Source of the DNA: Alphaproteobacteria bacterium
GTDB lineage: Bacteria; Pseudomonadota; Alphaproteobacteria; Rhizobiales; BM303
Reading direction: 5' to 3'
Length of the DNA: 64,000 nucleotides
Assembly (NCBI GenBank): GCA_024275895.1
Contig: JAJRYE010000106.1
Coordinates: 18,815-82,814, forward strand
A program made the translations under genes and the position numbers. Shown piece after piece: positions 1 through 64,000 of the stretch. The notes under the pieces were generated by a model, which did not search any database, was not told where the DNA came from, and saw only the letters and a list, made by a program, of their open reading frames with translations. Position 1 is the first letter of the stretch. Each line of letters starts with the position of its first letter.

Positions 1-1
1 T

Positions 2-1720
2 GCTATCAAGCGCCTGATCGGCCGCCCTTTCGATGATCCCACCACAAAAAAAGACATTGAGATGGTGCCCTACAAGATTATCAAGGCGGATAACGGCGAT
101 GCCTGGGTGGAAAGCCGTGGCGAGAAATATTCACCCTCGCAGATTTCGGCCTTTATCCTGCAAAAGATGAAAGAAACGGCGGAAGATTTCCTCGGTGGCA
201 AGGTCTCCCAGGCGGTGATTACGGTTCCGGCCTATTTCAACGACGCCCAGCGCCAGGCCACCAAGGATGCCGGCAAGATCGCCGGGCTGGAAGTGCTGCG
301 CATTATCAATGAGCCGACAGCGGCGGCTCTGGCCTACGGTCTTGATAAGAAGGACGGCCAGACGATTGCCGTGTTTGACCTTGGCGGCGGCACATTCGAC
401 ATTTCGGTTCTTGAAATCGGCGACGGGGTCTTTGAGGTCAAATCCACCAATGGTGACACCTTCCTTGGCGGTGAGGACTTCGATATGCGGCTGGTGGAAT
501 ATCTGGCCGACGAGTTCAAGAAGGATCAGGGCATTGATCTGCGCAATGACCGCATGGCGCTGCAACGCCTCAAGGAGGCGGCGGAAAAAGCCAAGATCGA
601 GCTGTCCTCTTCAGCCCAGACCGAGATCAACCTGCCCTTTATCACGGCGGACCAGTCCGGCCCGAAGCATCTGACCCTGAAGCTGACCCGCGCCAAGCTG
701 GAGCAGCTGGTCTCGGATCTGATCGAACGGACCATCGACCCGTGCAAAAAGGCGCTGAAGGACGCGGGTCTGAACGCCAGCGAGATCGACGAGGTCGTTC
801 TGGTGGGCGGCATGACCCGGATGCCGAAAATCCGCGAAGTGGTAAAAAACTTCTTTGGCAAAGAGCCCAATATGAGCGTCAACCCGGATGAGGTCGTTGC
901 CATGGGCGCGGCGATTCAGGCCGGTGTGCTGCAAGGCGATGTCAAGGATGTTCTGCTGCTCGATGTCACCCCACTTTCGCTGGGTATCGAGACTTTGGGC
1001 GGCGTCTTTACGCGGCTGATTGACCGCAACACCACTATTCCGACCAAGAAATCGCAGGTGTTTTCGACCGCCGAGGACAATCAGAGCGCGGTAACCATCC
1101 GGGTGTTCCAGGGTGAGCGCGAGATGGCGACGGACAACAAGATGCTGGGCCAGTTCGATCTGGTCGGCATTCCGCCCGCGCCGCGCGGCATCCCCCAGAT
1201 CGAGGTGACGTTTGACATTGACGCCAACGGCATTGTCAATGTCTCCGCCAAGGACAAGGCGACGGGCAAGGAGCAGTCGATTCGCATTCAGGCCAGCGGC
1301 GGGCTGTCCGATGCCGATATTGACAAAATGGTCAATGATGCCGAGGCGCATGCCGAGGAAGACAAGAAGCGTCGCGAGAGCGTTGAGGTTCGCAATCATG
1401 CCGAAGCTCTGGTCCACTCCACCGAAAAGACCCTTGGCGAGTTTGGCGACAAGGTGTCCGGGGCCGACAAGAGCACGGTCGAGACCGCCATTGCGGATTT
1501 GAAAACCGCGCTTGAGGGCGAGGATATCGACACCATCAAGGCCAGGGCTGAAGCCCTCTCCCAGGCCTCCATGAAACTTGGCGAAGCCATGTATCAGGCC
1601 CAGGCCGCTGAGGGTGCAGGCGGGCAAGCCGAGGCCGGGTAGCAGGCTGAATCCTCATCTGACGACGATGTGGTTGACGCTGATTTTGAGGAAGTCAAGG
1701 ACGACAAGAAATCCTCTTAA
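2..1720 (+). CDS. dnaK: Chaperone DnaK (5' end outside window); in-frame TAG at 1640-1642, frame continues to TAA at 1718-1720
   Basis: Hsp70 motifs ([40 protein letters not shown]); codons after the TAG read [25 protein letters not shown], a typical DnaK C-terminus. Confidence 0.95.
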
Positions 1721-1756
1721 AAGCCAAGTGCGCCCATGATCAACGATACCCCCCAT

Positions 1757-1783
1757 ATCCCCCATCCGGACCGGATGGGGGAT
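1757..1783. repeat. Perfect 13-bp inverted repeat (ATCCCCCATCCGG-A-CCGGATGGGGGAT) between dnaK and dnaJ
   Basis: Direct reading; candidate intra-operonic hairpin. Confidence 0.8.
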
Positions 1784-1832
1784 TTCGCTTATCTGTTACG
1801 CCAAGACCACCTGACCCGAGGCATATAAGCCC

Positions 1833-2966
1833 ATGCAAAAACGCTGTTTTTATGAGATATTGAGCGTTTCACGCTCCGCGGACGGCTCGGAAATAAAATC
1901 GGCCTTCCGCCGGCTGGCCAAGGAATGCCACCCCGACCGCAATCATGGCGATGCGGCGGCGGAAGCCAAGTTCAAGGAAATCGGCGAGGCCTACGAGGTT
2001 TTGAAAGACCCGGAAAAACGCGCCGCCTATGATCAGTACGGCCACGCCGCGTTTGAAAATGGCGGCAGCGGTCACGGGGCCGGTTTCGGCAATGATTTTT
2101 CCTCCTCCATGTCGGACATCTTTGACGATCTGTTTGGCGAGTTTGTCGGCGGCGGGCGCCGCGGCACGCGCCATGCCGAGCGCGGCTCGGATTTGCGTTT
2201 TAATCTTGATATCACGCTTGATGACGCCTTTTTCGGAAAGACGGCCAAGATTGAGGTGCCCTCTTCGGTGGCCTGCGAGCCCTGCGGCGGCTCCGGCGCC
2301 AAAGCGGGCACGGCGCCCACCGCCTGCCCTTCCTGCCACGGCCGCGGCAAGGTGCGGGCCTCGCAGGGATTTTTCACCATTGAACGCACCTGCCCTTCCT
2401 GCCACGGTTCGGGCCAGATTATCCAGGAACCATGCGAGAATTGCCATGGTCATGGCCGGGTGATGTCGGAGCGCACATTAAGCGTCAACATTCCCAAAGG
2501 CGTTGAAGACGGCACCCGCATCCGTCTGGCCGGTGAGGGCGAGGCGGGGCTGCGCGGCGGCCCACCGGGTGATCTTTATATTTTCCTCTCCATTGAGCCG
2601 CATGAGTTTTTCCAGCGCGACGGGGCCGATCTGTTCTGTTCAGTACCGCTTGCCATGACAACGGCAGCTCTGGGCGGTGAATTTGAAGCCCCCACCATCG
2701 GCGGCGGCCGCACAAGGGTCAAGGTGCCCGAAGGCACCCAGAACGGAAAACAGTTTCGTTTGAAAGGCAAGGGCATGCCGGTGCTGCGCTCGCGTCAGCT
2801 GGGCGATATGTATATTCAGGTCAGTGTCGAGACCCCGGTCAAGCTCTCGCGGCAGCAAAAAAAGCTCATGCAGGAATTTGAAAGACTGGGATCGGAAAAG
2901 AACAATCCGCAATCCTCCGGTTTCTTCAGCAGGGTCAAGGAGTTCTTTGAGGGCATTGGCGATTGA
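1833..2966 (+). CDS. dnaJ: Chaperone DnaJ
   Basis: J-domain with HPD, G/F region, four CxxCxGxG-type zinc motifs; downstream of dnaK. Confidence 0.97.
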
Positions 2967-2986
2967 CCGTTGATCAGGGGGGCAAG

Positions 2987-3283
2987 ATGGCCAAGGGATA
3001 CTGGATCGGGCATGTCGATGTTTATGACGAGGATGCCTATTTGAAATATATTGCCGCCAATGCAGCTGCTTTTGCCAAATACGGCGCCCGGTTTCTCATC
3101 CGCGGCGGCGAGTTTGAGTGTGTTGAAGGCAAAACCCGCGCCCGCAACGTTGTGATCGAGTTTGCCTCCCTTGAAGCGGCGCGGGCATGCTATCATTCTC
3201 CCGAATATAAAAACGCTATCGCCTTTCGCGGCGGCGGCGTTGCCGAGGCCGATCTGGTGATTATTGAAGGTTATGAGGGGTAA
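2987..3283 (+). CDS. DUF1330 family protein
   Basis: MAKGYWIGHVDVYDEDAYLKYIAANAAAFAKYGARFLIRGG pattern; start refined to 2987. Confidence 0.85.
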   Translation: MAKGYWIGHVDVYDEDAYLKYIAANAAAFAKYGARFLIRGGEFECVEGKTRARNVVIEFASLEAARACYHSPEYKNAIAFRGGGVAEADLVIIEGYEG

Positions 3284-3289
3284 AGGCTT

Positions 3290-4099
3290 ATGGGCGATAT
3301 GAAACTGGCCGTTATGGGCGCCAGCGGGCGTATGGGGCGGACCCTCACCCGGCTGGTGCATGAGATGGAGGGCTGCGTTGTTGCTGGCGGCACCGAAGCG
3401 CCGGGCTCGGAATTTATCGGCGCTGATCTGGGCGAGCTGGCCGGGATCGGCAAGCTGGGCATTGCCGTCACCGATGACCCGATCGATCTGTTTGTCAAAA
3501 TTGACGGGGTTCTTGATTTCACATCACCAATGGCTAGCCTTGAATTTGCCGCCCTTTCGGCTCAGGCGCGCATCGTGCATGTCATCGGCACCACCGGTTT
3601 TACACCGGAGCAGGAGGCCGCCCTTGAGCCGGCCTCGCGCCACTGCGTCATCATCAGGGAAGGCAATATGAGCCTCGGGGTCAATCTGCTCACCGCGCTG
3701 ACGAAAAAGGTGGCGGCGGCTCTGGATGATGATTTTGACATTGAAATTCTTGAAATGCACCACAAACATAAAGTCGATGCCCCTTCGGGCACCGCCCTGA
3801 TGCTGGGGCGGGCGGCGGCAGATGGCCGCCATGTCGAGCTTGAGCATCACGGCGTTTTTGCCCGTGAGGGCCAGACCGGGGCACGCCGGCGCGGTGACAT
3901 CGGCTTTGCCGCCCTGCGCGGTGGCTCGGTTGTCGGCGATCACAGCGTGATTTTTGCCGGGGAGGGCGAGATGATCACCTTGTCGCATCAGGCGCTTGAC
4001 CGCGCCATCTTCGCCCGCGGCGCAATAAAAGCGGCGCTCTGGGGACGCGGGAAGGATACCGGCATTTATTCCATGGCGGATGTTCTGGGGCTTTCCTGA
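3290..4099 (+). CDS. dapB: 4-hydroxy-tetrahydrodipicolinate reductase
   Basis: [14 protein letters not shown]-terminus, [15 protein letters not shown] motif. Confidence 0.96.
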
Positions 4100-4182
4100 A
4101 AGGCGCGGAAGAATCGGCTGACAGAAGAATTTGAACGCGCTAGAAGATGCGTATGATTGCAAGATAGCAGGAACGGTTGCAT

Positions 4183-4812
4183 ATGAGTCATATATTGACC
4201 CTTGTCCGCCACGGACAAAGCGAATGGAACGCCAAAAACCTCTTTACCGGCTGGAAAGACGTTGATCTGACGGAAAAAGGGGTGGAAGAGGCGCGCCAGG
4301 CCGGACGGCTTTTAAAGGCACAGGGCATCAAATATGATATCGCCTATACCAGTGCGCTGATCCGGGCGCAAAGAACCCTTGATCTGATGCTGAAGGAAAT
4401 CGGCCAGCCGGATCTGGAGATTATCCGCGATCAGGCCCTGAACGAGCGCGATTACGGCGATCTTATCGGTATGAACAAGGATGATGCGCGCAAGGAATTC
4501 GGCGAGGAGCAGGTCCATATCTGGCGCCGTTCCTATGACACCCCGCCGCCGGGCGGCGAGAGCCTGAAGATGACCGCCGCGCGGGTTTTACCCTATTTTG
4601 AAAAACATATTCTGCCACGGGTGAGTGCGGGCGAAAATGTGCTGGTTTCAGCCCATGGCAACTCCCTGCGCGCCGTGGTGATGGAACTGGACGCGCTTAC
4701 ACCCGAGCAGACCCTGCAGCTTAATCTGGCAACCGGCGTGCCGATCATCTACACCATCGGGGAAGACGGCAGGCCAACCGCGAAAAAGACACTCGAGCTT
4801 TCAGCGGCTTAA
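4183..4812 (+). CDS. gpmA: 2,3-bisphosphoglycerate-dependent phosphoglycerate mutase
   Basis: [29 protein letters not shown]. Confidence 0.96.
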
Positions 4813-5364
4813 AAACTCTTCCGCCTTGAAAAGGGCAAGAAACGGGATATTCGCATCGGCGAAGGTGTCGCTTGCACCTTCTTGGCGGTCCACCAGCGTG
4901 AGGACCAGAACCACCTCGCCGCCTTCTTCACGCACAAGCTCAACCGCCTTTAGGGCCGAGCCGCCGGTTGTCGTGACATCTTCAACTATGCAGATGCGCT
5001 TGCCGGCAAGGCTCTTGCCCTCGGCCAGACCTTCAATCCGCTTTTGCGCCCCGTGGCCCTTCACCTGTTTGCGGACAAAAAAGGCGCGCAGCGGCTGGCC
5101 GCGCCGGAAGCTTTCGGGGGCGGTAAAAGAGACTATGGGAACCGCCCCCATCTCCAGCCCGCCGATCATCTCGGCCCCCTTGTCCTCAAGCGCCTTGCAA
5201 ACCAGTCCGGCCAGCAAGGCGCTTCCTTCCGGGTCCATCATGGTGGGTTTCATGTTGAAATAAAAATCGGATGTCCGTCCCGAAGCGAGGGTGATCTCCA
5301 CCCCCTCGCCAAAGGATTTTTCAGCGATAATCTCTTTCAGACGCTCTGCGGAATCCTGTGTCAT
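4801..5364 (-). CDS. pyrE: Orotate phosphoribosyltransferase
   Basis: PRPP-binding motif [19 protein letters not shown]; 3' end overlaps gpmA by 12 bp. Confidence 0.93.
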
Positions 5365-5385
5365 GGTGATATGTTCCCTTGAGTA

Positions 5386-8226
5386 TTAATGCGCCTCGTC
5401 CCAATTATCCGCCGCTCTTGCGTCCACCTTGAGCGGCACGGAGAGGGAGAGGACGGGTTGGCAGGCTTTTTCCATGATATCAACGGCGGTTTTGATGGTG
5501 GCTTCAACCTGCCCCTCCGGCGCTTCAAAGATCAGCTCGTCATGCACCTGAAGCAGCATTCTGGCGTTTAAATCCGCCTTTGCCAGCGCCGCTTCCATGC
5601 GGATCATGGCGCGGCGCAGGATATCGGCGGCGGTACCCTGAATGGGGGCATTGATGGCGGCGCGTTCCATGAAGGCGCGCTGCTGCTGGTTTGTGGAATT
5701 GATCTGCGGGTAATGGCAGCGGCGGCCAAAGGCGGTGGAGACATAGCCCTTCGCCCGCGCTTCTTCCTTGGTGGCTTCCATATAATCACGAATACCGGGG
5801 AAGCGCTCGAAATACATTTTGATGTAGTCCGCCGCCTCGCCTCTTGAGATGCCGAGCTGGCGCGCCAGACCAAAAGCGGAAATGCCGTAGATTATGCCGA
5901 AATTGATCGCCTTGGCACGGCGGCGCACCTCAGGCGCCATATTTTCAATCGGCACATTGAACATCTCAGAGGCCGTCATGGCATGAATATCGAGCCCGTC
6001 GGCAAAGGCCTGCTTGAGCGCGTCAATATCTGCAATATGCGCCAGCACGCGCAGCTCGATCTGGCTGTAATCGGCCGAGATCAGCTTGAAGCCTTTTGGC
6101 GCAACAAAAGCGCGGCGGATGCGGCGGCCCTCTGATGTGCGCACCGGAATATTCTGCAAATTGGGCTCGGACGAGGCCAGCCTGCCGGTGGTTGTGGCGG
6201 CCATGGAATAGGAGGTGTGAACCCGCCCGGTCCCGAGGTTGATAAAACCGGGCAGGGCGTCGGTATAGGTGCTTTTGAGCTTGGCGAGACTACGCCAGTC
6301 GAGGATGCGGGCCGCCAGTTCATTGCCTTCCCCGGCCAGATCGTCAAGCACGGCGGCATTGGTGGACCAGGCGCCGGTCTTGGTCTTTTTGCCCCCTTTA
6401 AGATCCATCTTGCCAAACAGGATTTCTCCCAGCTGGGCCGGGGAGGCGATATTAAAACGCTCACCGGCAATTTGATAAATCTCCGCCTCAAGCGCGGCCA
6501 TTTTTTGGGCAAACTCACCCGAAAGGCGCGAAAGTTCCTCCCGGTCAACCTTAATCCCGGCCCGTTCCATGCGAGTCAGAACGGGGACAAGCGGCCGCTC
6601 AAGGGTCTCGTAAACGCTCGTCAGACCCTCCGCCGCCAGACGTGGCTTGAGAACCCGCCACAGACGGCAGGTGACATCGGCGTCTTCAGAGGCGTATTCC
6701 GCCGCCCGGGCGATGGGGACCTTGTCGAAAGTGATCCGGCCTTTTCCCGTTCCCGCCACCTGTTTGAAGGCAATGGGCTCATGGTTCAGATGGCGTCTTG
6801 AGAGCTCATCCATGCCATGGCCGCCGCGCCCCGAATCGAGCGCATAGGAGAGCAGCATGGTATCGTCAATGGGTGCAATCTCAATGCCATAACGCGCCAG
6901 CAGTAAAGCGTCATATTTCAAATTCTGGCCGATTTTCAGTACACTTGGGTCTTCCAGCAGCGGTTTGATCAGGTCAAGCGCGGCATCAAGCGGCATCTGC
7001 TCAAGATCATCGCCGCCCAGATCGAGCCCTTCGGGCCTGTGGCCAAGCGGAATATAGCACGCCTTGCCCGGCGCAAGGCTTAGGGAAACCCCCACCAGAT
7101 CGGCCTGCATGGCGTCCAGAGAGGTGGTTTCGGTATCAATGGCGATGTGGCCCTGCTCGCGTGCCGCGCCGATCCAGCCGGCGAGCGCCTCGCCATCACG
7201 CAGGATTTGATAATTTTCACGGGTAATTTTATTCCGGCGCGCCTCGGCAGCTCGTGTCGCCGCCAGACGGGCCGGACCGGACATTTGCCCGTTTTCATCT
7301 GTTTCGGCCTGCGGGATTTGCGCATCCAGCGCCGCGCTGATGCGGCTGGTCAGGCGGGTAAATTCCATCTTCGAGAGAAATTTGAGCAAATCTACCGCGT
7401 CAGGTTCATGCACCGCAAAATCGCTCAACGGTTCAGGAACCGGAGCCTCGGTTTCAAGGCGCACCAGATCGCGCGACATGCGGGCCTGATCGGCATAATT
7501 GATCAGGTTTTCGCGCCGTTTGGGCTGTTTGATCTCGCCGGCGCGTTCAAGCAGCGTATCAAGATCGCCATATTCGTTGATAAGAAGCGCCGCCGTTTTC
7601 ACTCCGATACCCGGCACCCCCGGCACATTGTCGGAGGCATCGCCGGCCAGCGCTTGCACATCGACAACCTTTTCCGGGCCAACGCCGAAGAAAGCTTCAA
7701 CTTCCGGGGTTCCGATGCGGCGGTTTTTCATCGTATCAAGCATGTTGATGCGGTCCGAGACCAGTTGCATCAGATCCTTGTCCGATGAAACGATTGTAAC
7801 CTTTGCGCCTTGTTCCGCGGCGCGGCGCGCATAGGTGGCGATCAGGTCATCGGCCTCAAAACCGTCCAGCTCGATAGCCGGCACATGAAAAGCGCGCACC
7901 GCATCGCGGATAATGGCGAACTGGGGTACAAGGTCCTCGGGCGGCGGCGGCCGGTTGGCCTTGTATTGCGGGTAGATAGCGTTGCGGAAGGTTTTGCCCC
8001 TGGCATCGAAGATAACCGCAAAATGCGAGGGCTTGTCGCCTTGTCTTGTGTCCTCAAGCAGTTTCCACAACATCTGGCAAAAGCCGTGCACCGCCCCTGT
8101 CGGCGTCCCATCGGAACGGCTCAGGGGTGGCAGGGCATGATAGGCGCGGAAAATATAGCCCGATCCGTCAATCAGATAGAGGTGATCTCCCGGCGCAAGG
8201 GCCCGGGACTGGGGAAGATCGCTCAT
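5386..8226 (-). CDS. polA: DNA polymerase I
   Basis: 5'-3' exo, 3'-5' exo (IAIDTETTSLDAMQADLVG) and polymerase motifs (SADYSQIELRVLAHIA, QVHDELIFE). Confidence 0.98.
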   Translation of the reverse strand: MSDLPQSRALAPGDHLYLIDGSGYIFRAYHALPPLSRSDGTPTGAVHGFCQMLWKLLEDTRQGDKPSHFAVIFDARGKTFRNAIYPQYKANRPPPPEDLVPQFAIIRDAVRAFHVPAIELDGFEADDLIATYARRAAEQGAKVTIVSSDKDLMQLVSDRINMLDTMKNRRIGTPEVEAFFGVGPEKVVDVQALAGDASDNVPGVPGIGVKTAALLINEYGDLDTLLERAGEIKQPKRRENLINYADQARMSRDLVRLETEAPVPEPLSDFAVHEPDAVDLLKFLSKMEFTRLTSRISAALDAQIPQAETDENGQMSGPARLAATRAAEARRNKITRENYQILRDGEALAGWIGAAREQGHIAIDTETTSLDAMQADLVGVSLSLAPGKACYIPLGHRPEGLDLGGDDLEQMPLDAALDLIKPLLEDPSVLKIGQNLKYDALLLARYGIEIAPIDDTMLLSYALDSGRGGHGMDELSRRHLNHEPIAFKQVAGTGKGRITFDKVPIARAAEYASEDADVTCRLWRVLKPRLAAEGLTSVYETLERPLVPVLTRMERAGIKVDREELSRLSGEFAQKMAALEAEIYQIAGERFNIASPAQLGEILFGKMDLKGGKKTKTGAWSTNAAVLDDLAGEGNELAARILDWRSLAKLKSTYTDALPGFINLGTGRVHTSYSMAATTTGRLASSEPNLQNIPVRTSEGRRIRRAFVAPKGFKLISADYSQIELRVLAHIADIDALKQAFADGLDIHAMTASEMFNVPIENMAPEVRRRAKAINFGIIYGISAFGLARQLGISRGEAADYIKMYFERFPGIRDYMEATKEEARAKGYVSTAFGRRCHYPQINSTNQQQRAFMERAAINAPIQGTAADILRRAMIRMEAALAKADLNARMLLQVHDELIFEAPEGQVEATIKTAVDIMEKACQPVLSLSVPLKVDARAADNWDEAH

Positions 8227-8259
8227 ATCCGTGCCGGCATTTTTCAGGTCCTTGATTTA

Positions 8260-8913
8260 TCAGGCACTTTTATCAACATTGCCGCCAGGCGGCGTTTCGG
8301 GCTGCGCCGGGGCGGCGTTTTCAGCTTCGGACTCAGGCGCGGGCCTTGCGGTCTTGGGACCGCCCTTGGCCACACCCACCATGGCGGGGCGCAGCACCCT
8401 CTCGTCAATCATATAGCCCGGTTGCACCACCTGCGCCACCGTGCCATTGGGAACATCGTGATTTTGCACCTCGAACATCGCCTGATGCAGATTGGGGTCA
8501 AAGCGCTCATTCAAGGGCTCAATCTTCCTGATATTGTGACGTTCAAAAATATTGAGCATTTCACGCTAGGTCATCTCGACACCCTCGATCAGATTGCGCA
8601 TTGCCTCGCTGGCGCTCTGCTTGATTTCGGGTGTGATTGCCTGAAGCGCCCGGTTCATATTGTCACCGACATTGAGCATCTCGCGGGCAAAATTGCTGAT
8701 GGCGTATTTGCTGGCGTCGCGCCGCTCACGTTCGGAGCGTTTGCGCAAATTTTCCATCTCTGCCACAGAGCGCAGCAAGCGGTCCTTCAGCGCGGCATTG
8801 TCCTCGCGCAGCCGGGTAAGCTCGTCATCGGGAAAGCGCAGCTCGTCCGGGATATCCATCCCCTCGGGAGCAGCGCCCCCGGAATCCTGATTTTCAGTTT
8901 TCTTGTCGCTCAT
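8260..8913 (-). pseudogene. grpE: Nucleotide exchange factor GrpE, interrupted by in-frame TAG (plus-strand 8566-8568)
   Basis: Upstream part ends NLIEGVEMT; same frame resumes [33 protein letters not shown], joining into one GrpE. Confidence 0.9.
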
Positions 8914-8975
8914 TCGCGAACCTCGTTTTCAGTAATGATTTTCAGTTCCCGATATCTGGTCAAACGCATAAAAAA

Positions 8976-10031
8976 TCAAGGGAGAAATCGGCTTATTGTT
9001 TGCGCCGTGTAATCAACCATGGGAACGATGCGGGCATAATTGAGACGTGTCGGGCCGATAATCCCCAGAACACCGATAATCTTGTTCTGGGCATCATGAT
9101 AGGGCGCAGCAATAATTGATGAGCCCGAGAGCGAAAACAGATTGCTTTCCGAACCGATAAAAATGCGCACCCCTTCAGCCTGTTCCGCCAGTTCCAGAAG
9201 CTGGATGAGATCATTTTTCTGTTCAAGGTCGTCAAACAGATTGCGGATACGCTCCAGATCACCAGCCGCGTTCAGATCTTCCAGCAGATTGCCGCGGCCG
9301 CGCACAATCAGGGTTTTTTGCGACTCATCGCCGCCGCCCCATTCCGCCAGCCCCGCCTCAATGATCCGCGTGCTGACTTCATCAAGCTCAGCCCGCACAT
9401 TTTTCATATCGCGTACAAGTTTTTCCCGCGCCTCATTGAGCGAGCAACCCCTTATGCGGGTGTTGAGATAATTTGCCGCCTCGGTCAGGGCCGAAGGCGT
9501 AAATCCGGACGGGATCTCAAGAATGCGATTTTCCACCGAGCCGTCATCCGCCACAATCACGGTCAGCGCCTTGCCCGGCCCCAGCGCGACAAATTCGACA
9601 TGGCTGACGGTTTTATTTGCCTTTGAGGCCAGAACCACCCCGGCGCAATGGCTCAGCCCCGAAAGCATTTCCGTCGCCTTGGTGAGCGCCGCCTCAAAAT
9701 CCATCTCCTCGGCCTTCAGGCGCGCTTCAATGGCGGCGCGCTCATCGCCGCCAAGATCGCCGATCTCCAGCAACCCGTCGACAAACAGGCGCAGGCCCTG
9801 ATCCGTCGGCATTCTTCCGGCGCTGGTATGGGGAGCGTGAATGAGCCCGCGCTGTTCCAACTCGGACATGACATTGCGCACCGAAGCGGGCGAGAGTTTC
9901 ACCGGCAGATTGGCGCTCAAATATTTAGAGCTAACCGGATCGCCGGTAAGAAGATAGCTCTCGACAATCTGGCGAAATATTTCCCGTGAGCGTTCCGAAA
10001 GCTCCGCAATAGCCTGAAAATGTTTGCTCAT
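8976..10031 (-). CDS. hrcA: Heat-inducible transcription repressor HrcA
   Basis: LTGDPVSSKYLSANLPVKLSPASVRNVMSELEQRGLIHAPHTSAGRMPTDQGLRLFVD; adjacent to grpE. Confidence 0.97.
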   Translation of the reverse strand: MSKHFQAIAELSERSREIFRQIVESYLLTGDPVSSKYLSANLPVKLSPASVRNVMSELEQRGLIHAPHTSAGRMPTDQGLRLFVDGLLEIGDLGGDERAAIEARLKAEEMDFEAALTKATEMLSGLSHCAGVVLASKANKTVSHVEFVALGPGKALTVIVADDGSVENRILEIPSGFTPSALTEAANYLNTRIRGCSLNEAREKLVRDMKNVRAELDEVSTRIIEAGLAEWGGGDESQKTLIVRGRGNLLEDLNAAGDLERIRNLFDDLEQKNDLIQLLELAEQAEGVRIFIGSESNLFSLSGSSIIAAPYHDAQNKIIGVLGIIGPTRLNYARIVPMVDYTAQTISRFLP

Positions 10032-10099
10032 AGGCTCAATCTAGTGGCTTTGGGAGCTAAATTGAAGTCTTGTCTTTTGCCCTGCCATATCCCGTGGTT

Positions 10100-11356
10100 T
10101 CAATGGATTTGCCGGATCAGCCTTGTATCGGGAAAGCAGGTTGGTTTCCTTCGCGCCCTGCTCTGCCATTTGCCGATGGCGGTGCGGGTTTTAAATCCTA
10201 CCAGCCCGTCGGCGCCGCCGACATCATAGCCTTTTGCTTCGAGACGTTTTTGCATCTTCTGCACATCGCGGCGCGAAAAACCGCTGAATTTGGCCCAGTT
10301 GCGGATGAAGGGCGTATTTCTTCCCATGCGGTCTGCCAGATGGCCGATGAAAAGAGCATAAAGGTCAGATTCATTATAGGTCTTGAGGGTATAAAAATTC
10401 TGCGTGGCGATAAAGGCCGGACCAAAACGCCCCGCCGGCATGAGCAAAAAGGCCTTGCGGTTTTTCTCCGCCGCCGGAAAACGCCGCCCCTTGACCCGTT
10501 TGACACCGCGCGCCATCCATTCCGAGACCTTCATGCCCTTGTCCGGTCCTTCCAGGGCGCAGGAAACACTGGCCGGAACATCCGCTTCAAACCCCCAGTC
10601 GCGCCCGCGCTGCCAGCCGTTTTTATTGAGATAATTGGCGATCGAGGCCAGGGTATCAGGCACGGAATTCCAGATATCGCGCTTGCCGTCGCCGTCAAAG
10701 TCAACTGCGAAAGCAAGAAATTTGCTGGGCAGGAATTGCGGCTGCCCGAGAGCTCCGGCCCATGAGCTTTTCATTCTGGCCAGGGGAAGGTGGTCATCTT
10801 GCAGGATTTTCAAACCGGCGAGCAATTCCTTCTCGAAATAGGCCTTGCGGCGTCCCATAAAAGCCTGCGTGGCTAAAATGCGGATGGCGTTATGAGGCAA
10901 CCGGGCGCGGCCAAACGCCGATTAGCGGCCCCAGATGGCCACCACTATTCGCGCCGGAACCCCGTAGCGCCGCTCAATGCGTTTCAGATCATCGCGCCAC
11001 CGGGCGAGCCGCTTGCGGCTCATGGCGACGAGCGTGTTGATATTTTTTTCATTGAAATAGCGCTCGGGCGATGAAAATTCGCTCTGGTCATATTTATGCG
11101 GCGCTCTGGCCGGGCTTCCCGGCGGGCGCAGATCGGGAAGCTTCCAGTTCAGGGTGAGGGCCCCCATCGCCCGGTTGAAAACGCGGCGCGATATGCCGTG
11201 TTTCCGCGCCTTTCGCCACAATTCGGTTTTGCTCCAGGACTGAAATTTGCTCTCAACTCCGCCCCGCCCCGACCCCGGCGCGGCAACAGCTGCGCGCGTG
11301 AGAAGCCCGTCTGCCGCAAAGAGGAACATCAGGCCCAAAAACATCAGCAACTTCAT
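10100..11356 (-). pseudogene. MltB-like lytic murein transglycosylase with C-terminal peptidoglycan-binding domain, interrupted by in-frame TAA (plus-strand 10922-10924)
   Basis: VPARIVVAIWGR-stop-SAFGRARLPHNAIRILATQAFMGRRKAYFEKELLAGLKIL is one contiguous frame; C-terminal DVQKMQKRLEAKGYDVGGADGLVGFKTRTAIGKWQ. Confidence 0.88.
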
Positions 11357-11540
11357 GATATCCAACCCATGTGAAAAGATAACCGTTCCAGACAGTGATA
11401 TGCAGTTTCGCATTGAATCGCCATAAAAGTTACCCCATATTAAGCATAACGCAGTCCCCGGGGCGCAAGCCTCTTGAAAGCGCCCCCTTGTTTCGGGTGG
11501 CCGCCGGGACATGAAAGTGGAGTTTAGGTGAGTAATATAC

Positions 11541-11816
11541 ATGACGCAGGATAATTCGGTTTTGATGAGATCTGCCGCGCATGCCATGAGCATTGGAGAC
11601 TTTGCGCGTCTGGGAAGTGAAAATCTGGCCTATATCACCGAGCTGCCCAAATCCGAGGCCCGCGAGTTTGCCATGACCATGGGGGTTGATATCGGCGATG
11701 CGCGGCTCTATGCGCTGCATTCGGGCGACGGGACGCGCATGGCGATAACGGATGATCGCGGCGAAGCGTTAATGAACGCACTCGAGTCAGGCTTCATCCC
11801 CGTTACACTTCATTAA
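11541..11816 (+). CDS. DUF1150-like small protein
   Basis: SIGDFARLGSENLAYITELP...YALHSGDGTRMAITDDREA-like pattern. Confidence 0.75.
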   Translation: MTQDNSVLMRSAAHAMSIGDFARLGSENLAYITELPKSEAREFAMTMGVDIGDARLYALHSGDGTRMAITDDRGEALMNALESGFIPVTLH

Positions 11817-12079
11817 AATATCCGCAACGCGCCTGTCTTGTGATTATCCCGGTTGATTCGTGGTGAATTCACCGCCGCGGGGAGTGGCCTCTCGCCCGCG
11901 ATGGCGCCGGGTAAAGCCGGTTTGCGGCCGTGGTTCATGCCTGTGCGGGAATGAAAAAGTGTGATACCCCCTGTATAAAAGCAGCTTGCGCAGTGCTGAA
12001 CATGGGCAATCCTTGCACAGCATGACCGGAGTGCCATAATCCGCTTCAATCAAAGCGCCTGATAAAGAGAGTTTGAAGG

Positions 12080-15000
12080 ATGAAGTCGTTTCAAAAAATA
12101 CTAATCGCCAATCGCGGTGAAATTGCCATTCGCATCATGCGGGCGGCCAATGAAATGGGCAAGCGCACCGCGGCGGTTTATGCCGAAGAAGACAAGCTGG
12201 GGCTGCATCGCTTCAAGGCGGATGAAGCTTATCTTATCGGCGAGGGGCTGGGGCCGGTTGCCGCCTATCTCAGTATTGACGAAATCCTCCGGGTGGCGCG
12301 GCAATGCGGCGCGGACGCCATTCACCCCGGCTATGGCCTGCTGTCGGAAAATCCTGCTTTCGCCGAGGCCTGCGAGGCAAACGGAATAACGTTTATCGGC
12401 CCCCCGGCGCAAACCATGCGCAAACTGGGTGACAAGGCCAGCGCCCGGCACATTGCCATCGAGGCGGGGGTCCCGGTTGTTCCGGCGACGGATATCCTGC
12501 CCGATGACATGGATGAAATCCGGCGCATGGCCGATGCGGTCGGCTATCCGTTCATGCTGAAGGCCAGCTGGGGCGGCGGCGGGCGGGGCATGCGCGCCAT
12601 CATTTCGCCGGAAGAACTGGAAGAAAAGGTTCTTGCCGGCCGCCGTGAGGCGGTGGCCGCCTTTGGCAATGGCGAGGGGTTTCTGGAAAAGCTGGTGCAA
12701 AACGCCCGTCATGTCGAGGTGCAAATCCTCGGCGACAAACAGGGCAATGTCTATCATCTGTGGGAACGTGATTGCTCGGTGCAGCGCCGCAACCAGAAGG
12801 TGTTGGAGCGCGCTCCTGCGCCTTATCTCAGTCAGGCGCAGCGCGAGGAGCTTTGTGAGCTCGGCCTGAAAATTTGCCGCCATGTTGGCTATGAATGCGC
12901 CGGTACGGTCGAGTTTTTGATGGATATCGACACCGGCGCCTTTTACTTCATCGAGGTCAATCCGCGTATTCAGGTGGAGCATACCGTCACCGAGGAGGTG
13001 ACCGGGATCGATATCGTCCGGGCGCAGATATTGCTGGCCCAGGGCGCCGGGATTGCCGAGGCGACCGGCAAGGCGTCCCAGAGCGATATTCATCTCAACG
13101 GCCATGCCCTGCAATGCCGCATCACCACGGAGGACCCGCAGAACAGTTTTATTCCCGATTACGGCCGCATCACCGCCTACCGGGCGGCGACGGGCATGGG
13201 GGTTCGCCTTGACGGCGGCACCTCGTATTCCGGCGCGGTGATCACGCGCTATTACGATTCGCTGCTTGAGAAGGTCACGGCATGGGCGCCAACGCCGGAA
13301 ATGGCCATCGCCCGCATGGACCGGGCCCTCAGGGAGTTTCGCATTCGCGGCGTTTCGACCAATATTGCCTTTGTCGAAAACCTGCTCAAACACCCGGTGT
13401 TTCTCGGCAATGAATACACAACAAAATTCATCGATACGACCCCTGAGCTGTTTTCCTTTTCAAAGCGCCGCGACCGGGCAACGCGCGTGCTGACCTATAT
13501 TGCCGATATTACCGTCAACGGCCATCCCGAAACCATGGGGCAGGACCGGCCGCCAGGTCCGCCGCGCCCGGCAAAAGCGCCGCAATTCAGGGCGCAAACC
13601 CCGGCCGCGGGCACCCGTCAATTGCTGGAAGAGAAAGGTCCTCAGGCTGTCGCGGACTGGATGCTGGCCCAGAAGAAGCTTTTGATAACCGACACCACAA
13701 TGCGCGACGCGCATCAATCCTTGCTGGCAACCCGCATGCGTTCGTTTGACATGCTGAATGTGGCGGCAAGCTATGCCCATAATCTGCCGGGGCTGTTCTC
13801 GATGGAATGCTGGGGCGGGGCAACCTTTGATGTCTCCTACCGGTTTTTGCAGGAATGCCCCTGGCAGCGTCTGCGTGATTTGCACGAACGGATGCCCAAT
13901 TTGATGACCCAGATGCTGCTGCGCGCCAGCAACGGGGTCGGCTACTCGAACTATCCCGATAATGTCGTAGTCAAATTTGTCCAGCAGGCGGCGGCAAGCG
14001 GCGTTGATGTCTTCCGCATTTTTGATTCGCTGAACTGGGTGGAGAATATGCGTCTCGCCATGGATGCGGTTCTTGAAAGCGGCAAGCTGTGCGAGGCGGC
14101 AATTTGTTATACCGGTGATATTCTTGACCCGGACCGGGCCAAATATGACCTGAAATATTATGTCACCATGGCGCGCGAATTGCGCAATGCGGGGGCGCAT
14201 GTGCTTGGCCTCAAGGACATGGCCGGTCTGCTCAGACCGGCGGCGGCCCGGGTGCTGATCAGGGCCCTGAAGCAGGAGGTCGGGTTGCCGGTTCACTTTC
14301 ATACCCATGATACATCCGGCATCGCGGCGGCAACCATACTGGCGGCGGCCGAGGCCGGTGTCGACGCGGCAGATGTGGCCATGGACGCCTTTTCGGGCGG
14401 AACCTCGCAGCCCTGCCTCGGCTCGGTGGTCGAGGCCCTGCGCGGCTCTGAACGCGACACCGGGCTTGAGATCGCGGCGATACGTGAAATATCCGATTAC
14501 TGGGAGGCGGTGCGCGCCGGATACAGCGCCTTTGAAAGCGGTCTTGCCGCCCCGGCCTCGGAGGTTTACCTGCATGAAATGCCAGGCGGCCAGTTTACCA
14601 ATCTGAAAGCCCAGGCCCGCAGCATGGGGCTGGAGGAGCGCTGGCATGAAGTGGCGCGCGCCTATGCCGATGTCAACCAGATTTTCGGTGATATCGTCAA
14701 GGTCACGCCCTCTTCGAAAGTTGTCGGCGATATGGCGCTGATGATGGTCTCGCAGGGGCTGAGCCGGGCGCAGGTGGAAGACCCGGATTTTGATATGGCT
14801 TTCCCGGACAGTGTCATCGATATGATGCGCGGCAAGCTGGGCCAGCCGCCGGGCGGTTTCCCGGCCGGCATCGTCAACAAGGTCCTTAAAGGTGAAAAAC
14901 CGCAAACCGGCAGGCCTGGCCAGTCCATGCCGCCGGCGGATATCGGAGCGATCGGGAAAACCCTGGCGCAAAAGCTGGACGTGACGGAGCTTGATGACGA

Positions 15001-15535
15001 GGATTTGTGCGGCTATCTGATGTATCCGAAAGTTTTCCTCGAATATATGGAGCGACACAAACAATTTGGCCCCGTACGGACCCTGCCGACCCATACCTTT
15101 TTCTATGGCATGAATACCGGCGAGGAGATCAGCGTTACAATCGATCCGGGAAAGACGCTGGAAATCCGCTTGCAGGCCATTGGTGAAACCAACGAGGAAG
15201 GCGATATCAAGGTTTTCTTCGAGTTGAACGGCCAGCCGCGCGTCATCCGTATCCCGGACAGAAAGCTCGCCTCGACACTGGTGAAGCGGCCAAAAGCAGA
15301 GCCGGGCAACCTCAATCACATCGGCGCGCCGATGCCCGGCGCCATAGCGGAGGTTGCGGTCAGCGCCGGGGCAAAAGTCAAGGCGGGGGCTTTATTGCTG
15401 ACAATAGAGGCCATGAAGATGGAGACCGGTATCCATGCCGACAAAGATGCTGTTATAAAAGCGGTACATGTTTCGCCCGGCTCCCAGGTCGACGCCAAGG
15501 ACTTGCTGATCGAGCTTGCGGCTTCAGATGACTAG
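12080..15535 (+). CDS. pyc: Pyruvate carboxylase
   Basis: Biotin carboxylase, carboxyltransferase (TTMRDAHQSLLATRMR) and biotinyl (EAMKMET) domains in one 1151-aa ORF. Confidence 0.98.
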   Translation: MKSFQKILIANRGEIAIRIMRAANEMGKRTAAVYAEEDKLGLHRFKADEAYLIGEGLGPVAAYLSIDEILRVARQCGADAIHPGYGLLSENPAFAEACEANGITFIGPPAQTMRKLGDKASARHIAIEAGVPVVPATDILPDDMDEIRRMADAVGYPFMLKASWGGGGRGMRAIISPEELEEKVLAGRREAVAAFGNGEGFLEKLVQNARHVEVQILGDKQGNVYHLWERDCSVQRRNQKVLERAPAPYLSQAQREELCELGLKICRHVGYECAGTVEFLMDIDTGAFYFIEVNPRIQVEHTVTEEVTGIDIVRAQILLAQGAGIAEATGKASQSDIHLNGHALQCRITTEDPQNSFIPDYGRITAYRAATGMGVRLDGGTSYSGAVITRYYDSLLEKVTAWAPTPEMAIARMDRALREFRIRGVSTNIAFVENLLKHPVFLGNEYTTKFIDTTPELFSFSKRRDRATRVLTYIADITVNGHPETMGQDRPPGPPRPAKAPQFRAQTPAAGTRQLLEEKGPQAVADWMLAQKKLLITDTTMRDAHQSLLATRMRSFDMLNVAASYAHNLPGLFSMECWGGATFDVSYRFLQECPWQRLRDLHERMPNLMTQMLLRASNGVGYSNYPDNVVVKFVQQAAASGVDVFRIFDSLNWVENMRLAMDAVLESGKLCEAAICYTGDILDPDRAKYDLKYYVTMARELRNAGAHVLGLKDMAGLLRPAAARVLIRALKQEVGLPVHFHTHDTSGIAAATILAAAEAGVDAADVAMDAFSGGTSQPCLGSVVEALRGSERDTGLEIAAIREISDYWEAVRAGYSAFESGLAAPASEVYLHEMPGGQFTNLKAQARSMGLEERWHEVARAYADVNQIFGDIVKVTPSSKVVGDMALMMVSQGLSRAQVEDPDFDMAFPDSVIDMMRGKLGQPPGGFPAGIVNKVLKGEKPQTGRPGQSMPPADIGAIGKTLAQKLDVTELDDEDLCGYLMYPKVFLEYMERHKQFGPVRTLPTHTFFYGMNTGEEISVTIDPGKTLEIRLQAIGETNEEGDIKVFFELNGQPRVIRIPDRKLASTLVKRPKAEPGNLNHIGAPMPGAIAEVAVSAGAKVKAGALLLTIEAMKMETGIHADKDAVIKAVHVSPGSQVDAKDLLIELAASDD

Positions 15536-15546
15536 AGTACTTCCGG

Positions 15547-15609
15547 AAAAGCGGGAACCGGTTTTCCGACAAGAAGTGCGGCAATAACAAAGAGTTAGAT
15601 CCAGGTTTT
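15547..15609 (+). repeat. Extragenic repeat copy A, left part (split by IS insertion; right part about 16333-16351)
   Basis: aaaagcgggaaccggttttccgacaagaagtgcggcaataacaaagagttagatcc; near-identical to 63680-63757. Confidence 0.85.
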
Positions 15610-16323
15610 GGTTTTGTTGCATGGAATGCCCAAATTTTCAGGATTCCATGATTTTGCGAAGTGTGATTCATCCTGTGGATGGACAAGCACACTCGGAAAC
15701 GATCTGAACCGCCAAAGGCGGCCTGGCGTGTTACCAACTGGCGTGAGTACAATGCAGCTTTTATCAAGCGTGGCTCGCTGACGCTCTGGATTGATGAGGC
15801 CACCAATGAAATCCTCGCCCATGAACCGACAATGAATGATGTTCATGACGGACCGGTTCTACCCCGGCTGCCTGAGCGGATTGACGATCCTATCGATCAG
15901 ACCTCCGCCGACAAGGCCTGTGACAGCTTCTCATGCCATCGCGCTATCCATGATCGAGGCACCAGACCGGTGATCCCGCCACGAAAAGGTGCCTGTATTC
16001 ACCCACCACCCAACGTAAAAGCCCCACCGCCCACGCGCGGCCCGATCGTAAAGCGCATCCACCAGATCGGGCGCAAGCAATGGAAGAAAGAGAGCAATTA
16101 CCACAGACGCTCCCTGGCCAAGACCGCCATGTTCCGGTTCAAGACCATCACCGGACCAAAAATGCGCAGCCGAAAATTTGAAACCCAGAAAACCGAAGCA
16201 GCTATCGGCGTCGCTATCCTCAACCGGTTTACAGCAGTTGGTATGCCCGAAACCGTAAGAATCGACTGAAACAGGCCAGTCAAAGACCCTCAATACCCCG
16301 AATGAATTCCATGCAACAAAGCC
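15610..16323. mobile_element. Internally deleted IS5-family (IS903-like) element, about 714 bp, with 9-bp TSD CCAGGTTTT (15601-15609 / 16324-16332)
   Basis: Terminal repeats GGTTTTGTTGCATGGAAT (left) and GGCTTTGTTGCATGGAAT (right, reverse complement); perfect 9-bp flanking duplication. Confidence 0.88.
15679..16269 (+). pseudogene. IS5-family transposase with in-frame internal deletion (196 aa)
   Basis: N-terminal WRVTNWREYNAAFIKRGSLTLWIDEA joins directly to the central/C-terminal part TNEILAHEPTMNDVHDGPVLPRL...VIPPRKGA. Confidence 0.85.
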
Positions 16324-16424
16324 CCAGGTTTTGATTCAATCAAAACTGGATCTAAGATCAGGCCGGGTGATAACGGGGGCATGGTGATCCCAGGCAATAT
16401 TTGATCGTTCCGCCCGTCCGGGAT

Positions 16425-18011
16425 TCATTCCGTGCCGTTATCCTTTTCTGGCTTTATTGCGCCATCCGTGCCAAGTCCGAGATCGTTCAGCAAGGCATCG
16501 ACGATCGGTGCTTGGGCGCGGTAACGCAAGGCGCCGTCGAACATGTTGCCCTGATCCGCCCTGACCTCGCCGGCTGCACGGCCCAGCCCTCCGGTCTGCA
16601 CGATCTTGATGCTGTCGATGCTTTTCAGCGGCTCGGCGCTTTCGCGGATAATCTGCGGCAGATGATCAATCAGATATTTGCGCACTTCGGCCGAGACATG
16701 ATCGGCAGAGAGCAGATTGCGGGCGTCGTTAAGGGCGCGCTCGCCTTCAGCATCGGTCTTGTAGCGGATTTCATCCGCCCTGGCCTTGATATTATCGGCC
16801 TCCGCTTTATCCGTTGCGGCGATTTTTTCTGCTGCGGCGAGCAATTTAAGCGCTACCGCCTCGCGCTCGGCCTCGCGGGCGGCATCAAGGATCGCCACCG
16901 CCTTGCGCCGTTCCGCCGCCTCAATTTCGCGCGCGGTGAGAACATGCTCCTCAGCCGCGACCAGAACCGCCCGGCTCTTTTCGGCCTCGGATTTCAGTTT
17001 CATCTGGGCGAGCGAGCCTTTGGCTATTTCCTGATCGCTGAGTTGTTCGGCCAGTGTCAGGGCCTTGTCTTTCTCGATTTCACGCTCGCGCAGCGCCCGC
17101 TCGCGATCAAGCCGCTCCTCATCCACTTCACGGTCGGAAAGAATTCTGGCAATCTGAACCTTCTTTTGCTTCTCGATATCGGCTTCATCGGCGGCCTGAG
17201 ACTGGGCCGCGCGCTGGCGGGCGATTTCGGCGGTTTGCTCCGCCTTGCGGCTTTCAATCTCAAGTTCCTGTTCAAGGCGGGCAAATTGCCCTTCGCGTTC
17301 CAGCGAGAGATTCAGTTTTTCGGTTTCAAGGTTTTTGTTCCTGATCTGAATCTGCGTGTCCTGCTCGATATCATTGCGCTTTTTCTTGCGCTGTTCGATG
17401 GTTTGTGTAAGGCGGGTCAAGCCTTCGGCGTCAAAGGCATTGGAGGGGTCGAAAAATTCCATGCGGGTCTGGTCAAGCGCGGTCACCGATACCGATTCCA
17501 GAGCCAGCCCGTTGCGCGAGAGATCCTCGCCCAGCGAATCGCGGATTTTCGCAGCATAGGTTTTGCGTTTTTCATGCAACTCCTCCATCGTCATTTCGGC
17601 GGCGACAGAACGAATGGCGTCAACGAATTTGCCCTCGGTTATGTCGCGAACCTTTTCCGGGCGAAGGGTCCGGGAGCCAAGCGTCGCCGCGGCGGTGGAG
17701 ACAGCCTCCTTGACATTGGGAACATGAACATAAAATTCGGCAACCACGTCAACCCGCATCCTGTCCTTGCTGATAACCGCCTGTTCATCCGCCAGACTGA
17801 CCCCCAGCCGCATGGTGTTGAGATTGACCTCGATCATCTCCTGCAATAACGGGATGACGATGGCGCCGCCGCCCAGAACCACTTTTTCACCGCCCAGACC
17901 GGTGCGGACAAAAGCAGTTTCCTTCGAGGCCCGGCGATAAAACCGGAAAAACAGAACAACGATGACAAGAATTGCAATTGCCAGCACCGCGAGGATTGTT
18001 GCGCCAGTCAT
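16425..18011 (-). CDS. Flotillin/SPFH-domain membrane protein
   Basis: N-terminal TM helix, FVRTGLGGEKVVLGGGAIVIPLLQEMIEVNLNTMRLGV, long Ala/Glu-rich coiled coil. Confidence 0.9.
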   Translation of the reverse strand: MTGATILAVLAIAILVIVVLFFRFYRRASKETAFVRTGLGGEKVVLGGGAIVIPLLQEMIEVNLNTMRLGVSLADEQAVISKDRMRVDVVAEFYVHVPNVKEAVSTAAATLGSRTLRPEKVRDITEGKFVDAIRSVAAEMTMEELHEKRKTYAAKIRDSLGEDLSRNGLALESVSVTALDQTRMEFFDPSNAFDAEGLTRLTQTIEQRKKKRNDIEQDTQIQIRNKNLETEKLNLSLEREGQFARLEQELEIESRKAEQTAEIARQRAAQSQAADEADIEKQKKVQIARILSDREVDEERLDRERALREREIEKDKALTLAEQLSDQEIAKGSLAQMKLKSEAEKSRAVLVAAEEHVLTAREIEAAERRKAVAILDAAREAEREAVALKLLAAAEKIAATDKAEADNIKARADEIRYKTDAEGERALNDARNLLSADHVSAEVRKYLIDHLPQIIRESAEPLKSIDSIKIVQTGGLGRAAGEVRADQGNMFDGALRYRAQAPIVDALLNDLGLGTDGAIKPEKDNGTE

Positions 18012-18454
18012 GATGTTTCTCCCGCAAATTGTTCTTTCAGGGCGTCAAACCCGGCCTGAAAGACGTTCTGGCTGATCAGGCCGGCCATCCCGGTTTCATT
18101 TCCGGGCGTTGTGTCAAACTCCGCCTTCCACTCGGCAAAGGTCCGGTTGCCATCGGTTACCGGTGTCAGTTTCAACTCCGCCACATAGTTGGTCAGATCA
18201 AGCCCCGCCTCAAGGATTGCATAGGAAAAGTGGAAATCAAAATCAGAGAGCATGAGCAGTTGCTCGCGGATATGGGTGCCGTCCTGCAGATAGAAACTGC
18301 GGATGCAACCCACCGCATCGCTTGGCCGCCCGCCCTCTATCATCGAGCGCGCGATTGCCGGGTGCCAGGCGGGCATGGCGTTAAAATCACGTATGAGGCT
18401 CCAGACCTTGTCGGTCGGTGCATCAATAACGGAACTGACAAATATTTTCACCAT
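18008..18454 (-). CDS. SRPBCC (START/polyketide-cyclase-like) family protein
   Basis: VKIFVSSVIDAPTDKVWSLIRDFNAMPAWHPAIARS...; 4-bp overlap with the flotillin start. Confidence 0.85.
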   Translation of the reverse strand: MVKIFVSSVIDAPTDKVWSLIRDFNAMPAWHPAIARSMIEGGRPSDAVGCIRSFYLQDGTHIREQLLMLSDFDFHFSYAILEAGLDLTNYVAELKLTPVTDGNRTFAEWKAEFDTTPGNETGMAGLISQNVFQAGFDALKEQFAGETS

Positions 18455-18472
18455 ATCATCTTCCCTCACATT

Positions 18473-19306
18473 TTACGCGCGGCCAATGGCCTTGAATGTT
18501 TTGGTCTGTTTGGTGAGCGCATGTTCCGTCGGCAGCCGCTCCATGCTTGAAGCGCCGTAAAAGCCATTGCATCTGGGGCAGTTGGCGAGGATATATTCGG
18601 CATCTTCAGGCGAGGAAATCGGCCCGCCATGACAAAGGACAATGACATTATCACGCACGCCGAGCGCCGCATCGGCCCATTCATTAATCAGGGCAACACA
18701 ATCCTTCAGACCAAGAGCCGTATCGGCGCCGATATTGCCGCCGGTGGTCAGCCCCATATGCGGCACGATGATATCCGCCCCCGCCCGGGTCATGGCAATG
18801 GCGTCCCCGGCGCCAAAGACATAAGGCGTCGTCAGCATGTCCAGCTCATGAGCCCTGGCGATCATATCGACCTCAAGCGCGTATCCCATGCCTGTTTCTT
18901 CAAGATTGGCGCGGAAATTACCATCAATAAGACCAACAGTCGGAAAGTTCTGAACCCCGCTAAAGCCGAGATCACCGAGATGTTTTAAAAAATAATCGAG
19001 ATTTAAAAACGGGTCCGTTGCATTCACCCCGGCCAGCACGGGGGTGTGCTCAACAACGGGAAGAACTTCCGAAGCCATCTCCAGAACAATCTCATTGGCG
19101 TTACCATAGGCAAGAAGCCCGGCCAGCGAGCCGCGCCCGGCCATCCGGTAGCGTCCTGAATTGTAGATCACGATAAGGTCGATGCCGCCCGCCTCTTCGC
19201 ATTTTGCCGACAACCCGGTGCCCGCGCCGCCGCCGATAATGGGCTGGTTATCGGCGATCATCCCGCGGAACCGGGCAAGCAATTCCTGTCGCTTAATTCT
19301 GGCCAT
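18473..19306 (-). CDS. Phosphoenolpyruvate hydrolase-like TIM-barrel protein (TIM-br_sig_trns family)
   Basis: [52 protein letters not shown]...[16 protein letters not shown]-like ggaggaat before ATG at 19306. Confidence 0.9.
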
Positions 19307-19342
19307 CTGGATTCCTCCGTCTATCTGCATCCTGTATTATCG

Positions 19343-21529
19343 TCATTTTGCAATCCTGTTGAATTCCGCCGCCAGCGCATCCGCAAAGGCCGGATCGTTA
19401 ATGTGATGCGGAAGCCGGATGAGCCGGCGTTCAGCCGTTTGTTTTACCGAACCCTCCAGCGCCGCAAACAACGCCCTGTCCGCTTCCGGGTCGTGAAACG
19501 GCTGGCTCGGCGCATCAAGCGCGGAAACCCCGCCTTCGGGGATGAAAAATCTCACCGGGCCCTCGCAGCGGTTGAGCTTTTTGCCTATCCACTCGCCCAC
19601 AAGGCGGTTTTCCTCAACCGTTGTCCGCATCAGGGTCACCTGCGGGTTGTGCTCATAAAGATTGCGCTCCCTGAATTGCGGCGGCACGGTATCAATCGCG
19701 CCGAAATTCACCATATCCAGCGCGCCGCAGGAGCCGACATAGGGGATGCCGGTTCGCGCGGTGGCCCCCAGCCGGTCTTTACCGGCGCTCATCACCCCGC
19801 CCATCAGAAAATCGCAAATTTCCGTCGTACTGACATCCAGCATGCCTGAAAGCATGCCCGAATCCGCCAGTTTTTCCATCGAGCGGCCACCGGTGCCGGT
19901 GGCATGGAAAACGAGGCAGTCATATTTATGCTCCAGCTTGCGGGTCAGCAACTGGACGCAAGGCGTGGTAACGCCGAACATGGTCAGTCCGATCGCTGGT
20001 TTATGGCTCTGCCTTACCGGACGCTCGTGGCGGATCATTCCGGCAAGGGCATGGGCGGCATTGGCGAGAACGCGCTCGGAAATGCGGTTGATGCCCGAGA
20101 CATCGGTAACCGAATACATCATGCAGATATCGGAGGGGCCGACATAAGGCCCTACATCGCCTGACGCCACGGTTGAGACCATGATTTTCGGAATACCGAT
20201 ATCGAGAGCCTGCATGGCCGGCGTTGCCAGCGCCGTGCCGCCCGAACCGCCCAGGGAGATAACCCCCGCCACATCATCTTGCGCCGTCAGATAGTGCTCA
20301 AAAGCCACCGCCATGGCACTGACCGCCGTGCCGCGATCCCCGGTGAAAACAGCCTCCAAGCCGCCGGGATGGCTTTGCGCCACTGCCCTTGCGAGGATAT
20401 CGGCAGATGAGGGCCGGCCGGATGTGGAAAGATCAACGCTCAGGGTTTTCAGTCCACGTTTGACAAGGATATTGCGGACAAAATTCAACTCACGGGCTTT
20501 GGTATCAAAGGTTCCGGCGACATAGGCCCTGCCCGATACAGGGTTTGGCCCCCGGGCTTCAGAAGCCGCATCGGCCACAATTACCGGGGCGGCTGCGGCG
20601 GGAAGTACTGCATGGTCCCATCTTGTAATCGGTTTGCCGATCCCCATACGTTGATGGTCTTCGGGCCGGTGTTGCCCGACAAGCGGGTTTCCATAGGAAA
20701 ACCGGTTTGGCGAGCGGCCCAGTTGCGCCAGAGCGCCCGCTTCATATTCCGGTGCGGGCTTATCAACCGGCGCCTCGGCGCGCGGTGCGGCTGGTTCATC
20801 CTCGCCGCCGGCAACGCCGAGCAGTTTTTGCTGCATCACCTTGTCGGCCGCCAGCTGTGAGGAATTCAGTTCCACTTCGATACGGCCATTGACCATGATC
20901 GCAATACGCTCGGAAACCTGCATGGCAACGCCGAGATTTTGTTCGACCAGAAGAATGGAGACATCTTCATTCTTGCTCAGATGGATCAGCAATTCCTCCA
21001 CCTGATCAACAATGACCGGAGCCAGACCCTCGGTCGGCTCGTCCATGATCAGAAGATGCGGATTGCCAAGCAGGGCACGGCCAATGGCCAGCATCTGCTG
21101 CTCCCCGCCCGAAAGCTGGTTGCCGCCATTCCCGCGCCGCTCGCCAAGCCGGGGGAAGGTTGAATACACCCGCTCCCGGCTCCAGGCACCGCCCTTGCGC
21201 TCGGCCAGCCGCAAATGCTCATCGACACTGAGCGAGGGCCATATGCGCCGTCCCTGCGGTACATAACCAACACCGATATCCGAGATCTGATAGGGATCAA
21301 GCCCGAGCACATTCACAGCGCCGACATGAACCGAGCCGCCCGCCGCCGGGACAATGCCCATGATGGCGTTGCATAAGGTGGTTTTGCCCATGCCGTTGCG
21401 CCCGACCACGGCGAGAATGCCATTGGCGGGAACCTCCAGCGTCACCCCCTGCAAGGCGTGCGAGTGGCCGTAATAAACATTGAGATCAGTGACTTTAAGC
21501 GAAAGGCTTGAAGCTGCGCCGCTGCTCAT
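19343..21529 (-). CDS. Fusion: LivF-type ABC ATPase + Tm-1-like/UPF0261 domain
   Basis: N-half Walker [10 protein letters not shown] and [17 protein letters not shown]-half [37 protein letters not shown] and [15 protein letters not shown] typical of Tm-1-like proteins; single 728-aa ORF. Confidence 0.93.
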
Positions 21530-22329
21530 CTGGTGCCCCCCCCGAGGTAAATGGCCTGCACGTCCTGATCGTTGCGGATTTCATCCGGCGTACCTTCACG
21601 AAACAGCTGCCCGTTATTCATGACCGTCACCTTATCGGACACCTTCAGCGCCACGTCCAGATCATGTTCGATAATCACGAAAGTGATGTGACCCGGCAAG
21701 CCGTTCAGCATCTCGACAAGCTGGGTGCGCTCGGCCGGTGAAAGCCCGGCGGCGGGCTCATCAAGCAGGATCAGGCGCGGCGCTCCGGCCATCGCCATGC
21801 CGATTTCAAGCTGTCTTTGCTGCCCGTGCGAAAGATCGCCGACCGGCATATCCGCCCGCTCACCGAGATGGACAAACCGCGCCAGATCACGGGCCCGTGT
21901 GCTGGCGATATCATCGGGCCGGGGGCGCTGCGGGCTGAAACGGCCATCCATTACGCCCCGCACCGCCAGATAAAGATTGTCCAGAACGCTCAAGCCGCCA
22001 AACAGCAGGGATTTCTGGTAGGTCCGGCGCAAGCCGCGCCGGATCCGGTTGTGAACCGCCAGATGCGTGATGTCCTCGCCAAAGAAGACGATGCGCCCGG
22101 AAGTTGGCGGAAAATCCCCGGTAATCGCATTGAACAGCGTTGTCTTGCCCGCCCCGTTGGCGCCGAGCACCGCCCGGCGCTCACCGGCGCGGACGGAAAA
22201 TGAAATATCCTCCAGCGCAACGAGCGAGCCGAATTTGCGGCCAACATCCGCAAGCTCAAGGGCAAAGGATGAACCGCCAATGGGATGACGGTCCATCTGC
22301 CGCGTATCATGCGACATATCCGGGGTCAC
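21526..22329 (-). CDS. LivG-type branched-chain amino acid-like ABC transporter ATPase
   Basis: [31 protein letters not shown]. Confidence 0.93.
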
Positions 22330-22336
22330 GGTTCAG

Positions 22337-23584
22337 TTACTTGCACGCCGGCACATTGCGTCCGACCCTGCCCAGGGCGAGGAACTTGGCGCGGTCCCCG
22401 TTCATGACCTGATTGACCTGCGGGATGATCTTGATCACCTTGTTGTAAAGCGTGCCGTCCTTTGCCTCGGTAACTTCGGTGAGGAAGATATCGGTTATCC
22501 CCTGGCGGTTTTCATCCAGAGACACCTTGCCCGTGGGCGTATCGAGCACGAGATTGGTCAATGCCGCACGATATTTGGCATGGCCGTCCGAGAGGTCGCC
22601 CTTGACCTTGTCGAGCGCGGTCAGGGCCGCCGACATGGAGATAAAATAACCATGGGCGAACAGTGACGGTGTCGGGAAGCCATCGGGGAACTGCGCCTTG
22701 TAGTCAGCCTTCCAGGCCTGCCAGACGGGGTTGTCCCAGCTATCGGCAATCGGGCCTGCCGACGGGGTGCCGACAACATAGGATTTGCGGCGGCCCTTGG
22801 AGCCGAGCACCGACTGATCAACCGTGATTGTGCCGCCGATCAGGGGTTTGTCGCCGCCGGCCTGCTCATACTGGGAAAGGAAATTGACCGCATCGGCGCC
22901 GCCAAGCCCGACCCATATGGCGTCGATATCATCGGGTATAGAGGCCACGATGGTTGAATAATCCTTGTTGCCGATCGGAACCCAGAAGCGGTTGGCGACC
23001 TTGCCGCCCAGATTGCAAAAATCATTCAGGAAGCCGAGAGCCATGGTGTAGGGAAACGAGTAATCCTCGCCAATGGTAACAATGTTCCGGTAGCCCTTGA
23101 CCTTGTAGACATATTCCCCCAGACCGGCCATCCACTGGGCGCCATCCCCGGTAAAGCGGAAAAAATTGGGTGCAGGATCGCGCAACGTGGTGTCCTGCGC
23201 GGCCGACAAACCGTTGATGAAGGTCACGCCGGGTTTGGTCTTGGCGTATTCCTTGATCGCCAGCCCTTCGGAGCCCGAAAGCGGTCCGACAACAATATCA
23301 ACTCCGTCTTGCTCAACCAGTTTCTTGACCGCGCGGATGGCGCTGTCGGGCGAGGTATCGGATGAGGAGCGGATAATCACCAGATCCTTGCCGCCCGCCT
23401 TGTTGCCCCATTTCTTCAGCGCCATGTCAACACCGCGCATCCCCTCCTTGCCAAGCACCGCAAAAGCGCCCTCCAGCGTTGCGATCGTGCCGATCTTGAT
23501 GGTCTCGGCGCTGGCCAGAACTGTCGATGAAAGCAAGCCTCCCACGACCGCCAGACCGATCAGGCTTCTTCTGGATAGTTTCAT
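22337..23584 (-). CDS. LivJ-type periplasmic ABC substrate-binding protein
   Basis: Signal peptide MKLSRRSLIGLAVVGGLLSSTVLASA, IKIGTIATLEGAFAVLGKEGMRGVDMALKKWG. Confidence 0.93.
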   Translation of the reverse strand: MKLSRRSLIGLAVVGGLLSSTVLASAETIKIGTIATLEGAFAVLGKEGMRGVDMALKKWGNKAGGKDLVIIRSSSDTSPDSAIRAVKKLVEQDGVDIVVGPLSGSEGLAIKEYAKTKPGVTFINGLSAAQDTTLRDPAPNFFRFTGDGAQWMAGLGEYVYKVKGYRNIVTIGEDYSFPYTMALGFLNDFCNLGGKVANRFWVPIGNKDYSTIVASIPDDIDAIWVGLGGADAVNFLSQYEQAGGDKPLIGGTITVDQSVLGSKGRRKSYVVGTPSAGPIADSWDNPVWQAWKADYKAQFPDGFPTPSLFAHGYFISMSAALTALDKVKGDLSDGHAKYRAALTNLVLDTPTGKVSLDENRQGITDIFLTEVTEAKDGTLYNKVIKIIPQVNQVMNGDRAKFLALGRVGRNVPACK

Positions 23585-23606
23585 GATAATCCTCCCTTTG
23601 TTTGTT

Positions 23607-24593
23607 TTACTGGCTGGATGCGCGGGCAGATGAGCTGCCCGGTTTGAAAAGACGACGCCACCAACCGATGACTCCGTCCGGTGAAAACAAAACGATAAAC
23701 AAAAATACCGCGCCGATGACCGTGTTGAAGCGCTCCCGGTCGATAAGATCAATGGCGAAATTATCAACCAGCGTGAAAATGAGCGCGCCGATAAAAGCGC
23801 CGACGGGATGTCCCAGCCCGCCGATAACCGCGATGATCAGAATATCAATCGCCGGGCCCACGCCGATTGAAGAAGGGTCAATCCGGTCATTCATCCAGAC
23901 CGTCAAAATACCGCCTATTGCAGCCAGAACCGAGGCGATTGCATAGGCCGTGATACGGTGCGCCTTGACGTGAAATCCCAGGGCTTCCATGCGCCGTGCA
24001 TTGTCGCGCACCCCCTGAAGGGCAACGCCGAAGGTGGAGCGCACCAGATGGGTTATCGCCAGATAGGAAAACGCCGCGAAGATCAGGCACAGATAGTAAA
24101 ACCACACCGGATTGCGCAGGTCATAACCGCCGATAACCGGGGCCTTGATGCCCGCAAATCCGGTAAATCCGTTGAATATTGCATAGTTTTGACGGGTAAA
24201 ATAAAAAAATCCGGTAGCAACCGCCAGGGTGATCATGATGGTGTAAATGCCCTCGGTACGCACCGATAAAACGCCGATCAAGGTCCCGAAGATAGTGGCG
24301 AGGATGATTGCGGTGATGATGACCACGGGCAGGGGCCAGCCGAGGCCAAGACCGGCGCTGTTGAGGCCGAAAATGGCCATGGAATAACCGGCCAGACCCG
24401 CAACACTCATCTGGGCCAGGGAAACCATGCCGCCATACCCGGCCAGAAGGATCAATCCCAGGGCGATAATTCCGTAAATAAATGTCTGCGCGCCGATCTG
24501 CACCAGCCAGAAGGCGTTGGCGAGCAACGGAAAGGCGGCAAGAAGCAGGGCGGTAATAATGACAGCCGGCGATATCAGATCGGTGCGTTTCAT
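23607..24593 (-). CDS. LivM-type ABC permease
   Basis: Hydrophobic; GLILLAGYGGMVSLAQMSVAGLAGYSMAIFG. Confidence 0.92.
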   Translation of the reverse strand: MKRTDLISPAVIITALLLAAFPLLANAFWLVQIGAQTFIYGIIALGLILLAGYGGMVSLAQMSVAGLAGYSMAIFGLNSAGLGLGWPLPVVIITAIILATIFGTLIGVLSVRTEGIYTIMITLAVATGFFYFTRQNYAIFNGFTGFAGIKAPVIGGYDLRNPVWFYYLCLIFAAFSYLAITHLVRSTFGVALQGVRDNARRMEALGFHVKAHRITAYAIASVLAAIGGILTVWMNDRIDPSSIGVGPAIDILIIAVIGGLGHPVGAFIGALIFTLVDNFAIDLIDRERFNTVIGAVFLFIVLFSPDGVIGWWRRLFKPGSSSARASSQ

Positions 24594-25454
24594 GCGCTGC
24601 GCCCCATAATGCCCTGCGGACGCACGGCAAGAACCGCGACCATGATGACAAAGGTATAGACCACGCCATAGGTCGGCGAGTAGGCAAGGCCGTATTGCTC
24701 GGTCAAACCGATGAGAATGGCGCCGACGGCGCTGCCGGCCACGGAGCCCATGCCGCCGACAATCACCACGACCAGCGAAGCCAGCAGATAGCGCAAATCC
24801 TCACCCGGCGCGATGGAAAGGGCCGAGCCGCCGACAACCCCGGCAAGACCGGCCAGCCCCGCCCCCAGAGCGAAGGTCAGCGCGAAAATCAAATGCACAT
24901 TCACACCGGTTGCCGAGAGCATGTCGCGATCATCAACACCGGCCCGGATCATCATGCCGATGCGGGTCCGGTTGAGAAACAGCCATAGGGCGATGCCAAC
25001 GGTAATGGCGGCAACCAGAATGAAGAGTCGGTAGATCGGATAGACCTTGATGACCGGAATCCCCCTGAGCGCGCCGTAAAGCGCATCGGGAATTTCAAAC
25101 TGATAGGTCGTGCCGCCCCAATAGGCCAGCATCAGATCCGCGGCAATGATCGAAATCCCGATGGTCACCAGGGTTTGCCGCAGCTCCTGCCCCTCCAGAA
25201 ACCGGAACAGATAATGTTGCAGCAACAATCCAAGAAGCGCCATCGACAAAAACCCGCCCGCGATCGCGGCAACCCATGATCCGGTGGCTTCCTGGAACTG
25301 ATAGCCGATATAGGCCCCAAGCAGGTATAAGGAGCCATGCGCCATATTGACGTTGCGCATCAATCCGAACACCAGGGAAAAACCGCTGGCGACCAGAAAA
25401 TACAAGGCGGCAAGGGTCAGCCCGTTCAGTGTCGTGATCAAAAACAACTTCATG
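24590..25454 (-). CDS. LivH-type ABC permease
   Basis: NGLTLAALYFLVASGFSLVFGLMRNVNMAHGSLYLLGAY; overlaps the next gene. Confidence 0.92.
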
Positions 25455-25571
25455 TGTGTCTCATGAGCGTCTTGCCTTGATGGACCACAAAATAACCATG
25501 CGAGTATCAAATCATGAATTGAAATCAATTTCCATTGGCAATGAACGAATAAACGGGTAAAATCGGGTAAC

Positions 25572-26237
25572 ATGAGCGCGATAACCCGAACTCCGTTGGA
25601 CTGGACCCTGATCCTTGCCGGGAGCTGCGAGCAGATAGATATCCGGCCGGGCACCAGTATGATCGTTCCCGCCTCCCCCCGGACGGGCGGGGTTCCGCTG
25701 TCCTTGAGGGGCTTGCTGCCAACCCATAATCACAACCGTAATCTGATCGATCTGTTGAACTCGTGTCCGGTAAATGCGTTTGCCGGGCACTCTTTTGTTG
25801 CCGCCATATTTGCCGCCGACAGCTTCTTGCCCTTCACCGATATGGTGCGGGCGATGCAACGGGTGGGGATACGCAAGGTGACCAATTTCCCGACGGTTTG
25901 CGCTTACGGGCCATTTGTTGAAACCGCCCTGAGCGATGTAGGGCTTGGGATTGAACTCGAGTTTGAAATCCTGGCCAGATTTCGCAACTCCGCCTTTGAA
26001 ACCGCCGCCACCTTGCGCGAAGTGAAGCATCAAAAAGCGGCGATAGAGGCCGGAAGCTTCGCCGTCATCGAGCTGGCCCGGTCAGACAAACAGGTATTTT
26101 CCAGGCTCTCCATGCAAAAAAATGCCGTAAAAACCCTGTTCATGACACCGGACGCCAGCGCTCCGCTCTCCGGCCGCCCTCCCAATACCGATGGCCTGGT
26201 GCTGACATGGGACCAGTTCAGCCAAGCCCGTATCTGA
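25572..26237 (+). CDS. Diverged PEP-hydrolase-like TIM-barrel paralog, apparently C-terminally shortened
   Basis: KVTNFPTVCAYGPFVETALSDVGLGIELEFEIL aligns with [33 protein letters not shown] of the 18473 gene. Confidence 0.7.
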   Translation: MSAITRTPLDWTLILAGSCEQIDIRPGTSMIVPASPRTGGVPLSLRGLLPTHNHNRNLIDLLNSCPVNAFAGHSFVAAIFAADSFLPFTDMVRAMQRVGIRKVTNFPTVCAYGPFVETALSDVGLGIELEFEILARFRNSAFETAATLREVKHQKAAIEAGSFAVIELARSDKQVFSRLSMQKNAVKTLFMTPDASAPLSGRPPNTDGLVLTWDQFSQARI

Positions 26238-27969
26238 CGATCTTGTTATAGAGCGTTTTGCGTGAAATCCCCAACTCGCGTGCCGTATCCGTGCGCCGGA
26301 AGCGATTTCGCTTTAAGGCACTGGCGATCCATTCGCGTTCATCAAGATACTCGACGGATTTGGATTTCATGGTTTCCATTGCGGCCAGAATATCGCTTGC
26401 CGATATGGAAGTGCCGGCCAGTTCAACCAGTTTCACCGAAAGCTGTCGCAACTCGGTGATGTTGCCAGGCCAAGTATGCGAGGACAGCATTCCGATTGCC
26501 GAGGCGTCAAGGGAGATTGTTTCCGCGCGCCCGGTTGCGGCCTGATCGATAAACAGGCGCAACAGATCGGGGATATCGCCCTGCCGGTCGCGCAGGGCGG
26601 GCACCAGGACATCATTGCCGGAAAACGAAGCGCATAATTGCGCATCCAGCGAGCCGGACTTCATAAAAGACATCAGTGAATTTCCTGAAGAACAGATAAT
26701 CCGGACGTCGGAGGAAATCACCCGCCGTCCATCCATTGGCGAAAAGGCACCCCGCTCCAGATATCTTGCCAGCCGGGTTTGCAGCCGTTTTGGAAGCCGC
26801 GATATCTCCTCGATATACGAAGTCCCGCCATTGAGCTTTTCCAGCAGGTTTGAGACCCTTGAAGTCCCGGATTTGTCGGCTTGCCGGTCACCGCCAAACA
26901 GTCTTATGCCGATCTGGTGCGGGGTCAGATGCGCAAGGGACAATTCGGCATAAGGTTTCTGGCGCCGCGGGCTCATCTTATGCAGCGCCGCGGCGGCGAA
27001 GCCGCGCCCAGATCCGGCTTCACCATAAATCAGGACCGGGCCGTTATGGCCTGAAAAGGCATAAAGTTTTTCAAAGACCTTCATGATGGCGATTGAGGTT
27101 CCCACAAGACCTGTATTGCCGATTTGCCGTATCCGGTCTTTTTCCTGCCGCAGCAGTTCAAGAGAGAGCAAATCCACCCCCTTGAACCCGCGTGTGCTCT
27201 CGGAAATGGACGCCTCTGTCGGCAATCGGTCCAGTGTTGATCCGCCGATATAGCCATGCACCGGAACGCTGCTGTAAATATCCGCAAGATCTTCGGCCGT
27301 TTCAATCGGTCCGCCCTCAAGCATAAACCTGACATGCGCGTGGCGGCGGATAATGGCGCGGTAGACATCATCGGCAAGGTAGCGCACATCCTCGATGCTG
27401 AAACTCGTTTTGGCGCCAAAAGCGCCGCCGACATTCCAGCCGAAATTCAGGCAGATGATATCAACGCCTCTTTCCGCTGCTTCCATCGCCTGACGTTTTG
27501 TCCGCACATAGGCAAGGGTCTGCATAGCGGCATTTTTCGCCCGCGACAAGAGGTCCAGTTCGGCGCCAAAGCCAATGCCATAACTATCAAAATCCCTTTG
27601 CAGATCGCCCGGCAGATGGATCGCGGTGGGGAAAATAACAAACCCGGCAAAGCCCTGAATCCGAGCTTCGGCAATCAACTCGTCCCATTGCTCCTTTGGG
27701 CCATAGACATTTGCGCCAAAAAATACCGGAAGGGCGCATTGTGGAATGATCTCGTTCTTGCCCAGTTTCAGCACGGCGCGGTTGCCATCTTCCACCGGCA
27801 GGATCGAGGCCATTGAGGGCGCGCCCCTTGCGCGCAGCACACCCGCGTTCAGGGCCAGCAAAAAATCCGCCCCGCCGCGCTCGGCAGCAATGGCGGCAAG
27901 GCCCGAGCCCACGGCGGCGCCAACGGCAAACCGGCTGAATGGCCCGTAGTCTCGTATCTTGCGGCTCAC
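26218..27969 (-). CDS. Regulator: N-terminal PEP-hydrolase-like TIM barrel + AAA+ (sigma-54-interaction-like) + Fis-type HTH
   Basis: N-term GFAGFVIFPTAIHLPG...HGYIGGSTLDRLPTE; GEAGSGRG Walker A; C-term TDTARELGISRKTLYNKIVRYGLG. Confidence 0.9.
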   Translation of the reverse strand: MSRKIRDYGPFSRFAVGAAVGSGLAAIAAERGGADFLLALNAGVLRARGAPSMASILPVEDGNRAVLKLGKNEIIPQCALPVFFGANVYGPKEQWDELIAEARIQGFAGFVIFPTAIHLPGDLQRDFDSYGIGFGAELDLLSRAKNAAMQTLAYVRTKRQAMEAAERGVDIICLNFGWNVGGAFGAKTSFSIEDVRYLADDVYRAIIRRHAHVRFMLEGGPIETAEDLADIYSSVPVHGYIGGSTLDRLPTEASISESTRGFKGVDLLSLELLRQEKDRIRQIGNTGLVGTSIAIMKVFEKLYAFSGHNGPVLIYGEAGSGRGFAAAALHKMSPRRQKPYAELSLAHLTPHQIGIRLFGGDRQADKSGTSRVSNLLEKLNGGTSYIEEISRLPKRLQTRLARYLERGAFSPMDGRRVISSDVRIICSSGNSLMSFMKSGSLDAQLCASFSGNDVLVPALRDRQGDIPDLLRLFIDQAATGRAETISLDASAIGMLSSHTWPGNITELRQLSVKLVELAGTSISASDILAAMETMKSKSVEYLDEREWIASALKRNRFRRTDTARELGISRKTLYNKIVRYGLG

Positions 27970-28175
27970 AACGGTTCATATCCTCTTCAATTTTAAAAAC
28001 GGAAGATAAAGACGCATCCGGCCCGCATGATAAATCAATAATCAATTGATCCCTACAGCTTATTGTCGTATCAGTCCCGGGCATCATCCGCCATGTTTAC
28101 GGGCGCGGTTTTGCCGCCGCTCTCAATCCAGATCAGCCGGGCAGGGTTTGCATCTTTTTACAAGGGAAGCCAAAA

Positions 28176-28391
28176 ATGTTTGAAGACGTTGAACTGGACA
28201 TAACCTGCCCCGGTTGCGGACACAAGAATGTCACCACGCTTCGCAAGCTTAAGGCCCGGCCCGGTTTTGCCTGTTCCAAATGCGATGAGATGCTTGAAAT
28301 CGATATTGAGGAACTGACCGGCGTGGTGAAAAAGGCCGTTGAGGACGCCAGGGCACAGCAGGCAAAGCGTTTGAAGTTCCGCAAAAACTGA
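28176..28391 (+). CDS. Small zinc-ribbon protein (71 aa)
   Basis: CPGCGHKN...FACSKCDEML double CxxC; own start. Confidence 0.6.
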   Translation: MFEDVELDITCPGCGHKNVTTLRKLKARPGFACSKCDEMLEIDIEELTGVVKKAVEDARAQQAKRLKFRKN

Positions 28392-28397
28392 ACGGAA

Positions 28398-29324
28398 TTA
28401 AAGCCGCGCCGCACCGAAGGTATCGCACGCCCTGACCCGGCCCGTATCAAGACCGGTTTTAAACCAGCGCATCCGCTGGGCCGAGGAGCCATGCGTAAAC
28501 GAATCCGGCACTACATAGCCCTGTGAGCGTTTTTGCAAGGCATCATCGCCAATGGCGCGGGCCGCGTTCAGCGCCTCTTCGATATCGCCGCGCTCCAGAA
28601 TATTCTTGGTTTTATCGGCATGATGGGCCCAGATTCCGGCAAAACAATCGGCCTGCAATTCCATGCGCACCTGAAGCGCATTTGCCTGTCTTTTGCTGGC
28701 GTTTTTCTTTGCCCTCTGGACCCGGGCGGAAATGCCCAGCAGGGTTTGTACATGATGGCCCACCTCATGCGCGATCACATAGGCTTGGGCAAAATCCCCC
28801 GGCGCCTTGAATCTGGTGCGCATCTCGCGATAAAAGGCAAGATCGATATAGACCTTGTGATCACCGGGGCAATAAAATGGCCCCATCGCCGATTTGGCAA
28901 AGCCGCAGGCCGAGCGCACCGCGCCGGAAAACAAGACCAGCCTGGGCTCGTCATAGCGCTTGCCGAGGGATTTGAATAGCGCGTTCCAGACATCTTCGGT
29001 ATCGGCCAGAACCACCCCCACCATGGCGCTGAGCTCTTTTTCCTGCCCGCTCTGGCGCACCGGCGCGCGCGGCGGATTTTGCTGCGTGGCAAAGCCGCCG
29101 CCACCGCCGGTCCCCCCCCCTAAAAGCTCAAGCGGGTTGATGCCCAATACATAGCTGACAATCAAGATTATGATCAGCCCGCCAATGCCGATACCGCCGC
29201 CCCTGACGCGCTTTGAGGCGGGCATTTTGCCGCCGCGGCCGGGAAACGGAAACCGCAAACCACCGCCGCCCGCGCCGCGCCGGTCTTCTATATTATCGCT
29301 TTGCCTGCGTCCTTTCCAGCGCAT
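28398..29324 (-). CDS. YpfJ-like neutral zinc metallopeptidase
   Basis: AYVIAHEVGHHVQTLLG and ELQADCFAGIWAHH. Confidence 0.93.
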   Translation of the reverse strand: MRWKGRRQSDNIEDRRGAGGGGLRFPFPGRGGKMPASKRVRGGGIGIGGLIIILIVSYVLGINPLELLGGGTGGGGGFATQQNPPRAPVRQSGQEKELSAMVGVVLADTEDVWNALFKSLGKRYDEPRLVLFSGAVRSACGFAKSAMGPFYCPGDHKVYIDLAFYREMRTRFKAPGDFAQAYVIAHEVGHHVQTLLGISARVQRAKKNASKRQANALQVRMELQADCFAGIWAHHADKTKNILERGDIEEALNAARAIGDDALQKRSQGYVVPDSFTHGSSAQRMRWFKTGLDTGRVRACDTFGAARL

Positions 29325-29339
29325 GCGATCCTCCCCTTT

Positions 29340-30161
29340 TTAAGCCTTTTCCTTGCCGCTCTGGTGCGCGGCCTCAAGCCTGGCGTAACGCATCATGCCA
29401 ACGGGTATGGAGGCAAGATAGGCCAGTGAAAGCACCGTCAGGCTCAGCCACGGAAAGCTGAGCAAAACTGCGGCCAGCATGACAACCAGAATGAGAATTG
29501 GCAAGACCGCATCGCGGCTGACGCGCTGACCGAGCAATTTGCCCGAAAAGGTCGGGATCTGGCTGACAAGCAAAAACGCCATACCGGCGCAAAAAACGAC
29601 AATCGGCATCGCCATATAGGGGATATAGGGCACGCCCAGCTTGTGCAGATAAAGCGGCAGCAGCAACACCGCCGCTCCAGCGGGAGCGGGAACGCCGGTA
29701 AAGAAATTCGCCTTCCAAGCCGGTTTATCCGGCTCATCCAGCGCCACATTAAACCGCGCCAGACGCAGCGCCATGCACAGCGCAAAGGCGAGCACCGCAA
29801 TCCAGCCGACGGATTTGAGCTCATGCAGCAGCCAGATATACAAAAGCAGGGCCGGCGCCACGCCAAAATTGACGAAATCCACCAGCGAATCCAGCTCGGC
29901 GCCAAAACGTGAGACCCCCTTGAGCATGCGCGCCACCCGTCCATCAAGAGCATCGAGAATACCGGCGAGAATAATCGCCCCGACCGCAAGCTCATAGCGG
30001 CCATCCATAGCCATGCGGATTGATGTCAACCCGCTGCACAGGGCCAGCAGGGTAATCATGTTGGGGATCAGCACATTGACCGGTACACGGGTAAAGCGGC
30101 GCTTCTTGCGCTGCTTTGCCTTGTCCGGCGCGGGGGGCTGGAAGATATCCTTGTTCTGCAT
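29340..30161 (-). CDS. pssA: CDP-diacylglycerol--serine O-phosphatidyltransferase
   Basis: CDP-alcohol phosphotransferase motif DALDGRVARMLKGVSRFGAELDSLVDF; beside psd. Confidence 0.93.
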   Translation of the reverse strand: MQNKDIFQPPAPDKAKQRKKRRFTRVPVNVLIPNMITLLALCSGLTSIRMAMDGRYELAVGAIILAGILDALDGRVARMLKGVSRFGAELDSLVDFVNFGVAPALLLYIWLLHELKSVGWIAVLAFALCMALRLARFNVALDEPDKPAWKANFFTGVPAPAGAAVLLLPLYLHKLGVPYIPYMAMPIVVFCAGMAFLLVSQIPTFSGKLLGQRVSRDAVLPILILVVMLAAVLLSFPWLSLTVLSLAYLASIPVGMMRYARLEAAHQSGKEKA

Positions 30162-30168
30162 GATCAGA

Positions 30169-30864
30169 TCAACCGGTGCGGGTTTCGCGCGCCGCCTCCC
30201 CGGATTCAAGGTCAGCCAGAACGGTTTCACCGGCAATGGCGCTCTGGCCGACACCAACCTGAACGCTGGCAGAGGGGGGAAGATAAACATCAACCCGGCT
30301 GCCAAAACGGATCAGCCCGAAACGCTCGCCCGCCTGAAGGACATCGCCGCTTTTGCTCAGCGGCACAATACGCCGCGCAATGAGCCCCGCAATCTGCACA
30401 ACGCCGATGCGCAGCCCGTTATCCATTTCAAGCGTCATCAGGCGGCGCTCGTTATCCTCGCTCGCCTTGTCCAGCTCGGCATTGATGAACTTGCCCTTGA
30501 TATAGTGGGTGGCGGTAATTTTGCCCGCCACCGGCGCGCGGTTGATATGGCAGTCAAATACATTCATGAACACTGAAATACGGATGCATTCATCCCGGTT
30601 CAGTTCCAGTTCCGCCGGCGGCGCAACGTGCATGATATGGCTGATATGACCGTCCGCTGGAGAAATAACGAGTTCACCGCCCAGGGGCGTGACCCTTTCC
30701 GGATCGCGGAAAAACAACGCACACCAGATGGTGAGCATAAGGCCAACCCAGCCCAGAGGTTCGGCAAACCAGAAAGCAACGAGCGAAAGGACGGCAAAAA
30801 CGGCTATAAAACGATAGCCTTCAGGATGAACCGGGGGAATGGCGTTTAGAATTGATTTTAGCAT
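30169..30864 (-). CDS. psd: Phosphatidylserine decarboxylase proenzyme
   Basis: [41 protein letters not shown] (GS cleavage site). Confidence 0.95.
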
Positions 30865-30899
30865 TTACGGCCTTCGCGGGAGAAGAAGGGAAACTCATG

Positions 30900-32786
30900 C
30901 TAACTGCTTACCTCAAGGGGCGCAATTCCGCCAGCCCTTTCACCTGATCCGGTCCGGTTCTTGCGCTGCTGGGCCCATAACCCGGCGTAAATGCCCCCCG
31001 AGGCAATCAGCTCGTCATGGGTTCCGGTTTCCCTGACGCTTCCCTTCTCAAGCACGATGATCGTATCGGCATGCACCACGGTCGAGAGGCGGTGGGCGAT
31101 CATCAAGGTGGTGCGGTTTTGCGCTACCTCGTCAAGGGCACTCTGAATGTCTTTTTCCGTTGCCGTGTCAAGGGCGGAGGTGGCTTCATCAAGCACCAGT
31201 ATCGGTGGTGATTTCAGGATGGTGCGGGCAATGGCCACGCGCTGTTTCTCACCGCCGGAAAGCTTTAGGCCGCGCTCGCCCACCGGGGTATCATAACCCT
31301 TGGGCAAGGCGGCGATAAAGCCGTGAATCTGGGCCATTTTGGCCGCTTCCACGATATCTTCAAACGAAGCGCCGGGACGGCCATAGGCGATATTATATCT
31401 TATGGTGTCGTTAAAAAGCACCGTATCTTGCGGCACCATGCCGATCGCAGCGCGCAGGGAGCTTTGGGTGACTGCATTGATGTTTTGCCCGTCTATGCTC
31501 ACGGCACCATCCGTGACCTCGTAAAACCGGAACAACAGTCGCGACAGGGTTGATTTTCCGGCGCCGCTGGGGCCGACAACCGCGACCGTTTTTCCGGCCG
31601 GAATCTCAAAACTGACATTTTTCAATATCGGCCGCTCCGCATCATAGGCAAAGGAGACATTATCGAAACTGACTTTGGCGTTGGCAACCTTCAGGGGCGG
31701 CGCGCCCGGCCTGTCGGTGATCCCGGGCGGTGTTTCGAGCAGCTCGAAGGTATTTTCAATATCCACCAGCGATTGCTTGATATCGCGGTACACCATGCCG
31801 ATGAAAAACAGCGGCTGGTACATCTGGATCAGATAGGCATTGACCATGACAAAATCGCCGATGGTCATCTCGCCCTGCATGACCCCGTAAGCCGACATCG
31901 ACATGCACAGGCCAAGACCGATGGAATAGATAAAGGACTGCCCCGCATTTAATACCGAGAGCGAGGTATAGGTTTTCACCGCCCCTTCTTCATAGGCCGC
32001 CACGGCGCTGTCAAAACGGCGCGATTCGAGCTCTTCATTGCCGAAATATTTGACGGTTTCATAGTTGAGCAGGGAATCGATGGCGCGCGAATAGGCCTTT
32101 GTATCGGCTTCATTCATCTGCCGTCTTATGCGGGTGCGCCATTCGGTGGCGTAAAAAGTAAAGGCAAGATAAACCGCAATGGTAACCGTCATCACCAGCG
32201 CATAGGCAAGATGATAATACAGGGCAAGAACAATGAAAACGAGGCCAAGTTCCAGAATCGTCGGGACAATCTGGAATAGGGAAAAGCGGATAATGGTCTC
32301 GACCGCGCGCGCGCCGCGCTCCATCACCCGGCTGAGCGCTCCCGTGCGACGCTCAAGATGGTAGCGCAGGGAAAGGTCATGCAAATGCCGGAAGGTTGCC
32401 AGCGACAGCTTGCGCACAGCGTTCTGGGTAATTTTGGCAAACAGCCCGCCGCTCAACTGGACAAAGCCGACCATGGCAAAACGCCCCACGGCATAAGCGG
32501 CGATAAAGGCAAAGATCACCCCTGCGCTTAAAACCGCCGTCCGGGCTTGCGGGTTTGCCGCGGCGCTCACGCCGTTAAGCCCGTCAATCGCCAGCTTGAA
32601 AAGGTAAGGAACCAGAACCGTTGCGCCCTTGGCGGCAAAAAGCGAGATGAGGGCAAGCACCACCCGCCAGCGCAAATCAGGCCGGTTGTCCGGCCAGATA
32701 TAACCTAAAAACCGGCGAATGGTCCCCAGATCCCAGTTGCCCGACCCGGCAGCATCAGATTTATCATTTGATTTCAGGCCGCGCAT
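30900..32786 (-). CDS. Atm1-type ABC transporter (TM + ATPase)
   Basis: VKYFGNEELESRRFD, GPSGAGKSTLSRLLFRFYEVTDG, LSGGEKQRVAIARTILKSP. Confidence 0.92.
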   Translation of the reverse strand: MRGLKSNDKSDAAGSGNWDLGTIRRFLGYIWPDNRPDLRWRVVLALISLFAAKGATVLVPYLFKLAIDGLNGVSAAANPQARTAVLSAGVIFAFIAAYAVGRFAMVGFVQLSGGLFAKITQNAVRKLSLATFRHLHDLSLRYHLERRTGALSRVMERGARAVETIIRFSLFQIVPTILELGLVFIVLALYYHLAYALVMTVTIAVYLAFTFYATEWRTRIRRQMNEADTKAYSRAIDSLLNYETVKYFGNEELESRRFDSAVAAYEEGAVKTYTSLSVLNAGQSFIYSIGLGLCMSMSAYGVMQGEMTIGDFVMVNAYLIQMYQPLFFIGMVYRDIKQSLVDIENTFELLETPPGITDRPGAPPLKVANAKVSFDNVSFAYDAERPILKNVSFEIPAGKTVAVVGPSGAGKSTLSRLLFRFYEVTDGAVSIDGQNINAVTQSSLRAAIGMVPQDTVLFNDTIRYNIAYGRPGASFEDIVEAAKMAQIHGFIAALPKGYDTPVGERGLKLSGGEKQRVAIARTILKSPPILVLDEATSALDTATEKDIQSALDEVAQNRTTLMIAHRLSTVVHADTIIVLEKGSVRETGTHDELIASGGIYAGLWAQQRKNRTGSGERAGGIAPLEVSS

Positions 32787-32932
32787 ATTCGCCAGAGCTC
32801 ACAAGTTGCATTCATCCTTTACGGGCAGGTCCCGGACAAGGGTAATTTTACAGAATTTACCGGTAATCCCGCCGCAAAAGGCCGGTGTAATTTCCCGGCC
32901 TCACGGCTTTATCCACTTCGCGGCGGCGCGGC

Positions 32933-34861
32933 TCACTTTCGCAAGGCACTCGCATCCGAGCCCGGAGTGGTAAAAATCTGCCCCGGGTAAATCAGATCGG
33001 GGTCCCTGATCTTGTTTTTATTGGCCTCATAAATGACCGTATATTGAATACCGTGACCATAAAGCGCGCGCGAGATATTCCACAGATTATCACCGGGCTG
33101 GATAATCACCTCGCCATTGATGCGCGCCTGCTTGACAGCCTCGGGAGCCGCCCGCTCAAAGGGCGCCTCGACCCGGGCGGTGATTTTGTTGCTGCGGCCG
33201 ATCTGATCCACCCGCAGCGTATATTGCCCCGGCTGGATATGGGTTCTGGTTTTCAGTTCCCAGTTCCCGTCCGCATTGGTGGTCGCCGTGCCGATAAAAT
33301 CATTATTGAGATAGATGCGCAACATGCTGCCCTTTTTGGCTCTGCCGGACAGGATGACCTGGCCATCATCATTATAGTCCACGCTCCTGAAGCTGAGCGG
33401 GATGAGTTCTTCCCTTGCCACCTCCTCCGGTGTCTGAAGCACGCGGCTGGCCTTGCCCGGCTCGGAGACAACGACAAGAGGCTTGGCCGGTTCGGGCGCT
33501 TTGGGTGCTTTATCCCGCGCGGGCGCAGCGGATGCCTCGGGCGCTTTTTTCACCGCTTTTACCACGACCTTTTTATCCGGGGTTTGTGCCGCCGGTTTTG
33601 CCGTTTCGGTACCAGTTGTTTTGGTGGCGGTGTCAGGCACCGGTTTTGCGACGGGTTTTTCAGGTTTCGCCCCGACCGGAACACCGGCTTCCGGAGCTTG
33701 CCTGACCGGCTTTTGCATCACCGCTTCGGCGGTTTTGACGGCGGTTTCAGCCGAGGCCCCGGTGGCCGGTTTTTCAACTGCGGGTTTGGCCGCAACTCCG
33801 GGCTCTGGAGTTTCTTTTACCGGTTTTTGCGCCCCGGCCCCGGTGTCATTTGCGGCTTTTGCAACCGGCTTTTCAGGCTCCGGGCTGACCGCAATGCTGG
33901 TTTGGGGCTTTTGCGCCACAGGCTTTCGCGCCACAGGCTTTTGCGCCACAGGCTTTTGCGTCGCAGGCTTTTGCATCACTGCTTCGGCGGTTTTGGTTTC
34001 GGTTTTATCCACGGGTTTTGCAGCGGGTTTTTCGGCCGGCCGTTTTGCTTCGGCCGTATCCATTGCGGTTTTTACGCCGGTATCTGTTTTTGCCGCTGGT
34101 GATTCGGGTTGTGTATCAGGTTTTTTTACCCCCGCATCAACCGTTTTTGCTGCCGCTGACGCCAGCTTTTTGGCCGCCGGTTTTTCAACTTCGCTTTTGG
34201 CCTTGTCTTCAGGCATGGCGGCCGGAGCCGGTTCGCTTTTGCGGAGCGGCGTTTTGGCTTCGGGCAATTTGGCCTCCGCCATTTTACCCGGTGTTTTCTT
34301 TATCGCTTCAGGGCGCGAGATGGCAACAATCTGCGATGAAGCCAGTTTTATTGTGTTGTCGGGCGAGCTGGCGGTCAGTTTCAGACTGGATGTTCCGGCC
34401 GCTACCGGTTTATCGGAAATAATCACCCATTCGCCGCGCGAATTGGCGGTGGCCTCACCGATAATCACGCCCTTTGAGCGCACGACAACTTTCCAGCCCG
34501 GCGGCGCCCGGCCAGCGATAACGGCGGATCCGTCGGGCTCGATGCGTACAACGTCAAAACTTGGTGTCTCCAGCTCTGGCGCCTTGGCGGGAGCTGTCTG
34601 GATTGCGGTCTTAAGCTTTGCCGCTTCCCGGGGTTCTTCCGGTTTTTTGACAGCTGGAGCGGGTTTTTGCACCGCCGGTGCGGGTTTTTGCACTGCGGGG
34701 GTTTTTGGTTTTGGCGCGGCTGCCACCGGCTTTTTTGCAGCAACCGCATCAGGTTTGGCCGGGGGCGTTTGAGAAGACTGCATGCGATCATATGAGTACC
34801 AGGCAATGACGGCGGTAAACGCGGCCAGCAATCCGGTAATTCCATACCATACGGCTTTCAT
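32933..34861 (-). CDS. LysM-domain protein with N-terminal TM segment and long Lys-Pro-Ala low-complexity linker
   Basis: C-term IQPGDNLWNISRALYGHGIQYTVIYEANKNKIRDPDLIYPGQIFTTP; repetitive QKPVAQKP linker. Confidence 0.9.
   Translation of the reverse strand: MKAVWYGITGLLAAFTAVIAWYSYDRMQSSQTPPAKPDAVAAKKPVAAAPKPKTPAVQKPAPAVQKPAPAVKKPEEPREAAKLKTAIQTAPAKAPELETPSFDVVRIEPDGSAVIAGRAPPGWKVVVRSKGVIIGEATANSRGEWVIISDKPVAAGTSSLKLTASSPDNTIKLASSQIVAISRPEAIKKTPGKMAEAKLPEAKTPLRKSEPAPAAMPEDKAKSEVEKPAAKKLASAAAKTVDAGVKKPDTQPESPAAKTDTGVKTAMDTAEAKRPAEKPAAKPVDKTETKTAEAVMQKPATQKPVAQKPVARKPVAQKPQTSIAVSPEPEKPVAKAANDTGAGAQKPVKETPEPGVAAKPAVEKPATGASAETAVKTAEAVMQKPVRQAPEAGVPVGAKPEKPVAKPVPDTATKTTGTETAKPAAQTPDKKVVVKAVKKAPEASAAPARDKAPKAPEPAKPLVVVSEPGKASRVLQTPEEVAREELIPLSFRSVDYNDDGQVILSGRAKKGSMLRIYLNNDFIGTATTNADGNWELKTRTHIQPGQYTLRVDQIGRSNKITARVEAPFERAAPEAVKQARINGEVIIQPGDNLWNISRALYGHGIQYTVIYEANKNKIRDPDLIYPGQIFTTPGSDASALRK
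33906..33980 (-). repeat. Five tandem 15-bp units (consensus ggcttttgcgccaca) inside the LysM linker
   Basis: Direct reading of 33906-33980. Confidence 0.9.
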
Positions 34862-35095
34862 AAGATCCCCTTCTTCACTTCAAACGGGTTTGCAGATCAG
34901 CAATAAACACCATGCCCGCGGTAACTCGTCTTTATCAACCGGCCTTCTTATAGCAGTAAATTCCCATCAAACCTACCGCGCATATTGATGCGGCGAAATG
35001 TACATGCATTTATGTTTAATGTAAAAGGCGCCGTGGAATAATCAGCGGCAAATACCGGTTGACGCGGAGTAGCCGGGATGCAAAACCATGCCTCC

Positions 35096-35659
35096 ATGAG
35101 CACCATTAAAAATATCTGCGTCTATTGCGGCTCCGGTCTGGGCGGCAACGGCAAATATGCCGCGGCGGGACAAATTCTCGGCCAGGCCATGGCGGCAAGG
35201 GGCATCGGGCTGGTCTATGGCGGCGCCAGCATCGGGATCATGGGCGAGATCGCCCGCGCCGTGCGCGAAAACGGTGGCTATGTGACCGGGGTCATCCCGC
35301 GTTTCTTAACCCGGCATGAGGTGGTTTATGACGGGGCGCAGGAGTTGATCCTCACCGAAACCATGCAGGAGCGCAAGCACATCATGGCGGAGCGTTCCGA
35401 CGCCTTTGTCGCCCTGCCGGGCGGGATCGGTACATTGGAAGAACTGGTTGAGATGATGACGCTGGCCCAGCTTGAGCGCCATGTCAAACCGATAGTGATG
35501 GCCAGTATCGATAATTTCTGGGACCCCCTGATCACCCTGTTTGATCATATGCGCGCCGAGGGCTTCATTCGCCCGGAAATCCCCCTGACCTATAAAGTCG
35601 CCCATGAGGCCGAGGCGATTATGCCGCTCATCCTGGGGGCGCGGGCCGGTGCCGTCTAA
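35096..35659 (+). CDS. LOG family (lysine decarboxylase-like) protein
   Basis: VYCGSGLGGNGKYAAAGQILG, LPGGIGTLEELVEMMT (PGGxGTxxE). Confidence 0.95.
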   Translation: MSTIKNICVYCGSGLGGNGKYAAAGQILGQAMAARGIGLVYGGASIGIMGEIARAVRENGGYVTGVIPRFLTRHEVVYDGAQELILTETMQERKHIMAERSDAFVALPGGIGTLEELVEMMTLAQLERHVKPIVMASIDNFWDPLITLFDHMRAEGFIRPEIPLTYKVAHEAEAIMPLILGARAGAV

Positions 35660-35670
35660 ACGTGAAGATT

Positions 35671-37287
35671 CTAAGCCGGGCCGGGGGTTGGCGCTTTATC
35701 GCGGACCAGCTTGTAGGTGATGGAGTCCACCAGCGCCTCAAAAGAGGCATCGACAATATTTGAGGATACCCCCACCGTGAACCAGCGCGCGCCGGTTTTA
35801 TCGCGGCTTTCAATCAGCACCCTTGTGACCGCCTCGGTGCCGCCGGTGAGAATGCGCACCTTGTAATCCACCAGTTGCAGATCGCGGATATAGGGCGAGT
35901 ATTCACCCAAATCCTTGCGCAGGGCGATATCAAGCGCATTGACCGGCCCGTTGCCCTCACCCGCCGAGATATAATGATTGCCGTTCACCGTGATCTTGAC
36001 TGTGGCTTCGGAGACATTGACCAGATCGCCAAGCGCATTGTAGCGCCGCTCCACCAGAACCCGGTAATGGTCAATCTTGAAAAACTCCGGCACAACCAGC
36101 AATATGCGCCGCGCCAGCAGCTCGAACGAGGCGCTCGCCGCCTCATAGGCATAGCCGATGGTTTCCCGGTCCTTGACCACTTCCAGAAGCCGGGCGATGC
36201 GCGGGTCTCCGGGGTCGGCATCAATGCCAAGCCGGTCAAGCTCGCTCAGGATATTGGACTTTCCCGCCTGATCGGAGATCAGCATGCGCCGCCGGTTGCC
36301 GACAAGTTCCGGCTCGATATGCTCATAGGTGCGAGGGTTTTTCTGCACCGCCGAGACATGTATCCCGCCCTTATGGGCAAAGGCGCTCTTGCCCACATAA
36401 GGCGCATCATCGGAAGGCTGCTGGTTCAAAAGCTCGTCAAGCAGCCGCGAGGCCTTGGTGAGGGTTTTAAGCTGCCGCGGCGAGATGCCGATTTCAAACC
36501 GGGAATTGTATTCGGACTTGAGCATCAAGGTGGGGATGATGGTGGTGAGATTGGCGTTGCCGCAGCGCTCGCCCAGACCATTGAGCGTGCCTTGTATCTG
36601 CCGCGCGCCGGCATTGATGGCGGCAAAGGAATTGGCCACCGCCTGACCGGTATCGTCATGGCAGTGAATGCCTAAATGATCACCCGGAACCTGTGTGGCC
36701 ACATCGCGGACAATCTCATCAATTTCATGCGGCAGGGTGCCGCCATTGGTGTCGCACAAAACCACCCAGCGCGCGCCGTTTTCATAGGCGGTCCGGGCGC
36801 AGGCCAGCGCATAATCGCGATTGGCCTTGTAACCGTCAAAAAAATGCTCGCAGTCAAAAACCGCCTCGCGTCCGTCTTTTGCGATATGGGCAAGGCTCTG
36901 GGCGATGGCGGCAAGGTTTTCTTCGTTGGAAATCCCCAGCGCCACTTCGACATGCAAATCCCAGGTCTTGCCGAATACGCAGATGGCCTCGGCGTGGGTG
37001 TCCAGCAGGGCCGCCAGACCGGGGTCGTTTTCAGCGCTGCGCCCGGCCCTCTTGGTCATGCCGAACGCAGTGAGCTTCGCGTTTCCGTAATCGGGTTTGC
37101 GGGCAAAAAACTGCGTATCGGTGGGATTGGCGCCGGGAAAGCCGCCCTCGATGTAATCTAGCCCCAGATCGCCCAGCGCCCGGGCGATCAGCACCTTTTC
37201 CTCGCGGTTGAAATCGACCCCTTGAGTCTGCTGGCCATCGCGCAAGGTCGTATCAAAAAGGCTGATATATTCTTTGTTGCGGCTCAT
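35671..37287 (-). CDS. cimA: (R)-citramalate synthase
   Basis: LFDTTLRDGQQTQGVDF and FHKGG-type FAHKGGIHVSAVQKNPRTYEHI. Confidence 0.92.
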   Translation of the reverse strand: MSRNKEYISLFDTTLRDGQQTQGVDFNREEKVLIARALGDLGLDYIEGGFPGANPTDTQFFARKPDYGNAKLTAFGMTKRAGRSAENDPGLAALLDTHAEAICVFGKTWDLHVEVALGISNEENLAAIAQSLAHIAKDGREAVFDCEHFFDGYKANRDYALACARTAYENGARWVVLCDTNGGTLPHEIDEIVRDVATQVPGDHLGIHCHDDTGQAVANSFAAINAGARQIQGTLNGLGERCGNANLTTIIPTLMLKSEYNSRFEIGISPRQLKTLTKASRLLDELLNQQPSDDAPYVGKSAFAHKGGIHVSAVQKNPRTYEHIEPELVGNRRRMLISDQAGKSNILSELDRLGIDADPGDPRIARLLEVVKDRETIGYAYEAASASFELLARRILLVVPEFFKIDHYRVLVERRYNALGDLVNVSEATVKITVNGNHYISAGEGNGPVNALDIALRKDLGEYSPYIRDLQLVDYKVRILTGGTEAVTRVLIESRDKTGARWFTVGVSSNIVDASFEALVDSITYKLVRDKAPTPGPA

Positions 37288-37404
37288 CCGGCTCTCCCGC
37301 GCGCATTGGTTCAGGCAACGCCCGCCCTTTTTCGCTGTTAAGGCTTCTTTCGTGTACAGAGCCTGAAAGGGGCTGGCAAGTCCGTGTGCATCGGGTTTGC
37401 CGGT

Positions 37405-38505
37405 TTATTTGTCGAGGAAAATAATCTGGTCCGGGTTAAGTTCAACCTTGACCCTGTCGGAGACGGCAAAAACATGCTCTCCGGGTTGATGGTTATGGTC
37501 CACCAGAAAGGCTTCACCGCCGCTCTCGACCTTGTATCTTAAAATATTGCCTAAAAACTCAACCTCCGAAACTTTGCCGTCAAAGCAAATACGGTCTTTG
37601 TCGCAGCTTTCTTCGGGGGGAAGAATTTCTGCATTCTGCGGCCTGAAAACAATCAGGGTTGCGTTTTTACCTTTGTCTGCAACCTTGATTTTCGTGCCCT
37701 TTTCGCTGACAAACATATTTGTTCTGCCGGTTGTTTCAACATGGCCTTTGAAAATATTGGCCGTTCCCAAAAAGCCGGCCACGAACTTGTTTGCCGGCTC
37801 GTCGTAAAGCGTCATGGGCGAACCGACCTGTTGCAATATCCCGTCATTCAAAACCGCCATCCGGTCGGAGGTTGTATTGGCCTCTTCCTGATCATGGGTG
37901 ACAAAGATTGTCGTCAGGCCCAGCTTGCGTTGCAGGGCAAGAATATCGCGGCGCATCTGCACCCGCAGATTGGCGTCCAGATTGGAGAGCGGCTCATCAA
38001 GCAGCAAAACCCGTGGTTCAATCACGATGGTGCGTGCCAGAGCGACGCGTTGCTGCTGTCCGCCCGAGAGCTGCGAGGGACGGCGCTGGGCGTATTCGGC
38101 CATATCGACCAACTCCAGCGCCTCCATGACGCGGGTGTTAATCTCCGCCCGGGGGAGTTTGCGCTCTTCGAGCCCGAAGGCGACATTTTTGGCCACGGAC
38201 ATATGCGGCCACAAGGCATAGGACTGGAAAACCATGCCGACATTGCGCTCCCAGGGCGGAAGCTTGGCAATATCCTCGCTGCCGATCAGAATGCGCCCCT
38301 TTGGCGTTGGGCCAAATCCGGCGATGGCGCGCAGCAGGGTCGATTTTCCCGAACCTGAAGGGCCCAGAAACGAGAAAAACTCGCCGGCCCTGATGTGCAG
38401 GTTGATGCCTTTTAAAACTTCCGTCTCGCCAAAGGAGAGGCTTAAATCCTCAATCACGACATCTGAGCTCTGGGGGGGGTGCATATTCATTTCATGCCTC
38501 CTCAT
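37405..38505 (-). CDS. Iron(III)/FbpC-type ABC transporter ATPase
   Basis: GPSGSGKSTLLRAIAGF, LSGGQQQRVALARTIV, TOBE-like C-terminus. Confidence 0.9.
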   Translation of the reverse strand: MRRHEMNMHPPQSSDVVIEDLSLSFGETEVLKGINLHIRAGEFFSFLGPSGSGKSTLLRAIAGFGPTPKGRILIGSEDIAKLPPWERNVGMVFQSYALWPHMSVAKNVAFGLEERKLPRAEINTRVMEALELVDMAEYAQRRPSQLSGGQQQRVALARTIVIEPRVLLLDEPLSNLDANLRVQMRRDILALQRKLGLTTIFVTHDQEEANTTSDRMAVLNDGILQQVGSPMTLYDEPANKFVAGFLGTANIFKGHVETTGRTNMFVSEKGTKIKVADKGKNATLIVFRPQNAEILPPEESCDKDRICFDGKVSEVEFLGNILRYKVESGGEAFLVDHNHQPGEHVFAVSDRVKVELNPDQIIFLDK

Positions 38506-40201
38506 TGACCGGCCGCGCGGCGCTGCGTTTTTTCTCGGTGCGTTCGATAACTTTATGGGAAAAATAGGTGCCGAGCCCGACGATCACCACCGCGATCATG
38601 CCCAGCGCCGCGCCCGGACCGCGCCCGGCGGCCGATTGCATGAACTCATATATGCCAAAGGCGAGCGGCGCATCGGATTCGCGCGCCACCAGCATGATGG
38701 TGGCGGAAAGCTCGACCGAAGCGGTGGCAAAAGAGGTGATAAAGCCGGCCAGAATGCCACCGCTCATGAGTGGGATGACGATGCGCCAGACGGTGCGGCG
38801 TTTGGTGGCGCCGAGATTTTCCGCCGATTCCTCCAGCATGATCGAAACCTGCTGGATCGCCGCCACGCAGGCGCGCAGCGCATAGGGCAGCCGCCTTATG
38901 GTGAGCGCGATGACGATAATCACCCACCAGGTCGCCAGCGGCTCATTCACCAGCGGCACGTCAAACTGGTAAAACGTGCGCAGATAGCCGATGCCCAGCA
39001 CAACGCCGGGCACCGCCAGCGCCATGGTGGCGCCGTAATCGAGCCATTTGCGCCCGACCAGTTTTGTCCGCCACACAATATAGGCAATCGCCGTGCCCAG
39101 TATGACGTCAAACAGGGCCGCCAGCCCGGCATAAAGCAGGGTGTTGGTGATATATTGCGAGGCCGAGCCTATAACCTTGATGTAATGATCGAATGTATAG
39201 GCGTCGGGCAGGATCGAATAGGACCATATGGTGCCGAAGGAAAGCAGCATCAGCCCCAGATGCGGCGAGAGCACCAGAACCAGAATGAAAATCACCACCG
39301 CGTAACAGCCAAACTTCTCCCACGGGCGCAAATCGCGCTTGGCAAGCCCGCCGCCGCCCTTTTGCACCGTGGCGTAATCCTTGCCGCGCATGGCGGCGAG
39401 CGAGACCCAGAGGGAAAGCAGCGAAAACACAATCAGGATGACCGAAATGACATAACCCATGGGATCGGAAATGCCGATGGATGAAATCCGCAAATAGGCT
39501 TGCGGCGCCAGCATCTTGTTGACATCAAGCAGCAAGGGCGTCCCCAGATCATCAAAAACCTTGATGAAAACCAGCGCCGCACCGGCAATATAGCCGGGCA
39601 TGGCAAGCGGAAATACTACCTTGCGGAACAGGCGCATTCCGTGCGAGCCCAGATTTTGCGCCGATTCTTCCATTGCCCGGTCGATATTGTTCAGGGCCGC
39701 GGATAAATTGATCAGGATAAAGGGGAAATAATGAATGCTCTGGACTAGGATAACCCCGTTCAGCCCCTCCATAAACGGGATATTGATACCGAACCACTCA
39801 TCCAGAATGAGATTGACCGAACCGTTGGAGCCAAACAGAAGCTTCATCGCCACCGCGCCGACGAAGGGCGGCATGATCAGCGGAATAATGCCGAGGGTCT
39901 GGATCAGCACCGCGCCGGAAAAATTAAACCTTGTGGTGAAATACGAAAGCGGCAGGGCGATCAAAGTGGCGATGACCACCGACATTCCCGCCACATAAAC
40001 CGAATTGTAAAAACTCTCCCGGAACAGGGAGGAGGAAAAAAAATCGGCAAAATTGATGATGGTGAAGGCGCCGGTATTGGCGTCCTGAAACGCTACATAG
40101 ATAACTTTCAGTACCGGAACCACAAGGAACAGGATCAAAAACAGCGCGATCAACACACCCGCCAGAGCCGGGCCTCTCTGGCTTTTTGACAGTACGGACA
40201 T
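38492..40201 (-). CDS. Iron/FbpB-type ABC permease (fused double permease)
   Basis: 569 aa with two EAA-like loops; translationally overlaps the ATPase. Confidence 0.9.
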   Translation of the reverse strand: MSVLSKSQRGPALAGVLIALFLILFLVVPVLKVIYVAFQDANTGAFTIINFADFFSSSLFRESFYNSVYVAGMSVVIATLIALPLSYFTTRFNFSGAVLIQTLGIIPLIMPPFVGAVAMKLLFGSNGSVNLILDEWFGINIPFMEGLNGVILVQSIHYFPFILINLSAALNNIDRAMEESAQNLGSHGMRLFRKVVFPLAMPGYIAGAALVFIKVFDDLGTPLLLDVNKMLAPQAYLRISSIGISDPMGYVISVILIVFSLLSLWVSLAAMRGKDYATVQKGGGGLAKRDLRPWEKFGCYAVVIFILVLVLSPHLGLMLLSFGTIWSYSILPDAYTFDHYIKVIGSASQYITNTLLYAGLAALFDVILGTAIAYIVWRTKLVGRKWLDYGATMALAVPGVVLGIGYLRTFYQFDVPLVNEPLATWWVIIVIALTIRRLPYALRACVAAIQQVSIMLEESAENLGATKRRTVWRIVIPLMSGGILAGFITSFATASVELSATIMLVARESDAPLAFGIYEFMQSAAGRGPGAALGMIAVVIVGLGTYFSHKVIERTEKKRSAARPVNEEA

Positions 40202-40287
40202 ATTGCCTCCCGTGACCCTTGCCGGATCTTCTGTTTACGGCCAGAACGGCCGGTCCGCATTCAATTGCGCCGCAGCGCGAAAAATCG

Positions 40288-40324
40288 CCGGGGACTGAGA
40301 TGAGGTCCTCATTTCAATCCCCGG
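40288..40324. other. Strong 16-bp imperfect hairpin between SBP and permease genes
   Basis: ccggggactgagatga-ggtcc-tcatttcaatccccgg. Confidence 0.8.
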
Positions 40325-40454
40325 CTTTGCTCCAGGTTTCAGATTGCCTCCCGTAACCCGGAAAAAAACCCTGCCAGGATGCGGGGCTGGATAATTCCCC
40401 CGCGCCCCGGGCGTCTTTTCTGTAAAAACCCGTCAGGGGGAACCTCCCTTGCGT

Positions 40455-41801
40455 TTACAGAAGAGACTTGGCTTCATTGGCCAGCTTGGTGGCCTTGGCG
40501 TAATTGGCTTTCACCATATCATCCCACTCACCTTCAACCTCGGCCTGACGGCCGGTGATCTTGGTCGTGGCTTTTTTGCGCTTTTTCTTGAAAATGCTGG
40601 CAAAATCCTTCTCGGACGCCTTGGCCTCGGTAATCGGCAGAGCATCGATGAGGGCCTGGGCTTCCTTGATCAGCGCCGCGGCCTTGGGATTATTTTTTCC
40701 CGCCATTGCCGCCTTTGCCTCCTGAAGCGCCCGGGTGGCTTCACGCAACTCGTTCAGGCGGTAGGTAATCATCACGTCGAACAGGGAGTTGACGACATTG
40801 TAGCGGCCCTTTGAAAGCCCGAGGTCGAACTTGACCGCCGAGCCGATGGAGCTGTCCTTGAACGGATTGGGGAAGCCGGCCGGAGCCTTGGCGTAGGTTT
40901 TGGGGTTCACCGGCAGGCGCATGATCTTGGGATCAAGCAGCAATTCCTGGCCCTGGGTGGAGAGCAGGAATTCAATAAAGGCCGCCGCAGCTTCCCTGTT
41001 GGGCGCGTTCTTGACAATCGAGATATTGGCCGGAACCAGGGTGGTTACCTTGGGATAGGCAAAATCCACCGGAAAACCGGAAGCCTTGGAGGAAAGACCA
41101 AAGAAGTCAATCACGATCCCGAGCCCGAACTGGCCGCTGTTCACCCCGTCGGGCACGCCGAAGCTGCGGGCGGTAACGGTCTTGAAATTGCCTGCAATCG
41201 CCTTCCATTCGGCCCAGCCCTTGTCCCAGCCCATGCCCTGAATAACGGTCTCCACCGTCAGATGGGTGGTGCCCGAACGCGACGGGGCGCTCATGCCGAC
41301 ATGGCCAAAATAGACCGGTTTTTTCAGATCCGACCATTCGGTGGCCACGGGCAGTTTCTTGGCCTTCAAATAGCGCGTGTTCCACATGATGCCGTAACCC
41401 GAAGCGGCAAAGCCCTTATAGTAGCCATCCGGGTCGTTGATGGGAAAGGAGCCGACTTTCTCGGGGATGCCTTTCACCTTCACATCATATTTGGCCAGCA
41501 GGGAATCGCCTTTCAAAACCTCAAAGGCGTCCGGCGCCGAGGCCCAGAACAAATCCGATTTGTTGGCGGAGGCGGTTTCCTGAAGATATTTGATGCCGGC
41601 AGTGGTCTTTTTCTTCAGCATTTCGACCTTGACGCCGGGATATTTCTTCTCGAAAGCGTTTTTGAACGTCGTTGTCGTGTCCGGCGGGTAGGAGGTCACA
41701 ACAGTCAAGGTCCCCTCAAGCGCCTGAGCCGCGTTCAGGGTAAACGCCGTTGAGGCCAGCAGAACCCCTGCCAGCGCCAGTCTGGAAATCATTGTTTTCA
41801 T
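40455..41801 (-). CDS. Periplasmic ABC substrate-binding protein (iron/PgtC-like family)
   Basis: Signal peptide; TLTVVTSYPPDTTTTFKNAFEKKYPGVKVEML, SAPSRSGTTHLTVE. Confidence 0.92.
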   Translation of the reverse strand: MKTMISRLALAGVLLASTAFTLNAAQALEGTLTVVTSYPPDTTTTFKNAFEKKYPGVKVEMLKKKTTAGIKYLQETASANKSDLFWASAPDAFEVLKGDSLLAKYDVKVKGIPEKVGSFPINDPDGYYKGFAASGYGIMWNTRYLKAKKLPVATEWSDLKKPVYFGHVGMSAPSRSGTTHLTVETVIQGMGWDKGWAEWKAIAGNFKTVTARSFGVPDGVNSGQFGLGIVIDFFGLSSKASGFPVDFAYPKVTTLVPANISIVKNAPNREAAAAFIEFLLSTQGQELLLDPKIMRLPVNPKTYAKAPAGFPNPFKDSSIGSAVKFDLGLSKGRYNVVNSLFDVMITYRLNELREATRALQEAKAAMAGKNNPKAAALIKEAQALIDALPITEAKASEKDFASIFKKKRKKATTKITGRQAEVEGEWDDMVKANYAKATKLANEAKSLL

Positions 41802-41897
41802 TCTTGCCTCCTTGAATTTCGGCTATCGCAAATCCCGGCCTTGCCCCTTGTTTCGGGAAAAAAGGGAGTCCGGTGTTCATTATCGTTAAACTCAGGA

Positions 41898-41912
41898 GCA
41901 ATCTTCAGGCCA
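41898..41912 (-). promoter_or_regulatory. Candidate sigma-54 -24/-12 promoter TGGCCTGAAGATTGC
   Basis: Reverse complement of GCAATCTTCAGGCCA; conserved GG-N10-GC spacing; about 95 bp before the SBP start. Confidence 0.6.
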
Positions 41913-42037
41913 GAACGGCAACAATTTAATTAATCATTTAATTACAAAGGGATAAATTCAAACAACCTATGCTCCTCAATTAAATAAAGGGTCATAATTG
42001 TCCCATTGTCAAGCGCGCATGTGTCAAAATTAACCTA

Positions 42038-43387
42038 TTATAAAAATGTCTCTTTGCGCAAATTATATTTTTGCATTCGCAGATAAAGCGTTTTGCGGGG
42101 GATTTTGAGATAGGCGGCCGTTTTGCCAATTCTGCCATGATGAATTCTCAGGGCGTGGGAAATACTCAGTTTTTCAAACCGGGCAACAAGCGCATTGAGG
42201 CCCTGGCGTTCGTGATCGCGTATCGCGGGCAACGGGTTCTGGCCCAGATCGCCCAAAGGCAATCCGATGACATATTTTTCGGCCCAGTTCTTCAACTCGC
42301 GCACATTGCCCGGCCAGTCGTGGCGCATCAGCACCGATAAAAGCTCGGGCGAGACATCAGGCGGCTTTTTGCCGCGCCGCCGGGCGATCTGCTGCACGAA
42401 GGCGCTAAACAGCAGCGGCGCATCGTCAAGCCGGTCGCTCAGGGGGGGGATTTCAATACTGGCGACATTCAGGCGGAAAAAAAGATCGGCGCGAAATGCG
42501 CCCTTCTCGCACAGGGCAGCCAGATCGTCCTTGGCTGCGGCGATCACCCGGATATCGACTTCGACAGGCTCATTGGAGCCGACCCGTTCAATCACCCGCT
42601 CCTGCAAGACCCGCAGCAGCTTGACCTGAACCTGCAACGGGATGCTCTCGATCTCATCCAGAAACAAGGTTCCCTTATGGGCGTATTCGATTTTGCCGAT
42701 CCGGCGGCAATGGGCACTGGTAAAGGCGCCTTTTTCATGCCCGAAAAGCTCGCTCTCGATCAAGGTTTCGGGCAGGGCGGCGCAATTGACCGCGACAAAC
42801 TTGCCCGCTGCGCGCGCCCCGGCGCGGTGAAGCGCGGTTGCCACCAGCTCCTTGCCGGTACCGGTATCCCCGGTAATGAGCGTATCCACATCGGCCCGCG
42901 CCAGCATGCTCACGCTCTGGCGCAGACGGGTCATGACCGGGGTCCGGCCGAGAATTTCTTCCACCGGCGGGCATGAGGCGTCAAGCTCCAGCCGCAAGCG
43001 CCGGTTTTCCAGCACAAGCCGGCGCAGCTTTAGTGCCCTTGAGATCACTTCGAGCATATGCAGCGGGTCGGGCGGTTTTTCCATGAAATCATAAGCCCCA
43101 TCGCGCATCGCGTTCACCGCCATGGAGACATCGCCATGGGCGGTAATCAGCAATACCGGAAGCTCCGCATCAATATCACGAATGCGCTCAAGCAACTCCA
43201 GCCCGTCCATCCGCGCCATGCGGATATCAGATACCACAATGCCGGGCCATTCGGGCGTGATAAGTTCAAGCGCCTCCCCGGCATTGCAAAAATCAAATAC
43301 CTCCATTCCCTCAAGCGCCAGGGTCTGGGCATAGGCCTCGCGCACATCCTCTTCATCATCGACAATGATGACCTTGCCCGCACTCAT
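42038..43387 (-). CDS. NtrC/DctD/PgtA-type response regulator
   Basis: Receiver [13 protein letters not shown]...[10 protein letters not shown]+ [22 protein letters not shown]; Fis-type HTH. Confidence 0.94.
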
Positions 43388-45336
43388 GGCTTTGCCGTCA
43401 GCAGCGTGATGATGAAACAGGCGCCTTCGGGGGGCTGGTTTTGCGCTTTCATGGAACCTCCAAAATCCTTGATAATATTATAGGAGATACTCAACCCCAG
43501 CCCAAGCCCCTCGCCAACGGTCTTGGTGGTAAAAAACGGATCGAAAATTCGCAGCAGGGTTTTGTCGTCAAACCCTTGTCCCGTATCGCAAATCCTGATC
43601 CGGGTTTTGTTGCGCGTCTGCCGGACACGAACATCCAGTGATTTTGTCTTCGCCCCTTTCATGGCGTCAAGTGCATTGCCAAAAACATTCAGCAAAACCT
43701 GCTCCAGCCGGTTTTCCCCCGCGCGGACCAGAACCGGCCCGTCGGGATATTCAAGGCCGATATTAACCGCCTCGTCCCGGATGCGTCCCTGAAGTAAATC
43801 CAGAGCGGCGGAAATCACGCTTTTTAATTCCGCCGTGCCGATATGACGCGAGGGCTTGCGCGCCAGGGTTTTCAGATGATTGATCTTTTTCGCCATGGAG
43901 GTTGAGAGTTTTGATATCTTCTCCAGATTTTGCGCCGCATCCGCCATCTTTCCCCGCTCCATATTCACCGCCGCGTTATGGGCCTGAAAGCGCAAGGCCG
44001 CCAGGGGCTGGTTGAGATCATGCGCCACACCCGCGGCAAGCTGGCCGAGGGCGGCGAGCTTTCCCGCCTGCACCAGCTCGCGCTGGGTTTCGGATATGGT
44101 ATCGCGGAAAACCTCCAATGCGGCGGCCATATCGGCGATCTCGTCGGCGCCGCCGGAGGGAACATCGGCGCCAAGATCGCCATCGGCGATTTTGCGCATG
44201 GCGGTTTTCAGGCCGGTAATGCGCCCCACCAGAGAGCGGCCGACATAAAGCCACACCATTAAAATCGCAATCACAATACTGCCCAGCGCCGCCCAGATGA
44301 GGAGCGATTTGGCCTGGGCGGTAATCTCGCCCGCCCGGCGCGAGGCTTTTGTGGTCTGGGCTCTTATCTGCGCGCTCAGGGCGGATATACGGGTTTGAAA
44401 CGCCTGCACCAGAGCGCGGCTCGCGCCCAGCAATCCAGCATTGCGCATTTGCAGTTTTAAAGCCTCCCGGCGCAAATCAAACAGGGAATCGGGGCCTTTG
44501 GTGAATTTCAGGATGGCGCTTGCCGATTGCCTCAGGGCGGTTAGCTCGGGCTGTTTTCCCAGCGATTCAAGGTCCTGTCCGATCGGAGCGCCCGCCTCGC
44601 CGGCAAAAAGCAGGATATCGTTCAACTCCGGTGTATCAACCGCATTGGCGGCCCTGAAAATCAGGCCGACCAGCAGGTTAATGGAGGATTTGAGGCGTAA
44701 TAAAGCCTCATGCTGGCGCAATCTTGCATCAAGATCGCCAAAGCGGCGCCGCTTTGCATCCGGGGACAGTTTCCCCTGGCCGGCCTGGGGCGATTGCCGC
44801 AAACGGCGTAAATCCAGCCCGATGCTGAACCGGGCATCCTCGATGAGCGGATCAATCTCGTCAAGAAAATCCGCATGCGCCCATCTCAGGCGTTCGGTCA
44901 GCTCGCGGTTGCGCCGCCCGAACCAGAATTTGCGCCTGACATTGGCGTCCAGCGAGCGCAGCGCCGATGCCACCGCGTCGAGCTGGGTCTGCAAGGAGCT
45001 TTGCTGCGTTTGGCCGATCCCGTAATCGCCCAGGCTCTGGATAAGCGTATCCGTGCCGTGAATGGAATCCATCAGCCGCGCCCAGACCCGGTCTCTGGCG
45101 CGCCCGGTCTCGACCGAAACCAGAATGGGCGCGGTGGCCACAATCTCCGAGCTTCTTGCCGTCAACTCCGAGGCGAGGGAAAACCCCGGAATATCCCGGC
45201 CGATAATCGCATTCAGACTGGCGCTGAGTTTTTCATAGGTAACCCAGGCCGCGATGGACGAAACCACCGTGACCAGCGCCACAAGCCCGAAAGCGGCAAA
45301 CATACGGGCGCGGATGCCAAACCCGGACAACTTCAT
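43384..45336 (-). CDS. PgtB-like sensor histidine kinase
   Basis: Two TM segments, HAMP-like region, GVAHDLNQPLAALRFQAHN H-box, LGLGLSISYNIIKDFGGSM G-box. Confidence 0.92.
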   Translation of the reverse strand: MKLSGFGIRARMFAAFGLVALVTVVSSIAAWVTYEKLSASLNAIIGRDIPGFSLASELTARSSEIVATAPILVSVETGRARDRVWARLMDSIHGTDTLIQSLGDYGIGQTQQSSLQTQLDAVASALRSLDANVRRKFWFGRRNRELTERLRWAHADFLDEIDPLIEDARFSIGLDLRRLRQSPQAGQGKLSPDAKRRRFGDLDARLRQHEALLRLKSSINLLVGLIFRAANAVDTPELNDILLFAGEAGAPIGQDLESLGKQPELTALRQSASAILKFTKGPDSLFDLRREALKLQMRNAGLLGASRALVQAFQTRISALSAQIRAQTTKASRRAGEITAQAKSLLIWAALGSIVIAILMVWLYVGRSLVGRITGLKTAMRKIADGDLGADVPSGGADEIADMAAALEVFRDTISETQRELVQAGKLAALGQLAAGVAHDLNQPLAALRFQAHNAAVNMERGKMADAAQNLEKISKLSTSMAKKINHLKTLARKPSRHIGTAELKSVISAALDLLQGRIRDEAVNIGLEYPDGPVLVRAGENRLEQVLLNVFGNALDAMKGAKTKSLDVRVRQTRNKTRIRICDTGQGFDDKTLLRIFDPFFTTKTVGEGLGLGLSISYNIIKDFGGSMKAQNQPPEGACFIITLLTAKP

Positions 45337-46703
45337 TGCAGGGACGGCCCTTTCCCCGCCGCTTCAAGACGCGAGAGGACATTCTCGGCAATCCGGGCCG
45401 CCTTGCTATAGCGCGCCAGCGCATCGGCGCGCCATTTCGCCTCAAGTTCCGACTGTCCGGCGGAGACGGAAAACCCCGGCTTGTGACGTGAAAACAAGCC
45501 GTTGATTTTTGAATCGCGCGACATCTCGTCATCAACAGGGATGCGGAAAATCAAATTCCGCGCCTCGGATATGGCTATTTCCATATCCGCCTGCTCTTCG
45601 CCGGCAAGCTTTCGTTCCGCCTTGTGAATGAGCGACCAGGCCTCTTTAAGCTCGCGCAGGCGATAGGTGACAAGCTGGTCAAACAGCGCATTCACCAGAT
45701 GGTAGCGCCGGCGTGAAAGAGAGCTGTCAAAAAGCAGGGAATCGCGTCTTGAGGCGCCTTTGAAGGGATTGGGAAATCCGGCCGGGGCGTATTGGTAAAT
45801 ATCCGGATTGACCGGCAGGCGGCTGATGGCGGGCTGAAACAAAAACCTTTGCCCCGCATCAGAGATGACAAAACGGATGAAACGGGCCGCTTGCTCCGGG
45901 TTTTTGGCGCCTTTGATCATGGCGATATTGGCGGGCAGCATCACGGTTTGTTCCGGATAGACGAATTTTACCGGATGGCCCTGCGCCCGGGACATCAGCC
46001 CGAAAAAATCAATCACCAGGCCGGCGCCAAAGCGTCCCTCTTCAACGCCGTGGCGCACGCCGTAACTGCGGGCGGTGATGGTGGCCAGATTGCCGCCGAT
46101 CTCCAGTAATGTGCGCCAGCCCTCATCCCAGCCCTTGCTTTGCAAAATAATCTCGACAATCAGATGGGTTGTTCCCGAGCGCGAAGGTGCGGATAATCCC
46201 AGATGGTTTTCATAAATGCCCTTTCGCAAATCATCCCAGCTTTGCGGCTCCGGCAGATGGCGGCTTTGCAGATAATCCGTGTTCCACATAATGCCATATC
46301 CCGAGATGGCAAAGCCGAGATAATAGCCATCGGGATCATTGAGCGGATAGCCGCCGATCTGCGCTGTCGCGGCAAGGGCCGGGTTTTGCAGTTTGGCCAG
46401 ATCCCCCGACTGCTTGAGCACTTCAAAGGCATCGGGCGCGGAGGCCCAGAACAGATCGACCTGATGGTTTTGCCCGTCCTGAATATAGGAAATCGCCGCC
46501 GAGGTTTTCTTGTTGAGAACAAAAAGCTCAATATCGGGGTTTTTTTTCTCAAACGCGATCTTGAACGGCTGATAAACCGCATCGGGAAAAGATGTCAGGA
46601 GAATAAGGGGCGAGCGCTCCTGGCCCATAGCAGCGGCAAGCGGTAACAGGAACAACCCCGCCCATAAAATGGCGAACAGCGCTCCTGATTTATATTTTGG
46701 CAT
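45333..46703 (-). CDS. PgtC-like periplasmic SBP, paralog of the 40455 SBP, coupled to the kinase
   Basis: Shared VDLFWASAPDAFEVLK, YPLNDPDGYYLGFAISGYGIMWNT, LSAPSRSGTTHL; 4-bp overlap with kinase start. Confidence 0.9.
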   Translation of the reverse strand: MPKYKSGALFAILWAGLFLLPLAAAMGQERSPLILLTSFPDAVYQPFKIAFEKKNPDIELFVLNKKTSAAISYIQDGQNHQVDLFWASAPDAFEVLKQSGDLAKLQNPALAATAQIGGYPLNDPDGYYLGFAISGYGIMWNTDYLQSRHLPEPQSWDDLRKGIYENHLGLSAPSRSGTTHLIVEIILQSKGWDEGWRTLLEIGGNLATITARSYGVRHGVEEGRFGAGLVIDFFGLMSRAQGHPVKFVYPEQTVMLPANIAMIKGAKNPEQAARFIRFVISDAGQRFLFQPAISRLPVNPDIYQYAPAGFPNPFKGASRRDSLLFDSSLSRRRYHLVNALFDQLVTYRLRELKEAWSLIHKAERKLAGEEQADMEIAISEARNLIFRIPVDDEMSRDSKINGLFSRHKPGFSVSAGQSELEAKWRADALARYSKAARIAENVLSRLEAAGKGPSLQ

Positions 46704-46743
46704 ATCCGCTGGCTCCGGGTTCATCATAATCAGCAAAATGTGA

Positions 46744-48120
46744 TCAATCTTGCGGCGGCGGTGTATTTTCAAATACCGGACGCGGCCAGATCAGTTCAAT
46801 AACAGCGCCATGCGCTGGCGCTTTGGCGTTAAAAACCCGAACCCGTGCGCCCGAGCGCTCCAGAAGGGTTTTGGCGATAAAAAATCCCAGCCCCATTCCC
46901 GAAGACCCGGCTCCGGGGGGCGGTGATGATAATTCCGGGCGGGTGGAGATAAACGGCTCGCCAAGTTTTTGCAGCAGGTTTTCGGCAAATCCGGGACCAT
47001 CATCCAAGATTGTGATGGTCACTTCATAAGCGGTCCATCTTCCCGTCAGGGAAACCTTGCTGCGCGCGTAATCAAGCGCATTGGCCAGCATGTTCCCCAA
47101 CCCGTACGACATGCCGGCGCTACGCCATCTTTCCGGTTCCGCGCCGCAGCCATCGCCGCTGGCGCGGCAGGATATGGAGATCTCCTTGCTCTCGAGCGCC
47201 CTGTAAGGTTCGGCGATCTCCTCAAGAATTTCGCTCAGCCGCACCCGGTCGAGCAGTGCGTCGGGCTCGCGTTTGTGGTTTGTCAGCGTCCCCAATATCG
47301 TCCGGCAACGATTGATCTGCTCGCGCAGAAGATCAAGATCTTCCCTGACCGCTTCATTTGACGCCAGTTCACGGCGCAGCTCGCTTGTGGTGATCGCGAT
47401 TGTCCCCAGCGGCGTCCCCAGCTCATGCGCCGCCGCCGCCGCCAGACCATCCAGCGCCGAAAATTGCTGCTCGCGCGCCAGAACAAGCTCGGTTGCCGCC
47501 AGGGCATCCGACATCCGCCGCGATTCATCGGCAATCCGCCAAGCGTAAAATGTGATAAACAGCAACGAGATGACAAGCGAGGCCCAGATCCCCGCCAGAT
47601 AAACCGTATCAAGCCTGAACTCGACACCGGCTGTCCAGGGCAGCGGCAGATGGAAGAAAACCAGCAGCGAGGCGGCGTTGATGGTCAATCCGCCCAGCGC
47701 CAGCGTATAGCGCAGCGGCAGGGCGGAGGCGGACACCGTAACCGGAACCAGAAACAAAAAGGCGAAGGGATTGGTCAGCCCGCCGGTCAGATATAAAAGA
47801 AAGGCCAGTTGCAAAATATCATAGCCCAGCAAAGCGCCGGCGGCCGGGTCTTTCAAGCGCGTATTGGCCGGAAAGTGAACCGTCAGCCCGACATTGAGCG
47901 CAACCGAAAGGGCGATAATCACCAGGCAGGGGATGAAGGGCAGGTCAAACTCCAGCACCGTGCTCACAAGAACAAGAGATACCGCCTGACCGACCACCGC
48001 CAGCCAGCGTAGAAAAACCAGTGTACGCAGCCGTAACCGCCCGCCGAAAAAACTCAGGCGGGAGGCCGGGTCGGTTTGGCCTTTAAGGAGGGCCGACATA
48101 TTCCAGTGCAGAGCTTTCAT
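46744..48120 (-). CDS. RegB/PrrB/ActS-family redox sensor kinase
   Basis: Six-TM N-terminus with GGLTNPFAFLFLVPVT, H-box AAAAHELGTPLGTIAI, EQINRCRTILGTLT; start codon uncertain. Confidence 0.88.
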   Translation of the reverse strand: MKALHWNMSALLKGQTDPASRLSFFGGRLRLRTLVFLRWLAVVGQAVSLVLVSTVLEFDLPFIPCLVIIALSVALNVGLTVHFPANTRLKDPAAGALLGYDILQLAFLLYLTGGLTNPFAFLFLVPVTVSASALPLRYTLALGGLTINAASLLVFFHLPLPWTAGVEFRLDTVYLAGIWASLVISLLFITFYAWRIADESRRMSDALAATELVLAREQQFSALDGLAAAAAHELGTPLGTIAITTSELRRELASNEAVREDLDLLREQINRCRTILGTLTNHKREPDALLDRVRLSEILEEIAEPYRALESKEISISCRASGDGCGAEPERWRSAGMSYGLGNMLANALDYARSKVSLTGRWTAYEVTITILDDGPGFAENLLQKLGEPFISTRPELSSPPPGAGSSGMGLGFFIAKTLLERSGARVRVFNAKAPAHGAVIELIWPRPVFENTPPPQD

Positions 48121-48305
48121 CAGGATGATTAGAGCAGTGAACCGGCCAAATCTCAACCGGAGATTCTTCTGAACCCCGGCTATGCGCCATACATTCGTAT
48201 ATCTGCATATCTTGACGAATCCGGCCCTGGTGCTTAACTACGCCTGAGAGAGACATATAGTGACCGGCGCGCGGTGCGCCGTTCCCAGATGGAGAATAAT
48301 ATAAA

Positions 48306-48626
48306 ATGGCAACCGAACAAGTTTCTGATGCAAGCTTTGAAAGCGATGTGCTGGGGTCCGAACAGCCAGTGATTGTGGATTTCTGGGCGGAATGGTGCGC
48401 CCCGTGCAAAATGATCGGTCCCTCGCTCGAAGAGCTGGCGGCGGAAATGGACGGGAAGATCAAGATTGCCAAGATGAATATCGACGAAAACCCGACAACC
48501 CCGACCAAATACGGCGTTCGCGGCATTCCGACCCTGATGCTTTTCAAGAACGGCGAGGTTGCTTCCATGAAGGTCGGCGCCCTGCCCAAAGGCAAGATCA
48601 AGGACTGGATTGAAGGCGAGATTTAA
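48306..48626 (+). CDS. trxA: Thioredoxin
   Basis: VDFWAEWCAPCKMIGPSLEELA. Confidence 0.97.
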   Translation: MATEQVSDASFESDVLGSEQPVIVDFWAEWCAPCKMIGPSLEELAAEMDGKIKIAKMNIDENPTTPTKYGVRGIPTLMLFKNGEVASMKVGALPKGKIKDWIEGEI

Positions 48627-49933
48627 TCGCGCCCGTTTTCTTTCAGGACATGCCCGGCCAGATAAAGTGACCCGGTAATCAAAATGCGCGGCGGAACGCC
48701 GGTTTTGTGATCACAAAGGGCAAGGGCTGCGCGGATATCCGTGCTGGTGAAGGCGACATGTCCCTCCTTCGTTGCGCTCTCGCGCAACGAGAGGGCGGTG
48801 GCCGCGTTCTCTTCGCCCGGGATGGTCAGGGTGACGGCCATGGCGGCAAGGTCGCGGAACGGCGCCAGAAAACCCGCCGCATCCTTGGCGCGCATCATCC
48901 CCAAAATCAGGCAAAACGGTTTGGGCGCGCGCTCCTCCAGCCGCGCCATGGCGGCGGCAAGGACAAGAGCGGCCGCCGGGTTGTGGCCGCCATCAAGCCA
49001 GACTTCCGCCCCCTGGCGAAGGCCCCGAACCAGATTTCCGCGACCGATGCGTTGCAAACGCCCCGGCCAGCGGGCGCTTTTAAGCCCCGTTGCCATATGG
49101 GCCTCATTCAGACCTCCAGGATCAAGCGCGCGCAGGGCGGCAATGGCCAGCCCGGCATTTTCAACCTGGTGATAGCCGCCGAGGGCAGGAAGTGGCAGGT
49201 CAAGCAATCCGGCGCTGTCCTGATAGACAAGGCGGCCATGCTGTTCAAAAACCTGCCAGTCCCGGCCGTGTTCCAGAAGCGGCGCGTTTAAAGCCGCAGT
49301 GCGCGCCTCAATCACCGCCAGGGCCTCTTCATCCTGCGGGCCGGTTACGCAGGCAACCTCTTTTTTAATAATCCCGGCCTTTTCAAAAGCGATTTTCGCC
49401 AATGTGGGGCCCAGAAACTCATGATGGTCATGTGAGACGGGGGTAATTATAGCCAGCGCCGGTTTTGCAATCACATTGGTGGCGTCAAAGCGCCCGCCGA
49501 GCCCGGTTTCCAGCAGAACGAAATCGGCCCGGTTTTGCGAAAAAGCATAAAACGCCGCCGCGGTTGTAATTTCAAAAAAGGTAATGGGAGCCCCGGCATT
49601 GACACGCTCGCAATGCTCCAGAATCCGTGCCAGTTCCGCCTCGTCAACCGGTTTTGCCCCGCCCTTGCCGCCAAGCGCGATGCGCTCGTGAAACCGCACC
49701 AGATGGGGGGATGTATAGACATGCACCCGTTTGCCCGCCGCCTCCAGCATGGCGCGGATAAAGGCAAGGGTCGAGCCCTTGCCATTGGTGCCGGCGATAT
49801 GAATAACGGGGGGCAGCTTGTCCTGCGGATTGCCCAGCGACGCCAGCAAACGGCGAACCCGGCCCAGTGAGAGATCAATCCGTTTCGGATGTAGCTCAAG
49901 CAGCCGTTTGAGGATTTGATCGCTTGTTTGCAT
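48623..49933 (-). CDS. folC: Folylpolyglutamate synthase/dihydrofolate synthase
   Basis: IHIAGTNGKGSTLAFIRAML, TPVSHDHHEFLG. Confidence 0.95.
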   Translation of the reverse strand: MQTSDQILKRLLELHPKRIDLSLGRVRRLLASLGNPQDKLPPVIHIAGTNGKGSTLAFIRAMLEAAGKRVHVYTSPHLVRFHERIALGGKGGAKPVDEAELARILEHCERVNAGAPITFFEITTAAAFYAFSQNRADFVLLETGLGGRFDATNVIAKPALAIITPVSHDHHEFLGPTLAKIAFEKAGIIKKEVACVTGPQDEEALAVIEARTAALNAPLLEHGRDWQVFEQHGRLVYQDSAGLLDLPLPALGGYHQVENAGLAIAALRALDPGGLNEAHMATGLKSARWPGRLQRIGRGNLVRGLRQGAEVWLDGGHNPAAALVLAAAMARLEERAPKPFCLILGMMRAKDAAGFLAPFRDLAAMAVTLTIPGEENAATALSLRESATKEGHVAFTSTDIRAALALCDHKTGVPPRILITGSLYLAGHVLKENGRD

Positions 49934-49944
49934 GAAGCTGAAGC

Positions 49945-50925
49945 TTAACCGTCCCTGGCCTCGGCGTCCGCAGCCAGATTCTCGGTTTCCACCTCGTTTG
50001 TGATACCGCTCTCCGGTTCCGGCGTTTCCACATCCGGTTGCTGCGGCAGATCACCGGGGAAGGCATCCTCTCTCAAGGGGGACTGCTTCATGATTACCCG
50101 CAGCAGACGAATGAGCGTATCGCGCATGTCATGCCGGTGCACGACCATATCGATCATGCCGTGTTCCTGAAGATACTCGGCGCGCTGAAACCCCAGGGGA
50201 AGCTTTTCACGGATTGTCTGCTCGATCACCCGCGGACCGGCAAAACAGATCAGTGCGCCCGGCTCGGCGATATGAATATCCCCCAGCATGGCGTAAGAGG
50301 CGGTGACCCCGCCGGTGGTCGGATCGGTGAGCACGACAATATAGGGCAGACCGGCCTCGGCCAGCATCTGCACCGCAACGGTAGTGCGCGGCATCTGCAT
50401 CAGGGACAATATGCCCTCTTGCATGCGCGCGCCGCCCGAAGCGGCAAAGATGATAAAGGGCGCTTTTTCCTCAACCGCCTTTTCCATCCCCTGCACAATA
50501 GCAGCCCCTGCCGCCATGCCGAGCGAGCCGCCCATAAAGGCAAAATTCTGCACTGCGACAACGGTTTTGATCCCGCCCAGCAAACCGGTCGCCGCGGTGA
50601 CCGCATCCTCATGGCCGGTCTTGGCGCGCGCATCTTTGAGGCGCTCGGTATATCTGCGCTGGTCCCTGAATTTGAGCGGATCGGAGGGCGCGCTCCAGCC
50701 CTTGAGAATTTCATAGTCATCATCAAAAACCGATTTGAGCCGCGCTTCCACCGGCATTTTGAAATGATAGCCGCTGCCCGGGATCACATACTGGTTCTGC
50801 TCCAGATCGCGGTGATGCACCATCTGGCCGCTTTCGGGGCATTTGATCCAGAGATTCTCCGGCATGTCCTTTTTCGCCCACATGCCCTTGATTTTGGGCA
50901 GGACATCATTTGTGATCCAGTTCAT
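49945..50925 (-). CDS. accD: Acetyl-CoA carboxylase carboxyltransferase subunit beta
   Basis: [42 protein letters not shown]. Confidence 0.96.
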
Positions 50926-50962
50926 AGCAAAAACCTCTGACCGCTATATCGGGTTGTAAAAT

Positions 50963-51778
50963 CTATTTGCCGCGCCTTACGCCCGCCGCGATAAGGGCTG
51001 CCTTTTCTAGCACATCCTGCGCCGCATCGTTACCGTTTTGCACCGCATCTTCAATCTGGCGCACCAGAGCCGTACCGACAACGACCGCATCGGCGCAAGC
51101 GGCAATCCCGGCCGCCTGTTCCGCCGTGCTCACCCCGAAGCCAACCGCAACCGGCAAGCCGGTATGGGCCTTGATACGTTTTACGGCCGCGGCAACTTTT
51201 GCCACATCCGGGGTGGCCGCTCCGGTTATGCCGGTGATCGAGACATAATAGATGAACCCGCCGGCATTTTTCAAAACCAGCGGCAGACGCGCATCACCGG
51301 TTGTGGGCGCAACAAGACGGATAATGTCAATTCCGGCCGCTTTTGCCGGAATGCACAATTCGGCGTCTTCTTCCACCGGCAGATCGACAATGATCAGCCC
51401 GTCCACACCGGCTTCTTTTGCGTCTTTTAAAAACCGCTCCGGCCCATAGGCATAAACCGGATTGTAATAGCCCATCAGCACGATCGGGGTTTTCTCATCG
51501 CCCTCACGAAAAGCGCGCACCATCGCAAGCGTTTTGATCATGGTCTGACCCGCCGCCAGAGCGCGCTGGTTGGAAAGCTGGATTGCCGGGCCATCCGCCA
51601 TGGGGTCGGTAAAGGGCATGCCCAACTCGATAATATCGGCGCCGGCTGCGGGCAGTTTTTGCAGGATTTCCAGCGAGGTCGCATAATCGGGATCGCCGCA
51701 GGAAAAAAACGTGACAAAACCGGCCCGGCCCTGCGCCTTCAGTTCGGCAAAGCGCGCTGCAATACGGGTGCTGCTCAT
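50963..51778 (-). CDS. trpA: Tryptophan synthase alpha chain
   Basis: [26 protein letters not shown]. Confidence 0.97.
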
Positions 51779-53001
51779 GGCGTAATCTCCACGCCCAGAT
51801 GTTCGGCGACTGCAAAGACATCCTTGTCGCCGCGCCCGCACATATTCATCAGGATAATATGATCTTCGGGAAGCTCAGGAGCAATGCGGCTGACATAGGC
51901 CAGCGCATGCGAGGGCTCCAGCGCCGGGATAATGCCCTCAATCCGGCTGCAAAGCTGGAACGCCTCCAGCGCTTGCGAATCGGTTGCCGAGACATATTTC
52001 ACCCTGCCCGTATCGCGCAGCCAGGCATGCTCGGGGCCGATGCCGGGATAGTCCAGCCCGGCGGAAATCGAATGCCCCTCAATGATCTGCCCGTCGCCGT
52101 TCTGCAAAAGATAAGTGCGGTTGCCGTGCAGAACGCCGGGGCGGCCGCCGCTCAAAGAGGCCGCGTGATCGGGGGTCTCCAGCCCCTTGCCGCCGGCCTC
52201 GACGCCGTAGATTTCAACCTCCGCATCATCAAGGAAAGGATGAAACAGCCCGATGGCATTGGAGCCGCCGCCGATGCACGCCACCAGCATATCGGGCAGG
52301 CGTCCTTCGGCCTGCATCATCTGCTCCCTGGCTTCCGTGCCGATGATGGATTGAAAATCACGCACCATGGCCGGGTAGGGATGCGGCCCCGCCGCCGTGC
52401 CGATGATGTAAAACGTATCTTCGACATGGGTCACCCAGTCGCGCAGGGCCTCGTTCATGGCGTCCTTCAAGGTTCCCGCCCCCGCCGTAACCGCGCGGAT
52501 ATCCGCCCCCAGCAGCTTCATGCGGAACACATTGGGCTTTTGCCGCTCAATATCGGTGGCCCCCATGAACACCGTGCAGGGCAGGCCGAAACGGGCCGCC
52601 ACGGTCGCCACCGCAACCCCGTGCTGCCCGGCGCCGGTTTCGGCGATAATGCGGGTTTTTCCCATGCGTTTGGCGAGCAGGATTTGCCCGAGGCAGTTAT
52701 TGATCTTGTGGCTGCCGGTATGATTAAGCTCATCGCGCTTGAAATACACCTTCGCACCACCGAATTTTTCCGTCAGGCGCTCGGCAAAATAAAGCGGGCT
52801 GGGACGGCCGGCGTAATGGGCGTTAAGGTATTCAAGCTCGGTTTGAAAGGCCGGGTCGGCCTTCGCCGCCTCGTAAGCCGCCTCAAGGCTCAAAATGAGC
52901 GGCATCAGGGTTTCGGCCACGAAACGGCCGCCGTAAATGCCGAAATGCCCGTCCTCGTCAGGACCTGTTCGATAAGAATTTGGAGAGAGGATATTGGTCA
53001 C
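51775..53001 (-). CDS. trpB: Tryptophan synthase beta chain
   Basis: [39 protein letters not shown]. Confidence 0.98.
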
Positions 53002-53018
53002 TTGGGGTAATGTTCCGC

Positions 53019-53663
53019 TTATAAGGATTTCACCGACCGGATAAAGGCTGCAATCTTGCCATTGTCCTTGATGCCCGGCGCGCTTTCAAGACTTGACGAG
53101 GCATCAACAATGGCGGCGTTTGTCAAACGGACCGCCTCACCGACATTTTCAGGAGTGAGGCCGCCCGCCAGAACAAACTCTTTTATAGGGCTTTGCGCCA
53201 GCAGTTTCCACTCAAAGCTCAGGGCGTTGCCACCGGGCAGGGCGCCGGGCATGTTTGCGGGCGTTTTGGCGTCAAACAGCACCTTGTCAGCAATGCCCTC
53301 ATAACGTACCGCGCCCGCGACATCACCTGCTGTGCGCACCGGCACCGCCTTCCAGACCGGACGACCAAATTTTGTACTGATCTCTTCAATGCGCTGCGGG
53401 CTCTCGCCGCCATGGGCCTGAAATATATCCGGGTCCAGCACCTTGATAATCTGCTCAATACACACATCATCGGCATTGACAATCAGCGCCACCTTGGCGA
53501 CATGCGCCGGGATGCCCGGCGCCAGCTCGCCTGCCTCACCATAGCTGACATGACGCGGGCTGGGCGGGTAAAAAACAAAGCCGAGATAATCCGCCCCCGC
53601 GCTCAGGGCGGCCTTGATACTGCTGTGCGAGTTCATGCCGCAGGTTTTGACCCGAACGCTCAT
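53019..53663 (-). CDS. trpF: Phosphoribosylanthranilate isomerase
   Basis: [36 protein letters not shown]. Confidence 0.95.
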
Positions 53664-54364
53664 CTCCGGACAGCTTCAATTTCGCGCGCGATCATCATGG
53701 CGGCCTTTGCCGGATCGGCGGCTTTTGTGATCGGGCGGCCGATAACCAGAATATCGGCGCCGCACTCCAGAGCCTGCGCCGGGCTCATGACGCGTTTTTG
53801 GTCCTGCGCCGCCGCCCCTGCCGGGCGGATGCCGGGAACAACCAGCAAAAACTCAGGCCCGCATTCGGCGCGCAGGATTTCAATCTCATGCGCGCTGCAC
53901 ACCATGCCGTCAAGGCCGCAATCCCTGGCCAACGCCCCGAGCCGCCGGACATGATCGCACACGGAGCCTTTGACCCCGAGTTCTTCAAGGTCGGTTCCAT
54001 CAAGGCTGGTGAGCACAGAGACACCGATGAGTTTCATTCCCGTCCCGATGTTTTTGGCCGCTTCAGTTGCCGCACGCATCATCGCGCGACCGCCGCTGGC
54101 ATGAACATTCAGTATCGCCGGTGCGAGCGGACCCAGCGCACGAACGGCGCTTGCCACCGTATTGGGAATATCATGCAGCTTCAGATCAAGAAAAACCGGT
54201 TTTCCGGCTGCCGCCACCGCTTCATATCCGGCGCGGCCATGGGCATAAAAAAATTCCATGCCGATTTTCATGCCCCCGACATGCGGCCCCGCCAGCGCGG
54301 CAAGAGTGCGGGCAGTTTCGATCTCCGGGGTATCAATGGCGCAAAATACAGGGTTCTTGAACAT
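53660..54364 (-). CDS. pyrF: Orotidine 5'-phosphate decarboxylase
   Basis: VFLDLKLHDIPNTVASAVRAL, VVPGIRPAG. Confidence 0.96.
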   Translation of the reverse strand: MFKNPVFCAIDTPEIETARTLAALAGPHVGGMKIGMEFFYAHGRAGYEAVAAAGKPVFLDLKLHDIPNTVASAVRALGPLAPAILNVHASGGRAMMRAATEAAKNIGTGMKLIGVSVLTSLDGTDLEELGVKGSVCDHVRRLGALARDCGLDGMVCSAHEIEILRAECGPEFLLVVPGIRPAGAAAQDQKRVMSPAQALECGADILVIGRPITKAADPAKAAMMIAREIEAVRR

Positions 54365-54414
54365 GGTGGAATTATTTATGGCAAAAGCGCCGCTTTGGCC
54401 AGTCTGATGTTTTC

Positions 54415-55257
54415 TTAACCCTCGCAACCGCAGAACAGGCTGTGTTTGATCTTGCCATTTTCAAGGCTGATCACTTCCCAGCCGCCGCCGAACTGCGACT
54501 GGCCCTCCATGACGATTTCGGGTTTTTTATCGCCGTCAAGATCAACAACGGCAATGATCACATTCACCCATAAATTGCCCGGAAAACGTGAGTCTTTTGT
54601 TGTGATCTCGTCCTGGATCACCAGCGGCGGAGGGCTGTTTGCGCCGCCCGGTTTCAGCAGGACAATCGAGTAATCGCCGCGCCGTGCCCGGCCGCGCCTT
54701 GTGCGCACCGCATTGATCAACGCGTCCTGCTGGCCATCGCCGTCAAAATCAGCCCCGATCACCTGGGTAATCCGGATCACCGGTTTCCTGATCCCCCTGC
54801 GGACAAGAAATCTCTGCACCAGGCTCCGGTATTCAGGCGCATTGCGGTCAAGGCGTTGCAGGGGGACCTGCCCGGCAGACTTGCGGTTTGGTTTTATCCG
54901 CAGGGCAATGGCGGATTGTTTCTTGCGCAGGGGATCAAGCGCCAGCGTCTGGAGCCACAGCCCCGAGCAATCGCCGCCTTCACCGCTCTCGTCCCGGGGC
55001 GTCCCGATCGCCGGCGCGATGCCGCCTTTATTATCCAGATTAAGAAGTTGATAAAGATCGCCATGGCGCATCAGGGGGGCGAGGGCTTGCGGCCCGGCAA
55101 GCCTGCCTTTAAGAGCGCCGCCGATCAGACAGGACTCGCCGTCCGAAGAAACCCCCAGAAGGAATGAAGGCTCTTTTTGCGCCGCTGCGGCGGATTGAAG
55201 CAAAAAGACCAGAAACAAAGCTGCCGCAAACGCCAATATCGGCGCATTTAGTTTCAT
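54415..55257 (-). CDS. Exported hypothetical protein with VCBS/FG-GAP-like segments
   Basis: Signal peptide; [18 protein letters not shown] and AVVDLDGDKKPEIVMEG. Confidence 0.6.
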   Translation of the reverse strand: MKLNAPILAFAAALFLVFLLQSAAAAQKEPSFLLGVSSDGESCLIGGALKGRLAGPQALAPLMRHGDLYQLLNLDNKGGIAPAIGTPRDESGEGGDCSGLWLQTLALDPLRKKQSAIALRIKPNRKSAGQVPLQRLDRNAPEYRSLVQRFLVRRGIRKPVIRITQVIGADFDGDGQQDALINAVRTRRGRARRGDYSIVLLKPGGANSPPPLVIQDEITTKDSRFPGNLWVNVIIAVVDLDGDKKPEIVMEGQSQFGGGWEVISLENGKIKHSLFCGCEG

Positions 55258-55290
55258 GAGTATCGCCACCGGACGCAGAGGAAAGAGATG

Positions 55291-55626
55291 TTAATAACGC
55301 GGCAGTGCTGGAGCGGATAAGGGGTCCTCGCGCCTTTTTTGTTCATCCACTTTACGCTTGAGAACCTTTGCCTCACGGTCTTTTACTGCCGCTTTGGCGC
55401 GCCATTTATGCTGCCCGGCCCATGTCACGCCCCAGCCCAGAAACAGGCCCACGAATATGCAGGCCATCATCAGCAGATAGAGCGGAATTTCAAAGGCCAG
55501 AAACGGCTCCCCTTTCGCCGCCGGGTCCAGCGAGAAGGTCACAACATGCCGGTTCGCCACCGAAAGAGCGATCACCGCCCCGGCAACCGGTATTCCGACA
55601 ATCCAGAATACAAACTTGCGTATCAC
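55291..55626 (-). CDS. LapA-domain (DUF1049) membrane protein
   Basis: Two TM segments, VTFSLDPAAKGEPFLAFEIPLYLLMMACIFVGLFLGW; next to ihfB. Confidence 0.8.
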   Translation of the reverse strand: MIRKFVFWIVGIPVAGAVIALSVANRHVVTFSLDPAAKGEPFLAFEIPLYLLMMACIFVGLFLGWGVTWAGQHKWRAKAAVKDREAKVLKRKVDEQKRREDPLSAPALPRY

Positions 55627-55674
55627 GAATATTTACCTCTCATGGTCCCGGCAAGGGGGATGTTTTTAAGCCCC

Positions 55675-55962
55675 TTATCCACCCTCGACATTCAGACGCT
55701 CGCGCAATCCCTTGCCGGCCTTGAAAAAAGGCACGAATTTTTCCGGAACCTGAACCGAAGCGCCGGTGCGCGGATTGCGGCCCGTTCTCGCCTTGCGGTG
55801 CTTGGTGGAAAAGGCGCCAAATCCGCGCAGCTCCACCCGCTCGCCGCGGGTCAGCGCCTTGGTGATCTCGTTAAAAAAAGCACCGACAATGCGCTCGGCA
55901 TCGCGTTGATACAGGTGGGGGTTGGCCTCGATAACTCTCTGCACAAGCTCTGATTTGATCAT
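55675..55962 (-). CDS. ihfB: Integration host factor beta subunit
   Basis: [64 protein letters not shown]. Confidence 0.95.
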
Positions 55963-55996
55963 CTATCTCTCCCTGCCGCTCAAACTTGTTATTCTT

Positions 55997-56986
55997 TCAC
56001 CCGGCAGGGTGCCAAACTGAGAGCAGACCGTCAAGCCGTGATGTCGCGGATCGGCCCGGCAGCAGTGTTTTTAAGGCTGAAATATCAATTCCGAACACCT
56101 GCCCGAACCAGCGGATTACCAAACCGGCAAAAGCGCTCTCGGTCAGGCTTTCGGTTTTCCAGTCCTTGACTTTAAGGTCTTTTGAAATATCGCGTTCCGA
56201 TTTGAGCCATTCGCGCGCCTTCTCTTCGCCGCCAATGGCGTCCACAAGGCCCTCGCCCAGCGCCTGACGCCCGGTATAGATGCGCCCATCGGCAATCCGG
56301 CTGGCCTTGGTCGCATCAAAACCGCGCCGCTCCGCCACCAGATCGCGGAACCATTCATAAGAATCGCGCACCATTTCCTGTGTAATCTCAAGTGATTTGG
56401 GGTCGGGTACCTCAAACGGCGACGGGCTGGCCTTCAGGGGACTGCTTTTCACCTCACGGTATTTCACGCCGATTTTTTCCAGTGCGCCGGCAATTTCGGG
56501 CCATTGCACAATGACCCCGATCGATCCGGTTATGGTATTGCCGCGCGCCACGATATAATCAGATGAAACTGCCGCCACATAAGCGCCCGAAGCCGCCACC
56601 GTTCCCAAAACGGCGACAACCGGCTTCTTCTTTGCCACCTTGCGCACCGCTTCAAACAGCGCCTCGGCCCCGGTTGTGGTTCCGCCGCCGCTGTTGATCC
56701 GCAGGATCAGCGCCTTGACCCGCTCCGCCTTGGCGATTTTTTGCAGCAAATCCTGCTGCTTGCGGTTATCGGTGATAAAACCGTTTAATGTCAGCCGCGC
56801 GATATGCTTGCCATGAGGGGCGGCGATATCCTCGCCGCCCTGCAGGGCTATAACGCCAATGGCTGTAAAAACCGCCAGAACGGCGCCAAAGCGCCAGAGG
56901 GAAAGGCGGCGCTTCAAACGCCTTTTTTCCAGTAATATCCGGGCCTCGGCTTTCACGTTATGAAACCCCTTTTGGTTATTGCACAA
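55997..56986 (-). CDS. sppA: Signal peptide peptidase SppA (S49 family)
   Basis: LILRINSGGGTTTGAEALFEAV, VAASGAYVAAVSSDYIVARGNTITGSIGVI. Confidence 0.94.
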   Translation of the reverse strand: MCNNQKGFHNVKAEARILLEKRRLKRRLSLWRFGAVLAVFTAIGVIALQGGEDIAAPHGKHIARLTLNGFITDNRKQQDLLQKIAKAERVKALILRINSGGGTTTGAEALFEAVRKVAKKKPVVAVLGTVAASGAYVAAVSSDYIVARGNTITGSIGVIVQWPEIAGALEKIGVKYREVKSSPLKASPSPFEVPDPKSLEITQEMVRDSYEWFRDLVAERRGFDATKASRIADGRIYTGRQALGEGLVDAIGGEEKAREWLKSERDISKDLKVKDWKTESLTESAFAGLVIRWFGQVFGIDISALKTLLPGRSATSRLDGLLSVWHPAG

Positions 56987-57058
56987 GAGCCGGAAGACTT
57001 AGAACCCGGGAGCGCCTGAATGCACGCTCCCGGGGGGCAGTATGTTTTGCCGGCAAGC

Positions 57059-58792
57059 CTATTTGCCGTCGTCCTTGTCGGCCTGCGCCTTGTTCAGCGC
57101 CGCGCCGAGAATATCGCCAAGCGATGCGCCGCTGTCGGTGGAGCCGTACTGGGCAACCGCCTCTTTTTCCTCGGCGATTTCCAGCGCCTTGATGGAAAGG
57201 CCGATGCGGTGATTGGCCTTGTCGATGCTGGTGACCCGCGCATCGACCTTTTCGCCGCGGGCAAAACGTTCCGGGCGCTGCTCGGAGCGGTCACGCGAAA
57301 GATCGCCGCGGCGGATAAAGGCGGTCATATCGGTGTCGCCGACCTTGACCTCAATGCCGTTATCATTAACCTCCGTGACTTCGCATGTGACAACCGAGCC
57401 GCGCCTGACGGGCCCGAGCTGATCCATCGGATCACCTTCAAGCTGCTTGACGCCGAGGGAGATACGCTCCTTTTCGGTATCGATATTGAGCACGACGGCC
57501 TTGACGATATCGCCCTTCTTGTACTCTTTCAAGGCTTCATCGCCCGAACGGTTCCAGTCGAGATCGGAAAGGTGAACCATGCCGTCAACATCGCCTTCAA
57601 GACCGATGAACATGCCAAATTCGGTGATGTTCTTGATCGCACCTTCAACTTCGGTCCCCTGCGGATAGGTCACTGCAAAGGATGTCCAGGGATTATCGAC
57701 ACATTGTTTCAGCCCCAGGGAGATGCGGCGCTTGAGCGGATCCACATCCAGAACCATAACCTCGATTTCCTGAGATGTGGAGACGATCTTGCCCGGATGG
57801 ATGTTTTTCTTGGTCCAGCTCATCTCGGAGACATGCACAAGCCCCTCAACGCCGGGCTCAAGCTCGACAAAGGCGCCGTAATCAGTGATATTGGTGACCA
57901 CGCCTTTAAGACGCGTATTGATCGGGTATTTGGCCTCGACCTCTTCCCACGGATCGGTGTCAAGCTGTTTCATACCCAGTGAAATGCGCTGGGTTTCAGG
58001 ATTGATCCGCACAACCTGCACCTTGACCGTCTCGCCCACGGTCAGAATTTCAGTGGGATGATTAACCCGCTTCCACGACATGTCGGTAACATGGAGCAGG
58101 CCGTCAATACCGCCCAGATCGACAAAGGCGCCGTAATCGGTGATGTTCTTGACAACCCCCTCGACCACCTGGCCCTCCTTGAGATTCTGGACGATTTCCT
58201 GACGCTGCTCGGCGCGGGTTTCTTCCAGAATGGAACGGCGCGAGACGACAATATTGCCGCGCCTTCTGTCCATCTTCAAAATCTGGAAGGGCTGCGGAAT
58301 ATTCATCAGCGGCGCAATATCACGCACCGGGCGGATATCAACCTGCGAGCCGGGCAGGAAGGCGACAGCGCCGTTAAGGTCAACCGTGAAGCCGCCCTTG
58401 ACGCGGCCGAAGATGACGCCTTCGACCTTCTCATTCGCCTCATAGGATTTTTCAAGCAGCACCCAGCTTTCCTCGCGGCGCGCTTTTTCGCGGCTCAAAA
58501 CCGCTTCACCGAGCGCATTTTCGATGCGCTCGAGATAAACTTCAACCTCATCGCCAACATTTATGGCTGAGGCGCCCTCGGCGTTTTGCCCCTTGGGGAA
58601 AAACTCGCGCAAGGGGACGCGGCCTTCGGTTTTCAAACCGACATCAATGATCACCAGATCATTTTCAACCGCAATGACTTTGCCTTTGACAACTTCGCCT
58701 TCATTGAGCGGGTTGGTTTCAAAGGACTCTTCCAGAAGGGCGGCAAAATCCTCAACCATGGGTGTGGATTCGCCTGTATTCAAACCGGACAT
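57059..58792 (-). CDS. rpsA: 30S ribosomal protein S1
   Basis: Multiple S1 repeats (GVVKNITDYGAFVDLGGIDGLLHVTDMSWKRV). Confidence 0.98.
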   Translation of the reverse strand: MSGLNTGESTPMVEDFAALLEESFETNPLNEGEVVKGKVIAVENDLVIIDVGLKTEGRVPLREFFPKGQNAEGASAINVGDEVEVYLERIENALGEAVLSREKARREESWVLLEKSYEANEKVEGVIFGRVKGGFTVDLNGAVAFLPGSQVDIRPVRDIAPLMNIPQPFQILKMDRRRGNIVVSRRSILEETRAEQRQEIVQNLKEGQVVEGVVKNITDYGAFVDLGGIDGLLHVTDMSWKRVNHPTEILTVGETVKVQVVRINPETQRISLGMKQLDTDPWEEVEAKYPINTRLKGVVTNITDYGAFVELEPGVEGLVHVSEMSWTKKNIHPGKIVSTSQEIEVMVLDVDPLKRRISLGLKQCVDNPWTSFAVTYPQGTEVEGAIKNITEFGMFIGLEGDVDGMVHLSDLDWNRSGDEALKEYKKGDIVKAVVLNIDTEKERISLGVKQLEGDPMDQLGPVRRGSVVTCEVTEVNDNGIEVKVGDTDMTAFIRRGDLSRDRSEQRPERFARGEKVDARVTSIDKANHRIGLSIKALEIAEEKEAVAQYGSTDSGASLGDILGAALNKAQADKDDGK

Positions 58793-58852
58793 ATATTCTC
58801 CTAATCACTTCATCTCTGGTTATACGGGCCATCGGTTGGGTCCGAAGGTCTT

Positions 58853-58889
58853 CCCTGCACGACGTGGTCATCACCTCTTAAATGCAGGG
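58853..58889 (-). other. Stem CCCTGCA/TGCAGGG in the rpsA 5' leader
   Basis: Perfect 7-bp complementary arms at 58853-58859 and 58883-58889. Confidence 0.5.
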
Positions 58890-58946
58890 CTGTTTATATT
58901 CTTGATTTCATCTGGCCTTTGACAACAAGCACAAAAAGGGCGCGTT

Positions 58947-59585
58947 TCAGGCCGAAACACCCCCATCACGCGCATCATCTATCAAGGACACGGCCATATG
59001 GAATGCTGCTTCTATATCCAATTTTGTCGTATCGAGCAAGTGGGCGTCTTCAGCCATTTTCAAAGGCGCCGATGCGCGCGATTGATCGCGCGCATCGCGT
59101 TTTTCGATTTCGGACCGAATCCGCGCCTCGTCCACATCCTCGCCAAGCCCCTTGAGCTCCAGCCAGCGGCGGCGGGCGCGCTCGCCTGCGCTGGCGGTGA
59201 CGAAGAGCTTGATATCGGCATCGGGCGCCACGATCGTGCCGATATCGCGCCCGTCAAGCACCGCTCCGCCCTCCCTGGAGGCAAAATTTCTCTGGAACCG
59301 CAACAGCGCCTCGCGAACCTGCGTATTGGCGGAAACCACCGAGGCCGCCTCACCGGCTTCGGCCGTGCGCAGGTTTCCGGCGTCAATATTTGCCAGATCA
59401 AGATTGCGCGCCGCTGCTGCGGCTGCTTTGGCGTCATGCGGATCAATTCCGGCATCAAGAAGCGCACAGCCAACGGCACGGTATAATGAGCCGGTATCAA
59501 GATAAGAAAGCCCGTAATGCTGCGCCAGCTTGCGCGCCAGCGTCCCCTTGCCTGCCGCCGCCGGGCCGTCGATCGCAATAATCAT
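58947..59585 (-). CDS. cmk: Cytidylate kinase
   Basis: IIAIDGPAAAGKGTLARKLAQHYGLSYLDTGSLYRAV. Confidence 0.97.
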   Translation of the reverse strand: MIIAIDGPAAAGKGTLARKLAQHYGLSYLDTGSLYRAVGCALLDAGIDPHDAKAAAAAARNLDLANIDAGNLRTAEAGEAASVVSANTQVREALLRFQRNFASREGGAVLDGRDIGTIVAPDADIKLFVTASAGERARRRWLELKGLGEDVDEARIRSEIEKRDARDQSRASAPLKMAEDAHLLDTTKLDIEAAFHMAVSLIDDARDGGVSA

Positions 59586-59604
59586 CTACCGCTCCTTAAT
59601 CCTT

Positions 59605-60927
59605 TCAGGGCGAAATCCGCGCCCCCAGTTTTTGCATCAGGGGAAGGAAGCCGGGAAAGCTGGTCATGATCGTCGCTGCGTCATCGACGCTGACAGGGTT
59701 TTCACTCACCAGCCCCAGAACCAGAAAGGCCATGGCGATGCGGTGGTCCAGACGGGTTTGCACCCGGACGCCGCCGGGAATGGTCTTTTGCCCCGTAACG
59801 GTAAGAACATCATCGCCCGCGATGCAGTCCACGCCGCAGAGGGCGAGCCCGTCGTGAATGGCGCGCAAGCGGTCGCTCTCCTTCACCCTTAGCTCGCCCA
59901 GCCCCTCCATGCGCGTCGGCCCCGCCGCGCAGGCCGCCGCGATGGCCAGGGCAGGGTATTCATCGATCATGGAAGGCGCGCGCTCGCCCGGCACATATAC
60001 GCCCTTCAGGGCGCTGGCGCGCACCCGCATATCAACCACCACCTCGCCCGACTGGCGGCGCGGATTGAGGAAGTCGATTTGCCCGCCCATCTCCGCCAGC
60101 GTGGTGTAAAGCCCTGAACGGGCCGGGTTCATCATCACGTTCTGAATAATAATATCCGACCCCGGCGTGATCAGCGCCGCAACGGCGGGAAAGGCGGCCG
60201 AGCTCGGGTCTCCGGGGACAACAATATGCTGCGGCTGAAGCTCCGCCTCGCCGCGCACACAGATTTTGAGCCCGCCTTCGGGCCTTTTTTCAATCCGGAT
60301 ATCGGCGCCAAAAAGCTCCAGCATGCGCTCGGTATGATCGCGGGTGGCCACCGGCTCGATGACGCAGGTTCGCCCCCTCGTGTTCAAACCCGCCAGCAGC
60401 ACCGCCGATTTTACCTGGGCGGAAGGCACGCGAAGCTCATAGCTCACCGGCACCGCAAGCGCTGCGCCGGTCAAGGTAAGCGGCAATTTCCCGCGCCCGC
60501 CTTCAACCCTGGCGCCAAAATGCGACAGCGGCTCCAGAACCCGCTTCATGGGGCGTGATGTGAGCGAGGCGTCTCCGGTCAGGCGTGCGGTCAGGGGGTG
60601 CGCGGCAATCACGCCCATCATCAATCTGGCGCCGGTTCCTGAATTGCCGAAATCAAGCTCCGTGTCGGGCTGGCACAGCCCGCCCGTACCGCGCCCCAGA
60701 ACATGCATATCTCCGGCTTTATCCTCGCGGATCGAAATCCCGAGCGCGCGCAACGCCTCTGCCGTTGCCAGCACATCATCCGATTGCAGCAATCCCGAGA
60801 TCACCGTCTCCCCAACCGCCAGCGCGCCCAGAATCAGCGCCCGGTGGGAGATGGATTTATCGCCCGGAATAGCGATGCGCCCGGCAAGGGATTTGCTCTT
60901 TGCGGCGCTTGGCGGTTGTTTTGTCAT
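59605..60927 (-). CDS. aroA: 3-phosphoshikimate 1-carboxyvinyltransferase (EPSP synthase)
   Basis: IPGDKSISHRALILGALAVGET, LDFGNSGTGARLMMGV. Confidence 0.98.
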   Translation of the reverse strand: MTKQPPSAAKSKSLAGRIAIPGDKSISHRALILGALAVGETVISGLLQSDDVLATAEALRALGISIREDKAGDMHVLGRGTGGLCQPDTELDFGNSGTGARLMMGVIAAHPLTARLTGDASLTSRPMKRVLEPLSHFGARVEGGRGKLPLTLTGAALAVPVSYELRVPSAQVKSAVLLAGLNTRGRTCVIEPVATRDHTERMLELFGADIRIEKRPEGGLKICVRGEAELQPQHIVVPGDPSSAAFPAVAALITPGSDIIIQNVMMNPARSGLYTTLAEMGGQIDFLNPRRQSGEVVVDMRVRASALKGVYVPGERAPSMIDEYPALAIAAACAAGPTRMEGLGELRVKESDRLRAIHDGLALCGVDCIAGDDVLTVTGQKTIPGGVRVQTRLDHRIAMAFLVLGLVSENPVSVDDAATIMTSFPGFLPLMQKLGARISP

Positions 60928-61090
60928 TCTTTACCCTGTTCCGGCAAATTGATATTCACGGCACAATTTTGATGCCTCCTATCACACCATGGTGTAAACT
61001 TCCACCGGAGTGCACGCGTAAAATATTTTGACAGCAGGCGGGCAACATGGCAATGGAAGCTCAAATTCAAACAGATTAGGACTTAACAAC

Positions 61091-61429
61091 GTGGCAAGAC
61101 CGGAACTGGGCAGCAAACATACCTGCCCTGAATGCGAAACAAAGTTTTACGACCTGAACAAGGAGAGCGCCGTATGTCCCGCTTGCGGACATGTTATCGC
61201 CAGGGAACACGATGCAGCCGAGGAAAAGGAAATTCCCGTAGTGCCCCCCGCCAACGGCCTGAAACCGCCCGAGACCGGTGATGATTTCAACGATGATGAA
61301 GCCGGCGTTATTGATGATGACAAGGATATCGCGGATCTGAGTGATGATGAAACGGCGGTCGAGGTTGACGATGTTGCCGAGGTCGTCGAGGTGGCCGAAG
61401 TCGTTGTCGTGGTTGACGACGAAGTATAG
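61091..61429 (+). CDS. TIGR02300/FYDLN-acid domain protein with acidic C-terminal tail
   Basis: [32 protein letters not shown]; probable GTG start at 61091. Confidence 0.88.
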
Positions 61430-61712
61430 AATCTGCCGTTCCTGATCTGCTTCGGCCCCGGTCTGTCCCCCCGCCGAAGCGGCCATTGGCACCGGTAGCT
61501 GATATTGAAATTCCCCGGTTTTCCGGATCCGGGTGCGATACTCCGGCCATTGCAAAACCGGGACAGAGTCTTTCGCGTTTAAACGGCGCCGGCCCGATTC
61601 AGTCAAAGGATGAAGCACTCCAAAGGTAAATTCCACAGCCGTTAATGGCCGATTCAAACTCTTTCCTTATGCTCTCCTTTCATGTTTTAATTGTCATGCA
61701 GGGTGAAAATTT

Positions 61713-62102
61713 TTGAACCGGACTGTTAATCCTTTTTCATGGCGCGGCTTCATGGCGCTGATGCTTCTTGTGCCGCTGTTTATCGGGACCTTGCACCCGG
61801 ATATTCATGTGCCCGCGATTTACCGGATTGATCTGGGTGTGCACTGGACGGCTTTTTTTATGATCGCCGCGGCATTGTTCATGCTTTTGCCGCGCCGCCA
61901 GGGCAGAGTTTTGGCAATATGTCTGGTATTGGCCATTTTGCTTGAGGCGTCCCAGTTGTTTATCGATGGGCGGCAGGCCGACATTGTGGACATGTGTGCA
62001 AATCTTGCTGGTGTCGCCAGCGCCTTCGTGCTGATGAAATCATTGAGAATATACGGCGTCATGAAAACGCTTCCGGACAGGACCGCCAGTTCGTTACTGT
62101 GA
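61713..62102 (+). CDS. VanZ-like small membrane protein
   Basis: Several TM helices, ILLEASQLFIDGRQADIVDMCANLAGV. Confidence 0.75.
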   Translation: MNRTVNPFSWRGFMALMLLVPLFIGTLHPDIHVPAIYRIDLGVHWTAFFMIAAALFMLLPRRQGRVLAICLVLAILLEASQLFIDGRQADIVDMCANLAGVASAFVLMKSLRIYGVMKTLPDRTASSLL

Positions 62103-62322
62103 ATACTCCGGCGTCCCGTCTTCCGGCGATAGGCGCCGCCGCGCCGATCCGTATTGCCGTTTTCCCGCATCATGTGCAAAAATCCAGAGCGGCAGGCCAC
62201 AAAACCATAGGCCCGTGTCAACCGGCAAACAGAGCTGATTTAAAAAATCCGTTGATATTAACTTCCCTAATCCTGTAGATAGCTGCAATTTGTTTTTTGC
62301 ATTTTCTTCGATGAGGGATTTC

Positions 62323-63642
62323 ATGAAAATTTGTGTGGTTGGTACGGGATATGTCGGGCTGGTTTCGGGGGCCTGTTTCTCTGAATTTGGATTTCATGTC
62401 ACCTGCGTGGATAAGGATGCCGGTATTGTTGCGCGTCTTGAGCGCGACGAAATCCCGATTTACGAGCCGGGGCTGGATGATCTGGTGCATAAAAACCGGG
62501 TTGCCGGACGCCTTGATTTTACCACCAATCTGGCAAACTCTGTAAAGGATGCCGATGCGGTGTTCATCGCGGTGGGAACGCCGTCGCGGCGCGGGGACGG
62601 GGCTGCGGATCTTGTTTTTGTCGAGAGCGCCGCGCGGGAAATTGCCGCAAATCTGAGCGGATTTACCGTTATCGTAACCAAATCCACGGTGCCGGTGGGC
62701 ACGGCGCGCCATATCGAGCGTATCGTGCGCGAGACCAGCCCGGAAGCGGATTTTGCAATGGCTTCCAACCCCGAATTCTTGCGCGAGGGCTCGGCGATTG
62801 AGGATTTCATGCGACCCGACCGGGTGGTTGTCGGGGTGGAAGACGAGCGTGCCAGAGATATTTTGGCCCGTTTGTACCGGCCCTTGTCCTTGCGTGATGC
62901 GCCGGTTTTGTTCACCGGGCTGGAAAGTGCCGAGCTGATCAAATATGCCGGGAACGGGTTTTTGGCCACCAAGATTGCTTTTATCAACCAGATTGCAGAT
63001 TTGTGCGAAGCGGTGGACGCCGATGTGCAGGATGTTGCCAAGGGCATCGGGCTTGACGGGCGCATAGGCGCCAAATTCCTGCATCCGGGACCCGGCTTTG
63101 GCGGCTCATGCTTTCCCAAGGACACGCGGGCCCTCTCGGTGATTGCGCGTGAAGCCGGCGCGCCCATGAGCCTTGTCGATGCGGTGATTGCCTCGAATGA
63201 TGCGCGCAAACAGGCCATGGCAAAACGCATCATTGCCGCGCTTGGCGGTGATGCGCGCGGCAAGCGGATCGGCATTTTGGGTGTGAGTTTCAAACCCAAT
63301 ACTGATGATATGCGCGAATCGCCGTCTCTGGATATCATTCCGCATCTCATGGAAGCGGGAGCGGATATTCGCGCCTTTGACCCGGCCGCCATGGAGAGGG
63401 CGGCGGAGATGCTTCCCGGCGTGGACTGGCAAGAAGATTCTTACACGGTAGCGAAGGGGGCTGATTGTCTGGTTATTCTGACCGAGTGGAACGAGTTCCG
63501 GGCGCTTGATCTGAACAAGCTGTCCGCAATCATGAAGCGGCCGTTATTGATCGATTTGCGCAATATCTATACACTTGAGGAAATCGCGCCGACGCCTTTT
63601 ACCTATCACAGCATCGGACGTCCGGCCGCGCTTCGTGATTGA
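62323..63642 (+). CDS. ugd: UDP-glucose 6-dehydrogenase
   Basis: MKICVVGTGYVGLVSGACFSEFG, HPGPGFGGSCFPKDTRAL. Confidence 0.96.
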   Translation: MKICVVGTGYVGLVSGACFSEFGFHVTCVDKDAGIVARLERDEIPIYEPGLDDLVHKNRVAGRLDFTTNLANSVKDADAVFIAVGTPSRRGDGAADLVFVESAAREIAANLSGFTVIVTKSTVPVGTARHIERIVRETSPEADFAMASNPEFLREGSAIEDFMRPDRVVVGVEDERARDILARLYRPLSLRDAPVLFTGLESAELIKYAGNGFLATKIAFINQIADLCEAVDADVQDVAKGIGLDGRIGAKFLHPGPGFGGSCFPKDTRALSVIAREAGAPMSLVDAVIASNDARKQAMAKRIIAALGGDARGKRIGILGVSFKPNTDDMRESPSLDIIPHLMEAGADIRAFDPAAMERAAEMLPGVDWQEDSYTVAKGADCLVILTEWNEFRALDLNKLSAIMKRPLLIDLRNIYTLEEIAPTPFTYHSIGRPAALRD

Positions 63643-63679
63643 ACAGGGACGGTGAATTCGCATCGTTAGCGCTTCTTTA

Positions 63680-63757
63680 AAAAAGCGGGAACCGGTTTTC
63701 CGATAAGAAGTGCGGCAAAAACAACAAATTAGAATTCGGTTTTGATTCCATCAAAAC
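63680..63757 (+). repeat. Extragenic repeat copy B
   Basis: aaagcgggaaccggttttccgataagaagtgcggcaaaaacaacaaattagaattcggttttgattccatcaaaac; matches copy A. Confidence 0.85.
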
Positions 63758-63759
63758 AT

Positions 63760-63880
63760 GACGCGCTCCAGCCCGGAAACATTCGCCATTGACCGGGCCA
63801 TCAAGAACGCAAGGCGCAGGTTGACGGCGACGTGGCTTTGGGCGGCAAGATTGTAAAGCTCGGTTGGCTTTGTTTCCTGT
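63760..63880 (-). pseudogene. Possible GDP-mannose 4,6-dehydratase fragment
   Basis: Minus-strand KPTELYNLAAQSHVAVN resembles the NLAAQSHV motif of GMD; short match only. Confidence 0.4.
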
Positions 63881-64000
63881 GACCTGCCCCCAAATTTTGG
63901 TCCACTGACAAGTAGAATTTGTTCTCCTTGTGTTTTGCCACTATTTTGCGGCGGTAGCAATGGGCGGCTGCGCTGGAGCCTCCAATAGCGCAGGCGCGGC
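63880..64000. mobile_element. Possible IS end running off the window
   Basis: tgtgacctgcccccaaattttggtccac resembles IS3-family-like termini; only one end visible. Confidence 0.3.

Follow-up and report, generated by a model that had tools for sequence, protein, structure and literature searches.

The window is the whole stretch of 64,000 nucleotides of DNA analysed here, from an alphaproteobacterium of the Rhizobiales. On its minus strand, from 16425 to 25453, an operon encodes an ABC importer, a LivF-Tm1 fusion protein, a PF09370 enzyme, an SRPBCC protein and a flotillin. Upstream of the operon lie two further genes, named SHORT (plus strand) and REG (minus strand), which stand tail to tail with their 3' ends overlapping by 20 bp. 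All ten proteins scored above the Pfam cut-offs at the positions below.

16425..18011, minus strand: flotillin-like SPFH protein with Flot and Band_7 domains (Pfam)
18008..18469, minus strand: SRPBCC protein, Polyketide_cyc2 (Pfam)
18473..19306, minus strand: PF09370 PEP_hydrolase-like TIM-barrel enzyme, start possibly at 19330 (Pfam, 431 bits)
19343..21529, minus strand: LivF-type ABC ATPase, a linker of ~85 aa and a Tm-1-like UPF0261 part (Pfam)
21526..22329, minus strand: LivG/UrtD-type ABC ATPase (Pfam, NCBIfam)
22337..23584, minus strand: Peripla_BP_6 periplasmic binding protein, likely start MKLSRRSL (Pfam; start from the sequence, signal peptide)
23607..24593, minus strand: LivM/UrtC-type permease, BPD_transp_2 (Pfam, NCBIfam)
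24590..25453, minus strand: LivH/UrtB-type permease, BPD_transp_2, first gene of the operon (Pfam; start codon also in the related locus L044)
25454..25571, no strand: divergent control region between operon and SHORT (118 bp), without a -24/-12 promoter
25555..25570, minus strand: direct repeat TTACCC-GATT-TTACCC with a 10-bp period, candidate operator, invariant relative to L044
25572..26237, plus strand: SHORT, a divergent, inactive-looking PF09370 barrel (Pfam, 43.9 bits)
26218..27969, minus strand: REG, a PF09370 barrel with a degenerate AAA+ domain and a Fis-type HTH (Pfam, motif alignment, AF2)

The eight operon genes are tightly packed, as an earlier note on this DNA had described. Overlaps of 4 bp join livH to livM, livG to livF-Tm1 and the SRPBCC gene to the flotillin gene, and the remaining gaps are 3-36 bp when the likely start codons are used. 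The livH start is most likely 25453, and the divergent control region therefore spans 118 bp. The three PF09370 copies recognised earlier (enzyme, SHORT and the N-terminus of REG) proved to be the only PF09370 matches in the genome, scoring 431, 43.9 and 209 bits, respectively, against a Pfam gathering score of 33.8 bits. The shortened copy had been called divergent, which is correct with respect to the operon, but it is convergent with REG. The whole uptake-enzyme-regulator layout recurs in Alpha- and Gammaproteobacteria, and the gene cluster is real and conserved.

The transporter had been assigned to the livHMGF type. Its five-part set is indeed present (binding protein, two permeases, two ATPases; Pfam), but for its parts the urea-type (Urt) models gave better scores than the branched-chain amino-acid (Liv) models, and no part exceeded an Urt or Liv equivalog cut-off (NCBIfam). 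The system therefore has the two permeases, two ATPases and Peripla_BP_6 protein of Urt and Liv importers and differs from them in these sub-cut-off scores and in an ATPase that bears a Tm-1-like domain. The UPF0261 N and C domains of this fusion scored 204 and 315 bits against a cut-off of 27 (Pfam). Its PDB relatives are 3wrw, 3wry and 9mpy, and the same fusion was found in 8 other loci.

In 11 of the 16 genomes tested, flotillin lies directly 3' of the PF09370 enzyme, with SRPBCC between them or just after in most; SRPBCC was called in 29 of 79 REG loci. Ectothiorhodospiraceae and several lineages of Alphaproteobacteria share this placement, so that the synteny anticipated for both genes was found, and we discarded the idea that the flotillin is a one-off neighbour. 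Flotillin was present in all nine loci with the LivF-Tm1 fusion versus 1 of 24 unfused ones; within a sub-group its adjacency has been retained and goes along with the fusion, a link without statistical significance because only 3-4 changes on the tree underlie it. The window protein has the Band_7 and Flot domains (Pfam) common to FloT-type bacterial flotillins, but it sits inside an importer operon and, at 71 bits, does not reach the FloT equivalog cut-off of 700 (NCBIfam).

The window enzyme is a close homologue of 2P10/Mll9387 (phmmer E 5.6e-125), which is the enzyme of the Mesorhizobium japonicum pMLa locus (100% identity over 285 aa). This plasmid locus holds the same Tm1-PF09370-SHORT-REG set as the window, and its REG likewise lacks GAFTGA. 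Unlike in the window, its SHORT is not convergent with REG, and the stretch displayed has cupin and Gfo/Idh/MocA genes in place of importer genes, with no Liv/Urt importer, SRPBCC or flotillin. Plant Tm-1 and Tm-1-like proteins carry UPF0261 and PF09370 in one chain, and the separate bacterial genes are reported to coevolve (PMC5028733). The window encodes the same two domains, but with UPF0261 joined to an ABC ATPase instead of to the barrel; the comparison implies no antiviral role for the window proteins. Our literature search found no paper reporting catalytic activity for the PF09370 family, and for the biochemistry of UPF0261/PF09370 and for the 9MPY structure the open-access literature yielded nothing useful.

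REG had been described as the local regulator. Its PEP_hydrolase, Sigma54_activat and HTH_8 matches (Pfam) agree with this, as it has the AAA+ domain and Fis-type HTH of an enhancer-binding protein (Pfam, AF2), but the sigma-54 machinery is lost. In the motif alignment, the GAFTGA loop is absent, with LFGGDRQADKSG at that position, and the Walker A lysine and Walker B aspartate are missing, the protein reading GEAGSGRG and SYIEE. The contact loop is thus lost and the HTH kept, as in TyrR/NtrC-type proteins. Judged by these motifs, REG in this genome is not a sigma-54 activator. TyrR is one enhancer-binding-type regulator without GAFTGA; others are NtrC of Caulobacter and Rhodobacter, and VspR (PMC10274813). 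REG shares with all of these an AAA+ domain and a Fis-type HTH without the sigma-54 contact loop, and differs in its PF09370 barrel sensor, its altered Walker residues and the inactive-looking paralogous barrel adjoining it.

The dN/dS values of the REG barrel, AAA and HTH parts were 0.11, 0.17 and 0.06. Because the barrel retains the glycine-rich loops (G33/G37/G39, GG197-198 and GGP235-237) while putative catalytic residues change (H191 to N, H234 to E, T195 to N), it is plausible that it senses the ligand of the operon enzyme. The window REG lacks the residues aligned to barrel N128 and D106, and its ligand may therefore differ. GAFTGA is kept in only 11 of 79 related REG loci. Ancylobacter and Billgrantia have REGs that retain the motif. 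GAFTGA-bearing REGs form a single group (SH-aLRT 90), which the enzyme-rooted tree nests among GAFTGA-less lineages, and the lesion types differ between REGs. We do not claim repeated independent losses, since the unrooted tree needs just one change.

The promoters follow the same division. A TGGCACG-N4-NTGC sequence points into the operon in 12 of 15 loci with a GAFTGA-bearing REG, versus none of 53 GAFTGA-less loci, where -24/-12 scores are at background; with one GAFTGA group on the tree, the coupling of motif and promoter may reflect only a small number of evolutionary changes. Immediately upstream of SHORT, the TTACCC-N4-TTACCC repeat is separated from the start codon by 1 bp, and the genome has no second exact copy. 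With at most one mismatch, it was found in 35 of the 53 GAFTGA-less loci and not in the other 18. The REG loci (1.25 Mb) hold 39 exact copies versus ~0.15 expected by base count, and none occurs in 213 kb surrounding PF09370 genes in genomes that had not been selected for REG. From these patterns, the repeat is likely the REG operator. In rhizobia, TTACCC-N4-TTACCC also occurs ahead of sugar-type ABC operons. A TTGGCA-17-TAAAAT sequence was seen before SHORT in the window, with its -10 inside the repeat; as a general SHORT promoter it was unsupported, the -35/-10 test across 24 loci being negative (p ~0.2).

We considered whether REG might still be sigma-54-dependent here through an unusual loop, its promoter having merely diverged. 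The genome encodes RpoN, so that RpoN absence is not the reason for the missing promoter; further, the AAA+ fold is predicted intact (AF2), and public records annotate such proteins as sigma-54-dependent. Nevertheless, with GAFTGA and both Walker residues lost and the top -24/-12 score for the window locus (0.76) under the background mean (0.81), we judge this very unlikely. Somewhat less remote, though improbable, is that the repeat serves another regulator, such as the GntR/FCD proteins of some loci, and that REG acts elsewhere: Sneathiella has a GntR gene between SHORT and livH, and in locus L043 another adjoins REG, but the window and most loci keep the repeat without a GntR-type gene in the module, and exact copies are missing from the surroundings of PF09370 genes where genomes were not selected for REG. 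We give slightly less weight to flotillin and SRPBCC being chance neighbours with no tie to uptake; flotillin is missing from many REG loci, but its recurrent position across several lineages and its correlation with the fusion speak against chance.

SHORT is present in 75 of 79 REG loci, and in ~53 of 79 it is adjoining and convergent to REG. Among 298 genomes of the same order, it occurs in exactly the 14 with intact REG and in none of ~80 having the enzyme alone. Because of this co-occurrence, SHORT most likely works with REG rather than with the enzyme. The AF2 model of SHORT (pLDDT 77) has 2P10 as its top structural match. That SHORT instead serves the PF09370 enzyme or Tm1, as a subunit or chaperone, would fit its being a paralogue of the enzyme, its retention of N79/D106/N128/P130/E153 and its divergent transcription from the operon; we regard this as unlikely, given the ~80 enzyme genomes without SHORT, the lack of any SHORT without REG among the 298 genomes and the convergent arrangement. 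Decay after duplication of the regulator or enzyme could account for the absent glycine-rich ligand loops, the weak Pfam score and the 18-27% identity of the window SHORT to distant SHORT proteins. However, the position and open frame are kept across two classes, SHORT proteins form their own clade in the three-family tree, and a dN/dS of ~0.24 indicates purifying selection; the last value and the presence in 75 of 79 loci led us to reject a pseudogene, which is hardly credible.

Taken together, gene content, synteny, motif loss, promoter and operator patterns and REG-SHORT co-occurrence suggest, with a better than even probability, a substrate-inducible uptake and conversion module with REG as its one-component regulator and SHORT modulating REG. 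The urea/branched-chain-type importer would take up a small polar, acid-like compound; the earlier "small acid or aromatic" substrate is a guess. The importer ATPase would tether the Tm-1-like domain, which may act with the PF09370 barrel on the compound near the membrane, in a complex probably organised by flotillin. In REG, binding of substrate or product would fall to the barrel, which is of the same family as the enzyme, and DNA binding at the repeat in the divergent control region to the Fis-type HTH. In this genome, as in most relatives, REG has lost its ATPase and sigma-54 contacts and, since the operon has no -24/-12 promoter, would have to act at an ordinary sigma-70-type promoter, like TyrR-like and GAFTGA-less NtrC proteins. 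SHORT, presumably expressed from a divergent promoter next to the candidate operator, would most simply pair with the REG barrel, giving feedback.

The earlier interpretation is thus partly supported, and the loss of sigma-54 machinery in REG, the probable belonging of SHORT with REG and the conserved candidate operator go beyond it. We tentatively propose, at somewhat less than even confidence, that a single barrel family has given rise to an enzyme, to a sensor and to a third, inactive-looking copy, the sensor's obligate partner or antagonist, and that within one conserved locus the output of this sensor has shifted from sigma-54 activation to a sigma-70-type mode, with matching promoter loss. 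The locus provides naturally occurring sigma-54-type and non-sigma-54 counterparts of one circuit, as well as a directly testable candidate dead-enzyme partner of a regulator. It also suggests that many "sigma-54-dependent" annotations in the REG family are wrong. The Tm-1/PF09370 pair, fused in plants to form a virus-resistance protein, gains a bacterial setting with an importer, a regulator and a candidate operator, and its substrate can therefore be sought via REG reporters.

The genes named by the earlier note were all matched by Pfam, and the module consists of the following features:

16425-25453, minus strand, operon, from flotillin (16425) to the livH start (25453): ABC importer genes livH, livM, SBP and livG, a LivF-Tm1 fusion (Tm1, Tm-1-like UPF0261 protein), a PF09370 enzyme, SRPBCC and flotillin
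25572-26237, plus strand, short PF09370 protein (SHORT)
26218-27969, minus strand, regulator (REG): PF09370 barrel, AAA+ domain and Fis-type HTH

SHORT and the operon diverge from the 118-bp control region that separates them, and SHORT and REG are convergent with a 3' overlap of 20 bp. The operon enzyme, the REG N-terminal domain and SHORT are the only three PF09370 barrels in the window's genome, a draft of 2.47 Mb with 87% completeness.

We scanned named genomes for the REG barrel and obtained 80 loci. Gene maps of these loci revealed the same layout, convergent REG and SHORT followed by the divergent operon, in Rhodospirillales, Sneathiella, Stappia, Rhodobacteraceae and others, as well as in the gammaproteobacteria Billgrantia, Aquisalimonas and Ectothiorhodospiraceae, while rhizobial symbiotic-type loci carry an identical gene set in a different order. 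Downstream of the operon, two Billgrantia loci (L059, L064) carry an opposite-strand pair, a second PF09370 gene and an SRPBCC gene. G014, a genome from the window's genus that is 96% complete, lacks PF09370 genes; the module may have been gained or lost within this genus.

REG has the domain layout of a sigma-54 activator, but its key motifs are degenerate: Walker A is GEAGSGRG, Walker B is SYIEE, and the position of the sigma-54 contact motif GAFTGA reads LFGGDRQADKSG. Most REG relatives are damaged likewise, by differing deletions. AlphaFold2 still predicted the AAA+ fold for the window REG, with low confidence in the damaged loop, and an RpoN gene was found in the window's genome. The sigma-54 promoter motif TGGCACG-N4-NTGC is directed into the operon in 12/15 scored GAFTGA loci and occurs in 0/53 GAFTGA-less loci, whose mean best -24/-12 score was 0.82 vs 0.81 in random regions. 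Since GAFTGA-bearing REGs lie on one side of a branch in trees, this match is a consistent pattern rather than many independent tests. Stappia-type loci retain the TGGCACG half with an altered -12 half, which looks like a sigma-54 promoter relic. The Mesorhizobium japonicum pMLa locus encodes the enzyme of structure 2P10 together with SHORT and a GAFTGA-less REG, recorded as 'sigma-54-dependent' despite the missing motif; rhizobial plasmid homologues of REG (L159:8336-10165 and plasmid hits) carry either the label 'sigma-54-dependent Fis family' or the label 'phosphoenolpyruvate hydrolase family'. NtrC proteins without GAFTGA that regulate sigma-70 promoters are already known (PMC10274813).

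A direct repeat, TTACCCGATTTTACCC, adjoins the SHORT start codon, is the likely operator of REG, and is invariant between the window and locus L044, from a genome listed under the same order (G026). Allowing at most one mismatch, TTACCC-N4-TTACCC was present in 35/53 GAFTGA-less control regions vs 3% of random regions. The 1.25 Mb of REG loci contained 39 exact copies, against about 0.15 expected by base count, and 25 of them sit at SHORT. The window copy is the sole exact one in its genome, and none was found in the surroundings (213 kb) of PF09370 genes from genomes chosen without regard to REG, a few of which do carry REG elsewhere. In several GAFTGA loci the half-sites are inverted, with the sigma-54 promoter downstream of them. 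Other exact copies lie upstream of livH in Sneathiella and of sugar-type ABC operons in rhizobia. In Sneathiella (L074:12433-13098) an inserted GntR/FCD regulator gene separates SHORT from livH, and the repeat adjoins livH instead; at L104:910, L125:2836 and similar rhizobial loci the repeat immediately precedes an operon for a sugar-type ABC importer (SBP_bac_1). The rhizobial repeat positions suggest that the REG regulon may be wider than the module.

SHORT was called at first pass in 68 of the 79 loci with a called REG, and a divergent SHORT occupies the same convergent spot in 7 more. Three of the remaining 4 are on contigs that end at the expected position, leaving L093 as the sole locus of the 79 whose missing SHORT call is not explained by a contig end. 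Of the 298 genomes examined from the window's order, 96 carry PF09370; those bearing SHORT are exactly the 14 with intact REG, and SHORT is absent from all others, including G170 with its broken REG-like barrel. This co-occurrence ties SHORT to the regulator rather than to the enzyme.

SHORT is alignable to the barrel family, with only 18-27% identity between the window copy and distant SHORT proteins. Its dN/dS against L044 was about 0.24, although synonymous sites in this comparison were close to saturated. Its AlphaFold2 model (mean pLDDT 77) best matched 2P10, the solved PF09370 enzyme Mll9387 (E 4.6e-9). Among residues invariant in enzymes, SHORT retains N79, D106, N128, P130 and E153; the glycine-rich loops 33-39, 197-201 and 235-237 are lost in SHORT and retained in the REG barrel, where H191, H234 and T195 are altered. 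In a joint tree, enzyme, REG and SHORT each formed a group of their own, and many of the SHORT branches were long.

Nine loci carry the LivF-Tm1 fusion. Flotillin lies beside the PF09370 enzyme or its SRPBCC neighbor in 9/9 of these and in 1/24 unfused loci, an association underlain by only 3-4 independent changes; the adjacency was verified in 11/16 genomes. A protein with two SRPBCC matches stands in for the window's single SRPBCC gene in several relatives (L034, L037, L039, L043). The fusion would put Tm1 at the cytoplasmic face of the importer, which suggests that Tm1 acts on the incoming compound. In plant Tm-1 these two enzyme domains, UPF0261 and PF09370, are joined in one chain (PMC5028733). 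Elsewhere, the Tm1-PF09370 pair occurs with sugar-type ABC importers, PfkB, SDR and HAD genes, and also with cupin and Gfo/Idh/MocA genes. Given these varied neighbors, the pair is a general one with an exchangeable importer.
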